A stretch of DNA of 61,712 bases, from the NCBI GenBank assembly GCA_035939775.1, contig DASZFO010000314.1:1-61712 (forward strand), written 5' to 3'. Both the position numbers and the translations under genes were made by a program. The notes under the pieces were generated by a model. It was given only the letters and a program-made list of their open reading frames with translations, did no database searches and had not been told where the DNA came from. This document shows, in pieces, positions 1 to 61,712 of this stretch (position 1 is the first letter of the stretch; each line of letters starts with the position of its first letter). The stretch is from Pirellulales bacterium (lineage in GTDB: Bacteria > Planctomycetota > Planctomycetia > Pirellulales > DATAWG01).

Positions 1-48
1 AACTGGGAGGATTTCTCGGCCGTCGTCATGATGGTCAACCCGGTGTAA
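1..48 (+). CDS. C-terminal end of an upstream gene (partial)
   Basis: Frame 1 is open from the first base and ends NWEDFSAVVMMVNPV followed by TAA at 46-48. Only 15 residues are inside the window, too few to assign a family. It is read as the 3' end of a gene because it is open to the edge and is followed by non-coding, palindrome-rich sequence. It could also be a chance open frame. Confidence 0.35.
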   Translation, partial: NWEDFSAVVMMVNPV

Positions 49-146
49 AAACTCTCTGGCGTGGCTGGCGTCGGCTCACTGACTTGGTCATAGGCTACCG
101 ACTCCCCCGCGGACCATGAATATTGCGGGTAACGATGAGCGGCTTT

Positions 147-203
147 GCGTGGGCATGTGTCTGAGTCGGCGCATGGCCACTCAGAGCAGTGGCCATGGCA
201 CCC
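147..203. repeat. Palindromic repeat, family 2 (copy 1, partial)
   Basis: This copy contains GCGTGGGCATG and then CATGGCCACTCAGAGCAGTGG followed by CCATGGCACCC. The same blocks form the complete double hairpins at 9784-9860 and 33091-33167. The outer GGGTGCCATGCCCACGGC arm is missing here, so it is a truncated or diverged copy. It lies between the upstream gene end and the convergent glycosyltransferase gene and may act as a terminator. Confidence 0.7.
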
Positions 204-254
204 AACGAATCAGCTTTGAAGTTCCGTTAGGCATCAAACAAATCCGATGAAGAA

Positions 255-2228
255 TTAGCGCCGCAGCGAGTCATGTGTTGTGGTGTCGTTGGTTCGAAGG
301 GCTTCGAGCGACGTGGCGTCATCATTGGCGGTCGCGCGGCGCTGGGCCGCGAGATTCGCCGACGGCGCGCGGCCGATCACCACCATCTCGCCGCGCTTCA
401 AGAACCGCGGCTGGCGGTCGATGATCCGGGCGTCTGGAGGGAGCAGCGGGCGGATCGCGTTGTAACCCTCCGCGTCGGTCACCAGGACCGGGCATTCCGC
501 GCGAGCGAAGAACGTTTGCACGCCCTGGCGATCTTCCTTGAAATCGTGAAGCGGCGGGTCGGCGTAGTAGATAACACCGGTCGTGGCCACATGGAACATC
601 CCGATCCCATCCGGCTTGCCCTCGATTTGCCGCAACATTTCGGCGAACCGGGCCCCGTTTTGCAGGCGGCTGATTGGAACGGCGGCGATCGCGAATGCCG
701 CCACGGCCAGCAAGATCGCAGTGACCGCCAGCGATCCGAGCGACATGGCAGGCTGCTTCCGCCGATGGAAGAACCAGCCCACTCCCGCTCCGGCAATCGC
801 GATCGCACCGATCCAGCCAAAACTCGGCACGCCCGGAAACCATCGCGGCATCGCCAGGCTAAAGCCGATCGCCAATCCGACGCCGGCTGCGGCCAGCGCG
901 ATCAAACCGGCGGACACCCAGCGATGCGCGGAGCGCTGTGCCGGGGAGGCGATCCAATCGGCCGCCCAGGCGCCGCAAACGACGGCCAGGGCCGGATAGG
1001 CGGGCAGCACATAGCTGGGCAGCTTCGTCCCGGCCAGTGAAAAAACGGCAAACCACACGAAGATCCAGGTTCCCATCAGCAAATACGCCGCGCTCCGAGG
1101 ATCGCCCGACCGTACCTTCCGCACGAGTTGCAACGCTCCGGCTGGCAGCAGAAACGACCACGGAAAGAAACAGGCGATCAGAATCAGCGGATGGAATAGG
1201 ATCGTCCCGCGATGCCCGCCAAGCGGCTCCATGAACCGCTCGAGATTGTGTTTGAGAAAAAAGCCGCTCGTCCATTGCCAGTCGGTCTTCAGGCCAACCA
1301 GCAAGTACCAAGGCAGGGAAACTGCCAATACGATTGCCACGAAAAGAATCGGCCGCATCGCCCAAACCGCCCGCGGAAGCTGTCTTATGAATTCCGGCAG
1401 CCCGGCCACCAAGCCGCGCAGCCAGCATTTGATATTATTGAGCAGCGTTGCGTGCTCAGGCGGCGCGATGCGCACGCTCGGCCTCATGCAGCGCAGCGTG
1501 AGAAACAGCCCGATCGCCGCGCACGGCAGCAGCGTGCCGACCGGGCCCTTGGCGAGCACGGCCAAGCCCATCGCCGCATACATCGCCGCAAGTGCTGGCC
1601 ACGCCGGCATGGATGCGCGAAAATCCGGAGGGGACTGTCCCCATTTTGCCCGATGCAATTCGGACTCGGATGCGGCTTGCAGACATTGGTCGGGCAAAAT
1701 GGGGACTGTCCCCTTCTCCCAGCCGGATTTGCAGGACGCACCGAGAAACGCTCCCTCGCGCCCGCCGGTCATGCTCCACACATAAATCAATAGCGCCAGC
1801 GTCGTGAAAAAGATCAGCGTCGAGTCGGGCGTCGCCGCTCGTGCCGAGACCGCGAACATGAGATTCGTGGCCATGATCATGCCAGCCCAAAGCCCCACCT
1901 GCGGGCGAAACAAAAGCCGGCCCAGATGATAGGTCATGAGCGCCGTCCCCACGGCCAAGAGCGCCGAGGGAAATCGAGCGGCGAACTCCGTCGCCCCGAA
2001 CAGCGAATACGAGCCCATCATCAGCCAATAGAGCAGCGCGGGCTTGTCGGTGCGAAGCTCGGAATTGAACGTCGGCACGATCCAATCGCCGCGGGCGAGC
2101 ATCTCGCGCGCACAGGTGGCGTTCCTCGGCTCGTCGTCGTCCCACAGCCGGGGACCGCCGAGATTCGTGAAGAACACCACGAGCGCTGCGGCGAGTATGC
2201 AGAGTTGGTGTTGGATTCGTGCGCGCAT
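255..2228 (-). CDS. GT39 / ArnT-PMT-like membrane glycosyltransferase
   Basis: This 657-residue polytopic membrane protein should transfer a sugar from a polyprenyl-phosphate donor on the outer face of the membrane. The N-terminus has one membrane segment followed by LWDDDEPR (residues 28-35), the acidic first-loop motif of ArnT/PMT enzymes. RTDKPALLYWLM, AARFPSALL and repeated hydrophobic spans follow, also typical of the family. Residues about 167-203 are encoded by a palindromic repeat (1621-1730) that adds GTVPILP and WGQSPPDF in a loop after the fourth span. The frame stays open through it, so the gene is probably functional, but homologues should lack this block. The acceptor cannot be told from sequence; lipid A-type or protein targets are both possible. 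The gene stands alone, and a second copy of the repeat lies just upstream of its start. Confidence 0.85.
   Translation of the reverse strand: MRARIQHQLCILAAALVVFFTNLGGPRLWDDDEPRNATCAREMLARGDWIVPTFNSELRTDKPALLYWLMMGSYSLFGATEFAARFPSALLAVGTALMTYHLGRLLFRPQVGLWAGMIMATNLMFAVSARAATPDSTLIFFTTLALLIYVWSMTGGREGAFLGASCKSGWEKGTVPILPDQCLQAASESELHRAKWGQSPPDFRASMPAWPALAAMYAAMGLAVLAKGPVGTLLPCAAIGLFLTLRCMRPSVRIAPPEHATLLNNIKCWLRGLVAGLPEFIRQLPRAVWAMRPILFVAIVLAVSLPWYLLVGLKTDWQWTSGFFLKHNLERFMEPLGGHRGTILFHPLILIACFFPWSFLLPAGALQLVRKVRSGDPRSAAYLLMGTWIFVWFAVFSLAGTKLPSYVLPAYPALAVVCGAWAADWIASPAQRSAHRWVSAGLIALAAAGVGLAIGFSLAMPRWFPGVPSFGWIGAIAIAGAGVGWFFHRRKQPAMSLGSLAVTAILLAVAAFAIAAVPISRLQNGARFAEMLRQIEGKPDGIGMFHVATTGVIYYADPPLHDFKEDRQGVQTFFARAECPVLVTDAEGYNAIRPLLPPDARIIDRQPRFLKRGEMVVIGRAPSANLAAQRRATANDDATSLEALRTNDTTTHDSLRR
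1621..1730. repeat. GGGGACTGTCCCC palindromic repeat, copy 1 (inside GT39 gene)
   Basis: Outer inverted arms AAATCCGG (1621-1628) and CCGGATTT (1723-1730) enclose two direct copies of GGGGACTGTCCCC at 1630-1642 and 1701-1713. Inner arms ATTTTGCCCGA and TCGGGCAAAAT lie between them. The arm type matches copy 3 near 40.1 kb. The length preserves the reading frame of the gene it sits in. Confidence 0.9.
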
Positions 2229-2255
2229 GAACGACCAGTCCTCGACGAGCCTTCC

Positions 2256-2354
2256 TGAAAACCGCCTGCGGAGAGAGGGACAGTCCCCTTTTGTTCCTGA
2301 CCATCGCGGCGATGGTGCCCGCTCCGCAAAAGGGGACAGTCCCCGGCGGTTTCC
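2256..2354. repeat. GGGGACTGTCCCC palindromic repeat, copy 2 (intergenic)
   Basis: Arms GAAAACCGCC and GGCGGTTTCC enclose GGGACAGTCCCC and GGGGACAGTCCCC. The loop (GACCATCGCGGCGATGGTGC and flanks) is close to the reverse complement of the loop in the copy at 46985-47093, so both belong to one subfamily. It starts 28 bp upstream of the GT39 start codon. Confidence 0.9.
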
Positions 2355-2463
2355 TTGCCCAACCTTCCGAGGGGCGGCGGACTATAGGGATTTCGCTGGC
2401 AGCGGTCAAGGTTTGACTCACCGTCCGCGACACACGAGGTAGGCGCGGCGAAATGGCGAAGGA

Positions 2464-2493
2464 TTGAAAACAGACAGACCGTTCGGCTAGAGT
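2464..2493 (+). promoter_or_regulatory. Candidate sigma-70-type promoter for the NHL gene
   Basis: A -35-like TTGAAA is followed after 18 bp by the -10-like TAGAGT, about 60 bp before the NHL start. The call rests only on similarity to the consensus. Confidence 0.35.
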
Positions 2494-2555
2494 AGTAGTC
2501 GTCGATTCGCCCGCACCTCACTCGCCACCCACCGAGCCCACCGGAGACCCTCGCC

Positions 2556-3617
2556 ATGCAACGCCGCACTTTTCTCAAGCAAACCGCTACCGCCGCGGGC
2601 GCCATCGCCGCCGCTTCCGCGACCGCTCCCTTGCTCCTCGGCACGGAAGATAAGGCCGGCTCGAAGAACGCCGTTATCGGCCAAGGCGAGTTTCGCTACG
2701 AATGCTTGCACGACTGGGGCGAATTGCCCAAACACATCAAGTGGGAAACCACGCACGGCGTGACGATCGACGAGGCCGGGTTCATCTACATCAAGCATCA
2801 AGGGCATAGCAAGAACCCGAAGGACGGCATGGACACGATCGTTGTGTTCGATCCGACTGGAAAGTTCGTCCGCTCCTTCGGCCGAGAATACTACCCCGGC
2901 GGCCACGGCATCGACATCCGCAAGGAAGACGGAGAGGAATTCCTCTATCTGTGCGATATCGACCACTGCACGGTGTCGAAGACCAATCTCAAAGGAGAGC
3001 TGGTCTGGAAATTCGGCTATCTCAAGATTCCGCACGTGTACAAGCAGTTCGGCAAGTTCAAGCCGACGAACGTGGCCTTTCATCCGGACGGCGGGTTCTA
3101 CGTCGGCGATGGCTACGGCTCGCACTATATCCATCAATTCGACAAAGACGCCCGCTGGATTCGCACCTTCGGCGGCGAAGGGACCGAGCCGGGGAAATTC
3201 AAAACGCCGCACGGCCTCTGGCTCGATGACCGGCCGGGGCGCGAGCCGTCGCTCGTGGTAGCCGATCGGGCCAACGCCCGGCTGCAATACCTATCGCTCG
3301 AAGGCAAGCCGCTGAGCATGATCCACGACGTGCTGTTCCCCGCCCATTTCGATATCCGCGGCGACGTGCTGCTTGTGCCCGACCTCTATGCCCGCGTCTC
3401 GCTTTTCGGTCGCGACAACAAGCTGATCGTGCATCTCGGCGACGACGCGGCCTGGATCGCGGACGTGAAGAAGATGCAAATTCGCAAAGACCCCAGCCGC
3501 TGGCAGGCGGGCAAATTCGTCCACCCGCACGACGCCTGCTTCGACAAAGACGGCAACATCTTCGTCACCGAATGGGTCGAGACTGGGCGAGTGACGATGC
3601 TGCGAAAGGTGAGTTAA
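2556..3617 (+). CDS. Tat-exported NHL-repeat beta-propeller protein
   Basis: This 353-residue protein begins MQRRTFLKQTATAAGA, a twin-arginine signal (RR at 3-4) with an Ala-rich hydrophobic core, so it should be exported folded. The mature part has repeated NHL-type blades: VTIDEAGFIYIKHQG, VVFDPTGKFVRSFG, VAFHPDGGFYVGDGYG and HDACFDKDGNIFVTEW. These suggest a six-bladed propeller of the kind seen in peptidyl-alpha-hydroxyglycine lyase-like proteins. Planctomycetes encode many such proteins, usually with unknown ligands, and no catalytic assignment is made. It is a single gene with its own upstream promoter-like element and is followed by a convergent toxin-antitoxin pair. Confidence 0.85.
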   Translation: MQRRTFLKQTATAAGAIAAASATAPLLLGTEDKAGSKNAVIGQGEFRYECLHDWGELPKHIKWETTHGVTIDEAGFIYIKHQGHSKNPKDGMDTIVVFDPTGKFVRSFGREYYPGGHGIDIRKEDGEEFLYLCDIDHCTVSKTNLKGELVWKFGYLKIPHVYKQFGKFKPTNVAFHPDGGFYVGDGYGSHYIHQFDKDARWIRTFGGEGTEPGKFKTPHGLWLDDRPGREPSLVVADRANARLQYLSLEGKPLSMIHDVLFPAHFDIRGDVLLVPDLYARVSLFGRDNKLIVHLGDDAAWIADVKKMQIRKDPSRWQAGKFVHPHDACFDKDGNIFVTEWVETGRVTMLRKVS

Positions 3618-3652
3618 GGGTAAAAACGGAACAACGATCACCCATGAAAGTA

Positions 3653-4099
3653 TTATGACGCCGCCACATTTTGCGGATCGAGAATCGTGATGTCAGCATA
3701 GCGCTGAAAGTCGGCGGGATTGAACGTAAGGATGTGCGTGAGGCCGTGGCGTTGCATCGCGGCGACGAGCCGCGCATCGTGGGCTTGCTTGCCCCGTACC
3801 CGGTATTGGAGAGCCAAGTGCTGCCATATTTCCAAAATGGCGCGCTCGTCGCGCAATACCGGAAAGAGCACTTTCCACTCGTTAACCAAAGTGTTGATCG
3901 AGCCGACGGGCAGGTCCAAGCCGTTCCGGTCGACAGGGCGCGACGCCACGGACCAAAACTCATATATCACTTGGGGAACGAGACGGAGCGCGTGCTGCTG
4001 CGTTCGGAGCGAGTTGAGCGCCTTGTCCGCTACCGGTTGGTCAGGATCACCTAAATGCGCGAGCCTCACCAGCACATTCGTGTCGATGAGGATCCTCAT
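3653..4099 (-). CDS. PIN-domain ribonuclease toxin (VapC-like)
   Basis: This 148-residue protein has the PIN fold order. MRILIDTNVLVRLAH carries the first acidic metal ligand (Asp6, in DTN). The central AHDARLVAAM helix carries the later Asp, and TFNPADF is near the end. VapC toxins are Mg-dependent RNases that cleave tRNA or rRNA and are held in check by a partner antitoxin. The start ATG overlaps the antitoxin stop by 4 bases (ATGA), typical of translationally coupled pairs in which antitoxin is made first. The target RNA is unknown. All parts of the domain are present, so it is probably active. Confidence 0.8.
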   Translation of the reverse strand: MRILIDTNVLVRLAHLGDPDQPVADKALNSLRTQQHALRLVPQVIYEFWSVASRPVDRNGLDLPVGSINTLVNEWKVLFPVLRDERAILEIWQHLALQYRVRGKQAHDARLVAAMQRHGLTHILTFNPADFQRYADITILDPQNVAAS

Positions 4100-4353
4100 T
4101 CGCCGCGGCCTTCATAGATGCTTTCGCGGCTGTCGTCGACGGTCGTTGCCGCGGAGCGTGGAAGGGCGGTTAGCGCGTCGCGAAATTTTTCTTGCCACCG
4201 ATCTAACGAGAGCTGGTCTGCTGGGTCATCAGCCATCGAGAGCTTTTCGTCGAGGGCTTCGAGAGCTAGCACTTCGGGCGGCTTTCCCGCTTGCATCGCA
4301 GCTTCGCGAAGCCTTGCTTCCGTTTCGGGCGGTAGATTCAAAATCAGATTCAT
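4096..4353 (-). CDS. Antitoxin of the PIN-domain toxin
   Basis: The frame is open further upstream, but the start chosen is MNLILNLPPETEARL because AGGGAG lies 7 bases ahead of its ATG (4351-4353). The 85-residue product begins with a short strand and helix resembling a ribbon-helix-helix antitoxin N-terminus (LPPETEARLREAA). An acidic, toxin-binding-like tail follows (MADDPADQLSLDRW). It should bind and neutralise the PIN toxin encoded directly downstream and repress the shared promoter. Family placement is by context and length rather than by a diagnostic motif. Confidence 0.7.
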   Translation of the reverse strand: MNLILNLPPETEARLREAAMQAGKPPEVLALEALDEKLSMADDPADQLSLDRWQEKFRDALTALPRSAATTVDDSRESIYEGRGE

Positions 4354-4721
4354 ATGCGACTCCCTATGCTGCATGATAACCATCCCGGCGATTGCCGAGA
4401 AGCGGCGGCAGAATGGCCAGAAAAACGACATTGCTAGGAAGGTCATTCGCGGCGTCATTATTCCATGCCCCGAGAACTTTGGTCGATTCGTAGTTGCCGA
4501 GATGGCGCCGTCGCCGTAGGCTCCGGGTTAAACGATCGTGGTCATTCGCCCCAGAGGCACTGGTCCGCGCATCCGACGCGATTGAGCCGTCGTCCGCCGA
4601 CTCACCGATACCTAGAGCGGGCTACAGGGTTAATATCCCTTATCCGAGATAGGCGGATTCACGGCAGCGGCGTCGCGTCGCTCTGACCGCATTCTCTTCT
4701 TTTGCCGGTAAGGATGCTCGT

Positions 4722-6386
4722 ATGTGGCGGATTCTCATGGCGGCGATCGTCGGCGTGGCGTTTTGCGCGGCGCGGCCCAGCTTGGCGGACGACGATGGCG
4801 ACAAGGACGCCCAGAAGAAGTCGCATGTCGAGAAGAAATCTTCTGACAGGGGTGAGAAGGCTGAGAAAAGTGAAAAGGCTGAGAAGGAAGATGGGAAGAA
4901 ATCCGACGGCGAGAAGAAACACGGCGAGAAGAAAGAGAGCGACAAAACGAAGGGCAAATCGGCAAAGAGCGGCAAGGCCCCGCACCATAAATCACTGCGC
5001 GGCAAGGGGCATGCGGCACGTGCTCGCCACAATCACAAAGGTGGACACGGGCACAAGGGGCGGCATGGCAAGCATGGTCACGCGAATGCAGCGCGCCGCC
5101 ACGGATATCGTGGTCACGGTCGTGCCCATTCAGCTCACGGCGGTCGAGGGCGCGGTTTTGGCGGCCGCGGGCATTTTGGCATGCGCGGCGCGATGCATGG
5201 GCACCAAGGTATGCACGGGCGTCACGGCCGCGGCGGAATGTATCGCGGACGCGGCGGCTGGGCGCATGGTCAGTGGGGCTACCGCAGCGGGCGCGGATTT
5301 GGCGGCGGGCGCGGCGCAATGTATGGGCATTATGGCCGTCACGGAATGCCTGGCGGTCGTGGGCAGCATGGCCGATATGGTCATCGCGGCGGATCCGGCG
5401 GTCGCGGCCCGATGGGATTTAACAATCGTGGATTTGGTGGTTGGGGGCAAGGCGGGCCGGGCGGTCGCTTCGACCAATGGGGCGGCGGTTGGGGCGGACC
5501 CGGCCGTGGTTGGGGCGGCAGTGGCATGGGTGGACCCGGCGGCGGGGGCCGCGGCTTCGGCAATGGGCCGCGCGGATACAGCGGTGGACAGTGGGGCGGA
5601 CCGGGTTTTGGTAGTCGCGGATTCGGAGGACAGCGCTTCGGTGGGCCAGGATTTGGAGGCAATGGGCCGCGCGATTTTGGCGGCGGACCATGGGGCGGAC
5701 CAGGATTTGGAGGGCAGCGCTTCGGCCGTCAGGAATTCGGTGGTCAGCGTGACGGCGGCCAAGGATTCGGTGGCAACGGGCCGCGCGGGTTCGCGGGCGG
5801 ACCGTGGGACGATGACCGTTCCAGTGGGCCGCGATTCGGCGGCGAGGGCGGCGGTGGTCGCGGCTTCGGTAACCAAAGTTTCGGTGGCCGGAACTTCGGT
5901 AGCCAGAGCTTCGGCCAATGGGGTCAATGGAATGGCGCCCGAGGTCAACGCGACGGCGACGGTGGACGTAACGACGACGACGCTCGACCGCAGTTCGGCG
6001 GCCCGCCGCGCGGATTCGGTTTCGGTGGTCCCGGTGGCGGCGATTTTGGCCCCGGTGGGGCAGGCATGAATCGCGACGGATCGGCCGACGGACGTCGCAC
6101 TCCGGCCGCCTTCCGCTTCGGCGGACCGGACGGCCGCGGCGGTCCCTCAGCGGATGGCCCGCGTCGAGGAACCGACGGCCCGAGCGACGACGGCGGTCGC
6201 CCGCCTCGCGGCAGGCCGAATCGAGACAGTGCGGACCGCGGAAATCCAGATCGCGGCGGCCCGGACGGCGCTGGCCGAGGTCGCGGTGGTCCCTCATCGG
6301 ACGGCCCCGGCAATCGCGGCCCGCGCGACGGCGATCGCAGCGATTCGACCAATCCGGTAAAGGTCCTCCTCTCGCTCCTTTTTTGA
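4722..6386 (+). CDS. Secreted Lys/Glu- then Gly/Arg/Phe-rich low-complexity protein
   Basis: This 554-residue protein starts with a signal peptide (MWRILMAAIVGVAFCAARPSLA) preceded by a TAAGGA ribosome binding site. Residues about 25-85 are almost only Lys, Glu, Asp and Ser, and about 90-150 are rich in His, Gly, Lys and Arg. The rest is a long Gly-rich tract with recurring FGG, RGFGG, WGGPG and RFGGP units, ending in Asp/Arg/Pro-rich sequence. No enzymatic domain is visible. The composition resembles RGG/FG-type disordered proteins, so binding of polyanions or metal, matrix formation or phase separation are possible, but nothing in the sequence proves a role. Long open frames on both strands here are by-products of the biased composition. 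A hairpin terminator follows. Confidence 0.7.
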   Translation: MWRILMAAIVGVAFCAARPSLADDDGDKDAQKKSHVEKKSSDRGEKAEKSEKAEKEDGKKSDGEKKHGEKKESDKTKGKSAKSGKAPHHKSLRGKGHAARARHNHKGGHGHKGRHGKHGHANAARRHGYRGHGRAHSAHGGRGRGFGGRGHFGMRGAMHGHQGMHGRHGRGGMYRGRGGWAHGQWGYRSGRGFGGGRGAMYGHYGRHGMPGGRGQHGRYGHRGGSGGRGPMGFNNRGFGGWGQGGPGGRFDQWGGGWGGPGRGWGGSGMGGPGGGGRGFGNGPRGYSGGQWGGPGFGSRGFGGQRFGGPGFGGNGPRDFGGGPWGGPGFGGQRFGRQEFGGQRDGGQGFGGNGPRGFAGGPWDDDRSSGPRFGGEGGGGRGFGNQSFGGRNFGSQSFGQWGQWNGARGQRDGDGGRNDDDARPQFGGPPRGFGFGGPGGGDFGPGGAGMNRDGSADGRRTPAAFRFGGPDGRGGPSADGPRRGTDGPSDDGGRPPRGRPNRDSADRGNPDRGGPDGAGRGRGGPSSDGPGNRGPRDGDRSDSTNPVKVLLSLLF

Positions 6387-6400
6387 TCTGCTGCCGCTGA

Positions 6401-6443
6401 CTGATTGAAAATCAGTTGCCCCGCGCACCCCGCGGGGGTTTTT
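6401..6443 (+). terminator. Rho-independent terminator
   Basis: A small hairpin CTGATT-gaa-AATCAG (6401-6415) is followed by CCCCGCG-caccc-CGCGGGG (6419-6437) and a T run (6439-6443). It lies 15-57 bp after the stop codon of the Gly-rich protein gene. Confidence 0.8.
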
Positions 6444-6495
6444 ATGCGCTGGTACAATGTGGCCACGAACAAGCCGTCTCAACGCGCGGGTAGAC

Positions 6496-7392
6496 ATGAC
6501 TTCCGATCTGGTTCGCTCTCGAAGTGTATTCGACCGGTGCATCGCCGTCGTGGAGGTCCTCGTCGCCTTCGCACTGGTCCACGTGACCTATCGGGCGTTC
6601 AAGCATTTCACAGCGCTTGGCAGGCTCGAAGGCGATCAGGGCCTGAACTTTTCGGCCGGCGCGGCGATGATCCTGTTCACGGTTGCAATTCTGTTGGTCT
6701 GTCGAAGGAGTTTCGAGCAGTACGGGCTGACGCTCAACGGATGGAAAACGAACTTGAACATCGGGTTGTTCTGGGGCCTGTTGTTCGCCGCCGCGGCGGT
6801 CGTGGTCATTCGGATTGCCCAGATCCATTTCGATCCGCTCCATCCGCCCGACGTGAAGCGTTCGGTTGCCGCGACGATCGGCGAACTCGTCGGCGCGTTT
6901 CTGCTGCTCTTGTTTCTCTCGCGCGGCGGCGGCGCGATGCGGAGAATTCCAGTTTGGGTCAGCCTACTTGTCTTGCTCGGATTGCTTTCGGCACCGACCA
7001 TCCTTGCGATGAGCTTCCATCGGCCGGTTCTCAAGGCGACTCTGAATTCGATGTGGCTGTTTTTCGGGGCCGGGTTCGGTGAAGAAATCTTCTTCCGCGG
7101 ATACATTCAGTCGCGCGTCAATCAGGCCTTCGGTCGTCCGTTTCGTTGGATGAACGTCGATTTCGGCGTGGGGCTGATCGTGTCATCCGTGCTGTTCGGA
7201 TCCATTCACGTGCTGAATACGGTTGACTATTTCAACGGGCAATACGTCTTCGCCTGGTTATGGTGGCTGCCCAACACTGCCAGCGGCCTGTTTTTCGGCT
7301 TCCTGAGAGAAAGGACGAAGAGCGTTGTCGCCGGAGGCGTGTATCACGGATTGACTGATATGTTGGGAAGCATTCCCGCACTCTTGCCGTGA
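6496..7392 (+). CDS. CPBP family intramembrane metalloprotease
   Basis: This membrane protein of about 298 residues has roughly eight hydrophobic spans. The CPBP (CAAX protease/bacteriocin-processing) signature appears in order: GFGEEIFFRGYIQSR with the catalytic Glu-Glu, then SVLFGSIHVLN and GVYHGLTD with the conserved His residues. Such enzymes cleave substrates within the membrane; some process lipid-modified or secreted peptides. An upstream in-frame ATG exists at 6457, but it overlaps an extended -10-like TGGTACAAT (6450-6458) directly after the terminator, so the ATG at 6496 is preferred. The substrate is unknown. Confidence 0.85.
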   Translation: MTSDLVRSRSVFDRCIAVVEVLVAFALVHVTYRAFKHFTALGRLEGDQGLNFSAGAAMILFTVAILLVCRRSFEQYGLTLNGWKTNLNIGLFWGLLFAAAAVVVIRIAQIHFDPLHPPDVKRSVAATIGELVGAFLLLLFLSRGGGAMRRIPVWVSLLVLLGLLSAPTILAMSFHRPVLKATLNSMWLFFGAGFGEEIFFRGYIQSRVNQAFGRPFRWMNVDFGVGLIVSSVLFGSIHVLNTVDYFNGQYVFAWLWWLPNTASGLFFGFLRERTKSVVAGGVYHGLTDMLGSIPALLP

Positions 7393-7453
7393 GGCGGGCA
7401 TGCCGCACTGAATGGGCGGAGGAGGCCGCAAGATTATCATCGCGTGCCAAGTT

Positions 7454-7972
7454 ATGCGAATCGCAATCTCCGAATACTCGCCGCTTTGGCCCAAGATATT
7501 TGACGACGAGGCGGCGCTGCTAGCCCGTCAACTGCCGGGCTCCGCGGTCATCGAACATATCGGCAGCACGGCCGTGCCCGGCCTGGCGGCCAAGCCGGTG
7601 ATCGACATCCTGATCGGCCTCGCGGATTTCGCCCAAGCCAATTCGTTCGTGCCGCGCATCGAGCAATTGGGCTACGAATACGTCCCGCAATACGAAACGG
7701 AAATGCCGTTCCGCCGCTTCTTCCGGAAAGAGCAATCCGGCGTCAGAACCCATCACATCCACATGGTCGCCATCGGCACGGACTTCTGGCAGCGACATCT
7801 CCGATTCCGCGACTATCTCCGCACGCATCCCGAAACCGCGGCCCAATACGCCGCGCTCAAACACACCTTGGCCGCGCGCGATTGGCAAGACATGAACGAA
7901 TACGCTGACGCCAAGACCGATTTCATCCGGAGCGTGGAGGCTGAAGCGGCACGGCAGTGCGAGAAGTCGTAG
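7454..7972 (+). CDS. GrpB / UPF0157 nucleotidyltransferase-fold protein
   Basis: This protein of about 172 residues belongs to the GrpB family, which has a nucleotidyltransferase-like fold. The hallmark is EHIGSTAVPGLAAKPVIDI near residues 30-50. FRRFFRK and HHIHMVAIGTDFWQRHLRFRDYLR follow, which are typical of the family. The start is placed at MRIAISEYSPLWP because family members begin there; an upstream in-frame ATG at 7412 would add a Gly-rich leader with no support. The enzymatic role of the family is not established; some members are fused to dephospho-CoA kinase. Confidence 0.85.
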   Translation: MRIAISEYSPLWPKIFDDEAALLARQLPGSAVIEHIGSTAVPGLAAKPVIDILIGLADFAQANSFVPRIEQLGYEYVPQYETEMPFRRFFRKEQSGVRTHHIHMVAIGTDFWQRHLRFRDYLRTHPETAAQYAALKHTLAARDWQDMNEYADAKTDFIRSVEAEAARQCEKS

Positions 7973-8089
7973 CGAATTCGCTAGAATTCCGAGAGCGAAG
8001 ATTGCGAACACACGGTTAGAAACCGTGGCAAATTGATGGATGCTCGCTATGATTCGATTTAGGAAGAACGAGCGAAGGAGAGGCGTTTC

Positions 8090-8335
8090 ATGGCCATCAA
8101 GACCATTCCGCTCAGCCGCCTGGAAACGGATCTCACAAGGACGCTGAATGAGTGCGTCGAAACGGGAGAGACTGTGGTTGTCGAGATGCCGGACAAAAAC
8201 CTCTTGACGATTCAACCTCTCGATCCGGGGGAGGATGATGGGCTGATTGACGAATTGCTCCAGTCCAACCCAAGATTTCAGGCACTGGTATCGAGGTCGA
8301 AGGCCGGCTCGCGCAAGCCATTCTTGGCGGAATGA
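8090..8335 (+). CDS. Phd/YefM-like antitoxin, orphan
   Basis: This 81-residue protein begins MAIKTIPLSRLETDLTRTLN and continues GETVVVEMPDKNLLTIQPLD, the usual arrangement of prevent-host-death antitoxins (N-terminal DNA-binding part, then a tail for toxin binding). A GGAGAGG ribosome binding site lies just upstream. No PIN or Doc toxin follows, and the next 490 bp carry no gene. It may be a remnant of a pair or a stand-alone regulator. Confidence 0.6.
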   Translation: MAIKTIPLSRLETDLTRTLNECVETGETVVVEMPDKNLLTIQPLDPGEDDGLIDELLQSNPRFQALVSRSKAGSRKPFLAE

Positions 8336-8520
8336 ACCCCAACGGGCAACGCCGTTAAGTATTATGCGACGGGAAGTACCGCAGTTTATCGAGATTTCCA
8401 ATGTTTTCACGGCATCGCCAGAGTGACTGCTGCTAGCGATTTCAGCGGAATCGCCCGAACCAACACGTAAGAACCAGCGCCGACTTGACTTACTGAAAAT
8501 GCTTAAGGGGGTTGCGCCCT

Positions 8521-8565
8521 CCAGCCCAAGGGTAGCCCGCCACCGGCGGGCAACCCTTGGGCTGG
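8521..8565. repeat. Nested palindromic repeat
   Basis: Perfect 13-bp arms CCAGCCCAAGGGT (8521-8533) and ACCCTTGGGCTGG (8553-8565) enclose an inner GCCCGCC-acc-GGCGGGC hairpin. The structure resembles a mobile REP-type element rather than a terminator, because no T run follows. Confidence 0.75.
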
Positions 8566-8732
8566 AGGACGAAGCCCGTCGGGGCATTTACCGTCGCCGG
8601 TCATGCACGGCTCGCATGACGTGTAATCGCAGATTTGCTATGGCTTGTCCAGCAGTGACGGAACACTGCAAATCACTTGATCGTCGCCGCTCGATTGGCG
8701 CCCGAATGGGCAAGTCAACTGCTGACGCGTTG

Positions 8733-8754
8733 CACTGCTGGCAAGCCAGCAGTG
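8733..8754. repeat. Compact hairpin CACTGCTGGC-aa-GCCAGCAGTG
   Basis: Perfect 10-bp arms are separated by two bases. The adjoining GGCACCC resembles the end of the family 2 repeats. It is one of several dispersed palindromes in the window. Confidence 0.7.
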
Positions 8755-8888
8755 GCACCCGATGGGACGAGCCAAGCGTCTCGCCGGCAAACCTTCCTGC
8801 GTTTCGCCCGCTTGGCCCCTGAACTACAATGGATGTTCGCCACCTCAGTTCGCCGTCATCAATCGCCACCACTCCGCGCTTCCGCCCC

Positions 8889-9755
8889 ATGAAACTCGCC
8901 TTCAGCAGCAATGCGTATCTCAATTTCTCGATCGAGGATGCCATTGCGCGGATTGCGGATGCGGGGTATACGGGGATCGAGATTCTGGCCGACGTGCCGC
9001 ATGCCTGGCCGGCGGGGTTGCTCGAGGAGCGGAAGCAGTCGATCCGTGCCGCGCTCGATCGGCACCATCTGAAGATCTCGAACGTCAACGCGTTCATGAT
9101 GAATGCCGTGGCCGATCCGCGGCAGCCGTACTGGCATCCGAGCTGGATCGATCCAGCCCCGCACTATCGGGCCATCCGCCGCGAGCACACGAAGCGGGCG
9201 CTGCGGCTGGCGCATGAGCTGGGCGCGCCCTGTCTCACGACCGAGCCGGGGGGGCCGCTCAACGACGGACAGACGTGGGAGCAGGCGGCGCAAGTCTTTT
9301 ATGATGAGCTGATGCCCTGCGTCGACGTGGCCGAGCAGCTTGGCGTGCAGCTTCTGATCGAGCCGGAGCCGCATTTGATGATCGAGACGTTCGGCCAGCA
9401 CTTGCAATTCATGCGGCGGATCAAGTCGCCGAGCGTCGGGCTGAATTTCGATATCGGCCATGCCTATTGCGTCGGCGAGAACCCCGAGGAATGGGTGCGG
9501 ACGATGGCCCCCTTCACGCGACACTATCATCTCGAAGACATCGCCGCCGACCGAGTACACAAGCATCTGATCCCCGGTCGCGGAGCAATCGACTTCGCCG
9601 CCACGCTCGCCGAAATCGCCAAGACCGAATACCAGGGCTGGATCACGGTCGAGTTGTATCCGTACATCGACAATCCGGACGCCGCCGCCCGCGAGGCCCG
9701 CGAGTATTTGATGGGCGTGGCGGGGCAGCTCGAGATTCAGATCGAAGCGCGCTAG
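8889..9755 (+). CDS. Sugar phosphate isomerase/epimerase-like TIM-barrel protein
   Basis: This 288-residue xylose-isomerase-like TIM barrel (AP endonuclease 2 superfamily) shows the expected segments in order. These are an N-terminal strand MKLAFSSNAYLNFS, IADAGYTGIEIL, a central LLIEPEPHLMIE with metal-ligand Glu, GLNFDIGHAYCVGE with Asp and His, HYHLEDIA, and WITVELYPY near the end. Such proteins bind a divalent metal and isomerise or epimerise sugars or related polyols. The start at MKLAF is chosen because the 20 residues encoded further upstream are not family-like. The substrate cannot be deduced, and no pathway neighbour is adjacent. Confidence 0.8.
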   Translation: MKLAFSSNAYLNFSIEDAIARIADAGYTGIEILADVPHAWPAGLLEERKQSIRAALDRHHLKISNVNAFMMNAVADPRQPYWHPSWIDPAPHYRAIRREHTKRALRLAHELGAPCLTTEPGGPLNDGQTWEQAAQVFYDELMPCVDVAEQLGVQLLIEPEPHLMIETFGQHLQFMRRIKSPSVGLNFDIGHAYCVGENPEEWVRTMAPFTRHYHLEDIAADRVHKHLIPGRGAIDFAATLAEIAKTEYQGWITVELYPYIDNPDAAAREAREYLMGVAGQLEIQIEAR

Positions 9756-9783
9756 TCGGACTTCGAAGCTGATCTGATACTTT

Positions 9784-9860
9784 GGGTGCCATGCCCACGG
9801 CTCGGCGTGGGCATGGACTGCTTGGGAGCATGGCCACTCAGGGCAGTGGCCATGGCACCC
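9784..9860. repeat. Palindromic repeat, family 2 (copy 2, complete)
   Basis: Two adjacent hairpins are formed by GGGTGCCATGCCCACGGC / CGTGGGCATG and by CATGGCCACT / AGTGGCCATGGCACCC. The reverse complement is close to identical to 33091-33167. It lies between two convergent genes. Confidence 0.85.
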
Positions 9861-9901
9861 GCAGTTCTATATCGACTTCAAAAAGCATTTAGCCGTGTTC
9901 G

Positions 9902-11143
9902 TCACTTACCGCCGTTCTTCGGATCCGCGACTTGCGGCATGCCGGATTCGTCGCTCTTGAGCGGCGGCAGGCTGAAGGTTTCTTCTTCGCGTTCGACGGC
10001 GACTTCGTCCGGCTCCGTGCCGTCGACGCTCTGCCGCAGCAGATAATAAACGGCGGTCGCGGCGGTCCACAAAAAGCTGTAAAGATACGCGGCGCCCAAC
10101 AGCATCACGCAATCGGTCCAAAAGTTGAGGACTTTCACGCCGGTCGATACTGACCAGGGAGTGTCTTCGGGAAGCGGCGCAGTTCTGAGAAGGTTTCCAA
10201 TTTCTTTCGCTCGCGCCGCACCACTTCCCCAACTTGCCGACCAAAGCGCCAGCCAATTGGTCCAGGCGACGAAATAAATGACCACGTGCGCCGCCAGCAG
10301 GCCGAGTACTCCGGCCACGATCGCATAGAACAGATAGTGAAACGGCCGTTGGAACGTGTAGGAATAAGAGCGGCTCAATGCGTCGAACGAATCGGTCCCC
10401 TCGACGCTCACCGTCGGCCACATCAGGGCCCAACCGAAGACCAGGCCCAATAGCAGGATCGCCATCACCAAGCCGGCCAAGAGCATCAGCGGCCAGAAGA
10501 AGCTCATCACCAGGAAACCGAAATCGGCCCGCATGATCAGCCCGAACACGACGCCGGCCACTAGGCTCAGCACGATCACGCCTAACAGCGGAAACAGCGC
10601 GGCGAGAAAGTATTGCAGCCACTTCACCGTGCCAAACCGCAGGCCGTCGGTCAGGCTCAGCCGGCTCTCGCGGGCCAGGGCCAACGCGGCAATCCGCGTG
10701 ATCGCACCGCCGATCAAGGCCCAGACCGCCAGCTCCCACAGCCCGCACAGCAACGTATACGTGAACGGCACGATGCCGACGACGGCGTCCGGGCTGGGAG
10801 CCAGAAACATGCGGCGAAAAGGAGCGGTCAGCCATTGTCCGGTTTGCAGCACCGGGCTGACGCTCGGATCGAGACCGTTGAACGACAGCGAAGGTACGCT
10901 CTGCAGTTGAGCCCGCCAGGGCCACTCGCTGTCTGCCGCGATCCAGTGGAGCTTATGCAAGTCGTCCGAGTCGGAATAAATGCCTCCGATCATCCGCCAG
11001 CCGACGGAAGTGGCGACCAAGCCGAGGGCCGCCAGGAGCAACAGCCGCGGCGCGAGCGCCAAGCGGACGCACCGCACGATCCCCAGCCAGGGAAAAACCT
11101 CGCGCCAAGCAATTTCCCGCAGAACGCCACGGTCTTCCGCCAT
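9902..11143 (-). CDS. Multi-span membrane protein, function unknown
   Basis: This protein of about 413 residues has a cytoplasmic N-terminus, a first membrane span (LALAPRLLLLAALGLVATSVGW), a soluble loop with Trp-rich segments, then about five more spans. The tail is acidic and charged (TEPDEVAVEREEETFSLPPL). The middle part (YFLAALFPLLGVIVLSLVAG) is very hydrophobic. No catalytic motif is seen. The start at MAEDRGVLREIAW is preferred because GAGG lies upstream of it; an in-frame ATG five codons earlier is the alternative. It follows yacG in the same direction after about 200 bp, so it may be a separate unit. Confidence 0.7.
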   Translation of the reverse strand: MAEDRGVLREIAWREVFPWLGIVRCVRLALAPRLLLLAALGLVATSVGWRMIGGIYSDSDDLHKLHWIAADSEWPWRAQLQSVPSLSFNGLDPSVSPVLQTGQWLTAPFRRMFLAPSPDAVVGIVPFTYTLLCGLWELAVWALIGGAITRIAALALARESRLSLTDGLRFGTVKWLQYFLAALFPLLGVIVLSLVAGVVFGLIMRADFGFLVMSFFWPLMLLAGLVMAILLLGLVFGWALMWPTVSVEGTDSFDALSRSYSYTFQRPFHYLFYAIVAGVLGLLAAHVVIYFVAWTNWLALWSASWGSGAARAKEIGNLLRTAPLPEDTPWSVSTGVKVLNFWTDCVMLLGAAYLYSFLWTAATAVYYLLRQSVDGTEPDEVAVEREEETFSLPPLKSDESGMPQVADPKNGGK

Positions 11144-11341
11144 GCGTCGGTTCCTCATCCGCGTTCAATTAATCAGACCAAGTCGTCGCCATTATAAGCA
11201 CGGGTCGCGCCCGGCGATAGCAGTGCCAGCTTCAAGACGCTTCGGCCTCAGAGCCGCGTTAGAGACGGAGAAAGCAATTGCAGATTCCCCTCACCCCGGC
11301 CCTTTCCCAGAGGGAGAGGGAGCACGCGCTGAAGCCGGCTT

Positions 11342-11527
11342 CTAGTCGCTCTCGGCGGGCGGCTCGGCTTCCTCATCCGGTTCGGACGGCTGATGGGGAA
11401 CGCCATACTCCTCGCCGAGCCAGCGCTTCAGGTCGATCAGGCGGCAACGCTCGTTGCAAAACGGCAGGCAGCTCGATTGCTGAGGGTCGAACGACGCGCC
11501 GCAGACAGGACAGATTGAAAGTGCCAT
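11342..11527 (-). CDS. yacG: YacG family zinc-binding DNA gyrase inhibitor
   Basis: This 61-residue protein has the YacG zinc finger: CPVCGASFD near the N-terminus and CLPFCNERCRLIDLKRWLGEEYGVP after it, four Cys in all. The C-terminal tail is acidic. In E. coli YacG binds GyrB and blocks DNA binding by gyrase. The size matches the family. It is the last gene of the minus-strand dnaJ-grpE-fmdB-like cluster, 30 bp after the preceding gene, so it is probably co-transcribed. Confidence 0.9.
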   Translation of the reverse strand: MALSICPVCGASFDPQQSSCLPFCNERCRLIDLKRWLGEEYGVPHQPSEPDEEAEPPAESD

Positions 11528-11557
11528 CTACCCGTCTCGCTGAACTCCGGATGCCGC

Positions 11558-11899
11558 CTACTTCTTCTTCCGCGGTTTGCTCGTTTCGGCTTTGCTCTCC
11601 GAGCCACCGCTCGGCTTGGTGTCTGCGGCGGCGGACGATTTGCTTTCCTCGCCGCTGGGCTTCGACTCGGTCGAGTCGCTAGGCTTGTCGGCGGCGGCCT
11701 GCTTCTTGTAACCTTCGCTGCGGTAGTCGGTCTTGTAGAATCCCGATCCCTTGAACATGATCGCGGCCCCCATGCCGATCAGCCGCCGCAGCTTCTGCTT
11801 TCCACACTTGGGACATTTCCGCTTGACCGGCGCCATCATCGATTGGAACAACTCAAACTTGTGGTCGCACGCATCGCAGACGTAATCGTAAGTAGGCAT
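11558..11899 (-). CDS. FmdB-type zinc ribbon protein
   Basis: This 113-residue protein begins MPTYDYVCDACDHKFELFQS, the invariant start of the FmdB regulatory-type zinc ribbon. CPKCGKQKLRRL follows, giving two CxxC pairs (Cys8/11 and Cys29/32). GSGFYKTDYR is also typical of the family. The last 45 residues are Lys/Ser/Glu-rich and probably disordered. FmdB proteins are small zinc proteins of uncertain function, first linked to formamidase regulation. It lies between grpE and yacG in the same direction. Confidence 0.9.
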   Translation of the reverse strand: MPTYDYVCDACDHKFELFQSMMAPVKRKCPKCGKQKLRRLIGMGAAIMFKGSGFYKTDYRSEGYKKQAAADKPSDSTESKPSGEESKSSAAADTKPSGGSESKAETSKPRKKK

Positions 11900-12041
11900 G
11901 AGAGGGGCGAGGGACTAGGTGCGAGGGGCGAGGGAAAAAACTTCGCCTTTGGCGGCGACCGACGCGCGGATCGGCGATTGGGCCGGAAGCAATATGAACA
12001 TATTCATTGCAGTTGACCTCTGGATAGCGATTGCGCGTCCC

Positions 12042-12635
12042 CTAGTCCCTCGCCTCTCGCCCCTCGCCCCTTTTCGAAACGATCACCTGCGCGGGGCGGA
12101 CGATCCGATCGTGCAGCTCGAGGCCGGGGCGAGTGACGCCGAGCACGGTGTGCTCCGGGTGCTCTTCGCTCGGTTGCTGCAAGATCGCTTCATGACGGTT
12201 CGGGTCGAACGGCTCGCCAACGACGGCGCCGGCGGTAATCAGCTTGGCATGGTGTTGGGGGAAAACGGTCTCGAACTGTTGCAGCATCATTTTGAGCCCT
12301 TCGAGCAATTTGGCGGCGTCGGCCTTCTTTTCAGCCGCCTCGATCGCCCGGCTCACGTTATCGACGATCGGCAACAGATCACGCAGTAGATTGATCTCGG
12401 CATAGCGCCGCTCGTCCTCCAGCTCGCGCCGCGCCCGCTTGCGATAGTTTTCCAATTCCGCTTGAGTGCGGAGCAGCTTGTCTTGCGCTTCGGCCAGCCG
12501 CGACCGCACGGACTGGGATTCGGCGAGCGGATCTGCGACTTGAGCGCCCACGCCGGCGCCCTCTTGTTGGCTCTGCGTCGGATCCGGCTGGCGATCAACG
12601 TCCTCGGCGCCTCTTGGTATGTCGTTCTCTGCCAT
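12042..12635 (-). CDS. grpE: GrpE nucleotide exchange factor
   Basis: This 197-residue product is the DnaK nucleotide exchange factor. It has an acidic N-terminus, a long coiled coil (LAEAQDKLLRTQAELENYRKRARRELE, with the conserved ENYRKR), LLPIVDNVSRAIE, and the C-terminal beta domain with GEPFDPNRHEAI and GYxLHDRIVRPAQVIVSK-like sequence. The chosen start MAENDIPRGAE lies 2 bp after the dnaJ stop, so translation is probably coupled. The open frame runs on upstream, but that part is antisense-like sequence of dnaJ. dnaK itself is not in the window. Confidence 0.95.
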   Translation of the reverse strand: MAENDIPRGAEDVDRQPDPTQSQQEGAGVGAQVADPLAESQSVRSRLAEAQDKLLRTQAELENYRKRARRELEDERRYAEINLLRDLLPIVDNVSRAIEAAEKKADAAKLLEGLKMMLQQFETVFPQHHAKLITAGAVVGEPFDPNRHEAILQQPSEEHPEHTVLGVTRPGLELHDRIVRPAQVIVSKRGEGREARD

Positions 12636-12637
12636 GA

Positions 12638-13792
12638 CTATTTCTCTTTCTGCCCTGTCTCTTCCTCGGAAACAAAATACTGCTTGAGCTTTTCGAAGAA
12701 CCGCTTGCGATGCGGGCTGACGTGCGTTCGCTCCTCGGCCGCCAGATCGCGGAGCAGCGTTTCCTGACGTGTCGTGAGGTGCTTCGGCACTTCGATATTC
12801 ACTTCCACCAGCAAATTGCCGCGGACGCGGCGTCGCGGGTCCGGCATGCCGCGGCCACGGAGTTTGAAGACCTCGCCCGGCTGAGTGCCGGCCGGGACCT
12901 CGAGCGGCTCGCGGCCTTCGAGCGTCGGCACTTCGACCGTCGCACCCAGGGCCGCTTGCGAATAGGCGATCGGCACCCGCACGATCAAATCCTGCCCGTC
13001 GCGCTGAAAGAGCGGATGCTCGGCCACGTGCACGATGCAATAACAATCCCCCGACGGCCCTCCGTCCGGGCTGGGGTCTCCTTCGCCGGCCAGACGAATC
13101 CGCATCTCGTCGTCGATCCCAGCGGGCACGATCACCTCGCGCTTGACGCGACGGACCACATACGCCGCTCCTCGACACTTGGGGCACGGCTCCTTGACGA
13201 CCGATCCCGCGCCGCGACAGGCCGGACAGGTCGTTTGCACGCGGATGAAGCCCGAGGCTTGCACCACTTGCCCCCGCCCGCCGCAATAACTGCACGTCTG
13301 CGGCTTGGTGCCTGGCTTCGCACCAGAGCCATCACAATCCGCGCATTTTTCGTGCCGCTCGAACTCGACCGTTTTGGTGACGCCGCGGGCCGCTTCGATA
13401 AGGTCCAATCGCACTTCGCAGCCGACGTCGCTCCCTTTGTGGACCTGCCGCCGTCCGCGCCGCGTGCCGCCGCCGAAGAAATCGCCGAACAGCCCGCCCC
13501 CGAGAATATCGCCGAAGGCCTCCATGATGTCGCTGACATCATTGAACTGGTGGGCGCCTGGACCATCGACCCCGGCGTGGCCAAAGCGATCGTAGCGGCT
13601 GCGCTTATCGGCATCGTGCAGCACCTCGAAGGCCTCGGCCGCCTCCTTGAATTTCAGCACGGCCTCGGCGTCTCCCGGATTCTTGTCCGGGTGATGCTTG
13701 ATCGCCAGCTTGCGATAGGCGTCGGCAATTTCCTTGGGCGCGGCGCTCTTGGCGACTCCCAGGACCTCGTAGTAGTCTCGCTTGGCTGCCAT
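12638..13792 (-). CDS. dnaJ: DnaJ co-chaperone
   Basis: This 384-residue class I DnaJ starts with the J domain (RDYYEVLGVAKSA, then HHPDKNPGDAEA with the HPD motif that stimulates DnaK). A Gly/Phe-rich linker follows (GLFGDFFGGG). Four zinc-finger repeats come next: CADCDGSG, CSYCGGRG, CPACRGAG and CPKCRGAA. The C-terminal substrate-binding domains contain GDLIVRV-like and GDPSPDGGPSGD segments. The start MAAKRDYYEVLG matches the family; an ATG three codons earlier is possible. It is the first gene of the dnaJ-grpE pair, an order that differs from the common grpE-dnaK-dnaJ order. Confidence 0.95.
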   Translation of the reverse strand: MAAKRDYYEVLGVAKSAAPKEIADAYRKLAIKHHPDKNPGDAEAVLKFKEAAEAFEVLHDADKRSRYDRFGHAGVDGPGAHQFNDVSDIMEAFGDILGGGLFGDFFGGGTRRGRRQVHKGSDVGCEVRLDLIEAARGVTKTVEFERHEKCADCDGSGAKPGTKPQTCSYCGGRGQVVQASGFIRVQTTCPACRGAGSVVKEPCPKCRGAAYVVRRVKREVIVPAGIDDEMRIRLAGEGDPSPDGGPSGDCYCIVHVAEHPLFQRDGQDLIVRVPIAYSQAALGATVEVPTLEGREPLEVPAGTQPGEVFKLRGRGMPDPRRRVRGNLLVEVNIEVPKHLTTRQETLLRDLAAEERTHVSPHRKRFFEKLKQYFVSEEETGQKEK

Positions 13793-13916
13793 TGTTTCCA
13801 TGGCAAGAGGATCGTGTTCGTGAAGGTCTGTGACAACCAATTCTACGTCGCAAGGCGATAGCCGGATGCGCCAAGTTTTGGCGGCAATTGTCGCGATTGT
13901 CGCGAAGGGCTCGAAA

Positions 13917-14567
13917 TCATGGATTGATGACGACCTCGCCCGCCGGCCCGCGAAAGAGAACATTCAGGCGGTTTAGAACGTCGCGCCCGAGGATTCGCTC
14001 GCGGCCATGAAAGTCGGCGTGAAGTCGACAATCAATTTCTTGGCCGTCGATTGAGACCCAAACGGTGAACGCAAGCGTCTCCACCGGAGTTCCACCGCCC
14101 ACGCCCTGCAACATGCTTGGCGCACCGATCGCCGGCTCAAGTTGAAGTCGTTGGCAATCGGCCCACGGAATCAGGCTCATATCCGCGCCGGTGTCAGGGA
14201 TGACCCGATCCAGGATAATTCCCGGCGTGCCGCTCGCCGGTCGAAATTCAACTTCCAGAACGGGGAGCGCCTCGGTGCCATAGTCTTGGTCGTATTGGAA
14301 CACCGCACTGCGGACGCGGCTCGGCTCATTCTCATGTCCGACCCGGATTACGAACGGATGTTTCCCGGACAGGTGCGCGGCCGTAGATACCTCGACAGCG
14401 CTTTTGCTCGACGCGATCACAGCGCCGTCAGCGAATGCGACCCATTGATCTTCATATTGATCGAGTAACCGCTCGCGTGCGGACCAATAGGATTTCTCGT
14501 TCTTATACCAATCAGGATGAACCTGGCTGGCGATCTCAGGAGGAAGTCCGTCGGCAAGGCTTCGCAT
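13917..14567 (-). CDS. Retropepsin-like aspartyl protease with N-terminal DUF5678-like domain
   Basis: This 216-residue protein has two parts. Residues about 30-75 (LLDQYEDQWVAFADGAVIAS and on) resemble DUF5678, a short domain common in bacterial proteins of unknown role. Residues about 100-215 look like a single-domain retropepsin fold: VIPDTGADMSLIP with the catalytic Asp125-Thr-Gly-Ala, and ILGRDVLNRLNVLF near the end, the usual LGRD-type partner motif. Such enzymes act as dimers with one Asp from each chain. No signal peptide is present. With the GIY-YIG gene it sits inside the chaperone cluster and looks like an insertion. Substrate and role are unknown. Confidence 0.75.
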   Translation of the reverse strand: MRSLADGLPPEIASQVHPDWYKNEKSYWSARERLLDQYEDQWVAFADGAVIASSKSAVEVSTAAHLSGKHPFVIRVGHENEPSRVRSAVFQYDQDYGTEALPVLEVEFRPASGTPGIILDRVIPDTGADMSLIPWADCQRLQLEPAIGAPSMLQGVGGGTPVETLAFTVWVSIDGQEIDCRLHADFHGRERILGRDVLNRLNVLFRGPAGEVVINP

Positions 14568-14677
14568 GATTCACTGCATTAAAGATGTAATATCGTACCA
14601 CATCAGTATTGTACTCACGAAAGCGCTCAATGCATCCGTTGGCGGTCGCGCCTGCGGTGAACGGCCGGCAAAGTGGC

Positions 14678-15450
14678 CTAACAATTCACGTACCGGGCCG
14701 GAAACTGCGAGCCTTTGGGCAGGTAGCCGCGCACGGATTTGAATCGGTATTTCTCTCGAATCGTCTCAGCCGCAGGCTTTCCCCGAAACTCAAGTCGTCC
14801 GCTCTTGCGATCTGGTGGAGCGGGATGAATTTCGGAAATATCGGGGGTCGTGCCTTCCGGATCCCATCCATCCTCTTCGACCTCATAAACTTCACGCACG
14901 ACTCCCTGGAAAACCGCAAGAACGTACTTCGCCGCTCGGCAACGCCTCTTGCTGAGACGCCACGCGCGTCGCGTCGCATCGCATCGTACAGTTCGTCGTC
15001 AGTTATTCCATGGTAGTAGAGGTGGTTAATACGAAGGAGGATCACCGGATCGTCGATCGAAACCTCTTTTGCCCCGTAATAGCAAATAACATCCTCGAGT
15101 GGCAACCTTCCGATCTTAACGCTATCGATTCCATGAACGATCCCGCGGATTTGGTTTGTGAGATTCGGTATCGCATCGATAACCGCCGCCTCAACTCGAA
15201 ACGCAGTCACCTCTGACTCCAGGCCGTGCGAAATGATCTCAAGGCGCGGTTTGAGACGATGCGAGGCGAGGTCAGCTAACTTCTGGTTTTTCCTTGACTC
15301 GCCAGCCGAGCGGAGGTGCGATATCACACGGCTACCCTTTCCCTTGCCGACATAGAAAGGGTGTCCGTCGCGCGGGTCCACCAGTAGATACACGTAATAG
15401 CCGAGCTTATCGGCAACCTCGGCCGGAATGCGATCGACGTCGCTGCTCAT
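14678..15450 (-). pseudogene. GIY-YIG nuclease family gene with a frameshift
   Basis: The frame starting at 15450 encodes YYVYLLVDPRDGHPFYVGKG (residues 18-37), the GIY-YIG core of endonucleases and LEM-3-like proteins. It then runs to an Arg-rich tail ending at 14686. Near 14927-14931 the family-like sequence moves to another frame, which reads YVLAVFQGVVREVYEVEEDGWD and later KYRFKSVRGYLPKGSQFPARYVNC, ending at TAG 14678-14680. Adding one base (CGAAGTAC to CGAAAGTAC on the coding strand) would restore one frame and give ERRKYVLAVF. It is therefore a one-base deletion in the genome or in the assembly. The active site half is intact. Confidence 0.75.
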
Positions 15451-15523
15451 GGCTGGCGCCCAAACGCATCGGCGAATATGGCTGCAATCAGTTGTAGGAC
15501 GGACTTTCCTCGATCGAGACCAC

Positions 15524-17146
15524 CTACCGAATGCTTCCCTCGACGCGGCTCTTGTCCTTGTCGTCCTTGTCGAGCGTCGTAACCAGCGCTTCGGTCGTGA
15601 GCATCAGGCCGGAGATGCTGGCGGCATTCGTTAGCGCCGCGCGGACGACCTTGACGGGGTCGATGATCCCCGCCTTCAGCATATCGACATACTGCCGGGT
15701 GTTGGCGTCGAAGCCGACGTTCGTCGCTTTCTGGCTCACCTCGTCGGCCACTACCGAGCCGTCGATTCCGCCGTTGTCAGCAATTTGACGGATCGGAGCG
15801 GAGAGCGAATGCAGGATGATATCGACTCCGATTTTTTCGTCTCCCTTGGCCGAGGCGCGGACCTTCTCGACCGCCTCCGTGCAGCGGAGCAGGGCCACGC
15901 CGCCACCCGGAAGAATCCCCTCCTCGACCGCGGCGCGAGTGGCGTGCAGAGCATCCTCGACGCGGGCCTTCTTCTGCTTCATGTCCGACTCGGTGCCGGC
16001 CCCGACGGAGATGATTGCCACGCCGCCGGTCAGCTTCGCCAATCGCTCCTGATACTTTTCGCGATCGTATTCGCTGTCGGATGCCTCGATCTGATTGCGA
16101 ATCTGCTGGATTCGATTCTGCACGTCGGCTTGCTTGCCGGCCCCTTGCACGATCGTCGTTTCGTTGCGGTCGACCGTGATCTTCTTGGCCCGGCCCATGT
16201 GCTCGAGCGTCAAGTTTTCGAGCTTGATCCCGAGGTCTTCGCTAATGAGCGTGCCGCCGGTCAGGGTGGCAATGTCGCCGAGCATGGCCTTGCGGCGATC
16301 GCCGAAGCCGGGGGCCTTGACGGCGCAGATATTCAGCACGCCGCGAAGCTTGTTGACCACCAGCGCCGTCAGCGCTTCACCCTCAACTTCTTCGGCGACG
16401 ATCAATAGCGGCTTGCCCGTCTGGGCCACCTTTTCGAGGATCGGAACCAACTCGCGCAAATTCGCGATCTTCTTTTCGTGAATCAGGATCAACGCGTCTT
16501 CGAGCAGGCAATCCATCTCGGCCGGGCGATTGATGAAGTACGGCGAGATGAAGCCCTTGTCGAATTGCATCCCGTCCACAAAGCGGACGGTCGTCTCCAT
16601 CGTCTTGCCTTCCTCGACGGTGATCACGCCGTCCTTGCCGACCTTCTCCAGGGCTTCGGCCAGCAGCTTGCCGATGGTCATGTCGTTGTTGGCGCTGATC
16701 GCGCCGACCTGAGCGACCTCCTGCGGGTTCTGCACCGGCCGGCCCATTTCCTTCAGATGCTCGACCGCCGCTTCGACGGCTTTCTCGATCCCGCGGCGGA
16801 CTGCCATCGGATTGCTGCCGGCGGCGATGTTCCGCGTGCCTTCCTTGAAAATGGCTCGGGCCAGAACAGTGGCCGTCGTCGTGCCGTCGCCCGCGATGTC
16901 GGAGGTCTTCGTGGCCACCTCGTTCACGAGCTTGGCCCCCATGTTCTCGAACCGGTCTTCCAGCTCGACTTCTTTGCTGACGGTCACGCCGTCCTTGGTG
17001 ACGGTCGGGCCGCCGAACGACTTGGCGATGATTACGTTGCGGCCGGTGGGGCCCATCGTGATCGCCACTGCATCGGCCAGCTTTTCGACTCCCTTGAGCA
17101 TTTTCGCTCGGGCTTGATCCTGAAACAGCAATTGTTTTGCAGCCAC
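15524..17146 (-). CDS. groEL: GroEL-type chaperonin, second paralogue
   Basis: This 540-residue group I chaperonin subunit shows the family landmarks: [42 protein letters not shown] (nucleotide binding) and [14 protein letters not shown] in the apical domain. [15 protein letters not shown] follows late in the protein. The C-terminus ends [15 protein letters not shown] and lacks the Gly-Gly-Met tail normally found inside the GroEL cavity. It follows groES by about 50 bp on the same strand. A missing tail and a second copy next to a tailed GroEL suggest that the two paralogues handle different clients or conditions. Confidence 0.95.
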
Positions 17147-17198
17147 GGTGACGGGTTCCTATTTGAGAAAGTCTTGTTTGATCTTGAATCGCGAGGAA

Positions 17199-17498
17199 TC
17201 AAAGCACCTTCGCCAGAATATCCGACTCGCGGACGATCTTGACGTCGTTGCCGCTGACTTCGATGTCGGTGCCGGAGTATTTGCCGTAGATGACGACGTC
17301 GCCAACCGACACGGACAGGTCGCCGCGCTTGCCGTTATCCAGCAGCTTGCCCGGCCCGATGGCGATCACGGTGCCGCGCTGCGGTTTTTCCTTCGCCGTG
17401 TCTGGGAGCACGATTCCCCCGGCAGTCCGCTCTTCCGCCTCGACCGGCTCCACCACCACTCGATCGTCCAACGGACGCAGCTTCATGTCCTTCGCCAT
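17199..17498 (-). CDS. groES: GroES co-chaperonin
   Basis: This 99-residue protein forms the heptameric lid of the chaperonin. It has [19 protein letters not shown], the mobile loop [20 protein letters not shown] and [16 protein letters not shown]. It lies between two groEL genes on the same strand (74 bp after one, 52 bp before the other), so one lid may serve both rings. The start used gives MAKDMKLRP; Met5 is an alternative. Confidence 0.95.
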
Positions 17499-17572
17499 AT
17501 CTTGGTTCCCCCGTACTTTGATGTTGTTAAATAGCCAAGCATCAGTTCAATGACTGATGCGAATGACGAATG

Positions 17573-19279
17573 TCACATCATCCCCATGCCGCCCATGCCA
17601 CCCATACCGCCGCCCATGCCACCCATTCCACCCATGCCTCCACCCATTCCACCGCCCATGCCGTGGTCGTGTGCGTCGTGATCCCCTTCCTTTTCCTCGG
17701 AAGGAATCTCAGTCACAAGCGACTCAGTGGTCAACAGCAGCGAGGCCACGCTGGCGGCGTTCTGAAGCGCCACGCGAACCACCTTGGCAGGATCGATGAT
17801 CCCCGCAGCCGCGAGATCGCAGTAGCTGTCCTTGTCGGCATCGTAGCCGTCGTTCTTCCCCTTCATCTGCTTGACGCGATTGACGACGACCGCTCCGTCG
17901 TGCCCGGCGTTCTCGGCGATAAAACGCAGCGGATAGTCGAGCACTTGCTTGATGATATCGGCGCCGAGCTTCTCATCGCCCGAAACATCGAGCTTGTCGA
18001 GCGACTTCTCGGCCCGGATCAGAGCCACGCCGCCGCCGGGAACGATCCCTTCTTCGAGCGCCGCCTGAGTGGCTGCCTTGGCGTCTTCCAACAGTGCTTT
18101 GCGCTCCTTCATCTCGGTTTCGGTAGCGGCCCCGACGTTGATCTGGGCCACGCCACCGGCCAACTTTGCCAGCCGCTCCTGGAGCTTCTCACGATCGTAG
18201 TCGCTGTCGGTCGCGTCGATCTCCCGGCGGATTTGCTCAACCCGGCCGTCGATCTGCTCTTTCTTTCCGGCCCCGCTGACAATCGTCGTCTCTTCGCTCG
18301 AGATGATGATCTTCTTGGCCCGGCCCAGATCGGAGAGCTTGACCGAATCGAGCTGGATGCCCAGGTCCTTGAAGATGGCCGTCCCACCGGTCACGGCGGC
18401 CAGATCGCCCAGGATCGCCTTGCGCCGGTCGCCGTAGCCGGGGGCCTTTACTGCGCAGACGTTCAAGATGCCGCGCATCTTGTTGACGACCAAGGTGGCG
18501 AGCGCCTCCCCTTCGACATCCTCGGCAATGATCAACAGCGGCTTGTTCGCCTTGCTCACCGCTTCCAACAGCGGCACGAGATTCTTGGCGCTAGAGATCT
18601 TTTCCTCGTAGATCAGAATAGAGCAGTTTTCCAACTCGACCTTTTGCTCGTCTTGATTGGTGACGAAATGCGGCGAGAGGAAGCCGCGGTCGAACTGCAT
18701 CCCTTCGACCACTTCGACGGTCGTTTCGGATTGCTTTCCTTCTTCGACCGTGATCACGCCGTCCTTGCCGACCTTGAGGAAGGCGTCGGAGAGCACGTTG
18801 CCGATCGACGGGTCGTTGTTGCCCGCGATCGTGGCCACCTGCATGATTTCTTTCTTGTTCTTGTCGTTGATCGGCGTGGCCATTTTCGAGACGGCCGCGC
18901 AGACGGCTTCGGTCGCCTTGGCGATGCCGCGCGATAGGGCCATCGGATCGGCGCCCGCGGCGATCATCTTCAAGCCTTCCTTGAAGATCGCCTCGGCCAA
19001 CACGGTGGCGGTCGTGGTGCTGTCGCCGGCTACGTCATTCGTCTTGCTGGCGGCCTCTTTGACCAACTGGGCGCCGAGATTTTCGAACGGGTCGTCCAGC
19101 TCGATATCTTCCGCGACGGTCACGCCGTCTTTTGTCACCTTCGGAGAACCCCAACCCTTGTCGAGCACGGCATTGCGGCCGCGGGGGCCGAGCGTGCTGC
19201 GGACGGCCTTCGCCAATTTCGACACGCCGGCCATCAAGGGCTGCCGGGCTTCGTCGTCAAACACGATTTGCTTTGCCAC
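17573..19279 (-). CDS. groEL: GroEL chaperonin with Gly-Met tail
   Basis: This 568-residue chaperonin subunit contains [57 protein letters not shown] and [15 protein letters not shown]-like sequence. It ends in a long tail of GGM repeats ([17 protein letters not shown]), the canonical GroEL tail. The start is the GTG at 19277-19279 ([12 protein letters not shown]) because TAGGAGGGA lies 8 bases upstream; the in-frame ATG nine codons earlier would place that site inside the gene. It is the first gene of groEL-groES-groEL. No CIRCE operator was found upstream, only the inverted repeat listed separately. Confidence 0.95.
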
Positions 19280-19400
19280 GTTCAATTCCCTCCTAATGCC
19301 TTGCAAGACAACAACGCGGCCTCATTTGGCAGCCGCCGGCCAATAATGAGCCGTGTAAAGCAACCAACGTGCCGCGGGAGGGTCGGATTGCCATAAGTCT

Positions 19401-19424
19401 TTACGAAGACAACATTTGTCGTAA
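19401..19424. promoter_or_regulatory. Inverted repeat upstream of groEL
   Basis: TTACGA and TCGTAA are separated by 12 bases, about 120 bp before the groEL GTG start. It lies where a repressor could act on the chaperonin promoter and does not match the CIRCE consensus. It could also be a chance palindrome. Confidence 0.25.
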
Positions 19425-19544
19425 GTATGGACGGTTTTCGATTTGAAATCTGATATTCCGAATCCGGCCGGCAAGTGCCAATATGACAGCCGGCGTCTCG
19501 ACGCGAGATTTGCCGTAGGACTAGGGATCCAGCAAAATGGCCGT

Positions 19545-19841
19545 ATGAAGACAACAGTCGATCTTCCGGACGCGCTTCTGAAGCAGGTGAAACTCCGCGC
19601 CTTGCGCGACGGCCGGAAGCTCAAGGATGAAGTTGCTGACTTGCTTCGCAAAGGTCTGGCCGCTGCCAAGAAACCGGAGCCTATTGCCCTGGCGACCGTG
19701 GTCAGCAAGGATCGGAAATCGAGATTGCCCGTGATCGAGTGCAAAAGCTCCACGTCTCCAGCCGAGGAAGTTACGCCGGCGCACGTGGCCAATATCCTCC
19801 TGGCTCAGGAAGTGACTTGGCAACATGAAGCTGGCCGATAG
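19545..19841 (+). CDS. VapB-like ribbon-helix-helix antitoxin
   Basis: This 98-residue protein begins MKTTVDLPDALLKQVKLRAL, a standard ribbon-helix-helix antitoxin start. DGRKLKDEVADLLRKGLAAA follows, then a flexible tail that would bind the toxin. The start is set at this Met because the longer frame upstream is not family-like. The 3' end overlaps by 17 bp a frame that begins like a PIN toxin and then degenerates, so this antitoxin has probably lost its partner. Confidence 0.7.
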   Translation: MKTTVDLPDALLKQVKLRALRDGRKLKDEVADLLRKGLAAAKKPEPIALATVVSKDRKSRLPVIECKSSTSPAEEVTPAHVANILLAQEVTWQHEAGR

Positions 19842-19977
19842 CAACGTTTGGCCGGCGCTGCACAAGACTCGCCGAAGACTTTTTCGGTGTCAACGAGGTC
19901 AGCAACAGCCGCCCATTTGCTCCCAAATGCAGTTGACTGCAACGGGCCTGTCAGACCTACCGCTGCTTCGCGAATGA
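19825..19977 (+). pseudogene. Degenerate VapC (PIN) toxin remnant
   Basis: The frame starts MKLADSNVWPALHKTRRRLF, close to the usual PIN toxin start with its Asp-Asn-Val motif. It then loses family character and stops after about 50 residues, where a full toxin needs about 130. Its position, overlapping the end of the antitoxin gene, supports a decayed toxin. Confidence 0.5.
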
Positions 19978-20370
19978 ATCATAGTAGAACTTGTTCCACC
20001 ACTTAACAGCCTGCACGTGCTCATCTAGCGACAACCACGCCATATTCTCCGTTGCGCTCGGATCACCGCCGAACCGAATAGGCTTCACGTACCACTTGAT
20101 CTTCGTCGTGAATCGTTCGTCTGACTCAAGTCGCAGCGTCCCCGATGGAAACGGGAATGGCGCGAGGCTCGCTCGCTCTAACGGGATGGTCGGAACTGAG
20201 AAGTATCGGGACTCATGATCGACGAGAATAAAGTCGTCCCAACCCTTCAACCCGACGATAAAGTAGCCCGGTAGATATTCTTTGATCCCATAAGTCGCCG
20301 TAAGAAGTTCGGCCTCTTTTTGGTCTTCGCACAATATCCAATAATCGTCGTTGAACCAACCTTCTCTCAT
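19957..20370 (-). CDS. SMI1/KNR4-like (SUKH superfamily) protein
   Basis: This 137-residue protein contains LPGYFIVGLKGWDDFILVDH then YFSVPTIPLERASLAPF. These correspond to the SUKH core, with a strand of the type FxxIGxxGxGDxFxxD followed by a vPxIpL segment. SUKH proteins often act as immunity proteins against polymorphic toxins but also occur alone. No toxin gene is adjacent. The segment ESDERFTTKIKWYVKPI is repeated, in diverged form with a stop, near 23.6 kb. It sits next to gene fragments, so the locus appears rearranged. Confidence 0.55.
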   Translation of the reverse strand: MREGWFNDDYWILCEDQKEAELLTATYGIKEYLPGYFIVGLKGWDDFILVDHESRYFSVPTIPLERASLAPFPFPSGTLRLESDERFTTKIKWYVKPIRFGGDPSATENMAWLSLDEHVQAVKWWNKFYYDSFAKQR

Positions 20371-20417
20371 ACAGGTCTAACGCTAGAGTTAAGCTATAGC
20401 CCCTAAAGCGGACTGCG

Positions 20418-20573
20418 CTATTGGGCATTCACGATCCGCGCCAATGGCACAGCCTCAACCTTCTTCGAGAGATTGTAGCGTTTCTCGCCCGGATACACGA
20501 CGTACAGTGCGGCCAGTTTCAAATCGTGCAGGGCAATCCGCATCAAGGGCGTGAGGGTCGGCGCCGGTCCCAT
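20418..20573 (-). pseudogene. C-terminal fragment of a DUF4143-type ATPase
   Basis: This 51-codon frame reads APTLTPLMRIALHDLK then LYVVYPGEKRYNLSEKVEAVPL. It resembles the last part of AAA/DUF4143 ATPases, where a nuclease-like strand is followed by a VVYPG motif and a final VxxxPL. No ATPase part is attached. A matching fragment with the preceding segment lies at 23617-23730, on the other side of the CRTAC1-TPR operon. Confidence 0.55.
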
Positions 20574-20576
20574 GAC

Positions 20577-21875
20577 TCATTTCTTGGTCGTCACCATTTC
20601 CAGACCTTGGCGGGCATCGTTGAGGTCGGGGTTGTAGCGAAGAGCGTTGCGGTAGGCGTCGGCGGCGCCGGGATTATCGCCCAGGGATTGCAAACAGGCG
20701 CCAAGTCGGAATTGGGTGGCGGCATCGAATGGACGCAGTTCAATGGCTTCGCGGAAAACGGCGGCGGCCTCCTTATAGCGTTTGCGCGCTTGCAGGAAAT
20801 CGCCGAACTCAAAGCGATGGTCGGCTCGGTCGGGGGCCAAGACAATGCTCTTACGATAGGCCTCTTCGGCGCCGGCGAAATCCTTCATGTTTTCCTTGGC
20901 CACTCCCAAGGCGGCCCAAACCTGGTCGGTATGAGGATATTTTTCGACCGTTTCAATCATGAGTTGTAAAGCGTCGGCCGGTTGGTTGTCGTTCTGCATC
21001 GCGTTGGCCCTCAAGATGCGGCCGTGCCAGCCGACCCGCAGTAGGCGGATTTGCGCGGTGCCATCGGGCCAGGATTGGTCCTCAGGCAACGTAGCGAAGC
21101 GGACGTGTTCCCGGTCGGATTCCGGGCGCTTGCCGAGCCGCTCGTAAACCGCAGCGCGCAATGCGCAGGCCCGTTTTCGAGTGTACGGATCGTCCGCGAT
21201 GGCTTGCAGAAGAGAGAGGGCGTCCTGATAGTTTTGGCGGGCGATCATGACCTGTGCCAAGCCGAATTGAGAGTAGAAGTGCACGTACTTATTGTCGCTC
21301 TTCGTGGCGAGCACCTTCCGATACTCTGTTTCGGCGTCTTCGATGCGGCCCAAGCTCAAAAGCAGATCGGCCAATCGAAACCTGGGGACCGGCAAATCGT
21401 TTGGGGCCAGGGCGGCGGCCCTTTCCAAGCATGGAAGGGCTTGGTCCGGATGAGCGCCCTTTTCCAAAAGATATCCCTGGAAATAGGGCCAATTCGGGTT
21501 CGTCTTTTCCAGCGTCGCCGCGGCGCCGTAGCAAATGATGGCTTCATCCGCGAATTGGTGGGCATGTAAAAGCATCGCCAGCGTGCCCCACGCATCAGCC
21601 GAACGCGGCGCCCGCTCGACGGCCGCCCGCTGTTTGGTCAGGACCTCGGCCACCTCCGGATCGATGCCGTCCAGGGCCAGAAACGGCAGCTCGGGCAACG
21701 GGCCAGTCCAACCTTGGTAAACCCAACGGCCGATCAACGCGCACAACAGGACCACCATTATTGCGACGAGGGCGCGCAGGTGTCCCCTGGGGGGCCCGAA
21801 TTGTGCGGGCGCTCGGTAAGCGGGCCGTTCACGGCCATCTGGCTTCTTTTTCCTTGACGGGTTGGCCCTTGCCAC
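20577..21875 (-). CDS. Membrane-anchored TPR-repeat protein
   Basis: This protein of about 432 residues has a basic N-terminus (ARANPSRKKKPDGRERPAYR), one membrane anchor (ALVAIMVVLLCALIGRWVYQG) and then at least six TPR-like helix pairs. Examples are WGTLAMLLHAHQFADEAIICYG, PRFRLADLLLSLGRIEDAETEY and FGDFLQARKRYKEAAAVFREA. The start is the GTG at 21873-21875, because GAGGTG lies just upstream and the ATGs in the longer frame are inside the neighbouring gene. It overlaps the end of the CRTAC1 gene by 47 bp, so the two are probably translationally coupled. Planctomycetes often pair CRTAC1 and TPR genes; the role is unknown, perhaps assembly of a surface complex. Confidence 0.8.
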   Translation of the reverse strand: MARANPSRKKKPDGRERPAYRAPAQFGPPRGHLRALVAIMVVLLCALIGRWVYQGWTGPLPELPFLALDGIDPEVAEVLTKQRAAVERAPRSADAWGTLAMLLHAHQFADEAIICYGAAATLEKTNPNWPYFQGYLLEKGAHPDQALPCLERAAALAPNDLPVPRFRLADLLLSLGRIEDAETEYRKVLATKSDNKYVHFYSQFGLAQVMIARQNYQDALSLLQAIADDPYTRKRACALRAAVYERLGKRPESDREHVRFATLPEDQSWPDGTAQIRLLRVGWHGRILRANAMQNDNQPADALQLMIETVEKYPHTDQVWAALGVAKENMKDFAGAEEAYRKSIVLAPDRADHRFEFGDFLQARKRYKEAAAVFREAIELRPFDAATQFRLGACLQSLGDNPGAADAYRNALRYNPDLNDARQGLEMVTTKK

Positions 21876-23562
21876 GTCGCACCTCGACCAAACGATCCAC
21901 GGACGGACATGAAAAAATCTCTTCCGAACCATCCGGCCAAGAGACCTCGACGGCATCCACGTGCTGAACGGCGCCCAAGCCGAAATGGGCGCGCGGATCA
22001 TTGCTGCTTAAAAAACTCTGGCTCGGCTGGATTAAACGCCGCCAGCGGCGCGCGCCGGCCACGATTTGCACGTCGGCGCCAATCGCGTCGCGGCCGCAGG
22101 CTGGTTCGACGGCGCGGACCATCAACCAGTGCCCGCGATTGGGGGCGACATTCCGTAGGATGCGGGCCTTGCCGCCGACGGTTGTTACCAACAGATCCAG
22201 AGCGCCGTCGCCATTGAGGTCGCCAACCGCCAAGCCGCGCGCGACGTTGGGCTGGCCACACAGAGCGGGGTTGTCGTAGGAAATATCGCGGAACTTGCCG
22301 GCGCCGTCGTTGGCGAATAGCTGATTGCGCTCGGCGTAGGCGTCCCAATGCAGTTTGGTGGCCGGAGTGGTGCGAGAGACGCGGCCATTGACCAGGGCCA
22401 AATCGAGTGCGCCGTCCTGGTCGAAGTCCCCGAGGACGGCGCCGAAGCCAGTGCCGCGCCAGGCCATCTTTGTAAGGCCGGACTCGGTGGCCCGTTCTTG
22501 GAAAAAGCCGCACGGTCCCTGTTTCCACAGACCTGGAAATTCGGAGGTGAGGTGGGTGACGAAAAGGCTCGGCAAGCCCGTGCCATTCACGTCGCCAAAG
22601 GCCACACCCATGTTGCCCTGGGCCTCCCCGCCGGAGTTGAACGCGACATTACGTTGAACCGCCTCCTCGCGGAACGTGCCGTTTTTCTGGTTGATCCACA
22701 GGCGGTTGGCCTCGTTGTCGTTGGCCACGAAGATGTCGGGCCAACCGTCGCCGTTGAAATCCGCGCAGAGCACTCCCAAACCCGGGCCGATCGTGCGGCC
22801 CAAGCCGGCGGCATCGGTGCGATCCTCGAATCCAAGCCAAACTCCGTTCGCGTCCTTGCCGCGATTGTGGTAGAGATGGGTCTGGGTTCCTTTGAAGTTA
22901 GAAGGATGGCAATAGTCGCGACCGTCGCCGTTCAGCCGGATGCAGGGATAGGTCGGGTCCAGGGCCACGTAATTCACAATGACCAGGTCGAGCCAACCGT
23001 CACGATCGAAATCCAGAAAGCTGACGGCCGTGCCCCAGATTTGCTTGTCGATGCCGCTGGCGGTCACTTCCTCGAAGTGGCCTTGGCCCCGATTGAGGAA
23101 GAGCCGGCCCCCCATGTATTCGCTGACGTAGACGTCGGGCAGACCGTCGTTATTCACGTCCCCGACGGCCACGCCCATGCAGTGACCGGCGAAATCGAGC
23201 CCCGAGCCGGCACTGACGTCCTTAAAACGCCCGTCGGGCTGTTGCCGGAACAACCGATTTTTGGAGGGCGAGTGTGGCCCGCCATTCTGTAGTAGGTAGA
23301 TGCCGAGCCGTCCGTCGTTGTCGAAATCAAATAGAGCAGCCCCCGAACCAATGCATTGAGGCATAAAGTATGAGCCGTCAATCGGGCCGGGGTCATGAAT
23401 GAAATCAAGCCCGACCTCCTGAGTTACGTCCATAAACCAGGGCGGCTGGCTAGTCCGAACCTCATTCGGCTTGGCGGAAGGCGATTGGGTGCAGGCGGCG
23501 GTAAGGCCGAAAACCAGCCCAAAGAGGACGAGGTGAACACGCCACCTTACAGAGATTGGCAT
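21829..23562 (-). CDS. CRTAC1 family FG-GAP/VCBS lipoprotein with ASPIC/UnbV domain
   Basis: This protein of about 577 residues starts with a lipoprotein signal (HLVLFGLVFGLTAAC, lipobox Cys). FG-GAP/VCBS repeats follow, with Ca-binding Asp-rich loops: LFDFDNDGRLGIYL, VGDVNNDGLPDVYV, LDFDRDGWLDLVIV, CADFNGDGWPDIFV and VGDLNGDGALDLLV. The last quarter fits the ASPIC/UnbV domain (GADVQIVAGARRW, PSQSFLSSNDPRAHFGLG, EVSWPDGSEE). Such proteins form surface beta-propellers, likely for adhesion or ligand binding. The start at MPISVRWRVHLVL is preferred because it gives a normal lipoprotein signal. It is first in a two-gene unit with the TPR gene. Confidence 0.85.
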   Translation of the reverse strand: MPISVRWRVHLVLFGLVFGLTAACTQSPSAKPNEVRTSQPPWFMDVTQEVGLDFIHDPGPIDGSYFMPQCIGSGAALFDFDNDGRLGIYLLQNGGPHSPSKNRLFRQQPDGRFKDVSAGSGLDFAGHCMGVAVGDVNNDGLPDVYVSEYMGGRLFLNRGQGHFEEVTASGIDKQIWGTAVSFLDFDRDGWLDLVIVNYVALDPTYPCIRLNGDGRDYCHPSNFKGTQTHLYHNRGKDANGVWLGFEDRTDAAGLGRTIGPGLGVLCADFNGDGWPDIFVANDNEANRLWINQKNGTFREEAVQRNVAFNSGGEAQGNMGVAFGDVNGTGLPSLFVTHLTSEFPGLWKQGPCGFFQERATESGLTKMAWRGTGFGAVLGDFDQDGALDLALVNGRVSRTTPATKLHWDAYAERNQLFANDGAGKFRDISYDNPALCGQPNVARGLAVGDLNGDGALDLLVTTVGGKARILRNVAPNRGHWLMVRAVEPACGRDAIGADVQIVAGARRWRRLIQPSQSFLSSNDPRAHFGLGAVQHVDAVEVSWPDGSEEIFSCPSVDRLVEVRRGKGQPVKEKEARWP

Positions 23563-23616
23563 TTTCGCACTGAGCCCGTTCCTTCGCGACTGCACCATGA
23601 CGATGGGCTTTATGTA

Positions 23617-23730
23617 TCACTTGATCTTCTTCGTGAATCGTTCGTCCGACTGAATCGGAGCGCTCGTGCGCTTGCATTCGACGCCGATCCGCCGGCCGCC
23701 TTTGAACAGCAGCAGGTCGAGCCGTACCAT
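23617..23730 (-). pseudogene. Internal fragment of a DUF4143-type ATPase fused to a repeat
   Basis: The frame reads VRLDLLLFKGGRRIGVECKR then TSAP, the nuclease-like strand segment that precedes the C-terminal end in AAA/DUF4143 ATPases. After that the sequence becomes SDERFTKKIK and stops. That last piece matches part of the SMI1/KNR4-like gene at 20081-20128 (42 of 48 bases). The fragment ends where the one at 20418-20573 begins, in protein terms. Confidence 0.5.
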
Positions 23731-23765
23731 GAAATTCCCCCAGTCAATGGAGGATTTTCATGGTA
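23725..23765. repeat. Hairpin between EF-G gene and gene fragment
   Basis: TACCATGAAATT and the near-matching ATTTTCATGGTA face each other around CCCCCAGTCAATGGAGG. The hairpin lies 3' of the EF-G gene and could end its transcript, but there is no T run. Confidence 0.45.
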
Positions 23766-23804
23766 CTCCATTGCCCCGTGCTCCCAGCTCCCTGCTCCCT
23801 GCTC

Positions 23805-25904
23805 CTATTCCTCCTCCTCCGGATGCAGCACGGCCTTGTCGATGATTTCTTTCTGCACGTTGCCCGGCACCACTTCGTAGTGGTTGAATTCCATCGTGTA
23901 GCTTCCTTGCCCGCCGGTCATGCTCGAGAGGCTGCGGGCATACGTGGTCACTTCGGCTAGCGGGACGACGGCAGTGACGGTTTGCAAATCGCCGCCGGCC
24001 GATTCCATGCCGGCCACGCGGCCGCGGCGGCCCGAGAGGTCACTCGTGATGTCCCCCAGTTTCTCGTTCGGGACGGTGATGTGCAGCGTGACAATCGGTT
24101 CGAGGAGCGACGGCTTGGCCTCTTGAAACACATTGCGGAAGGCCATCGAGCCGGCCGTCTTGAAGGCCGCTTCCGAGCTATCGACGTCGTGATATTTGCC
24201 GAAATGCACCTCGACCCCCACATCCTGCACGTGGTAGCCGGCGATCACGCCGCGCTCGAGCCGCTCCTTGAATCCCTTTTCCACCGCGGGAAGGAAGTTG
24301 TTCGGGATCGTGCCGCCGACGATCGAATCCACCCACAGGAAATTGCTCTTGGGATCGTGATGGAATTGCCGCATCGAGGGGAACCGCTGTTTCGTGGCAA
24401 ACGCTTCGGGATCGGTGCCGGACGGGAACGGGAACATCCGGATATGGACTTCGCCGAATTGCCCGCGGCCGCCGGTTTGCTTCTTATGGCGATAACTCCC
24501 CTCGGCCTTGGCTTGGATCGTTTCGCGATAGGGAATCTTCGGCTCCTTGGTGTCGATCTCGACCTTGTCGCGCTTCTTGAGCCGCTCGCGAACGACCATC
24601 AAGTGCAATTCGCTCATTCCGGTCATGACGAGTTCTTTCGTCTGCGGATCGCGGTCGATGCGGAAGGTCGGATCTTCCTCGACCACCTTGTGCAGCGCGC
24701 CGGAGAGCTTCGCCTCGTCGCCGCGGCTCTTGGGCGTGGCGGCCAGGCCGACCATCGGCGTGGGATACTTCACCGGCGGCATCGTGAAGTTACCGAGCGT
24801 CGTGCCGGTGTGCAGATCTTCCGTCTTGGCGATCGCCACGATGTCGCCGGGGCCGGCCGAATCGACCGGATGCGATTCGCTCCCTTGAATTTCCAACAGC
24901 GGCCCGATCTTGACGTTCTTCCGCCCGCCGGAGACATGCACGCTTTCGTCCTTCTTGAGCATGCCGCCGAACACTCGGATATAGCTGAGCTTCTGCACGA
25001 ACGGATCGATGCGCGTCTTGAACACTTGGGCCACCAGCGGGCCGGTCGCGTCGAGCGAGATGGGGACTTCTTTCCCCGCCTCGTCGATCGCCTTGCGGTG
25101 CAACTCATTGGGCGGCAGGCCGCAAAGAGCGAAGGCGTCGAGCAACTCCTTCAGCCCGATCCCGGATTTTCCCGCCACGCAAACGATCGGGATCAAGCTG
25201 CCGTGTGCGATCGCTTCATCGAACAATCTCGGCAGCTCTTCGTCGGTCGGCAGTGTTCCCTCGAAATACCGGCTCATCACTTCTTCGTCCATCTCGACGA
25301 TCGATTCGATCAGCGATTGATTGATCTCGGCTGGATCGATCAAAGCGCCCGGCGTGCCGCCGGACACTTTGAGCGTGCTGACGACCCCTTTGAAATCGTG
25401 GCCCGAGCCGATCGGCACATTCAGCGGAATGCAGGCCTTGCCGAACATCGACTGGATTGATTCGAGCAGGGCGGGAAAGCCGATATTCTCCGAATCCATC
25501 TTGCTGATAACGATGATCCGCCCGCAGCCGGCCTTGCCCGCTTCGTGAAACACGCGGCGCGTGTTCACTTCGATCCCCGAATGGGCGTTGACCACGATCG
25601 CGGCCGTCTCGACCGCCTGAAACGCGCCGATCGCCTGGCCGATGAAGTCGGGATAGCCGGGCGTGTCGATCACGTTGAATCGCTTGCCCGCATGCTCGAA
25701 ATGCGTGACGGCCGATTCGATTGAATACTTATGGGCCTTTTCCACTTCGTCGAAATCGCAGACGCTCGTGCCGTCGTCTACGCTCGCCGGGCGGGTGACC
25801 GCGCCGCTGAGGTTGAGCATCTTATCGATCAGGGTTGTCTTTCCGGACGATCCGTGTCCGCATAGGGCAATGTTGCGAATGTCCTCGACCTTGTGCTTAG
25901 ACAT
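23805..25904 (-). CDS. Elongation factor G paralogue
   Basis: This 699-residue translational GTPase has P-loop GHGSSGKTTL (residues 16-25) in place of the canonical AHIDAGKTT. Switch II is DTPGYPDF and the base-specificity motif is SKMD rather than NKMD. Domains II-V follow, including GRGQFGEVHIRMFP and LPAVEKGFKERLERG, and the C-terminus has SSMTGGQGSYTMEFNHYEVVP. The length fits EF-G. The altered G motifs place it with EF-G-like paralogues, which in various bacteria act in translocation or ribosome recycling rather than replacing the main fusA. It starts 13 bp after hisA on the same strand. Confidence 0.85.
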   Translation of the reverse strand: MSKHKVEDIRNIALCGHGSSGKTTLIDKMLNLSGAVTRPASVDDGTSVCDFDEVEKAHKYSIESAVTHFEHAGKRFNVIDTPGYPDFIGQAIGAFQAVETAAIVVNAHSGIEVNTRRVFHEAGKAGCGRIIVISKMDSENIGFPALLESIQSMFGKACIPLNVPIGSGHDFKGVVSTLKVSGGTPGALIDPAEINQSLIESIVEMDEEVMSRYFEGTLPTDEELPRLFDEAIAHGSLIPIVCVAGKSGIGLKELLDAFALCGLPPNELHRKAIDEAGKEVPISLDATGPLVAQVFKTRIDPFVQKLSYIRVFGGMLKKDESVHVSGGRKNVKIGPLLEIQGSESHPVDSAGPGDIVAIAKTEDLHTGTTLGNFTMPPVKYPTPMVGLAATPKSRGDEAKLSGALHKVVEEDPTFRIDRDPQTKELVMTGMSELHLMVVRERLKKRDKVEIDTKEPKIPYRETIQAKAEGSYRHKKQTGGRGQFGEVHIRMFPFPSGTDPEAFATKQRFPSMRQFHHDPKSNFLWVDSIVGGTIPNNFLPAVEKGFKERLERGVIAGYHVQDVGVEVHFGKYHDVDSSEAAFKTAGSMAFRNVFQEAKPSLLEPIVTLHITVPNEKLGDITSDLSGRRGRVAGMESAGGDLQTVTAVVPLAEVTTYARSLSSMTGGQGSYTMEFNHYEVVPGNVQKEIIDKAVLHPEEEE

Positions 25905-25917
25905 AGTGATTGTTCCC

Positions 25918-26646
25918 TCAGGCGATATGCGCCGAGGCGGCTGCTTCGAGCGCCTCGGCTAGGGTAAGTTTTTCTTCGTACAACGCCCGGCCGATGATGC
26001 AGCCGGCCATCCCCGCGGCGGCCAGCGCGGCGACGTCGGCGGCCGTCGTCACTCCGCCCGAGGCGATCACGGGCAGCCGAACCGCTCGCTGCATTTCCCG
26101 CATCGCCGGAAGATTCGGGCCTTCGAGCATCCCGTCTTTGGCGATGTCGGTGTAGATGATCGCAGCCAGCGGCTCGCTCTCGAACTGCTGGGCCAGTTCG
26201 GTCGCGCGCTGGCTGCTCGTTTCGAGCCATCCATCGGTGGCGACGTTGCCATCGCGGGCGTCGATCCCCAAAACGAGCTTGCCGGGATAGCGTCGCACGA
26301 CGCCGCGGAACCAGTCGGGATCGCGAAGCGCGCGGGTGCCGATCACTAACCGCGACAGGCCCAATTTCAGCAATCGGCCGATCGTCGCTTCGTCGCGAAT
26401 GCCGCCGCCGAGTTCGCACGGAACATCGACGGCAGCGAGGATGTTTTGCACGCTCGCCAGATTGACCGGCTTGCCGTCGCGCGCTCCGTCGAGATCGACA
26501 AGATGCAAGCGTTCCGCCCCTTGCTCGACCAGCCGCCGGGCCATCGCGGCCGGGTCTTCGCTGAAGACCAACTCGCGGCGATAGTCGCCTTGCACGAGGC
26601 GGACGCATTTTCCGCCGCGCAGGTCGATGGCCGGCCAAATCTGCAT
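25918..26646 (-). CDS. hisA: HisA, ProFAR isomerase of histidine biosynthesis
   Basis: This 242-residue (beta-alpha)8 barrel catalyses the Amadori rearrangement of ProFAR to PRFAR, the fourth step of histidine biosynthesis. It starts MQIWPAIDLRGGKCVRLVQGDY with the catalytic Asp8. LHLVDLDGARDG, ELGGGIRDEATI, TDIAKDGMLEGPN with the second catalytic Asp, and VIASGGVTTAADV follow. The start is this Met; the longer frame upstream is not homologous. The EF-G paralogue follows after 13 bp, so the two may be co-transcribed. No other his gene is in the window. Confidence 0.95.
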   Translation of the reverse strand: MQIWPAIDLRGGKCVRLVQGDYRRELVFSEDPAAMARRLVEQGAERLHLVDLDGARDGKPVNLASVQNILAAVDVPCELGGGIRDEATIGRLLKLGLSRLVIGTRALRDPDWFRGVVRRYPGKLVLGIDARDGNVATDGWLETSSQRATELAQQFESEPLAAIIYTDIAKDGMLEGPNLPAMREMQRAVRLPVIASGGVTTAADVAALAAAGMAGCIIGRALYEEKLTLAEALEAAASAHIA

Positions 26647-26815
26647 GGGAAGCGAGACTCCCCAGAACGCGACTGCTTCGGAGAAGGGGAAACGGTGAAT
26701 ATGGCACAGAAAGGGGCGAGGGGCAAGAGGCGAGGGACGAGGGAATCCACTCGCAACTCGCGACTTCACCAGCTACAATCCGCGGACTGACTCAATCATC
26801 ACAGGAGACCACATC

Positions 26816-27580
26816 GTGAATGCCCTGCTGTTGGCAATTCTCGCGCTGGAGGTGGGAGCGGTGACCGATACCATTCAAGAACGAGAGCACCACTACAAAT
26901 CAGACGACGGGGCAAGCCGCACGTTCAAGTATCGCTTGCTCGCGCCGGAGAAAATCGAGCCGGGAAAGAAATATCCGCTCGTGCTCTTCTTGCACGGGGC
27001 CGGCGAACGCGGCGACGACAACAAGGCGCAGCTCAAGTATTTGCCGACTTGGATGGCTGAGCCAAAGATGCGGGCGGCGTATCCGTGCTTCCTGATCGCC
27101 CCGCAGGCGCCGAGCGACGCCAAATGGGTGAACTCTCCGTGGGACAAGAAGACCTCGCAGCCTCTGCCGAAGGAAATGTCAGACTCGATGAAGCTCGCCG
27201 TCGAGATTCTCGATGAAGTGATCAGGACCGAACCGATTGACACGAGCCGCGTCTACCTCACGGGGCTTTCGATGGGTGGCTACGGCACGTGGGACCTGGC
27301 CGTGCGAATGCCCGAGCGGTTCGCGGCGGTCGTGCCGATTTGCGGTGGCGGCGACGATACGAAAGCCGACCGGTTAGTGAATGTTCCGCTCTGGTGCTGG
27401 CACGGCGACGCCGATCCGGCCGTACCCATCCAACGTTCGCGGGAAATGATCGTGGCGATCAAGAAAGCCGGCGGCAATCCCAAGTACACCGAGCTGCCCG
27501 GCGTCGGCCACGACAGTTGGACCAAAGCCTATACCGACCCGGACGGCGCGATCCCGTGGATGTTCGAGCAGAGGAAATAA
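26816..27580 (+). CDS. Secreted alpha/beta-hydrolase esterase
   Basis: This 254-residue protein starts with a short hydrophobic segment that may act as a signal. It has the prolyl-oligopeptidase/PHB-depolymerase-like esterase fold: YPLVLFLHGAGERGDDN (oxyanion hole), VYLTGLSMGGYGTWDLA with the nucleophile Ser in GLSMGG, WCWHGDADPAVPIQRSREM with the acid, and GVGHDSW with the catalytic His. An ester or acyl substrate is likely, but which one cannot be told. AGGAG lies upstream of the ATG. A triple hairpin follows the stop codon. Confidence 0.85.
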   Translation: MNALLLAILALEVGAVTDTIQEREHHYKSDDGASRTFKYRLLAPEKIEPGKKYPLVLFLHGAGERGDDNKAQLKYLPTWMAEPKMRAAYPCFLIAPQAPSDAKWVNSPWDKKTSQPLPKEMSDSMKLAVEILDEVIRTEPIDTSRVYLTGLSMGGYGTWDLAVRMPERFAAVVPICGGGDDTKADRLVNVPLWCWHGDADPAVPIQRSREMIVAIKKAGGNPKYTELPGVGHDSWTKAYTDPDGAIPWMFEQRK

Positions 27581-27583
27581 GTA

Positions 27584-27611
27584 CGAAGTACCAAGTACGA
27601 AGTACGAACGG
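27584..27611. repeat. GTACGAAGTAC short repeat
   Basis: Interspersed copies of GTACGAAGTAC follow the esterase stop codon. Similar GTACTTCGTAC units occur at about 41938-41960. They are short intergenic palindromes of unknown role. Confidence 0.5.
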
Positions 27612-27658
27612 CGGCGAGCGACGAGTGTAGTCCTCACGCTCCGTCGTGAGAACTGCAT

Positions 27659-27770
27659 TGTGTCGCGGTCTCCCGACCACGACACGATGCGCGACCGAAG
27701 GTCTCCGGCGCATCAGGAGACCTTCGGTCGAACCGGTAGCACGGTCAGGAGACCGTGCTACAACCGGTTG
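27659..27770. repeat. Cluster of three hairpins between convergent genes
   Basis: Three hairpins follow each other: TGTCG-cGGTCtcccGACCa-CGACA (27661-27684), CGACCGAAGGTCTCC with GGAGACCTTCGGTCG (27692-27706 and 27716-27730), and AGCACGGTC-agga-GACCGTGCT (27738-27759). The last is flanked by AACCGGT and ACCGGTT. All share GACC/GGTC cores. They lie between two convergent genes and probably stop transcription from both sides. Confidence 0.7.
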
Positions 27771-27777
27771 CTTGACT

Positions 27778-28551
27778 CTACTTGGGATCAGCACCCGCGC
27801 CGACACTGGCAGCGTCGGCCACGGGCGCGTTCATGCTCGACGGACCGTGATCGTCAGCCGCTCGGGCTCCATACCAGATATCGAGACCGTCGCGGCGTTG
27901 GTACGCCTTTGGTCCGCGAAGGGCCCATCGCCAGGCCTCGCCGATGATCTGCCAGAATGAGTGCGCCCGTAGCTTGCGGCCGGAGGTCACGACGGTGGGT
28001 CGGGGAACCGCGAATCGGCCGCGGCGCTTGAGCGCGGCGATGAACAGGATTTCTTCGCCGGCGAAATAGCGCTCGTCGAATCCGCCGAAATCCTCGAACG
28101 CCTCGCGCTTGCAGAATAGAAAGCAGCCGCCGACCAGTTTGAGCGATCGCGATAGAACGACGGCCAACGGATACAAGACCCGCGCCCAGGCCGGCAGCTC
28201 GCCGTCGAAGCGAAACACGCAGCCGCCGCCGATCGCGCCGCGGCGCAGTTCGTCGAGGCAGGCCCGAACCGCCGTGGCATTCGCCAGCGTGTCGGCATCG
28301 ACGAAAAACAGCACGTCTCCCTTGGCCGCTCGCGCCCCGGCGTTTCGCGTGGCGGCGATTTGGCGATTCTGAACGCGGATGACTCGTGCTCCCGAATGCT
28401 CCGCAATCAAGCTGGTCTGATCGGTCGAGGCATCGTCCGCCACGATCATCTCGAACGGCTCGCCGATCTCACGCGCGGCCACACCGATCGCGGCCAGCGT
28501 CGCTCCCAAGTGCTGCTCTTCGTTATGAGCCGGGATCACGAATGAGAGCAT
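27778..28551 (-). CDS. Family 2 glycosyltransferase
   Basis: This 257-residue GT-A glycosyltransferase starts MLSFVIPAHNEEQHL, the usual GT2 strand. MIVADDASTDQTSLIAE follows for nucleotide binding, then RNAGARAAKGDVLFFVDADT with the metal-binding DXD, and GGFDERYFAGEEILF. It should transfer a sugar from an NDP-sugar donor. The start at 28551 is chosen because the longer upstream frame is antisense to the neighbouring gene. It overlaps the end of the GNAT gene by 16 bp, so the two form a coupled pair. The acceptor is unknown. Confidence 0.85.
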   Translation of the reverse strand: MLSFVIPAHNEEQHLGATLAAIGVAAREIGEPFEMIVADDASTDQTSLIAEHSGARVIRVQNRQIAATRNAGARAAKGDVLFFVDADTLANATAVRACLDELRRGAIGGGCVFRFDGELPAWARVLYPLAVVLSRSLKLVGGCFLFCKREAFEDFGGFDERYFAGEEILFIAALKRRGRFAVPRPTVVTSGRKLRAHSFWQIIGEAWRWALRGPKAYQRRDGLDIWYGARAADDHGPSSMNAPVADAASVGAGADPK

Positions 28552-29717
28552 GGAATCGATCGCTCGAAAATGCGATAGGTCTTGTATCGTCGGCCGCCGA
28601 CGGCTTCGATCGTCCGGTTGATGAGCGCGTTGTCTTCCAACGTCCAACTCAATTCGGCGCCGGTCACGCCCATTTGTTTCGCGCCGTAGTCGAATGTGCG
28701 CAAGATCAAAAGTTCCGCGATCCCGCGCCGCCGATATTCGGGAACCACGCCTAGCGCCAAGAGCCGGGCCGTCTTCACGCGCTTCAAATTGCGCCAGAAT
28801 CTCACCAACCCGATCGGCAGACCGTAGTGAAACAATCGGCCGTTGAGCGAGCGGGCCGCTTCGTTGAAATCCGGCAGCGTCATCGAAAAGGCCACCGGCC
28901 GCCCCTTGACCTCCGCCATCAGCAGCAAGTCGGGGATCGCCAGGTGCAGAAGAAACTTGGCCAGATACTCGAACTCGGCCAGCGTCATGGGAACGTCTCC
29001 CCAGTTGTCTCGCCAGGCCTCGTTGTAAATCGCGCGGCAACGGAGAATCTCCGCCGGCAGGTCCTTGCGGCGCAGCGGACGGACTGTCACGCCGCTGCGG
29101 GCTACCGCCCGCTCGACGCGCGGCCGCCAGCGGTCGATTCGATTGTCGCTGTCGAACCACCAGGCGTAAAGATCCTTGGCCTTCGTCAAGCCCCAACTTT
29201 CCAGCAGCGGTCGGTAATAGGGCGGATTGTGGTTCATCATCACCCGCGGCGGTGTCTCGAAACCCTCGATCAGCAAGCCGCAGCCGTAGTTCATCGAGTA
29301 GTCGATCGGTCCCATCATCCGCGTGCGGCCCCGGCGCGCGAGCCACTCGGCGGCAGCGTCGAGCAGAGCATGGGCGACGTCCGGCTCGTCGATCGATTCG
29401 AACATCCCGAAGCAGCCCGCATTGTCCTCGTGATGGGCGTTGAACAAGGGATCGTCACTGGCCAGAATCCGTCCGATCGCCTGGCCGTGCCGGTACGCGA
29501 CGAATGGGACCGCGGCGCCATGCTGGTAGAACGGATGCTTCCGCGGATTGATGAAATCTTTGCGCTCGATCAGCAGCGGCGCGATCCAAACGGGGTCATC
29601 GGCATAGACTCGCCACGGGAACCGCAGAAACTGTCGGCGGTCGTACCGCGAGACGGCCGGGCGGACGTCAATCCGACGATCGGCGCGAATCGCTGGGCGG
29701 ATGATTTGCGTCGACAC
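28536..29717 (-). CDS. GNAT-fold acyltransferase-like protein
   Basis: This 393-residue protein has a C-terminal GNAT-like part: LALGVVPEYRRRGIAELLILR matches the acetyl-CoA binding motif (Arg-Arg-x-Gly), and WTLEDNALINRTIEAVGGRRY matches the end of the fold. The N-terminal half (RFPWRVYADDPVWIAPLL, GPIDYSMNYGCGLLIEGF) resembles a family of long, poorly characterised GNAT proteins that are sometimes called amino-acid or lipid acyltransferases. It precedes a GT2 gene with overlap, which suggests a role in modifying a glycan or lipid, but the substrate is not known. Confidence 0.7.
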   Translation of the reverse strand: MSTQIIRPAIRADRRIDVRPAVSRYDRRQFLRFPWRVYADDPVWIAPLLIERKDFINPRKHPFYQHGAAVPFVAYRHGQAIGRILASDDPLFNAHHEDNAGCFGMFESIDEPDVAHALLDAAAEWLARRGRTRMMGPIDYSMNYGCGLLIEGFETPPRVMMNHNPPYYRPLLESWGLTKAKDLYAWWFDSDNRIDRWRPRVERAVARSGVTVRPLRRKDLPAEILRCRAIYNEAWRDNWGDVPMTLAEFEYLAKFLLHLAIPDLLLMAEVKGRPVAFSMTLPDFNEAARSLNGRLFHYGLPIGLVRFWRNLKRVKTARLLALGVVPEYRRRGIAELLILRTFDYGAKQMGVTGAELSWTLEDNALINRTIEAVGGRRYKTYRIFERSIPCSHS

Positions 29718-29927
29718 GTTCGCGGGCCCTCCGGATGGCCCTGTGTTGCGAGGCTGAATCCTTGCGAGTTCAGCTACGGTTTAGAAGTACGACTGCCTAC
29801 AGCATAAGGCTCGCGACGACTAACGGCAATTACGATTTACGATCCGCCCACTATTGCGGAAAGCCCCCGTGGGAATAAAATAGGTGAAGAGGATTCGATT
29901 CACCTAGTTTTCTGGCAGAGGTGACGA

Positions 29928-30110
29928 TTGCTTACTGAAAAAGAAGTCTCGAAGAGTTGGCGGACTCTGTTCAAAGGGACCGCGATCAGCGACGAGGATC
30001 TGTCGAAGGCCGAGGCCCTGCTCAAAGAGCTTCGCCCGGAAAGCCCGTTGCGGCACCGTTTGAATTGCGAGTTGGAAGAATTGCGACGGATCGCTCTTGC
30101 AAACCGCTGA
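29928..30110 (+). CDS. Small helical protein, unknown
   Basis: This frame of 60 residues has a TTG start preceded by AGAGGTGA and reads MLTEKEVSKSWRTLFKGTA and on. It is charged, has no membrane segment, and ends with a helical LNCELEELRRIALANR. It looks like a small soluble protein rather than chance because of the ribosome binding site and balanced composition. No family could be named with confidence. Confidence 0.5.
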   Translation: MLTEKEVSKSWRTLFKGTAISDEDLSKAEALLKELRPESPLRHRLNCELEELRRIALANR

Positions 30111-30130
30111 AAGAGGCTGTCGGCGAACTC

Positions 30131-30195
30131 CACTAGCCCGAAGCGCGAGCGAGGGAATCGCGGTCGATTTCCCTCGCTCGCGCGTCGGGCTGGTG
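30131..30195. repeat. Long palindrome with GCGAGCGAGGGA arms
   Basis: CACTAGCCCGAAGCGCGAGCGAGGGAA-type sequence on the left faces TTCCCTCGCTCGCGCGTCGGGC-type sequence on the right around ATCGCGGTCGA. The arms are over 20 bp with few mismatches. It lies after the small ORF and before the BBP7 gene and is a REP-like element or terminator. Confidence 0.75.
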
Positions 30196-30354
30196 TGTCT
30201 CACTAGGCTTGCGGCCGTATAGATTCTCAGCCGGACGCATTGAGGTATCGGCTCGGTGCGCTTGCCGGCGTTGGCAGCGTCGCGTCAATCGCGCCGCTGC
30301 GGTACACCCCGCCGCGACGAGCGTTCCCGACCTTGCCGGCGCTGGCCTGCCGCA

Positions 30355-31680
30355 TCAATAGTTGACGTTGAAGCCGACGTTCACGCCGTTGATATAGACG
30401 TGTTGCTTGTCGGCGCCCTGGGCGATGCTCATGTTGGGAACGGTGTAGACGATGCGGTCGCTGGCTCGGCTGATCCCGGACACGAGGAGGCCGGTATAAC
30501 CGACCTCGAGACTGACGTTTTTCGACACCTTGTAGATCGCGTCGAAGCGCGCTTCACCTAACGGCGAGAATGTCACATTGTGTCCAGCGCTGTTGAAGGT
30601 GAAGAGGGCCGAGTTTAGCACGCCGACTTGCACCGTGGTTCCCGGTATAGTCGCTCCGTTGTCAAGACGAATGATGTGCGTCGTATAGCCGGCGCTCGTC
30701 GCACCGCTCATATATTCGTTCTGGAAGTTGAATCCGAGAAGGGCGCGGAAATCGGCCGAGAAGGTCCAGTGCTCGCGCTCCAGTGTCCAACGGGTCCCGA
30801 TTTGCGGGCCGACGATGTTGTTGTCGATTCCAAGGTCCCAGAAATTGGGCGCCGACGGGACAGACAAGACCCTGGCGATGCTGACAATGTTAGGAGGGTT
30901 CTGAGGCAAAATGATCGTGCCATCGGGGAAGGTGCCGAATTCAGGGTTCGTCGTACCTGAAACATCGAATCGGTCATGAAATTGAAAGAACCGCGGCCCC
31001 AAAAAGAATTCCCAGACTCCGCCATGATGCTCGGGTTCGAAGCGGATCGACTTATCCAACTCGACGCCCACGAACCGGCTGTTGTTAACGATCGTAAGCG
31101 GCTGGTATTGTATGAAGTCGAATGCCGGATTTGGCGGAAAGGGAACACCTGTTGTGTCGGTGCCGATCAAGGCGAGTATCGCGTTTGCCGGAAGCACGCC
31201 CGTCGTGTCCAAAAAGCCTACGCTCGTCGAATTCCCGACCCCGGCCGAGTTGAATTGCGTGTTGCTCTTGACGATGCTGGTCATCCAACCGGAGCCGTCG
31301 TCTTGCCGGTAGCCGATGTCGAAGCGGTTGCCCCAAACGAAATTCGGGGAGATGAACTGGTTCGTGTTGTCGCTGAGGCCCAGGGCGACCAACGTAGGGT
31401 CGGTGCTGCCGATCAGGCCGAACGAGGGCTGATGGATTGACCAATAGAGGCGCTCGTATCGGAAGAATGGCCCGACGGCCCCCTTAGGAAAGTAGTCCTG
31501 GCTGCCGGACTCGATCGGAGCGAAGGGCTGCATGTCTGCCAGGTCGCCCCCATCGACGGGGCCGAACGGCTGAAAGATTTGAGCATGATCGGGCTCTGGA
31601 ACCTGAGCCCGCGCGCTGGCCGCCGCGCCAAGGGCTACCGCGAAGACGACCAGCCACGACCTAGTGCGATGGAAATGCAT
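30355..31680 (-). CDS. BBP7 family outer-membrane beta-barrel protein
   Basis: This 441-residue protein has a signal peptide (MHFHRTRSWLVVFAVALGAA, cleaved near ARA-QV). Alternating strands follow, with recurring aromatic ends such as FFRYERLYWSIHQPSFGLIG, FDIGYRQDDGSGWMTSI and VGVELDKSIRFEPEHHGG. It ends HVYINGVNVGFNVNY, a terminal aromatic strand as expected for an outer-membrane barrel. This arrangement is the BBP7 type common in planctomycetes. A role in outer-membrane structure or transport is inferred; no ligand is known. It is a single gene with divergent neighbour DNA upstream. Confidence 0.8.
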   Translation of the reverse strand: MHFHRTRSWLVVFAVALGAAASARAQVPEPDHAQIFQPFGPVDGGDLADMQPFAPIESGSQDYFPKGAVGPFFRYERLYWSIHQPSFGLIGSTDPTLVALGLSDNTNQFISPNFVWGNRFDIGYRQDDGSGWMTSIVKSNTQFNSAGVGNSTSVGFLDTTGVLPANAILALIGTDTTGVPFPPNPAFDFIQYQPLTIVNNSRFVGVELDKSIRFEPEHHGGVWEFFLGPRFFQFHDRFDVSGTTNPEFGTFPDGTIILPQNPPNIVSIARVLSVPSAPNFWDLGIDNNIVGPQIGTRWTLEREHWTFSADFRALLGFNFQNEYMSGATSAGYTTHIIRLDNGATIPGTTVQVGVLNSALFTFNSAGHNVTFSPLGEARFDAIYKVSKNVSLEVGYTGLLVSGISRASDRIVYTVPNMSIAQGADKQHVYINGVNVGFNVNY

Positions 31681-31907
31681 GTTTTAGGTCCGCTCTGAGC
31701 TGCTCTTTTGGTCCGCGCGTGCCCTTCCCTGCGAAGAGCCGGCGCATTGGATGTGACGGTAGTATCGGCCGTGCCAGTCGCGACAGTTGAGTAAGAACGG
31801 TAAAGTGTAACGAAAATGCCGAGCGTGCCGGGCGGCCGATGATAAACTGGGTAGAATGGCGGAGCGGCGATGGCCGCCTTTTGCAGCGGACCTGCCACGT
31901 GAAGATG

Positions 31908-32019
31908 ACAAGGTGGCAAGGCGAAGGGGTGACAAGGCAAAACGCGCAGGCGGAACTTTCGACTGGCTTGCCAACTTTCCAGCATGTCACCATGTCGCCT
32001 CGTCGCCTTGCCACCGCTA
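31908..32019. repeat. Inverted repeat with GGTGGCAAGGCGA arms
   Basis: Perfect arms GGTGGCAAGGCGA (31912-31924) and TCGCCTTGCCACC (32003-32015) enclose inner arms GGTGACA (31928-31934) and TGTCACC (31985-31991). It lies directly upstream of the promoter-like element of the TraB-family gene. Confidence 0.75.
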
Positions 32020-32027
32020 TCCCGTCG

Positions 32028-32056
32028 TTGTCGGCAAACTGCTAGCGGCGTATACT
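32028..32056 (+). promoter_or_regulatory. Candidate promoter of the TraB-family gene
   Basis: TTGTCG (32028-32033) and TATACT (32051-32056) are spaced 17 bp. The start codon is 58 bp downstream. This is the best consensus-like promoter in the window together with that of guaB. Confidence 0.5.
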
Positions 32057-32113
32057 CTGTGTATCAGTCGCATTCGTTTGGACTCTATCCGTCGATTTCG
32101 GGAGTGTGGCGTT

Positions 32114-33046
32114 ATGCCAAAGCCATATCGGGACTCGATTTTTTTCGTTTTGGCCGGAGGCTTGGCGGTTTTGCTCGGCTTCTGCCGGTTGTTAGCCGCC
32201 GAGCCGCCGGTTACGCCGGCCACTGCTCAGAAACTTGGCAAATTGGATAGTCCCGACCATAAGTTCATTCGTCTGGTCCGCGACAGTCACGGCGATCCGC
32301 AGGCCATGGAGACGGCGATCGTTCGTTATGTGCCGGCGAAGGATGGGGACCGGCCCGGGCTCTCGGTCGATCTGGTCGGGGCGGTTCACGTGGCCGAGAA
32401 ATCCTATTACGACCAACTTAATAAAGCGTTCGAGAAATACGACTCGCTGCTTTTTGAACTCGTCGCCGACAAGAACACGGTGCCCAAGGCAGGCCGAAGG
32501 AGCGGCAGCCCTGTCTCGGCCATTCAGGTCGCGATGAAGAATTTCCTCGATTTGGACTTTCAGCTCGATGACGTCGACTATACGAAGCGGAATTTCGTCC
32601 ATGCGGATATGTCACCCGATGAAATGGCCAAATCGATGGCCGAGCGGGGCGAAAGCATCTGGTCGATGATGCTTCGGATGATGGCCGCCGGGATGGCGCA
32701 GCAGAGCGGGGCTTCCAACAACTCCGACCTGGATCTCATCATGGCCCTGTTCGACAAGAATCGGGCGATCCAAATGAAGCGTTTCATGGCCGACCAGATG
32801 GAAAGCATGGACGGGGTGATGCTCGCGCTCGAGGGCCCAAAGGGCTCGACGCTGATCAGCGCTCGAAATCAAGCGGCGCTCAAGGTATTGGCCGACCAAA
32901 TCAAGAGCGGCAAGAAGACGCTTGCCATCTTCTACGGCGCCGGGCACCTTTCCGACATGGAAAAGCATCTGATCGCCGATTTCGGCCTGAAGCGCGCGGA
33001 TGAAAGGTGGCTCGAGGCCTGGAATCTGCGGCTGCCGGCGAAATAG
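32114..33046 (+). CDS. TraB/GumN family protein, exported
   Basis: This 310-residue protein starts with a hydrophobic signal (SIFFVLAGGLAVLLGFCRLLAA). LSVDLVGAVHVAEKSYYDQL follows, then YDSLLFELVADKNTVP, similar to the TraB/GumN pattern of a GxxHxG-like segment followed by an acidic E. Near the end, LAIFYGAGHLSDMEKHL carries a second His. TraB-type proteins are thought to be metallo-hydrolases, but their substrate is unknown. The start at MPKPYRDS is set because the longer frame upstream is formed by the repeat. Confidence 0.7.
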   Translation: MPKPYRDSIFFVLAGGLAVLLGFCRLLAAEPPVTPATAQKLGKLDSPDHKFIRLVRDSHGDPQAMETAIVRYVPAKDGDRPGLSVDLVGAVHVAEKSYYDQLNKAFEKYDSLLFELVADKNTVPKAGRRSGSPVSAIQVAMKNFLDLDFQLDDVDYTKRNFVHADMSPDEMAKSMAERGESIWSMMLRMMAAGMAQQSGASNNSDLDLIMALFDKNRAIQMKRFMADQMESMDGVMLALEGPKGSTLISARNQAALKVLADQIKSGKKTLAIFYGAGHLSDMEKHLIADFGLKRADERWLEAWNLRLPAK

Positions 33047-33090
33047 AAGGCACTTATCGTTAAGTGGTGGAGGTTCAAACCTGGTTTGAT

Positions 33091-33167
33091 GGGTGCCATG
33101 GCCACTGCTCTGAGTGGCCATGCGGCAACACAGGCCATGCCCACGCCGAGCCGTGGACATGGCGCCC
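33091..33167. repeat. Palindromic repeat, family 2 (copy 3, complete)
   Basis: It carries GGGTGCCATGGCCACTGC, AGTGGCCATG, CATGCCCACGCCG and GGACATGGCGCCC. It is close to the reverse complement of the copy at 9784-9860. It lies just downstream of the TraB-family gene and of the convergent hypothetical gene. Confidence 0.85.
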
Positions 33168-33172
33168 AAAGC

Positions 33173-34342
33173 TTATCGATCGGCCTTCTTCATTTCCAGC
33201 AGCCCAGCGGCGAAGCCTAGTAAATCGCCGCGCTGGCGGCAGATAGCGAGCAATCGATCGTAGTTGCCCGATAGCCTCGCTAGCTCTAGCACCGTCGGAG
33301 CGAAGCCGGTTGTGCGCACGCCCGCTGGCATCAGGCGGACATGCTCTTCGAAAGCGTCGCTAAATCGCCGCAGCCGGATGAGCAGAACCACATATACCTC
33401 CGCCGTCGCCGTTCCCATTTCGTCGGGGTTGGCGTTGTCCGCCTTGTTGCGGAAATAGGCCACTGCGGCTTCGATCTCTCGTCCTAGTTGGGCTGCGAAG
33501 AATAGCCCGTGGCTGCGGTAGACGTCTTCGAACGGTTCGTCCCCGGTCAATTGAAAAGTCACAGAGAGCCGCCGGCCGTACTCGGTCAGTTCCCAGGCCA
33601 GGCCCAAGATTTCGGGGTCTTCGACAATCCGCGCGATCCGCACGGTCGCCGAAAGATGCGAGGTATCGATGTGATAATTGTTGTCAGCGAAAAGTGAATC
33701 GCGGCCTGACAGTAGCTCCGGCAACGTGCCTTGCTCCGGCGCGCCTTCCGCGCGGCGAGCGATATCCGCCCGCAGATTCGCGAACAGGTCGGAATGAAGC
33801 TGCCGAACCAAGAGTCCCGCCGCGATCTGTTGCTGCGCACGGCTGTGTTGGCCCATTTCAGAATCAAAGGCCGTGATGGCATTGCAGACGCCGTATTGGC
33901 GGAGAACCAGCTCGAAGCCATTTGCCGGCGCCACCCCTTCGCGCAAGGCGATTTCGACGAGCGACGCGAGATTCTCCTCGTTGGCGTCAACCTGGGAGAT
34001 CGCCGCGGCCACCGCGCTATTTTCCCCGAGCGGCCGCAGATACATCCAGGCCTCGCGGAGTTTTCCAGCCTTCCAGAGCAGCCACCCGGCCTCGCGGCAG
34101 GCGTCGAGATAGGCGCGCTCGACTTCCCCCCGCATCGGCTCCTCCAATTCCTCGAGCGGAGTGGTCAAGATGATCGGCAATCCGAGCCGCCGCCGGGCCT
34201 GCATCAGCCGCGTGTCGAATAGGCTATGATAGTCCCCGTCGTCGCGAAATCGCGCGGCCAGCCGCTCCAGCGCGCTTTCCGCCCCGCCGGTCGTAAGGTC
34301 GGATTCGAGTTCGTCAAATGGTGTCGCCGGCATATTGACCAT
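33173..34342 (-). CDS. Hypothetical helical protein
   Basis: This 389-residue soluble protein is made mostly of amphipathic helices (ALERLAARFRDDGDYHSLFDTR, EVERAYLDACREAGWLLWKAGKLREAWMYL). It could have TPR-like folding without clear repeats. It contains NNYHIDTSHLSATVRI and VLELARLSGNYDRLLAICRQRGD. There is no signal peptide and no catalytic motif. An alternative start lies three codons downstream (MPATPFDEL). I do not recognise a named family; it seems planctomycete-specific. Confidence 0.6.
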   Translation of the reverse strand: MVNMPATPFDELESDLTTGGAESALERLAARFRDDGDYHSLFDTRLMQARRRLGLPIILTTPLEELEEPMRGEVERAYLDACREAGWLLWKAGKLREAWMYLRPLGENSAVAAAISQVDANEENLASLVEIALREGVAPANGFELVLRQYGVCNAITAFDSEMGQHSRAQQQIAAGLLVRQLHSDLFANLRADIARRAEGAPEQGTLPELLSGRDSLFADNNYHIDTSHLSATVRIARIVEDPEILGLAWELTEYGRRLSVTFQLTGDEPFEDVYRSHGLFFAAQLGREIEAAVAYFRNKADNANPDEMGTATAEVYVVLLIRLRRFSDAFEEHVRLMPAGVRTTGFAPTVLELARLSGNYDRLLAICRQRGDLLGFAAGLLEMKKADR

Positions 34343-34387
34343 CGTAACATCGGCATTGCGACGCGGCTATCATTCGAGCCGTGCGTG

Positions 34388-34450
34388 GCGAGTGTACTCA
34401 TCGCGCTCCGCGTGAGGACATTCATCGCGCGGAGCATGAGGAGTCTACTT
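34388..34450. repeat. Imperfect palindrome with CTCATCGCGCTCCGCG arm
   Basis: CTCATCGCGCTCCGCG faces CGCGCGGAGCATGAGG. The nearby GGCGAGTGTACTCATCGCG resembles CGACGAGTGTAGTCCTCACG at about 27620. It is a short dispersed palindrome in the divergent gap before hemD-hemE. Confidence 0.45.
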
Positions 34451-34499
34451 ACGCCCGTCGCCCTTTCGGTCCGGCCCGCGCTTACGCTACGATAAGCGC

Positions 34500-36476
34500 A
34501 TGAAGTCGGATGAACCCAATTTCGCGGGGCTGCGCGTCGCCGCATTCGAAAGCCGGCGAGCGGAGGAAATGGCTGCCCTCATTTCGCGGATGGGGGGCGC
34601 GCCGTCGATCAGCCCGTCGATGCGCGAAGTGGCGCTGGAGCGCAATCCCGAGGCGATCGATTTTGCCAACCGGCTGCTGACCGGACAGGTCGATGGGATC
34701 ATCTTCATGACGGGCGTCGGCGTGCGGCATCTCATCGGCCAGGTCGAGCGGCACGTCAATCGAAAGCGGTTTCTGGAAGCGATCTCCGACGTGGTCACAA
34801 TCGCTCGCGGCCCGAAGCCGACCGCCGTGCTCAAGGAATTCGGCCTCACTCCGACTCATCGCACCGAGGAGCCGAACACGTGGCGCGAGGTGTTGGCCGT
34901 GATTGACCAGCGCGCGCCGGTAGCCAACCAAACGGTAGCGCTCGTGGAATATGGCCAACCGAATACGAGCCTCGTCGCCGGCTTGGAGGCGCGCGGGGCG
35001 ATCGTCCTCAAGCTCAAGGTCTACCGCTGGGATTTGCCCGAGGACACCGGCCCGCTCGAGAACAACATCCGGGCCATCGCTGACGGTTTGATCGATGTCG
35101 CGCTCTTCACGTCCAGTCATCAGGTGACGAACTTGTTGCTGATGGCCGAGCGGCTGGGGCTGACCGATTCGCTGCGATTCGGCTTGTCGCAAGCGGTGAT
35201 CGCTTCGATCGGTCCCGACACGAGCGAGACGTTGCGGCAATATGGATTTTCCGTCGATCTGGAGCCGGAACATTCCGGCATGGGGCAGTTGGTCGTGGCC
35301 GCGTCGCGCTCGGGCGAACTGCTAACGCGCAAACGCCGCAAGGCGATTTTCAACGTGCCGCTGGCATCTGCGACCGGGCCGGTCGGAAATCCGATTGTCT
35401 CCGAGCCGGGCGTGTCGCTCGCGCCGCGCGGTCAGGGGCAGCCATGGTATGACAGCCCGTTTATGAAGGCCTGCCGACTCGAACCGACCGAACGCACACC
35501 CGTTTGGCTGATGCGTCAGGCCGGGCGCTATCTGCCGGAGTATCGCGCGATCCGCGAGAAGACCTCGTTCCTCGAGCTGTGCAAGAATCCCGCGTTGTGC
35601 GCCGAGGTGATGATCGCGGCGGTGCGGCGGCTCGGCGTGGATGCGGCGATCATCTTTGCCGATCTGCTGCCGATTCTGGAACCGATGGGAATGGAACTGG
35701 AATTCACGCGCGGCGAAGGCCCGGTGATTCACAATCCGGTGCGCGAATCGCGCGACGTCGATCGCGTGCTGGAACTCGATGGCGTGGCATCGCTCGAGTT
35801 CGTGATGGAGGCGGTTCGGCTCACTCGGGCCGGCTTGTCGCCGGAGATTCCGCTGTTGGGCTTCGCCGGAGCGCCGTTCACACTCGCCAGCTACGTGATC
35901 GAAGGAGGAGCCAGCCGCAACTACCTGCATACCAAGACGCTGATGCATCGAGACGCCGGCGCGTGGAGCGCGCTGATGAGCCGGCTGGTGCGAGCGACGA
36001 CACGCTACTTGAATGCCCAAATTGCCGCCGGTGCCCAGGCGGTCCAATTGTTCGACAGTTGGGTCGGCTGCCTCGGTCCGGATGACTACCGGCAGCATGT
36101 CTTGCCGCACACGAAGGCCGTGATCGATGGCATTCAGGCCGGCGTGCCGGTAATCAACTTCGCCACCGGCAACCCAGCCCTCTTGCCGCTGCTCTCAGAG
36201 GCGGGCGGCCAGGTGATCGGCGCCGATTGGCGGATCGAACTCAACGACGCCTGGCGCGCGATCGGCGCGAACAAAGCCATCCAAGGAAATCTCGACCCGG
36301 CGGTGCTCCTGGCCGACCGCAGCGAGATTCGCCGTCGCGCGGAACACGTCCTCCGTCAAGCCGCCGGCCGCCCAGGCCACATCTTCAACCTCGGCCACGG
36401 CGTGCTCCCGCAAACGCCGCCGGATAACGCGATCGCACTCGTCGACGCGGTGCATGAGTTCAGCGCACGGGCGTAA
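34500..36476 (+). CDS. hemDE: Fused uroporphyrinogen-III synthase / uroporphyrinogen decarboxylase (HemD-HemE)
   Basis: This 658-residue protein joins two consecutive steps of tetrapyrrole synthesis. Residues about 1-275 look like uroporphyrinogen-III synthase (LRVAAFESRRAEEMAALISR, GIIFMTGVGVRHLI, DVALFTSSHQVTNLL), which closes and inverts the ring of hydroxymethylbilane. Residues about 305-655 are HemE: PVWLMRQAGRYLPEYR (the invariant active-site segment), FADLLPILEPMGM, GFAGAPFTLASYVIEGG and LFDSWVGCL. HemE decarboxylates uroporphyrinogen to coproporphyrinogen. A linker separates the two. A fusion allows transfer of the unstable intermediate between sites. It is a single gene with no other hem gene in the window. 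Confidence 0.9.
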   Translation: MKSDEPNFAGLRVAAFESRRAEEMAALISRMGGAPSISPSMREVALERNPEAIDFANRLLTGQVDGIIFMTGVGVRHLIGQVERHVNRKRFLEAISDVVTIARGPKPTAVLKEFGLTPTHRTEEPNTWREVLAVIDQRAPVANQTVALVEYGQPNTSLVAGLEARGAIVLKLKVYRWDLPEDTGPLENNIRAIADGLIDVALFTSSHQVTNLLLMAERLGLTDSLRFGLSQAVIASIGPDTSETLRQYGFSVDLEPEHSGMGQLVVAASRSGELLTRKRRKAIFNVPLASATGPVGNPIVSEPGVSLAPRGQGQPWYDSPFMKACRLEPTERTPVWLMRQAGRYLPEYRAIREKTSFLELCKNPALCAEVMIAAVRRLGVDAAIIFADLLPILEPMGMELEFTRGEGPVIHNPVRESRDVDRVLELDGVASLEFVMEAVRLTRAGLSPEIPLLGFAGAPFTLASYVIEGGASRNYLHTKTLMHRDAGAWSALMSRLVRATTRYLNAQIAAGAQAVQLFDSWVGCLGPDDYRQHVLPHTKAVIDGIQAGVPVINFATGNPALLPLLSEAGGQVIGADWRIELNDAWRAIGANKAIQGNLDPAVLLADRSEIRRRAEHVLRQAAGRPGHIFNLGHGVLPQTPPDNAIALVDAVHEFSARA

Positions 36477-36538
36477 ATCGCTGGGATCTCGTTGATGACA
36501 CATTGTTGCCGATATGTTTCGTAAAGTAAGATGGACCC

Positions 36539-36979
36539 ATGCGAGTCTACTTGGATGTCTGCTGCCTTCAGCGACCGCTTGATGACCGCTCGCAATTACG
36601 CATCAACATCGAGGCGGAAGCCGTCCTTGCGATTTTGCGCTTGGTTGGATCGGGCGGGATAGAATTGATATCGTCAGAGGTCGTCCAATTCGAGGTGGAT
36701 CGAATTCCGCACACCGAACGGAAGCGGCGTGTCGGCGACGTTTTGAGCTTGGCTAGTCGCGTTGTAGAGTTGAGCGACGAAATCGAGGCTCTCGCCGAGT
36801 CGCTCGTGAAAGCTGGCCTGAAACCATTGGACGCATTACACATCGCATCAGCGTCCGCGACGAAAACTGATTACTTTTGCACGTGCGACGACGGACTGAT
36901 CAAGAAAAGCAAACAGTTGAAGTGGCTCGCCACGATAATCGTGTCCCCGGTTGAACTGCTTGTGGAGATCGCGCCATGA
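36539..36979 (+). CDS. PIN-domain protein, likely toxin
   Basis: This 146-residue protein starts MRVYLDVCCLQRPLDDRSQL, with Asp6 as the first acidic ligand of a PIN domain. LKPLDALHIASA carries the Asp of the second motif, and DYFCTCDDGLIKKSKQ carries another acidic pair. It should be an RNase-type nuclease. Its stop overlaps the ATG of a 68-residue gene by 4 bases (ATGA), so the partner comes second, the reverse of the usual VapB-VapC order. A promoter-like TTGTTG and TAAGAT pair lies so close that the transcript may start at or near the ATG. Confidence 0.7.
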   Translation: MRVYLDVCCLQRPLDDRSQLRINIEAEAVLAILRLVGSGGIELISSEVVQFEVDRIPHTERKRRVGDVLSLASRVVELSDEIEALAESLVKAGLKPLDALHIASASATKTDYFCTCDDGLIKKSKQLKWLATIIVSPVELLVEIAP

Positions 36980-37182
36980 CCCCCGTAATACGGCCGTTAG
37001 CTGAAGTAAATCAGCAGGCCACCGATATCCTGGTCCGTGAGATTGGCGTAGTGGATACATTGCGCTTTCTCAGTCAATTTCAGACCGGCTCCGGGAACTA
37101 CACCAAGGAGCGCGCACAATTGTTCGATAACTTGTCGCTCGACGAGATCGCCACGGAGATCAAGGCGAAGAGAAAGCGCTGA
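36976..37182 (+). CDS. Small partner of the PIN protein
   Basis: This 68-residue protein is coupled to the PIN gene by an ATGA overlap. It is helical and charged (PLAEVNQQATDILVREIG, then ERAQLFDNLSLDEIATEIK). The position suggests an antitoxin or an accessory factor, but no antitoxin family motif was recognised. Confidence 0.55.
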   Translation: MTPVIRPLAEVNQQATDILVREIGVVDTLRFLSQFQTGSGNYTKERAQLFDNLSLDEIATEIKAKRKR

Positions 37183-37266
37183 TGATTGTTGATTCCTGGC
37201 TCACTACGCCGCGAGATCAACTGATGCGGTGCGGCCATATCCCCTGAACTGAGAGGATTTGGTGCT

Positions 37267-37716
37267 ATGAGAACAATTCGACAAGTTGATTTTTGTCTTC
37301 CATTGCTGTTAGAAATTGCAATCCGCAATGGGCGGATCGAGGTGGATCGCCGTAGCTCAGACCTGAACGATGTTACCGCCTAACTTGAAAAACTCCTCGG
37401 AACCAACTCGCAGAACTGGGGAACGACGAAAAACGGACAAGACAAGTTTCGCAACTGGATAGAATGGGCCAGAAAAAAGTTGCGGGAGGCCGGCTTACTT
37501 ACTGGTTTCAGCAGGGTAGACTGGCGCATCACCAAGTCAGGCTATGATCGTCTAGGCGAATTGGTCAAGAGCCATCTTTGCGCTCTCCTTGACAACGAGA
37601 AAGACAGAGCAGACAGAAACCTCTTTGATATTGTCGAATGCTGCGATTTTTGCCGTTTCAACCAAGCTCTCCGATTGTTGGACGCAAGCGAACTCCAGTC
37701 GGTCGTTCATAACTAA
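37267..37716 (+). pseudogene. Mrr-N-like winged-helix gene with in-frame stop
   Basis: Starting at ATG 37267, preceded by GAGGAT, the frame encodes about 38 residues, stops at TAA 37381-37383 and then stays open to 37716 in the same frame. The part after the stop has WARKKLREAGLLTGFSRVDWRITKSGYDRL, the winged-helix pattern seen in the N-terminal domain of Mrr-type restriction proteins. The catalytic domain is absent. One point mutation would restore a 149-residue protein. Codon use and lower GC than the neighbours suggest transfer from elsewhere. Confidence 0.5.
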
Positions 37717-37893
37717 TCGACGCCGTATGAAATGTTCTTGGCGGCCATCGACCGGATTTCTGACGACCAGCTCGCAGATTTCTTGCTGCGTCGTATGAGG
37801 ATCTCGGCGACTGGCTGCGATCGAATAAAGCTCAACTGGTCCCGGCCGCCTCCGACTCGTAGAGTAACTCCGCCATAGTTACTCACGCGATCC

Positions 37894-38913
37894 TCACCAG
37901 CGGAACAGCCCCGTCCCCCAAGCCAGCCCGCCGCCGAAGCCGCTGATCAGCAGATTGCTGCCGGGGTGGATGCGGTCTTGTTGAAGGCATTCGTCGAGAG
38001 CCAGCGGGATGCTGCCGGATGAGGTGTTGCCATAGCGGTCGAGGTTGATCGGCATCTTGGCGGGGTCGATCTTGAGTTCCTCGGCCACCGCGTCGAGGAT
38101 GCGGGCGTTGGCTTGGTGCAGCAGAAACAGATCGACGTCGCCGATCGTCATCTTCGCGGCGCTGAGCACCTCGCGAATGCTGTAGGCGAGCAGGCGCACG
38201 GCCCACTTGAACACGGGCTTGCCGTACATCTTGAGGTATTGCAATCGCTGTTCGACCCGCTCGGCGCTCGCCGGCAGCCGCGAGCCGCCCATCGGGCAAT
38301 TGAGCAGATCGAAGCCCGAGCCGTCGGCCCCCATCGCATAGGCGGCGAAGCCTTGCGTCGGCTGGCCGGCCGCCAGCAGCACGGCGCCGGCGCCGTCGCC
38401 GAAGAGCGGATACGTCTTCACGTCTTGGGGATCGATCACGCGCGAGTTGCAATCGGCCCCGATCGCCAAAGCCAACTTGCTGCACCCGGTGGCGACGAAT
38501 TGCATCGCCGTGGCCAGGGCGTAAAAGAAGCCCGCGCATGCCGCCTGCACATCCATCGCGGGAGCGCAGATTCCCATCTTATGTTGCACCAGGCAAGCCG
38601 TCGCGGGCATCGTCATATCGGGCGTGAAAGTGCCGAGCACGATCAGATCGATGTCGTCCTTTGCGAGGCCGGCCCGCGCGATACAGCGCTCGGCGGCGAT
38701 CGCCGCTAAATCGCTCGTGGCCATCTCGGGGGGCGCGTGCCGCCGCTCGTGAATGCCGGTGCGGCGAAGTATCCATTCCGGGTCGCAACCGAAGTGGACC
38801 AGGTCTTCGTTCCGGACGATTTTCTCGGGAACGTAGCTTCCAACTCCGACGACCCGAACGCCGGTTAGTCGCCGCACAGGAGCATGCAGGTTCTGCTCTG
38901 AGAAATCAGTCAT
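37894..38913 (-). CDS. fabH: Beta-ketoacyl-ACP synthase III
   Basis: This 339-residue KAS III-type condensing enzyme has DVQAACAGFFYALATA with the catalytic Cys, LLHQANARILDAV with the catalytic His, and RYGNTSSGSIPLAL with the Asn. The N-terminal VRVVGVGSYVPEKIVRNEDL matches FabH. It condenses acetyl-CoA or another acyl-CoA with malonyl-ACP to start fatty-acid synthesis. A broader role in secondary metabolite priming is possible because no other fab gene is nearby. The Gfo/Idh/MocA gene precedes it by 9 bp on the same strand, so the two are probably co-transcribed. Confidence 0.9.
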   Translation of the reverse strand: MTDFSEQNLHAPVRRLTGVRVVGVGSYVPEKIVRNEDLVHFGCDPEWILRRTGIHERRHAPPEMATSDLAAIAAERCIARAGLAKDDIDLIVLGTFTPDMTMPATACLVQHKMGICAPAMDVQAACAGFFYALATAMQFVATGCSKLALAIGADCNSRVIDPQDVKTYPLFGDGAGAVLLAAGQPTQGFAAYAMGADGSGFDLLNCPMGGSRLPASAERVEQRLQYLKMYGKPVFKWAVRLLAYSIREVLSAAKMTIGDVDLFLLHQANARILDAVAEELKIDPAKMPINLDRYGNTSSGSIPLALDECLQQDRIHPGSNLLISGFGGGLAWGTGLFRW

Positions 38914-38922
38914 GCTCGTTCT

Positions 38923-40035
38923 TCATTCTGCATTCAGTTCGACCCAAGCTCGGCTTTCAAACGACTGGATCACTGCGTCAGCGACAATTTGAGCATTCAG
39001 GCCATCGACGAAGCTCGGCACCGCCGGCCGCCGCTCGACGATTGCCGAGATAAACTCCCACATTAAATCATAGCGGAACACGGTGGCCGGCTCGCCGACC
39101 GCCGGGTCTCTCGGACTGCCGGCCGGTTTGAGAAACTCCTTCGGCACTTCGATCGGCGCCAGATCGCTGCCCGTCTTCCCCAACAGTATCGTATTCGGCT
39201 GATGCAGTTGATAAACGGCCGAACCTTCCGAGCCGTTGATCTCGGCCCACTCGTGGCCAAAGCCGCCGCGGCCGTAGCCCTTGGCCAGCGTCGTTCCCTC
39301 CCAAACGCCGGTCGCTCCACAGGCGAACTCGCCGATCAGGCATGACCAGTCGTCGACGTCCGACGGCGGGCAACTCCGCCCGTCGGGTGTCTTGATGCGC
39401 TCGGCGAACCGAGCCAGCGCACCGCAAACGCGCCGGATTGGGCCGAGTAGGTCCATCGCGAAATCGATGCGGTGGATCGTCATATCATAGAGATCGCCGG
39501 CGCCCGCCGACGATTTGTATTGCCGCCAGCCCCAGCTCGTTTCCGGCCAATCGAGGAATCGCTGGCTGCGAAAGTGCCGGGGCTGGCCGAGCGCGCCGCT
39601 GGCGACCAAGTGCTTGAGATAGCGCATCGCGGGCGCGAAGCGATAGGTGAAGGCCGTCATGTGAACAATGCCCGCGTCGCGCGCGGCGTGGTGCATCTCG
39701 CGCACCTCGCCGGCGTTCAGCCCCAGCGGCTTTTCGCACATGACGTGCTTACCGGCCCGAGCGGCCGCCAGCGCGATCGGCCGGTGGCTGGCGTTGGGGG
39801 TCGCGATCACCAGGGCGTCGATCTCGGGATCATCACTAAGTTCCTCGAATCGCGTCGTGATCTTCTTCAGATCCCACTCGCCGCGCCGCTGTTGCAGCAA
39901 CGATTGGTCCGCATCGCAAGCCGCGACCAGCCGCGCTCGGGGATCGAGCCGCAGGGCCGGCACGTGGTGGTAATCGCAAACGCGTCCGGCGCCAATCAGA
40001 GCGACTCGAACGGGAACGACGGACTCGCGCGACAT
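38923..40035 (-). CDS. Gfo/Idh/MocA family oxidoreductase
   Basis: This 370-residue NAD(P)-dependent oxidoreductase begins with the Rossmann strand VRVALIGAGRVCDYHH. VATPNASHRPIALAAARAGKHVMCEKPLGLNAGE follows in pieces, with the EKP motif. The C-terminal domain carries YDMTIHRIDFAMDLLG with the conserved His-x3-D. Such enzymes oxidise or reduce sugars, inositols or related molecules. The start at MSRESVVPVRV is chosen because the longer upstream frame runs into repeat copy 3. fabH follows closely. The substrate is unknown. Confidence 0.85.
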   Translation of the reverse strand: MSRESVVPVRVALIGAGRVCDYHHVPALRLDPRARLVAACDADQSLLQQRRGEWDLKKITTRFEELSDDPEIDALVIATPNASHRPIALAAARAGKHVMCEKPLGLNAGEVREMHHAARDAGIVHMTAFTYRFAPAMRYLKHLVASGALGQPRHFRSQRFLDWPETSWGWRQYKSSAGAGDLYDMTIHRIDFAMDLLGPIRRVCGALARFAERIKTPDGRSCPPSDVDDWSCLIGEFACGATGVWEGTTLAKGYGRGGFGHEWAEINGSEGSAVYQLHQPNTILLGKTGSDLAPIEVPKEFLKPAGSPRDPAVGEPATVFRYDLMWEFISAIVERRPAVPSFVDGLNAQIVADAVIQSFESRAWVELNAE

Positions 40036-40076
40036 ATCGTCAAGAAAACCTGGCGGGCCAATGTTAAAGCTCGTCG

Positions 40077-40177
40077 GAACGCCTAACAAAATCCGGCTGG
40101 GAGAAGGGGACAGTCCCCGTTTTGCTCCGCGGACTGCGCAAAAAGGGGACAGTGCCCGCCGGATTTGTTAGGCGTTC
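40077..40177. repeat. GGGGACTGTCCCC palindromic repeat, copy 3
   Basis: Long arms GAACGCCTAACAAAATCCGG (40077-40096) and CCGGATTTGTTAGGCGTTC (40159-40177) enclose GGGGACAGTCCCC and GGGGACAGTGCCC. The reverse complement of its GGCTGGGAGAA flank equals TTCTCCCAGCC of copy 1, so copies 1 and 3 form one subfamily. It lies upstream of the oxidoreductase gene. Confidence 0.9.
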
Positions 40178-40433
40178 TAAGTTACGTGTTTTCGCGGCCC
40201 TCGACAAGAGCGGCCGAGCGCCGTTTCGCGCTTCGACTTGCACTCTCCCAATTCGGCTGCCCCCCGACGAACAGGCAAAAACGCTAGTTTTTTCCGGGGC
40301 AGGCGGCTATGCTGAAACGGTGAGGCGGCACGACGGAAGAGGCATCTTCGGGCTGCTCGTTTGTCGCAGCCGTTGCGCCCGCCAGCGACTTTCCTCTCCA
40401 AAACCTCTCGGAAAAAAGGCAAAGGGTGTTCAT

Positions 40434-41324
40434 ATGGCCGCGCGTTCATGGTTTGGATTGGTTGTGGCGTTGACCTGGGCGGCGGTGATTTCGTCCGCGG
40501 CGCAGGCGCAGCAAATCGGCGGCGGTTACAGTTTGCGCCCCAACAAACAACAGCAGCAACAACAGCAACAATTGAAGCAAGAATTGCGCGGCAAAGGAGA
40601 AGTTGAAGCCGTCGGAAATGGCGTTTTCAAAGCGGTGCTGGATGGCGATCCTTGGCTCATCAAACTTGAAAAAAACGCGAAAGTGATGGTGAAGGGGAGT
40701 GCGACCGCCGATTTCCTCATGCCGGGGTTGTTCGTCAAATTCAAAGGGGACATCGATAAAAAGGGTAAGGCCGCCGAACAGGTGAAGGAGCTGGAAATCT
40801 TCACGCCCAGCGAAAATGACCCGCTTGGCGCCACGCCGACGGGCAACGCTCTTGAAACGTCGGGGGCGAAAAAGGCCCCCTCCGTGGTTCCCAGTCCCTA
40901 CGATATTGCCGGTCGCATTTCGGCGATCAAGAAGGGCGCGATCATCGTGGCCTGCCCCGGTATGACGGTCCATGCCGAGGTCGCTCAGGATGCGAAGATC
41001 AAGGTCAATGTCGCCGATCTGTCGTTCGCCTCGCCGGGCGACAAGATGGAAGTCAAAGGCTGGTTTCTGAAGGGACGGGAACAAAACGCATACGCCTCCG
41101 AGGTCACGGTCGAAATGGCCAATCCGCTGACCGGGCCAAAGAAGAAGGCCCCGCTGCACGCCGCGAAGTCCGCCGACAAATCGTCGGTCGGCGCCGACGC
41201 CGCCACGACCGATGCCAAGAAACCCGACAAAACTGCCAAGACGCCTGATCCCAAACCGGCCGAGGACAAGAAGCCCGACGACGCCAAGACGGCCGACAAG
41301 GACAAGGCCGATACGACGAAGTAG
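40434..41324 (+). CDS. Secreted protein with poly-Gln tract and Lys/Asp-rich tail
   Basis: This 296-residue protein has a signal peptide (WFGLVVALTWAAVISSAAQA). A run of 8 Gln (KQQQQQQQQLKQ) comes next, then a beta-rich domain with GKGEVEAVGNGVFKAVLDG and VKFKGDIDKKGKAAEQVKEL. A second similar domain follows (IAGRISAIKKGAIIVACPG, KINVADLSFASPGDKMEVKG). The tail is Lys/Asp/Pro/Ala-rich. The two halves may be repeats of one OB-like or small barrel domain. No family was recognised. AAAGG lies upstream of the ATG. Confidence 0.65.
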   Translation: MAARSWFGLVVALTWAAVISSAAQAQQIGGGYSLRPNKQQQQQQQQLKQELRGKGEVEAVGNGVFKAVLDGDPWLIKLEKNAKVMVKGSATADFLMPGLFVKFKGDIDKKGKAAEQVKELEIFTPSENDPLGATPTGNALETSGAKKAPSVVPSPYDIAGRISAIKKGAIIVACPGMTVHAEVAQDAKIKVNVADLSFASPGDKMEVKGWFLKGREQNAYASEVTVEMANPLTGPKKKAPLHAAKSADKSSVGADAATTDAKKPDKTAKTPDPKPAEDKKPDDAKTADKDKADTTK

Positions 41325-41555
41325 CGACTGGGAAACACTTATGCAGTGTGCCACTGGCCAGCAACGTCGGCCATTGCCGGCTTGCGGCTTCGGCCCACTG
41401 GTCTGGAAATTCTTTTTCAGACCGGCGCGCCCCTGTTTTCGGACGGCTGCCCAGGCACTGGCCGACTGCGCTGGCCAGGGCCACACCCGCTCGGCCAATG
41501 CCAAACGCACTTGGCCAGATGCCACGCACGCTCGCTCGGCGTCACATCCGGTCGC

Positions 41556-41921
41556 CTACCACGGTCCGCGAATGGGATACACGCCGAACTGTGTCGTGTC
41601 GCTGGGCCACGCTGGCGTTGGCAGGAAGCCGTTGCCTACATAGCCGATCGGCCCCGGATAGGGCCTTCCAAATTGATGGTAGATCGGCACGACGCGCTTG
41701 CCGCCGACGCCCCAATGGTATTCGGTCTTGAACGCGGCGGTTGGCGGCACGACCAGCGCGATCGGCTCGCCGTACTCCGCGTCGGCATATGGACCATGCC
41801 ACGGCATATAGAGACTGTGCCGGTAGATGTATGGAAAGGGAACCTCGGCCGACGACATGCCCGTCAGGCCGCACAGCGAGAGAGCAACCGCGGCGACGCC
41901 GCAAAGCAGTAGCTTCTTCAT
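41556..41921 (-). CDS. Small secreted Tyr/Pro/Gly-rich protein
   Basis: This 121-residue protein has a signal peptide (MKKLLLCGVAAVALSLCGLTG). The mature part is rich in Tyr, Pro and Gly: FPYIYRHSLYMPWHGPYADA, YHWGVGGKRVVPIYHQFGRP. AGGAACG precedes the ATG. The composition is like that of the neighbouring 113-residue protein. A structural or surface role is inferred; no family is known. Confidence 0.65.
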   Translation of the reverse strand: MKKLLLCGVAAVALSLCGLTGMSSAEVPFPYIYRHSLYMPWHGPYADAEYGEPIALVVPPTAAFKTEYHWGVGGKRVVPIYHQFGRPYPGPIGYVGNGFLPTPAWPSDTTQFGVYPIRGPW

Positions 41922-41964
41922 GGGACGTTCCTAGGTTTCGTACTTTTTACTTCGTACTTTGAAT

Positions 41965-42306
41965 TCAGTACCACCACACGTGGGTCTTAGTGACCGGTGC
42001 GTACGGACCATTGGGCGTGTAGTACACGCGCTTGTGCGGGTAGAGGAATTCCTGCGGCAACAGTGGTTGGTAGGTAATGTAGGTGTGTCCCACCAAGGGC
42101 GGCACCGGCCGCGGCGAAACATACAACTGCGCGCCCATCGCGCCGGCACAACCGCAGGTGACCGGTGCGACGTAGTAGTTGTAGAACAGGTCCGGCGTGA
42201 ACCCGCGGCTGCAATAGTCCTGGGCCGACGCCGTGCGGGCGCCCAGCCAATTCAAGGCGACGATTACCGCCACCGCGCTGACCGACGAACGAAGCAATTT
42301 GAGCAT
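41965..42306 (-). CDS. Small secreted Tyr/Pro-rich protein
   Basis: This 113-residue protein begins MLKLLRSSVSAVAVIVALNW, a signal peptide with AGGAG upstream. The mature part has CSRGFTPDLFYNYYVAPVTCGC, four Cys in total, and YKRVYYTPNGPYAPVTKTHVWWY-like sequence. It shares a Pro/Tyr-rich style with the next gene on the same strand. The two are 43 bp apart and probably co-transcribed. Confidence 0.65.
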   Translation of the reverse strand: MLKLLRSSVSAVAVIVALNWLGARTASAQDYCSRGFTPDLFYNYYVAPVTCGCAGAMGAQLYVSPRPVPPLVGHTYITYQPLLPQEFLYPHKRVYYTPNGPYAPVTKTHVWWY

Positions 42307-42809
42307 GGGTCTAGCTCCTCTTTCAGGCATATATCCAAGTCGGGCGCCGCGAGCTTTCTGCTCATCGCTGCCCGAACCAACGCATCCGTCCATGTGTGTC
42401 TCGACCTGTGCCGGTGAGGCCGGTGAATCTTTATGTGCGGGATATGCCAGATCGTCCTAGAGTGCCGGGATTGACGATCGGGACGGTCTAGCGGAGTGCC
42501 GGATAACCGTTATAATTGGCAAAGTTGCCGTAGTTGTAATCTCTTATCTCTTTGTAGCCATGAGAGTTGCGCTCAGACGTTGGCAGTCGGCCGGCAATGC
42601 TCGGCAGCGGCTTGGCGCTAACGCGATCCTCGCCAACGGCATCCTCAAAATACTGAACATTTGTTATCAACCAGAATGGTCCGGCGGATCGGCGTTGCCT
42701 CACGCCAATCCGACGGGCTACATTGGCATCGCACTAGTGAACGCGGCATCTGGCCGCGTGAGTTCAAGCACCGGGACACCGCTTCTACCTCCAAACTGGA
42801 GTTCGCACC
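42307..42809. other. Gene-free stretch upstream of topoisomerase VI
   Basis: About 500 bp separate the divergent small secreted gene and the topoisomerase VI B gene. TATAAT occurs at 42511-42516 without a good -35 at the right distance. A minus-strand frame ending near 42488 has no support. Nothing else was recognised. Confidence 0.4.
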
Positions 42810-44996
42810 TTGATTCGAGTCTCCCGTAAGCGATCGCTAAAAATCAAAGCCGTGGTAGCCGTTCAAGCCGCGGCAAGGCCCACGCGCATCCCGAACGATA
42901 ACGGCGCGGTGCCGGGCGTCAACGGCTCGGCGGAAGATTCGTCAGCGCTCGACGAAGAGCATGTCGAGCATTCGCTGAACGGCGTCGCCCCCGGACCTTC
43001 CGGCCACGGCGCCGCGCACGGGCATCGCCGCCGCCGGGCAACTGCCCAATCGATGGCCGCCGATCAGCGCGATATTAGCGTCAGCGAGTTCTTCGCGAAG
43101 AACCGCCATCTGCTGGGCTTCGACAACCCGCGGAAGGCGCTGCTCACCACGGTAAAGGAAGCGGTCGACAATTCGCTCGATGCCTGCGAAGAGGCTGGGA
43201 TTCTGCCTGAGGTTTGGGTTCACATCGAGGCGGCCGGCACGAACTGTTACAAGATCGGCGTCCAGGACAACGGGCCGGGGATACTCAAGAAGCAAATCCC
43301 GCTCATCTTCGGCAAGCTGCTCTACGGCTCGAAATTCCATCGGCTGCGGATGAGCCGCGGCCAGCAGGGGATCGGCATCAGCGCCGCCGGCATGTACGGC
43401 GTGCTGACCACTGGGAAGCCGGTGAAGATCATCTCCAAGATATCCAAGCGCTCCCCGATGCACTACTATGAGATCCAGATCGACACCAAGAAGAACAAGC
43501 CGGAGATCTTGAATGGCCGCGGCGACGGGGTCGATATTCCCTCGGGGGATCCGGGCACCAAGTACATCGCGGCGCACGGCATCGAATGGATTCCCGTCAA
43601 CGATCGCGCGGAAGAGGTCGTCCATGGCACCCGGGTGACGATCGAACTCGAAGGGCGCTTTCAGCACGGCCGCGGCAGCGTCGACGAGTATCTCGAGCAA
43701 ACGGCGATCGCCAATCCGCACGTCCGGCTGCACTACCTCGATCCCGAGGGAGAATTGCGCACGTTCGAGCGCTCGACGAATCATTTGCCGCCGGAGCCGA
43801 AGGAGATCAAGCCGCATCCCTACGGCGTCGAGTTGGGCCGGCTGCTGGCGATGCTCAAGGACGACAAATCCTCGACGCTCACTCAGTTTCTCACGACCGC
43901 GTTCTCTCGAGTTACGCCGGCCGTGGCCAGGAAGCTGTGCGAGACCGCGAAGCTCAGCACCCGGATGAACACGGCCAAAATCGGCCGGCAAGAAGCGCAG
44001 GCCCTCTACGAAGCTATTCAACAGACGCGAATCAGCGCCCCTTCGACCGACTGCATCTCGCCGATCGGCGAGGAGCTGTTGCTCAAAGGGCTGCACCAGG
44101 TTCTGCCGGGCGAGTTCTACGTGGCGGCGACGCGGCCCCCCGCCGTTTATCGCGGCAATCCGTTCGTGATCGAGGCGGCGCTGGCTTACGGCGGCACGCC
44201 GACCGCCCAGCGCGTGCCGCTGGATACACTCCACGACCTGCTCGGCCAAAGCGATGCGCGAACGCTGCGCCAGTTCCTCACCACCACCTTCGCCGGACTC
44301 GGCACGACCGCGGCCGACAAGATTCTCGAAGAGGCGAAGCTGGGCACGCGAACTTCTCCCGGCCGGCTCAAGAAAGCGGAAATCGCTCAGCTTCACGCCG
44401 CGATGCACAGCGTCAATCTCGACGAAGGGCAGACGATGAACGTGCTGCGGTACGCCAACCGCGTGCCGCTGCAATTCCAGCACGCCGGCTGCGCCATCAC
44501 GCAGACTGTCATGTCCACCAATTGGCGAAGCTACGGGCTGAGCCAATCGCGGGGCTCGTTGCCCAGCGGGCCGGTGACGGTGATGGTCCACATGGCCAGC
44601 GTCTGGGTCCCCTTCACTAGCGAATCGAAGGAAGCAATCGCTTCGTATCCGGAGATTCAGAAGGAATTGCGGCTCGCGCTCCAGGCGGTGGGGAGGAAGC
44701 TGGGCATGTATCTCCGCCGCCGGCTGCGAGTGAAGCAAGAAGGAGAGCGGCGGAGCATTTTCCTGCGCTATCTCGGCGAGGTGGCCACCGCGGTGAGCGA
44801 CATCAGCCGCGTGGACCGCGACGACCTCTACAGCAAGCTGCTTTTGGTGGCCAAGAAAAAGACGGCCGACGCCGACGTGGAACTCGACGAGCGCGGCCAC
44901 CCGATCGAAGACGGGGAGGCGCTCGATTTGGGCAAGAATGTGCTGATCGTCGGTCCGGAACCGCTCCCCGATCCGGCGCAACTGCCCGCTAAGTAA
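42810..44996 (+). CDS. top6B: DNA topoisomerase VI subunit B with duplicated H2TH domain
   Basis: This protein of about 728 residues is the GHKL ATPase subunit of topoisomerase VI. It closes an ATP-driven gate while subunit A cleaves DNA. EFFAKNRHLLGFDNPRKALL and EAVDNSLDACEEAG (the N box) start the ATPase, followed by DNGPGI and GQQGIGISAAGMYG. Residues about 351-408 form an H2TH-like domain (TLTQFLTTAFSRVTPAVARK). Residues about 479-537 are a second, similar copy (TLRQFLTTTFAGLGTTAADK). The transducer domain follows. The TTG start at 42810 has GGAG upstream and gives an 80-residue N-terminal extension; the ATG at 43053 is an alternative start. The A subunit follows after 31 bp. Confidence 0.9.
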   Translation: MIRVSRKRSLKIKAVVAVQAAARPTRIPNDNGAVPGVNGSAEDSSALDEEHVEHSLNGVAPGPSGHGAAHGHRRRRATAQSMAADQRDISVSEFFAKNRHLLGFDNPRKALLTTVKEAVDNSLDACEEAGILPEVWVHIEAAGTNCYKIGVQDNGPGILKKQIPLIFGKLLYGSKFHRLRMSRGQQGIGISAAGMYGVLTTGKPVKIISKISKRSPMHYYEIQIDTKKNKPEILNGRGDGVDIPSGDPGTKYIAAHGIEWIPVNDRAEEVVHGTRVTIELEGRFQHGRGSVDEYLEQTAIANPHVRLHYLDPEGELRTFERSTNHLPPEPKEIKPHPYGVELGRLLAMLKDDKSSTLTQFLTTAFSRVTPAVARKLCETAKLSTRMNTAKIGRQEAQALYEAIQQTRISAPSTDCISPIGEELLLKGLHQVLPGEFYVAATRPPAVYRGNPFVIEAALAYGGTPTAQRVPLDTLHDLLGQSDARTLRQFLTTTFAGLGTTAADKILEEAKLGTRTSPGRLKKAEIAQLHAAMHSVNLDEGQTMNVLRYANRVPLQFQHAGCAITQTVMSTNWRSYGLSQSRGSLPSGPVTVMVHMASVWVPFTSESKEAIASYPEIQKELRLALQAVGRKLGMYLRRRLRVKQEGERRSIFLRYLGEVATAVSDISRVDRDDLYSKLLLVAKKKTADADVELDERGHPIEDGEALDLGKNVLIVGPEPLPDPAQLPAK

Positions 44997-45027
44997 GAAC
45001 GACCGTTCAACCTGAATTAGTGCGTCA

Positions 45028-46176
45028 ATGGCCAATAAATCCGCCAAATCGACTGCAACGGCCACCGCCAAGCGCAAGCTCAACCCGCGCGACAAGAAGA
45101 CACTTGGCGAAATCGTCGGCCTCGCGAACGACGTGGTCACGGCCGCCGACAAGCGCCGCGATCCGCATCTCGATATTCCCGCCCGCAGCCTGTCGAACGT
45201 GAAGTACAACAGGCAGAAGCGGTTCATCGAGATGGGCAGCGCCAAGAACCGCCGGCACCTATTCAATCTTTCGCAAGCCAAAAGTTACATGCAGACGGTG
45301 CTCGTGGCCAGCGGCTGTAAAACGCTCATCGATCAGGACAAGACTACCAGCATCCGAGGTCTGTTTTATCTGCTCAAGCACACGATCGAGGGCACCAAGG
45401 AAGAGACGTTCGCCGATCAGGCCGAGTGCGACCCCGTGATCGAAGACTTGGAGGTGACGCTCAACAGCCTCCGCGAAGAACTGCACGTTTATGCCTCGAA
45501 CCGCGGCGGGATGGTCGGTCCAATCACGCTTAACGACAGCGGAGATGAAATCGACTGCGCGCGGATGGGCTCCGGCGGCTATAGCATTCCCTCGATCTGC
45601 GAGCCCGAAGTGATCCAATTCATCAAGTGCGATGCCAAATTCATCCTGCATGTCGAAAAAGACACCGTCTGGCGACGTTTCAACGAAGACAAATTCTGGC
45701 GCAAATACAACTGCCTGCTGACGCATGGCGGGGGCCAGCCGTCGCGTGGCGTGCGCCGGATGCTTTATCGACTGCACAGCGAACTGAAACTGCCCGTCTA
45801 CTGCCTCTTGGACAATGACCCCTGGGGATACTACATCTACAGCGTCCTCAAGCAAGGCTCGATCAACTTGGCTTACGAATCGAAGCGAATGGCCATCCCG
45901 GACGCGAAATTCCTCGGCCTCCGCTCGATCGACTTCCAGCGTTGCGAACTCTCGCCGAGCGTCAAGATCAGCCTCAACGACACCGACATCAAGCGAGCCA
46001 AGCAGATCGCGGAATACCCCTGGTTCAAGGGGAAAAAACCCTGGCAGAAAGAGATCGAGCTGATGCTCCGCAACGGCTTTAAGCTCGAAGTCGAGGCCCT
46101 GATCTCCAAAGACATCAGCTATGTCACCGAGACCTACGTTCCCGCTCGGTTGGACGAGCAGAACTGGCTGGATTAG
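45028..46176 (+). CDS. top6A: DNA topoisomerase VI subunit A (Spo11-like)
   Basis: This 382-residue protein is the DNA-cleaving subunit. TTSIRGLFYLLKHTIEG near residues 106-122 contains Tyr114, the candidate nucleophile that forms a covalent bond with DNA. KFILHVEKDTVWRR (Toprim Glu) and LLDNDPWGYYIY (Toprim Asp-x-Asp) carry metal-binding residues. The order B then A, 31 bp apart, matches archaeal pairs. Topoisomerase VI is uncommon in bacteria and relaxes or decatenates DNA. It should function as an A2B2 complex with the upstream protein. Confidence 0.9.
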   Translation: MANKSAKSTATATAKRKLNPRDKKTLGEIVGLANDVVTAADKRRDPHLDIPARSLSNVKYNRQKRFIEMGSAKNRRHLFNLSQAKSYMQTVLVASGCKTLIDQDKTTSIRGLFYLLKHTIEGTKEETFADQAECDPVIEDLEVTLNSLREELHVYASNRGGMVGPITLNDSGDEIDCARMGSGGYSIPSICEPEVIQFIKCDAKFILHVEKDTVWRRFNEDKFWRKYNCLLTHGGGQPSRGVRRMLYRLHSELKLPVYCLLDNDPWGYYIYSVLKQGSINLAYESKRMAIPDAKFLGLRSIDFQRCELSPSVKISLNDTDIKRAKQIAEYPWFKGKKPWQKEIELMLRNGFKLEVEALISKDISYVTETYVPARLDEQNWLD

Positions 46177-46239
46177 GGATGAAAGCTCGTTGCTCCTAGG
46201 GTTTACTACGAATGTGGTTAACCCAAAACCCTTTTTGTG

Positions 46240-46261
46240 GGAACGCCCTCCGTGGCGTTCC
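46240..46261 (+). terminator. Hairpin after topoisomerase VI A
   Basis: GGAACGCC-ctccgt-GGCGTTCC forms a perfect 8-bp stem about 65 bp after the stop codon. The T run is before rather than after it, so it may be a REP-like hairpin rather than a classical terminator. Confidence 0.4.
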
Positions 46262-46357
46262 GTTCCCCGGCAATTTGTTTCCGCAGCGGCTCAAATCGCT
46301 TGGCGGCCCTTTTCGATCGTTGTCGATCAACCATTGTAGCGCGTTTCGAGGTTTCTG

Positions 46358-47575
46358 ATGCGGTTTGTCTCTCGCAGCGTCGTCGCGATGATGGTCTTCG
46401 CCATTGGATCGCATGTGGTGTGGTCCGCCGACCGGGCAAAACCCGAGCCGGCCAGTCCCGGCGCCGTCGCGGTTCGCGACGATACGTCAAACATCCGGGC
46501 TGCGGCCGAGACGATCACCAATTCGATCGGCTTGAAGCTCATCAAGATTCCCGCCGGCGAATTCATGATGGGGAGCCATGAATCGCTCGACGAGATGAAG
46601 AAAACCTTCACGCAATACGAGCCGCGGCGGTTCAATCACACCGATGAGTATCCCGTCCACCGAGTGCGGATCACCCGGCCGTTTTATATGGGGATCTATT
46701 CCGTCACGCGCGGGCAATTCCAGCAGTTCGTCAACGAAACCAATTACAAGACCGACGCCGAGCGGAACGATCCTTCACTCGATACGCCCGGCGACTCGCG
46801 GCGCACGGGTCCCGGCGGCTACGGCTACAACAAAGAGACCGGCAAGCTCGACGCCGAGCGGAACCCGAAACACACGTGGCGCGATCCGGGCTTTCCGCAG
46901 ACAGACGTTCATCCGGTGGTGGACGTGAGTTGGAACGACGCGGTGGCGTTCTGCAAATGGCTTAGCGAGAAGGAAGCCAAGGGACTATCCGAGAACCGCC
47001 GGGGACTGTCCCCTTTTTTGGAGCGGGCACCATCGCCAGATGGTCGGGAAAAAAAGGGGACTGTCCCCCTCTCCGCAGGCGGCTCTCGGATAGGCCCGAT
47101 GACCTATCGCCTGCCGACTGAGGCCGAATGGGAGTATGCCTGCCGCGCCGGCACGACCACGCGCTATTGGTCGGGTGACGATCCGGAATCGCTCGTCAAG
47201 ATTGCCAACACCTACGATCAATCGAGCGCCAGGGTTTTTCCGGAGTGGAGCAAGTTCGCCTTGAAGGGAGATGACGGTTTCGCGTTCACGGCTCCGGTCG
47301 GCAGCTTTCAACCCAATCCGTTCGGGCTGTACGACATGCATGGCAACGTCTGGCAGTGGTGCTCGGATTGGTACGCGGAAGATTACTATGCGAAATCGCC
47401 GGTCGACGATCCGCAAGGCCCGCCGCCCGCCCGGCAGCACGTCCGCCGCGGCGGGGCGTGGCACAGTTGGGCGATGTACGTCCGCTCGGCCTTCCGCAAC
47501 TACAACACGCCGCAGAGCCGGTATTTCAACCTCGGCTTCCGCGTGGTAGGAGAGGGACTGGGGGCTAGGGGCTAG
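46358..47575 (+). CDS. Formylglycine-generating enzyme-like (SUMF1) secreted protein with repeat insert
   Basis: This 405-residue protein has a signal-like N-terminus (SRSVVAMMVFAIGSHVVWSA). The SUMF1 domain follows: IPAGEFMMGSHES, EYPVHRVRITRPFYMGIYSV, PVVDVSWNDAVAFCKWLSEK, YRLPTEAEWEYACRAGTTTRY, NPFGLYDMHGNVWQWCSDWY and RRGGAWHSWAMYVRSAFR. These enzymes oxidise a Cys in sulfatases to formylglycine, but many bacterial relatives have lost the Cys pair and are of other function. Between CKWLSEKEAKG and TYRLPTEAEW about 36 residues are encoded by repeat copy 4 (GLSPF and KGTVPLSAGG). The domain is otherwise complete, so the extra loop is probably tolerated. Confidence 0.85.
   Translation: MRFVSRSVVAMMVFAIGSHVVWSADRAKPEPASPGAVAVRDDTSNIRAAAETITNSIGLKLIKIPAGEFMMGSHESLDEMKKTFTQYEPRRFNHTDEYPVHRVRITRPFYMGIYSVTRGQFQQFVNETNYKTDAERNDPSLDTPGDSRRTGPGGYGYNKETGKLDAERNPKHTWRDPGFPQTDVHPVVDVSWNDAVAFCKWLSEKEAKGLSENRRGLSPFLERAPSPDGREKKGTVPLSAGGSRIGPMTYRLPTEAEWEYACRAGTTTRYWSGDDPESLVKIANTYDQSSARVFPEWSKFALKGDDGFAFTAPVGSFQPNPFGLYDMHGNVWQWCSDWYAEDYYAKSPVDDPQGPPPARQHVRRGGAWHSWAMYVRSAFRNYNTPQSRYFNLGFRVVGEGLGARG
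46985..47093. repeat. GGGGACTGTCCCC palindromic repeat, copy 4 (inside SUMF1-like gene)
   Basis: Arms CTATCCGAGAACCGCC (46985-47000) and GGCGGCTCTCGGATAG (47078-47093) enclose two direct GGGGACTGTCCCC copies. The loop GAGCGGGCACCATCGCC matches copy 2 in reverse complement. The insertion keeps the frame. Confidence 0.9.
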
Positions 47576-47743
47576 GGGCTCGGGAAGCATCGGGCCGGCT
47601 GCGCCGGCGGGTTGACCGTCGCTCGCCGCGCCATCTATCGCCACTTTCCGGCTGTTCAACCCCTCGTTACGCGATTAGACTGGCGTTTTGGTTGTCTTCA
47701 CGATTGGCGGATCAAGACTCCCATCGCAAAGTCGAGTTGCACG

Positions 47744-48262
47744 ATGTCTGAAAACCTCCCCACGTCTCCTGCCCCGACTGACGGCGATCCTTCGCAAAGC
47801 GTGCCCGCGAACCCGAAGGCGCGTTGGCCGACTTCGCGAATCGTGCTGCTTTCGATCTTGGGCATTTTCATCCTGTTGTTGGCGTTCGATGTGTTCCACG
47901 GACGCATGCCGCAAAGCCACGCGTACGACCTGCTCAATGCCAAACTGCCAGGTGAAAAAACAGGCGCGGAGATCAGCAAGGACATCAAGCCGATCACCAC
48001 CGACGATGTCCATAAACTGCTGGGGTACTCGCCCGATGCGACCGAATCGAATCCGGAGCGCATTATCGCCTTGATGACGGAAACCGAAGATCCTCATGCT
48101 GGCCGACGCGGCGGTGCCCCAGACTTGGTCGAGACGTATCGGTTCTGCGGCGCGCTGCGTGCCTATGTCGTCCGTGTCGCTTATAAGTCCTATCCCAATC
48201 GCGCCATTCAGTTCGTAGATTTGATTCGGGGCACGGAGTCGTTGTTCGGTCCGAAGAGTTGA
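47744..48262 (+). CDS. Single-span membrane protein, unknown
   Basis: This 172-residue protein has an N-terminal Pro/Thr-rich part, one membrane segment (IVLLSILGIFILLLAFDVF) and a soluble C-terminal domain (KTGAEISKDIKPITTDDVHKLLG, DLVETYRFCGALRAYVVRVAY). The start at MSENLPTSPAP is preferred because the longer frame includes an intergenic region. I do not recognise the domain. It precedes the pseudopilin operon by 416 bp. Confidence 0.6.
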   Translation: MSENLPTSPAPTDGDPSQSVPANPKARWPTSRIVLLSILGIFILLLAFDVFHGRMPQSHAYDLLNAKLPGEKTGAEISKDIKPITTDDVHKLLGYSPDATESNPERIIALMTETEDPHAGRRGGAPDLVETYRFCGALRAYVVRVAYKSYPNRAIQFVDLIRGTESLFGPKS

Positions 48263-48678
48263 GCTTGTCGACACGTGCAGTTCGTAGGATTGAATCGGGC
48301 TCTCGACCCGCTACGAGAATCGCCTGATGAATTCGGCCGGGGTCGGCGGCAGGCTTTCGCCGGCGAGGGGCACCTCATCATTCTCAATCATCCCATATTA
48401 ACATTCACGCCGTTTGATATGGAATCGGGCAAGTGCAAATGGCATAATCACTTACAGGGATATTGGCCGCTGCCAAACGCGACGGACGACAATGGCGTCG
48501 GAAAGTGCGCCATTTTTTTGCCGAATCGACGAAACCTCACGGCCATGCCGGGGTTGTATGGTGTGAGAGATCAGCCAATGGCTGCACCCCGAGAGCCCGT
48601 GCTGCCTTCAGCTAGGGGTCGCGGAGACCAGGGAGTTTGGCGCAGTTTTCAACCAATCCAAGACGGAGTGAAGCGACG
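48263..48678. other. Gene-free stretch before the pseudopilin operon
   Basis: This gap of 416 bp holds no credible gene. TGGCATAATC (about 48439-48448) resembles a -10 region and GTGCGCCATTTTTTTG at about 48504 is T-rich after a possible stem. A promoter for the operon could lie here. Confidence 0.4.
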
Positions 48679-49368
48679 ATGGGCAAGTCGGATCGCTTAC
48701 AGCCGAAGGGTTTCACTTTGGTGGAACTCCTGGTGGTTATTGCCATCATCGGCATTCTGGTCGGCTTATTGATGCCGGCGATCCAGGCCGCTCGGAATGC
48801 GGCCCGGCGCACTCAATGTGCCTCCAACCTGAAGCAAATCGGGCTGGCGTTCCTAATGTATTTGGACCGCAAATCGACCGGATCGGGCGGGAGGTTTCCG
48901 GTTTGCCAGGAGTTTAAGCTGGTTCCGATGCCTCCGCCGTTGCCGCAAAACCTACAGACGATCGACCAAACGCTTTTCAACTACGTTGGGAAGGACCAGC
49001 AAGTGTTCCGCTGTCCTGGCGACAATGTTTTCTCGCAAGACATTAACGGCACGACCATTACGTCTAACGATATCGGCAAGACATATTTCGATAAGGTGCC
49101 GGGGGGAATGGGAACGCAGTGCAGCTATGACTACCCGTATGGCAATTTCACGCACACGCTTCCGCTGCCCGTCGGCGCGCCGGCCGGAACTGTAGTCCAG
49201 ATAATTGGCAAGACCCGCCCGGAAGCTCTTAAAAGCCGTAGCGGAAAGGACCTCGCCAGCACGACGGTCCAGATCATGTACGATTACGAAGCGTTTCACG
49301 GCCCGATGGGAGAACCCTCCGGGTCACAAAACTACCTTTATCTCGACGGACATGTGGATGACCAATGA
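48679..49368 (+). CDS. Type II/IV pseudopilin-like protein (planctomycete G-type)
   Basis: This 229-residue protein begins with a prepilin leader: [20 protein letters not shown], cleaved between Gly and Phe by a prepilin peptidase, with Glu at +5. [20 protein letters not shown] follows, the pattern of planctomycete DUF1559-type pseudopilins. The C-terminus ends [12 protein letters not shown], also typical. AAGACGGAG lies upstream of the ATG. It should enter a secretion or pilus apparatus. Its stop overlaps the next start by 4 bases. Confidence 0.85.
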
Positions 49369-50075
49369 TCCCAGCTAAACGAGTCATGGCCGGTCGGCCT
49401 ATGCCGACCAAAGCGGTGGCGATCAACGCGCCCGGAAGCCGACGGCCTGCCGCGTCGCGCAATTCCAACGGATCAAAGAAACGCTCGAAGTGGAAATGGG
49501 CAGTGCTGGCCGCGATCCTGCTCTTCTTATGTGTTGGCGCGTATGCCATGTTTCGCGGCCCGTCGCGCGATGCTCTGCTGGCGAAGGCGCGCGACCAGAA
49601 CTCGACCGAAGATGCCCGGAAGGCAGCTTGGGACGCCCTTCGCCAGATTCCGAATCCCGACTTCGAGGCGCGCATGAGGGAGAGAAACAAGCAGGAGGAC
49701 GAGCGGGACAGGAAACTCCTTGCCATGTCGGAGGCAGACCGCAATAAGGAAATCGACAAGGAACTCGATCGGATGGTTGAACGGCAGAAGCAATGGGCGG
49801 ATAGGGCCGCGAATCAAGGCGGGAACGGGCCGCCCGGCGGAAATGGCAATGGCAACGGCGGCCAACGGGGCGGCGGCGGCAGGGGCGGTTTCGATCCCAA
49901 TCAGGCAAACGCGCGGCGCGATCGCTATTTGTCTTCAACGCCTGCCGATTCGAGAGCCGAGCGAACGATCATGCGGCAGCTTGTCAAGGCCCGAGCGGAC
50001 CAGCGCGGTATAACCATGCCGGGCGGCGGGGGTGGCGGCGGCGGACGCGGCGGCGGGGGCGGGCGAGGAGGTTGA
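49365..50075 (+). CDS. Membrane-anchored Gly-rich protein in the pseudopilin operon
   Basis: This 236-residue protein has a basic N-terminus ([19 protein letters not shown]), one span ([19 protein letters not shown]) and a helical charged middle ([21 protein letters not shown]). A Gly/Asn-rich stretch follows. It ends with [33 protein letters not shown] and a Gly/Arg tail. The C-terminal segment before the Gly tail resembles the end of the next gene. Translation is coupled to the pseudopilin gene by ATGA. The role is unknown. Confidence 0.7.
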
Positions 50076-50183
50076 GCGCGGCACCAGGTTCTACGTGCAT
50101 CGTGCCGCTCGCTTGACGTTGCCATTGTTGAATTTATTCGGGCGGCCGAATCTTGATCGCTCGGTCGCAGAGTCGTGGCCGAA

Positions 50184-50234
50184 TTCGCCAGAATTCGGAC
50201 TTGCGCGCCGCGGAAGGTCTGGAATTCTGGCGAA
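50184..50234. repeat. Hairpin with TTCGCCAGAATTC arms
   Basis: Perfect arms TTCGCCAGAATTC (50184-50196) and GAATTCTGGCGAA (50222-50234) enclose 25 bases. It lies between the second and third genes of the pseudopilin operon. Confidence 0.8.
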
Positions 50235-50268
50235 CTCCTCTACAAGGCGCGATATAGCACTGGAATCT

Positions 50269-50886
50269 ATGAGCGCGCAATCCGCGACGTTGACGGCAAA
50301 TCGCACAACCAGACGCCGCCTCGCGATTTGGACGGCCGGGTCGCTGGTCGCCCTGGGCGCAGTCGGAGCCGGCGTGGCCTATGCGCTGGGTTGCTTCGAC
50401 GCCAATCCGCGACTGGCGGAAGTCCGCCAGTTGCAAGCCAAGCTCGCCGATCATACACCGCAGTCAGGTCAGGATAATAAAGAAAAGCTCGCCGTGCTGG
50501 GCGACCTATTCAAAAAGGTGAGCAATCTCCCTCCCGATCTCCGCAAGGCCGCTGGGGCAGGGTTTCAGCAAGTGATCATCCAGCACGTAACGGATGTTCT
50601 CGCGATGCCGCCCGACATGCAAACGGCGCAGTTGGACAAAGACATCGATTTCGCACTGGCGATACAGCAGGAAATTGCCAAGCGCCGTGCCGATGCTCAA
50701 GCCGGCCAGAACACGAGCGGCGCGGGGCCCACCGGAAACGGTTCGGCCGCCGACCGCGCAGCGCGCCGCAATCAAATGCTGTCGTCGGTTCCGGCCGACG
50801 TCCGCGCGCAGTGGACGACTTACACACAATTGATGCAAGCCCGCGCATCTCAGCGCGGAGTTTCACTCCCCGGTTTCGGGCGCTGA
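50269..50886 (+). CDS. Membrane-anchored protein, paralogue of the preceding gene
   Basis: This 205-residue protein has a basic N-terminus, one span (AIWTAGSLVALGAVGAGVAYAL) and a helical domain (LPPDLRKAAGAGFQQVIIQHV). It ends MLSSVPADVRAQWTTYTQL then MQARASQRGVSLPGFG. The ending closely follows that of the preceding protein ([19 protein letters not shown] then RGITMPG), so the two share a conserved C-terminal module. The start at MSAQSATLTANRTTRR fits a membrane anchor. A hairpin separates the two genes. Confidence 0.65.
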   Translation: MSAQSATLTANRTTRRRLAIWTAGSLVALGAVGAGVAYALGCFDANPRLAEVRQLQAKLADHTPQSGQDNKEKLAVLGDLFKKVSNLPPDLRKAAGAGFQQVIIQHVTDVLAMPPDMQTAQLDKDIDFALAIQQEIAKRRADAQAGQNTSGAGPTGNGSAADRAARRNQMLSSVPADVRAQWTTYTQLMQARASQRGVSLPGFGR

Positions 50887-51005
50887 CGCTGGCGATTGGC
50901 CTCAGCGGGGCATTCTGCGCCGATGGCGTGCTGGGGCGATCGCGGCTAGAATGGGTCGCTCCGCTCATTTAAAATTTGGAATCTCAGATTTGAGATTCCA
51001 TCGTC

Positions 51006-52193
51006 ATGCCCGATTTCATCTTCGCGACCTGTCAGATCGGGGCGGAGCCGGCGCTCAAGGCTGAGGTGGCCCGCGATTGGCCGGCGCTACGGTTCGCCTA
51101 CTCGCGCCCCGGCTTTTTGACTTTCAAGAGCCTATCCGAAAGCAGCCGGGGACTGTCCCCTTTTGTGAAGTCTTCGGAACAAAAGGGGACTGTCCCCCTC
51201 TCCGCAAGCGGTTCTCGGATCGGCTCTAAGTCGCCGGAGGCGTTGCTCGCGGCGAACTTGCGCGACCATGCCGAGACTCCCCTTGCTGCCGGGGTGTTCG
51301 CTCGCGCGAGCGGGTTCTCGCTCGGCAAGGCCGGCAGCGGCACAATCGAGGAGCGGGCGGCAAGCGTGTGGCAATTGGCCGGCCAGAGGCCGTTTCGGCG
51401 GTTGCACGTTTGGCGGCGCGATCTTGTCGGCCCGGACCATCGGGGAAAAATCCACGAGCCGTTCCCGAGCATCGCTGACGTGGAAGCCGCGATTCGACAA
51501 GCGGGTCTGACCGGCGAAGCGTCGCTCGAAGCCTTTGCGCCTGGCGAACCGACTCGCCCTGGCGATCTCGTCCTCGACTGCGTGGTGGTCGAGCCGGACG
51601 AGTGGTGGATCGGCTTTCACGTGGCGCGAAACGTGGCAAGCTGCTGGCAGGGAGGATTGTTCTCGGCGGAATTGCCGCCGGACGCCGTCTCGCGGGCCTG
51701 GCTGAAAATGGAGGAGGCGCTGGTCTGGTCCGGGCTGCCGATCGCGGCGGGCGATCTGTGCGCCGAGATCGGCAGCGCTCCCGGGGGCGCAAGCCAGGCG
51801 CTCCTCGGCCACGGAGCCCACGTGATCGGCATCGATCCGGCCGACATGGATCCGCGGGTGCTCGCCCACCCGGCTTTCGCGCATTGGAAAATGCGCGGGG
51901 CGGACGTGCGGCGGCGCGAATTTCGCAAGGTCCGCTGGCTGATGGCCGACATCAACGTCGCCCCGACTTTCACGCTCGACACCGTCGAAGCGATCGTGAC
52001 CCACGCCGACGTGGACGTGCAGGGGATGCTGCTGACGCTCAAGCTGCTCGATTGGTCGCTCGCCGCGGACATCCCGGCGTATCGCGAGCGGATTCGCTCG
52101 TGGGGTTTCGGCCGCGTCGCCGCGCGGCAGTTGCACCATAATCGCCAGGAGATCTGCGTTTCCGCCCAGAAGGGCCGCTCAAGGAGAAAATAA
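51006..52193 (+). CDS. RlmM-like FtsJ-type rRNA methyltransferase with repeat insert
   Basis: This 395-residue SAM-dependent 2'-O-methyltransferase resembles RlmM, which modifies C2498 of 23S rRNA. The N-terminus (FIFATCQIGAEPALKAEVAR) fits a THUMP-like domain. The catalytic part has WLKMEEALVWSGLPIAAGDL, AEIGSAPGGASQALLGHGAH with the SAM-binding Gly motif, VIGIDPADMDP, and VRWLMADINVAP with the Asp. Residues about 41-74 come from repeat copy 5 ([20 protein letters not shown]), within the N-terminal domain. Its 3' end overlaps the convergent protease gene by 15 bp. Confidence 0.8.
   Translation: MPDFIFATCQIGAEPALKAEVARDWPALRFAYSRPGFLTFKSLSESSRGLSPFVKSSEQKGTVPLSASGSRIGSKSPEALLAANLRDHAETPLAAGVFARASGFSLGKAGSGTIEERAASVWQLAGQRPFRRLHVWRRDLVGPDHRGKIHEPFPSIADVEAAIRQAGLTGEASLEAFAPGEPTRPGDLVLDCVVVEPDEWWIGFHVARNVASCWQGGLFSAELPPDAVSRAWLKMEEALVWSGLPIAAGDLCAEIGSAPGGASQALLGHGAHVIGIDPADMDPRVLAHPAFAHWKMRGADVRRREFRKVRWLMADINVAPTFTLDTVEAIVTHADVDVQGMLLTLKLLDWSLAADIPAYRERIRSWGFGRVAARQLHHNRQEICVSAQKGRSRRK
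51128..51226. repeat. GGGGACTGTCCCC palindromic repeat, copy 5 (inside RlmM-like gene)
   Basis: Arms GAGCCTATCCGA (51128-51139) and TCGGATCGGCTC (51215-51226) enclose two direct GGGGACTGTCCCC. The loop TTTTGTGAAGTCTTCGGAAC is the reverse complement of the loop in copy 6 with one change. The insertion keeps the frame. Confidence 0.9.
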
Positions 52194-55100
52194 ATCCCAG
52201 AGCGACGAGGAATGGCTGCGCGCGAATTCTTCGATGACCAGGTCGTGCAACTGCGCCTGAAGATCGTCCGTGGGCGGCGAGATTGCCGAACGCGTCGATT
52301 TTGTGGCGTTGAACGTGCCAGCCGGCGATAGCACCGCGACAGAGTTTGCGTGAGACGGCAATTGCACCTGATCCTGAACGCCGCCAGTGAGTGGTGTTCC
52401 GCTTGCCGACTCTGAATTTCCCGCAACGAGAGCTGGGGTCAGGGATCGGGCATCAGGCAGCAAGGAAGGTAAAGAAAGCGGAAGCGGCAATGAATGGCTG
52501 GTCGCCGCAGTGTTGACCATTGACGCGGCGCTCGTCGCGGCGGCGGAAAGAGCAACTGTGCCGTGAGACGCTGACCCAGCACCGTTCGCGGTCGTGGCCG
52601 GAGCGCTCGCCGTAGCGAAGCTTGGCGAATTCCCATTTGCCGGTGCCTGACCTGCGACCGCCGGCTCCTGAGTTGCCCCTTGGGCCATAGCTCCCTGATT
52701 CGGCGGTGTCGGGTCGGTCGCCGGTAGGGATTGCAGCAGATTGGCCCGCACGACCGCGCCATCGAGGCCAGTGATCGTGCCATCGCCATTGAGATCGGCG
52801 AGCGGGGAATACGATGTGCTGGCGGTCGTTTGCAACAGGAGGCCGCGCACGACATTGCCGTCGGCGCCGGTCACGGCGCCGTTCTGGTCCACGTCGCCAG
52901 GAAGCAGATTGAAGCGGAAGTTGAAATCTCCCCCCGCCGCGCCGTCGCCCGAAGGAAACTGACTTCCCGGCGAAGCGCCGGTTTCGTTGGTCCACTCGCC
53001 GTCGAGCGCCGTGCCGACCGAGTTGGTCACCGCGGCCGACGGGATGCTCAGCAGGTACTTGTCCAGCGGCAGGGGCGAGGCGAAAGTCCATTGCGCGGTG
53101 TGGGTCGAACTGTCGTAGCTGAATGTGGCCGCGGAGAGCGCCGGCGCCGCCGGCAAGTCGGGCGAGCCCGCGAGCGCCAATCCGGACTGCGCGGCGTTGA
53201 TGGTTACGTCTTGGCTGAACACGACGGACAGCGTCGTAATATTCGACCAAGGCAAAGGGGCCAACTGATTCGACCCGCCGAGCAGGCGATAGCCGAGTTG
53301 CGCCGTCCCCAGCCCGCTCGCGTTCAAATAATTGAGAAAGCCCGAGTTCCAATCGGCGCCGCTGACATAAACGCCCAGCACGTCGGGCGGAGCCACGTCG
53401 ATCACTGTGCTGAGGAAATACTCGCCGCTCGTGGAGTTGCTCCCAAGCACCCGAATTCGGTAAGCGCCCGTCGTCGCCGCGACTTGGCTCAACGATGGGT
53501 TGCCGGTTCCTTGACCGGAAGCGATCAGCGCGTCGGACGGGCTATAAAGCTGTATTTGCGGGGCGAGGTTGTTGACGAATTGGTTGTTGGCGCTTCCCGG
53601 CGTGAAGGTCTGCAACAAAAGTTCATTGCCGGCCGTCAGATTGACCGAATACCAATTCTCCGTCGGCGTGGCGGGGGCCGCGAGAATGTCGCCCAGCACC
53701 CCCTTCGTGCCGCTGATGTTCTGAGCGGTCGCGAAGCTGCCGTTGACCTCGGTGTCGAAGTCGGCGTCGCGATTGACAACCAGGCTATAGGGCGCGCCGG
53801 TCGTGCCGGTCACGACGGCGTAGTAGGTGCCAGCCGCCGGCGCGACGAAGTTATCGATCGCCGAATTGACGTTGCTTCCGCTGCCCGGCGAGATGCCGGT
53901 GGCCAGCGTATTGCCCTGAGAATCCTGGAGTGAGACGCTGACATTGGCGGCTTTTTGCGCGGTGACGGCGAGCGTCGTGGTCTGCCCGGCGGCGAGCGAG
54001 TAGGCGTAGTAATCGGTTACATTCGAGGCCAGGCCGACTCCAATTTCCAGGCTCTTGCCCGTGGCCACAAACGGGCTCGAGGAGGAGTTATACGAGACCA
54101 ACAAACGATTGCTCCCTTGCGTGCCGGCATCCTTGATTCCGACTGTGGCGCTCGCCGCATCGGAATTTGCATCGCCGCTGGTCAGGTTCTTGTAGTTGAA
54201 GATCATCGTGCCGTTGGCGTTCAGGATCGCCTCGAGGGTCACCTGGCCGGTGTAATTGCCGGCGTAGAAGCTGGCGTTGTTCCACTGAACGATCAACCGT
54301 TGGCTGCTGCCTGAACCTTGGACCTGCCAATAAACGGCCGATTGCGGAATACTGTTGAAAAAAATCAGGTCGTCCCACAGTGGGGCGATGGCTGCCTGGC
54401 TCGGGACGGTGGTCAGGTCCGTGTTGAGATAGTTGCTGGTGCCGCCGCCGAAAGTGAGCAACCCATTGCTGCTCACGTAGATCGAACTGTAGGTGGTGTT
54501 ATAGAGCTTGAACTGAAATCCATTGAGGTTTCTGAGATGCACGAAGGCGTCGTCCGTGCCCGCCAGGATCGCCGTGCCAGTGCCGCTGATGTCCACGAAC
54601 TGGGGCGCGATCGAGATACCGCTGTACCCAAAACCGTCGGGACCGATCGAACCAGCGAGCGTTCCCAGGGCGGCGCCGCGCTGCGCCGTCCCATTCAATG
54701 CGACAAAGCTCGGATCGAGATTCTGGGCGGTTGCGAGCGAGTGGTTGCTTGCCCCGCCGACCGTCGCGGTCGAGAGCGCGGCGTTGAGATAAACCTGAAT
54801 CGAATAGCTTCCCGTCGTGCCGCTCAATCCGTTGACGGTGAAGGTGTACGTGCTGGTCGCGCCGATGGCGACTGTTTGCAAGACGGCCGGTCCGCCCGCG
54901 GAAGCCGAGGTCGCCGACGTCGCGACGCCCGTTCCGCTCAGATTGAGCTGCGCCTGCAAGCCGCTGGACGGTGTGACGAGGATCGTCAGCGCCTGCCCGG
55001 CGGCAATCGGAAGCGTGTACGTATCCGTAGTGCCGGAAGCGATCGAGCCGGACGTGCTATTCTGATAAATAAGCGACCCGGCGGGGGTGACCGAAGCCAG

Positions 55101-57029
55101 CGGCGTGGGGAACGGGACGGGGCCCTTGTTCAAGAGCAGGCTGCCCGAATAAGCCGCTCCCGGATTCCCGAACGCGTCGGTCACGGCGCCGGCCGCCATG
55201 TTGATCGTCAAAGTTCCGGCGCTATTGATCCCACTCAAGCCATACGTGACGGTTTGCGAATCGACGAGCGTGAAGCCGCTGACCGATCCTTGGCTGAGCG
55301 ACAGATTGCTCGCGCTGATGCTGGATGACGCGTAGGCCTCGTTGAAATGCAGCGTCAACGCCGGGAGCGGCAGCGTGAGGGTCGAACCATTGGCCGGCGT
55401 CGTCGAGGTGACGGCGATCCGCACGACGTCGTAGCGAAACGAAGCGCTGAAGGCCGCCACGGGGGAGCCGTCCGTTTGCCGGGTGATTGCGCCGGCGGCG
55501 ATCGACATCGTTTGCAGTCCCTGCGTCGTGACGGGGCTGCTATTGTAATGAAATGTGATCGTCGTGGAGTTGGTCAGCGTGAACGAATCCGCGGCAATTC
55601 CGTTAACGGCCAGGTCGCTGGCCTGAACGCTGTTGGGATCGTAAGCGTTGGCAAGCGCGATGGTGAAATCGGTCGGCGCGGTGCTGACCGTCGAGCCGTT
55701 GGCGGGCGTGCTGGACGCGACGGCAAACGCGCCGACCAGGTCGCTCACGATCGACGGGGCGATGGGCGTGCCGCGGCCAGTGACCAGATCGTAGCCGGCG
55801 CCCGCGGCAAAACCGTTGTTGCCGAGGATGACGTCGTTGAAATCGGCAGCCGATATCGAATACAGCTTCGGCAGAGTTTGCGTTTTTCCGTCGAGCGCCG
55901 TCATGTTTGCCGAGACACGGGCCTGGTCGGCGATGGCAATCAGCGCCGCCCACGACGGCGAGGAGAAGCTGGTGCCGCCGACTTGAAGCCAGGGGGATGA
56001 AGTGCCGAAATCCCAGGAGTCGAAAAGCGGCACGCCGCTGTTCGGATCGGCGTCGAACGAGACGTCGGGAGCTGTGCGCATGGTGCTGCTGAATTGCGTC
56101 ACGACGCCATTTTGATACGCCGGCTGCGATTCGACCGTGCTCACCCCGCCGCCGCTGCCGCTCCAGCCGCTTTCGCCGATTCCGCCGTCGCCCGATTGGG
56201 GAACGCGATTTCCGTTGGCGTCGACCGAAAGCGTTGTTCCGCCGACTGCCACGACATTTGGCGAGTACGCCGGGTAACCCGCCGGCGCGCCGTTGTCGCC
56301 CGTTGAGGCCAGAAAGGTCACTCCCGTGTGGCCGGAGGGCGTGGTGAAGATGCTGTCGTCGGCGGTCTCACTGGAGGTCTCACCGCCGCCGAAGCTCATC
56401 GAGACGACGGCCACGCCGGGCACGCTGCGGGCATAGTTGACCGCATGCAAAAACAAGTCCGAGTCGGATGTGCTATTGGCCTCGACCAGCAGGATATTGG
56501 CCCCCGGCGCCAGAGCATGCGACCATTCGACATCCAGGGCGGTTTCGATTTCCCAAGTGTTGTTTCCCGGACTCGAGGGATCGGGCGTTGGATAGTTCGT
56601 GCTGCCGTCCTGGGCGACTTTGCTGAAGCTGGGCGGATCGGGCAGATTGTATCCGTGGGCCGTCCAGTAGGCGTCAAAATTGTGCAGATCGCTGGCGATC
56701 GTCGGATCATCGTAGGCGTCGATGATCGCGATCGTTTGGCCGGCGCCGTCGCCGATCAGATCGAAGCCATAAGCGTGGCGAATCTGCGCGGGGGTGAGGC
56801 CGGTCGGGGCGGACGTGGAAAACGGCGTCGCGCTGCCGTCATGGCGATGGACGACGTAGGTCGGGTGCACGAGCGGCGCGCCGGGCGCGCTTAAGACGCG
56901 GCGCGATTCAAGCTGCTCAAAGGCGGAACGGCGTCGCCGCGGCGGCGCGGCCTTGCGCGGCCGGCGGCCGCGCAGGTTTTGCTTGAGCAAATCACACGGT
57001 GGATGGTGTCCAGGGTCGGGCGACGCCAT
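52179..57029 (-). CDS. Giant secreted S53 (sedolisin) protease with Ig-like, PPC-like and dockerin domains
   Basis: This protein of about 1616 residues begins with a basic region and FEQLESRRVLSA, the planctomycete extracellular N-terminal motif. The S53 peptidase has Glu162 and Asp166 (WEIETALDVEW), Asp245 (STGDNGAP) and Ser354 (GGTSFSSPSWAAL). NDVILGNNGFAAGAGYDLV and TGRGTP follow, with the Ca-binding Asp. Two SbsA-type Ig-like repeats (STPANGSTVS, STTPANGSTL) and several PPC-like beta domains come next. A dockerin-like pair is near the end (GDVDQNGAVTGADGNVVRG and ADLNGDGTITGLDGAVVR), then a Ser/Thr/Ala-rich tail. The ATG at 57029 is preferred over a TTG at 57128. It should act outside the cell on proteins, at acidic pH if it follows its family. 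Confidence 0.85.
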   Translation of the reverse strand: MASPDPGHHPPCDLLKQNLRGRRPRKAAPPRRRRSAFEQLESRRVLSAPGAPLVHPTYVVHRHDGSATPFSTSAPTGLTPAQIRHAYGFDLIGDGAGQTIAIIDAYDDPTIASDLHNFDAYWTAHGYNLPDPPSFSKVAQDGSTNYPTPDPSSPGNNTWEIETALDVEWSHALAPGANILLVEANSTSDSDLFLHAVNYARSVPGVAVVSMSFGGGETSSETADDSIFTTPSGHTGVTFLASTGDNGAPAGYPAYSPNVVAVGGTTLSVDANGNRVPQSGDGGIGESGWSGSGGGVSTVESQPAYQNGVVTQFSSTMRTAPDVSFDADPNSGVPLFDSWDFGTSSPWLQVGGTSFSSPSWAALIAIADQARVSANMTALDGKTQTLPKLYSISAADFNDVILGNNGFAAGAGYDLVTGRGTPIAPSIVSDLVGAFAVASSTPANGSTVSTAPTDFTIALANAYDPNSVQASDLAVNGIAADSFTLTNSTTITFHYNSSPVTTQGLQTMSIAAGAITRQTDGSPVAAFSASFRYDVVRIAVTSTTPANGSTLTLPLPALTLHFNEAYASSSISASNLSLSQGSVSGFTLVDSQTVTYGLSGINSAGTLTINMAAGAVTDAFGNPGAAYSGSLLLNKGPVPFPTPLASVTPAGSLIYQNSTSGSIASGTTDTYTLPIAAGQALTILVTPSSGLQAQLNLSGTGVATSATSASAGGPAVLQTVAIGATSTYTFTVNGLSGTTGSYSIQVYLNAALSTATVGGASNHSLATAQNLDPSFVALNGTAQRGAALGTLAGSIGPDGFGYSGISIAPQFVDISGTGTAILAGTDDAFVHLRNLNGFQFKLYNTTYSSIYVSSNGLLTFGGGTSNYLNTDLTTVPSQAAIAPLWDDLIFFNSIPQSAVYWQVQGSGSSQRLIVQWNNASFYAGNYTGQVTLEAILNANGTMIFNYKNLTSGDANSDAASATVGIKDAGTQGSNRLLVSYNSSSSPFVATGKSLEIGVGLASNVTDYYAYSLAAGQTTTLAVTAQKAANVSVSLQDSQGNTLATGISPGSGSNVNSAIDNFVAPAAGTYYAVVTGTTGAPYSLVVNRDADFDTEVNGSFATAQNISGTKGVLGDILAAPATPTENWYSVNLTAGNELLLQTFTPGSANNQFVNNLAPQIQLYSPSDALIASGQGTGNPSLSQVAATTGAYRIRVLGSNSTSGEYFLSTVIDVAPPDVLGVYVSGADWNSGFLNYLNASGLGTAQLGYRLLGGSNQLAPLPWSNITTLSVVFSQDVTINAAQSGLALAGSPDLPAAPALSAATFSYDSSTHTAQWTFASPLPLDKYLLSIPSAAVTNSVGTALDGEWTNETGASPGSQFPSGDGAAGGDFNFRFNLLPGDVDQNGAVTGADGNVVRGLLLQTTASTSYSPLADLNGDGTITGLDGAVVRANLLQSLPATDPTPPNQGAMAQGATQEPAVAGQAPANGNSPSFATASAPATTANGAGSASHGTVALSAAATSAASMVNTAATSHSLPLPLSLPSLLPDARSLTPALVAGNSESASGTPLTGGVQDQVQLPSHANSVAVLSPAGTFNATKSTRSAISPPTDDLQAQLHDLVIEEFARSHSSSLWDLFSP

Positions 57030-57259
57030 TACGAATGAAGAGCTTGTGAAGAGTGCGAAGTCCGGCACCGGCAAAGCGGGCGAATGCTGCGCCAGCACAA
57101 CCCGTTCGCGGATTGCATCCCAAGTCAACCGAAGCGAAGTCTTCAGCTCGCGCGACGCCCCTGAAATGCCGCCAAGCCGCGACGAGAAGGCCGAAAAACC
57201 GCTGAATTGAACCTAACCAAAAGCGGCGCGGGCGTCAATTGCGATGATCGCTCGGCGGC

Positions 57260-59848
57260 TCACTCTTGTGCAACCAGCTCGTCCAGCTTTTTCCGGAGGA
57301 CCTCAAAATCGCTGTCCTTGATCCGGTCGTAGTCGGTGCCCATCAGCTCTTTGAGCTTCGGGAAGCCGCCCACGCGGAGGAATTCGCGGACCTGGTTTTG
57401 CGTGAACGAGCTGGACTTGGTGGCCAGCAGGGTGTCGGCCATCTTTGCGTAAGCGGCGTCATTTCCGGCGAGGCAGGCTTTGAGCATCGGGTCGCCTCCC
57501 ATCCCCTTCCACGACAGCAGACTTGTCAGGGCGTTGTACGTGTCGAACTTGATTTCGGCCTGTGAAGTGATCGGCTTTGTCTTCAAATCAGCCGCCATTT
57601 TCTTGTCGGCAGCGTTGGAGTCGACGATATAGGGATCGATGCCGTTAAGCTGCTTCAAAAGCGTGTTGAAGTGAATCACCGCGGCCGTCGCAGTATCATC
57701 CGGTCCCTTGACACTTTGGAGAATGTCGATCTTCTCTTGGATCGAGAGGGGCGGATTGTTGGCCATCACGCGCAGCTTGAGCAGGGCGGCGTCGCCGCCC
57801 AGCTTGTCGTATTCCTTGATGTTGTCTACGGCCGCCTTGATGGCTTTGTCGAGTTCGACCTTGTTGGTGGCGGCCATGATGTCGCTGAATCCGGAAGCGT
57901 AGATCTGCGAAATCTGATAGGGCGTCAGCTCCGGGGCCGCGGCCTTGAGGAAATGGCCCGACTTGCGAACCAATTCGAAGCTCTCGTCGTCGACCTTTCC
58001 AGCCATTTCTGGCGCTTCCAAGACGCATTTCTCATAGTCGGCCTTCATGTCGGCGGCGATCTTGTCGGGATCGAGCTTGGCCAAGGCCTGCTGTTGCTTG
58101 GGCGAGAACTTTTTCTGGGCCATTGGCAATTGCATCAAGAAGCTCTGGCTGTCTTCGATTTGAGGATTCTCGGGATCGTACGGCGCCGTGGCCGTCATCG
58201 AGGCGCAGCCGCGGCGGAAGGCCTCGGGCGTCGGCAAGGATTGGCCGGCGTCGATCGGGCAAAGCCGCGTCTGACCCTTCTGGGTCGAAGGCGGATCGCG
58301 CAACAGCAGATTCTCAGTGTGGCGGTCGCCGTTGAGCGTGAGAAAATCCATGATCGCCATGTTTTCGGCATCTTCTTCGTTGATCGACTCGATTCGCTCC
58401 TTCACTTCCTCAGTCGTGAGATAGGTTTGCTTCTTCTCGCCCGGCTTCTTCGGGGGACTAAAGAACTGCTTGGCGTCCGGCGGGTCGCCCACCTTCACCG
58501 CCTCTTGCAACGAGCCGACGCGGACTTTGTCTTTCGACTTGGTTCCCTGAGCGAAGCTATCGTCCTCCAGGCGCGCCACGGATGTCTTCGGCACTCCGAA
58601 ATCGAGGCCTAATTCCTGCGAGAGCCGATCGCTCGCGGAGCTGAGCAGCGCCTCGCGGGGCGCGCCGCCTCCGGGGGGCCAGGCGTCTGAAAATTGGCTC
58701 TCGCCGTTCACCGGCTTGAGGATAAACTTCGGCTTGCCGTCGGGTCCGTTGATGAAGAACGAATCGGAATTCCCCTTGGACGACGGCGGCTTGCAGCTTC
58801 CCGGCATGCTGAGCAACACCTGGGCGACTTCGTCGGGAGGCGGATTCTGTCCCTTGGGCAGTAACAGTCCATCGACGACCCCTTGCATCTTGGTGGTCAA
58901 TTCGATAATCGTGCGGTCGATTCGCGTCTTATTCTCGGAACCGAGGTAGGGGAATTTGAGAAACTTTTCGAGTTCCTTCACGATGCCAATGCTCGCTTCC
59001 TGGGCCGGCATGGCTTTGGCTTGCTCGCAGAGCTTTTGGATTTCCTTGTTCTCGGCCTCGACGAGCCGCTGCACGGATTGGGCCGCTTTGATCGCGGCGT
59101 CGGCTTGCTTCACGCGCTCTTTGCCGTCGGAGGTCTTGGGATCCTTGTGGCTATCGCGATAAGCCGTCGCGACGGTGATCAAATCGAGCGTCGACTTCGT
59201 GAAATCGGTGTACGGTCCCGTGCCGCCGCGCAGGGCTTTCTGCGCGGCTTCGACGGCGCGCATGGCATCGACGACCCCCTGGAATTCAGATTTGTTCGCC
59301 TTCGTTTCCTGGGCGATCCGATCGACCTTGTCGGTGGAGAACTGCGCTTCGATGCCATTGAGGAAATCCTCGGTCCTCAGCCGGTCGCTCGCCTGGGAAA
59401 ACGCCCCGGCCTTCTGCGTCTGCTGCGTTTTGCGCGCCCCGACTTGCAGCTCGAATTTCTCCGCCGCGATCTTCTTCCGCACGCGCGCCAAGAGGGCCAA
59501 TTCCTTTTTCTTGCCGGGCGGGTCGAGGTTCGAGTCGCCACGGATTTGCAGCGTCACGGTGTCGGTGCGCTTGGAAATAACGTCGTAGCCGGCGCCGCGT
59601 TTGTCGGGCGTGAGCTTCTTCACGTCGCCGAGCACTTGGTCCCAGCCGGGCTCGGTCAAATACGGGGGCTTCGGCGGGGGACCCTTCGGCTTTTTCTCCG
59701 AGTTCTTCCGCTCCGCGTATTTCTTATTCTCGTCCTTGAGCCTCTTGGCCATCCGGGGATCGAGTTTGAAATACTTCTCGTTCCAGTCCTCGATCTTCTT
59801 CGTTTCGACTTTTGGGACTTCGGGCTGTTTTTTTTCGACGGTGGACAT
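57260..59848 (-). CDS. PI3/PI4-kinase-like protein
   Basis: This 862-residue protein has a Lys/Pro-rich N-terminus, a helical region to about residue 340, then a kinase-like domain. [11 protein letters not shown] (Lys378) with [19 protein letters not shown] matches the N-lobe of PI4-kinase type II-like proteins, where FKP and an RExA helix occur. [15 protein letters not shown] (507-513 core) matches the DRHxxN catalytic loop, and [10 protein letters not shown] (Asp533) the metal-binding D-x-G. A C-terminal helical domain follows. There is no signal peptide. Substrate may be a lipid or a protein; family members in other bacteria act as effectors or as unusual protein kinases. The partner gene upstream on the same strand is separated by an 88-bp gap with a palindrome. 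Confidence 0.65.
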
Positions 59849-59867
59849 GCGATGCTCCTGGCTTTCG

Positions 59868-59919
59868 GTAGGGCACGCTGTGCGTGCTTGGCGGTATCGG
59901 CACGCACAGCGTGCCCTAC
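59868..59919. repeat. Perfect palindrome between the kinase-like gene and its partner
   Basis: Perfect 20-bp arms (59868-59887 and 59900-59919), beginning GTAGGGCACGCTG, enclose 12 bases. It lies within the 88-bp gap between two co-directional genes, so it may work as an attenuator, a processing site or a REP-type element. Confidence 0.85.
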
Positions 59920-59936
59920 GGCTACTCGGCGAAGCG

Positions 59937-60806
59937 TTATTTCTTGACGCTGATCAGCACTTGCTTAAGCGCCTCGGTCAGCGGGGCGCGGAACGGCACG
60001 CCGATGGCAAACGGATTGTGCTCGCAGCCGTCGATCGTCTGAGCGTTATTGTTCAAGAACGCGAGCGCCGCCTTGATGGCAATTTCCGATTTGTTGCGAT
60101 ATTGCTCGGTATCGCCCGAGTTGCCGGCCTCGGCGGCCTTCGCCAGGTTGGTGAGCGCGTCGTCGAGCGTGTCGGGAAAATCGGCCCGCATCTTTTCAAT
60201 GACGGATGCGATCGCCTGAGCCAATTCGTCACCGGTCGCCTCGAGCGCGGAGATCAGCTTATCGGTGGCGTCGAGCGCCGCGGCGCTGGCCTGTTCCCAA
60301 GTTCTGAGCGCCTCGGCATATTTCTTCGCGTCTTGAGCCAGGTCCTTGGGAGCGGTTTGCGGAGTCGGCTTTGCCGTTTGGGAAACTCCCGGCGGCGGGG
60401 GCGGAGGAGGCGCTTTAGGCGCCGTGGACGTTGCCACGGGCGAAGCGCCCGTGTCCCCTTCTTCCTGAAGGTCCGGGTCGGTGCCCACGCGGCATTCGGG
60501 ATTGATGGTCATTCCCGCATCGCGTTTGGCGATCAACTTGATCGCGTTGGGGAGCGTGGCGGGCGGCTCCTTGGCGACTTCGAAGATGTACTTGCCGTCC
60601 TCGACGAAGCAGGCGCCTTTTATGACCGTCGATCCGCCGCTTTCCTTCTTGGCTTCGGCGATGTCCTTGGGCGGCACCTTCTGCTTGGAAACGATCAGCG
60701 CGCCGTCGCTGGCTCCTTTGAGCACGACGGCGAAGTACATCCGCTTGCCCTTGGCCTGCTTCAGCCCGGTGGCCAATTCTTGGTCGATCTCTTGCACTTT
60801 TCCCAT
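59937..60806 (-). CDS. Hypothetical protein, partner of the kinase-like gene
   Basis: This 289-residue protein has a compact N-terminal domain (about residues 1-100): [55 protein letters not shown] Pro-rich linker ([11 protein letters not shown]) follows, and then a helical C-terminal domain ([25 protein letters not shown]). It ends [23 protein letters not shown]. The N-terminal domain looks like a discrete module, but I cannot name it. It lies upstream of the kinase-like gene on the same strand, so the two may form an operon. Confidence 0.6.
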
Positions 60807-60939
60807 GACTCACATCCCTCCGGTGAACGACTACGCCAAACAATCGCCGCGCAGCAAACATCTTGTGCGACGCGCGGCGCTAATGTCAAGCGGCTGACAA
60901 TTGAATTCCACCTGGTCCCGCTCGCACCTCTTTCGCTCG

Positions 60940-60968
60940 TTGCCAAAGCGCGGCGCAAGCGACATAAT
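60940..60968 (+). promoter_or_regulatory. Candidate guaB promoter
   Basis: TTGCCA (60940-60945) and CATAAT (60963-60968) are spaced 17 bp. The start codon is 108 bp downstream, leaving a leader that contains repeat copy 6. Confidence 0.5.
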
Positions 60969-61013
60969 TCGGGATTAACTTCGATCTTGATTACGAGTCT
61001 CCGCCTCGGCAAT

Positions 61014-61063
61014 GGGGACAGTCCCCTTTTGCTCCGAAGACTTCACAAAAGGGGACAGTCCCC
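61014..61063. repeat. GGGGACTGTCCCC palindromic repeat, copy 6 (guaB leader)
   Basis: Two direct copies of GGGGACAGTCCCC (61014-61026 and 61051-61063) flank a loop that is the reverse complement of the copy 5 loop with one change. It ends directly before GAGGG (61064-61068), the probable ribosome binding site of guaB. The usual outer arms are diverged here. Confidence 0.9.
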
Positions 61064-61076
61064 GAGGGTTCTCGCA

Positions 61077-61712
61077 ATGCCCGATGCATCGCCAAAAGTC
61101 ATTTCCCATGCGATCACGTTCGACGACGTCCTGCTCGAGCCGCGCTACTCCGCGGTCGTGCCGGCGGAAGTGAATGTTTCCAGCCTGCTCACGGCGCGTA
61201 TCCGGCTCAACATCCCCATTCTCAGTTCGCCGATGGATACGGTCACGGAGAGCGAGATGGCGATTGCGCTAGCGCAAGAAGGAGGGCTCGGCGTCATTCA
61301 CAAGAACATGACGATCGACCGCCAAACCGAGGAGGTCGATAAGGTGAAGCGAAGCGCCAACGGGATCATCTTCGACCCCGTCACTCTGCCGCCAGACGCC
61401 ACCGTCGGCCGCGCCCGCGAAGTGATGCAGCAATACAACGTCTCCGGCGTGCCAATCACTATTGCAAAACGGCGGCTGGCCGGCATCATCACGCGCCGCG
61501 ATCTGCGGTTCCTCGAAGCGAGCGACATGAAAGTCTCCGAAGTGATGACTCGCGACAAGCTGGTCACCGCCACGGGGACTGTAACGCTTGAGGAAGCTGA
61601 AAAGATTTTGATGGCAAATAAGGTCGAGAAACTTCTACTGGTTGACGAAGATTACACACTGACGGGCCTTATAACGATCAAAGATATCGACATGTTGAAG
61701 CGGTTTCCCAAT
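61077..61712 (+). CDS. guaB: IMP dehydrogenase (partial, 5' part)
   Basis: The first 212 codons of guaB lie in the window, open to the edge. The enzyme oxidises IMP to XMP with NAD, the committed step of GMP synthesis. It begins with [20 protein letters not shown] and continues [20 protein letters not shown] and [13 protein letters not shown], all typical of IMPDH. Two CBS domains are then entered ([20 protein letters not shown] and [16 protein letters not shown]). The catalytic Cys loop lies beyond the edge. GAGGG ends 8 bases before the ATG. Confidence 0.95.

What the first reader, a model, noticed from the sequence alone, without database searches (positions are those of the whole stretch)
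43863..44420. Topoisomerase VI B with a duplicated H2TH domain
Residues about 351-408 and 479-537 align well (TLTQFLTTAFSRVTPAVARK vs TLRQFLTTTFAGLGTTAADK, followed by AKLSTR vs AKLGTR). Archaeal Top6B has a single H2TH domain between ATPase and transducer. The extra copy may change DNA binding or communication between the ATP gate and the cleaving subunit.
Basis: partly seen in the sequence, partly recalled or inferred. Interest (0 to 1): 0.7.

Follow-up and report, generated by a model that had tools for sequence, protein, structure and literature searches.

The report
Topoisomerase VI with second H2TH domain
A DNA-untangling enzyme of planctomycete bacteria carries a second copy of its own DNA-bending domain inside the part that relays ATP motion to DNA cutting, and an unrelated bacterial order has put a look-alike domain taken from a ribosomal protein at the same spot, which suggests the addition is useful.

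Summary
Window Top6B (42810-44996) holds two H2TH domains: the usual one (43815-44033) and a second (44196-44441). They align without gaps over 69 residues (score 94; shuffles 25±4.7). Modelled alone, the second matches the M. mazei Top6B H2TH best (rmsd 0.9 Å over 73 residues), and its helices repeat copy 1 at a constant offset.

It is not a tandem: copy 2 sits in a transducer β-hairpin loop that is 5-40 residues in 111 other Top6B proteins. It is 82 residues (once 84) in all complete Pirellulales sequences and as constrained as copy 1.

McKie et al. 2024 saw this element in Pirellula staleyi as a "unique alpha-helical bundle" protruding into the central cavity, without naming it H2TH. It is not unique: an order titled Myxococcota/Deltaproteobacteria has an 84-88-residue insert at the same loop, derived from ribosomal protein S13. 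The core tree separates the two clades, so H2TH folds entered this loop twice.

Most likely role: an added cavity contact for the transported DNA or partner subunit. This is inferred; near-neutral charge and loss of Top6B's DNA-contact lysines argue against simple DNA binding.

The parts
42810..44996 (+). Top6B, topoisomerase VI subunit B (728 aa; the TTG start is mechanical, the first ~75 residues precede the conserved region)
   Evidence: NCBIfam NF003218 679.5 bits and TIGR01052 507 bits; M. mazei Top6B E=4e-140 in PDB
43074..43814 (+). GHKL ATPase domain (KEAVDN, DNGPGI, GQQGIGIS motifs)
   Evidence: Pfam HATPase_c; motifs invariant or nearly so in alignments A1 and A2
43815..44033 (+). 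H2TH domain, original copy (protein residues 336-408)
   Evidence: aligns with M. mazei/S. shibatae H2TH; model helices 267-276, 282-289, 295-304, 318-330; K268 and K308 equivalents basic in 61/63 and 63/63
44034..44195 (+). Transducer, first part, ending ..ALAYGG
   Evidence: PDB alignment to archaeal Top6B up to the GG
44196..44441 (+). Second H2TH domain, 82-residue insert in the transducer beta-hairpin (protein residues 463-544)
   Evidence: gapless repeat of copy 1, hhalign E=1.6e-15, PDB profile hit to archaeal Top6B H2TH E=3.5e-8, fold match
44442..44807 (+). Transducer, second part, and stalk helix (VLRYANR..., NWRSYG, PFTSESKEA)
   Evidence: TIGR01052 positions 364-485 at 44430-44807; long helix 539-591 in the model
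45028..46176 (+). Top6A, topoisomerase VI subunit A, 31 bp downstream
   Evidence: Pfam TOP6A-Spo11_Toprim E=6e-59, TP6A_N, Topo_VI_alpha; NF003333 556 bits

Best explanation
The gene encodes a complete topoisomerase VI B subunit in which the enzyme's own H2TH domain was duplicated once, before the radiation of the order Pirellulales, and the copy was planted in the first beta-hairpin loop of the transducer. Shown: homology, fold, insertion site, order-wide fixation and selective constraint. Reported by others: in a related model the bundle protrudes into the central cavity, where the transported (T) DNA segment is held. Inferred: the second H2TH acts there as an extra contact on the T-segment (or on the partner subunit), helping to hold or sense a captured crossing and to couple ATP-gate closure to strand passage. 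The original H2TH keeps its job of bending the G-segment. In these bacteria topoisomerase VI appears to be the second type II enzyme, in place of topoisomerase IV.
For: Repeat, homology and fold. All complete Pirellulales sequences have 82 aa here (once 84); copy 2 is monophyletic (100/97) with a long stem. dN/dS of copy 2 (0.38) equals that of copy 1 (0.37); core 0.15. Invariant or near-invariant copy-2 residues include R409, R412, G421, G423, R439 and Q466 (trimmed numbering; add 75 for protein numbering), with a GxG hairpin. Cavity position from McKie 2024, PMC11302465. Copy 1 keeps the K268 and K308 equivalents. A different order independently has an S13-derived H2TH at the same loop. In class Planctomycetia all 18 Top6B+ genomes sampled carry one GyrA/ParC gene and all 61 Top6B- genomes carry two or more.
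Against: Copy 2 is not basic (mean net charge -0.6; copy 1 +4.7). At the K268 equivalent it has an invariant Gly and at the K308 equivalent the window has Asn (alignment). The Myxococcota insert is also near neutral (+0.1). No dimer or DNA-bound model could be made and no coordinates were available, so the cavity position rests on the published P. staleyi model. The known crossing-sensor (KGRR) loop is still basic in Pirellulales, so a replacement sensor is not needed. The insert does not track loss of topoisomerase IV: insert-less Topo VI bacteria also have one GyrA/ParC.
Confidence: 0.55

Rival explanations
1. The second H2TH is a protein-protein element: it packs against the partner B subunit or against Top6A and stabilises the closed clamp, without contacting DNA.
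For: Near-neutral charge and loss of the two Top6B DNA-contact lysines; it sits in the transducer, whose inter-subunit spacing correlates with cleavage competence in M. mazei (PMC13040014).
Against: Both independent inserts are H2TH folds from nucleic-acid-binding parents, and the GxG hairpin typical of H2TH nucleic-acid binding is kept in copy 2.
Confidence: 0.3
2. The insert is a tolerated domain in a loop of no constraint, kept by chance.
For: The loop is length-variable, with 5-40-residue linkers in most and longer low-complexity linkers in a few other Top6B.
Against: Length fixed at 82 across an order, dN/dS 0.38 equal to that of the original H2TH, and invariant residues specific to copy 2; the same fold inserted twice.
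Confidence: 0.08
3. The insert was not duplicated from Top6B's own H2TH but captured from another H2TH protein (S13, Fpg or NFACT).
For: Weak hits to NFACT_N, Ribosomal_S13 and Fpg H2TH in Pfam; the H2TH tree cannot place the root of copy 2.
Against: Best profile match is Top6B H2TH, gapless over 73 columns, E=1.6e-15, against S13 E=1.6e-4; best PDB sequence hits are archaeal Top6B H2TH; best fold match likewise.
Confidence: 0.04

Closest known systems
Archaeal DNA topoisomerase VI B subunit (M. mazei 2Q2E/9O8P, S. shibatae 2ZBK)
   Same: GHKL, H2TH, transducer and stalk in the same order; 38-46% identity to M. mazei in the structural alignments; H2TH1 basic contacts kept
   Different: archaeal proteins have an 8-9-residue loop where the window has an 82-residue second H2TH; M. 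mazei also has a C-terminal Ig fold
Pirellula staleyi topo VI-B alpha-helical bundle (McKie et al. 2024, PMC11302465)
   Same: same order, a helical addition at the transducer, so almost certainly the same element; also reported in the dinoflagellate Cladocopium goreaui by lateral transfer
   Different: that paper does not identify the bundle as H2TH or as a duplication, and calls it unique; here it is shown to be an H2TH copy, order-wide, with an analogue in another order
Ribosomal protein uS13 N-terminal H2TH domain
   Same: same fold; it is the source of the insert at the same loop in the Myxococcota-titled order (hhalign E=3e-12, 35% identity over 66 gapless columns)
   Different: the Pirellulales insert is much closer to Top6B's own H2TH than to S13
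Fpg/MutM H2TH domain
   Same: fold match to the insert, VIA Z up to 9.8
   Different: lower than Top6B H2TH (Z 15.1); no zinc finger or glycosylase parts here

Membership tests
DNA topoisomerase VI (type IIB) | B subunit with GHKL ATPase motifs, H2TH, transducer with conserved lysine loop | tested here: met
   NCBIfam equivalogs over cut-off; invariant or nearly invariant motifs including PFTSESKEA
DNA topoisomerase VI (type IIB) | A subunit partner with winged-helix and Toprim domains | tested here: met
   Top6A at 45028-46176, Pfam matches
DNA topoisomerase VI (type IIB) | ATP-dependent strand passage with 2-nt staggered cuts | not testable with these tools
   needs purified enzyme
H2TH domain superfamily (second copy) | H2TH fold | tested here: met
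   insert-only model: Foldseek 0.9 A over 73 residues to M. mazei H2TH, VIA Z 15.1
H2TH domain superfamily (second copy) | sequence homology to a known H2TH | tested here: met
   hhalign 98.7%, E=1.6e-15 to own H2TH1; PDB profile E=3.5e-8
H2TH domain superfamily (second copy) | nucleic-acid binding | not testable with these tools
   near-neutral charge argues for caution
Ribosomal protein S13 (Pirellulales insert) | match over the Pfam PF00416 cut-off | tested here: not met
   window insert 16.4 bits against cut-off 31; no second PF00416 hit in G000 or G017
Ribosomal protein S13 (Myxococcota insert) | match over the Pfam PF00416 cut-off | tested here: met
   over cut-off in three genomes (40.1, 38.1, 31.2 bits), 20-29 bits in five more
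Ribosomal protein S13 (Myxococcota insert) | C-terminal tail of S13 | tested here: not met
   only profile positions 2-65 of 128 are matched: a captured N-terminal domain, not an S13

The most novel reading that the evidence does not exclude
The first transducer hairpin of topoisomerase VI is a site where evolution has twice added an H2TH nucleic-acid-binding domain from different sources, once by internal duplication (Pirellulales) and once by capture of the ribosomal protein S13 domain (an order titled Myxococcota), creating a second DNA-sensing element in the T-segment cavity.
Probability: 0.45. Interest if true: 0.75.

Novelty: new variant of a known kind. Interest (0 to 1): 0.58.

Why it matters
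H2TH is the element by which topoisomerase VI bends the G-segment and couples ATP use to cutting. A second copy placed in the transducer, and the repeat of that addition from a ribosomal source, gives a natural pair of experiments on how ATP-gate closure, T-segment capture and cleavage talk to each other. It also explains a helical bundle that was described but not identified, and it occurs in bacteria where topoisomerase VI seems to stand in for topoisomerase IV.

Tried and rejected
1) Insert replaces the KGRR crossing-sensor loop: rejected, the loop stays basic in Pirellulales (RGR consensus; HGR in the window). 2) Insert is S13-derived in Pirellulales too: rejected, S13 similarity is weak and below cut-off. 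3) A shared single origin of the Pirellulales and Myxococcota inserts: not supported, hhalign 10% between them and separate clades with insert-less rows between. 4) Insert tracks loss of topoisomerase IV: rejected, insert-less Topo VI carriers also have one GyrA/ParC gene (G044). 5) The longer loops in planctomycete family f71 and in G044 are also H2TH: rejected by eye, these are low-complexity, mostly acidic linkers (the 46-71 residues counted there include the flanking strand). 6) Dating the duplication by an H2TH tree: copy 2 is one clade but its root is unresolved over 73 columns. 7) A recalled parallel with a loop of M. tuberculosis GyrB could not be supported and was dropped. 8) Model coordinates are not exposed, so no superposition of copy 1 on copy 2 and no cavity measurement. 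9) In the tree L084 was mislabelled 'oth'; it has the 82-aa insert, so the tree needs two gains, not three changes.

Full report
Observation. The ORF 42810-44996 is a topoisomerase VI B subunit followed 31 bp later by the A subunit (45028-46176). Its match to archaeal Top6B breaks after the first transducer strand (..ALAYGG) and resumes at VLRYANR, leaving 82 extra residues where archaea have 8-9. Those residues repeat the H2TH domain: 69 aligned residues without a gap, score 94, shuffles 25.1±4.7. With profiles from about 60 relatives the two copies match at 98.7% probability, E=1.6e-15, over 73 gapless columns.

Fold. A full-length AlphaFold2 model (pLDDT 86.8; insert mostly 86-95) gives helices 267-276, 282-289, 295-304, 318-330 in copy 1 and 396-405, 411-418, 424-433, 447-459 in copy 2, equal lengths at a constant offset of 129 (add 75 for protein numbering). 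The insert modelled alone (pLDDT 82.6) has as its best PDB matches the H2TH domain of M. mazei Top6B, residues 235-315 (Foldseek 0.9 Å over 73 residues, TM 0.85; VIA Z 15.1), then Fpg/MutM H2TH (Z up to 9.8) and, in Foldseek, uS13. The published limits of the M. mazei H2TH are 235-311 (PMC13040014). A profile of the insert finds archaeal Top6B H2TH first among PDB sequences, E=3.5e-8.

Distribution. In the window's order 35 of 40 genomes have Top6B over the cut-off, and the matches show the same break in the profile. In sequences read directly, every complete Pirellulales Top6B has 82 residues here, one has 84, while 111 other bacterial and archaeal Top6B have 5-40 residues; planctomycete family f71 and G044 have longer low-complexity, mostly acidic linkers. 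The copy is therefore not general to Top6B and not specific to this genome; it is a trait of the order, named examples being Lacipirellula limnantheis and Aeoliella straminimaris. In an H2TH tree copy 2 is one clade (100/97) on a long stem: one early duplication. Its dN/dS (0.38) equals that of copy 1 (0.37), against 0.15 for the core.

A second, independent case. Two loci titled Myxococcota and Deltaproteobacteria (L119, L122) carry 88 and 87 residues at the same loop, and their order (12 of 13 genomes with Top6B) shows 84-88 residues wherever the sequence is complete. That insert matches ribosomal protein S13: one insert scores 33.1 bits against the Pfam cut-off of 31; in six-frame scans of eight of these genomes the Top6B insert is the next hit after the true S13 gene, over the cut-off in three (40.1, 38.1, 31.2 bits) and 20-29 bits in five, always to S13 positions 2-65 of 128. 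Against the hosts' own S13 the profile match is 97.6%, E=3e-12, 35% identity over 66 gapless columns, while against their own Top6B H2TH it is 75%, E=3e-6. The Pirellulales insert shows the opposite pattern (S13 E=1.6e-4). On a tree of the Top6B core the two insert-bearing groups are separate clades, each with insert-less rows as nearest neighbours. So H2TH folds entered this hairpin twice, from different sources.

What was known. McKie et al. [quoted passage not shown] They did not identify it as H2TH. P. staleyi itself was not read here; it belongs to the same order. The same paper found no topoisomerase IV in planctomycetes with topoisomerase VI. Here, in class Planctomycetia, all 18 Top6B+ genomes sampled have one GyrA/ParC gene (the window's genome has it in two contig-end pieces) and all 61 Top6B- genomes have two or more. 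The contrast includes G059, the Pirellulales genome in that sample without Top6B (two genes), and G044, a Top6B+ genome outside the order (one gene). This supports topoisomerase VI as the second type II enzyme; these are related genomes, so the counts are not independent events.

Mechanism. In M. mazei the H2TH domain contacts and bends the distal G-segment and couples ATP use to cleavage (PMC5922973, PMC13040014). Copy 1 here keeps the K268 and K308 equivalents as Lys/Arg. Copy 2 has lost both but has an invariant or near-invariant GxG hairpin and R409, R412 and R439. If it lies in the central cavity as reported, the likeliest role is a contact on the T-segment or partner subunit that affects capture and coupling. 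Against a simple DNA-binding role stands its near-neutral charge. This step is inference; identity and fold are shown. I put the identity claim (H2TH by duplication of Top6B's own) at about 0.95 and the DNA-contact role at about 0.5.

Limits. Single-chain models only; no coordinates were exposed; searches are of the held genomes; the taxon of the second order rests on record titles; the literature search covered open-licence papers only and found no report of either H2TH identification.

Noticed in passing
L119 5080-5343; L122; loci L148, L149, L182-L189, L191-L198: Top6B of an order titled Myxococcota/Deltaproteobacteria carries an 84-88-residue insert derived from the N-terminal half of ribosomal protein S13, at the same transducer loop.
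   Followed up: yes
G000 and class relatives: In class Planctomycetia GyrA/ParC copy number is one in Top6B+ and two or more in Top6B- genomes, including the contrasts G044 and G059.
   Followed up: partly
window 34500-36476: One ORF with HEM4 (uroporphyrinogen-III synthase) followed by URO-D: a HemD-HemE fusion.
   Followed up: no
window 57260-59848: 862-aa ORF whose only Pfam match is a weak PI3/PI4-kinase hit below the cut-off.
   Followed up: no
window 52179-57128: 1649-aa ORF on the minus strand with dockerin type I, Ig-like and PPC-type domains.
   Followed up: no
L072: Record titled Deltaproteobacteria falls inside the Pirellulales Top6B clade: mislabelled bin or lateral transfer.
   Followed up: no
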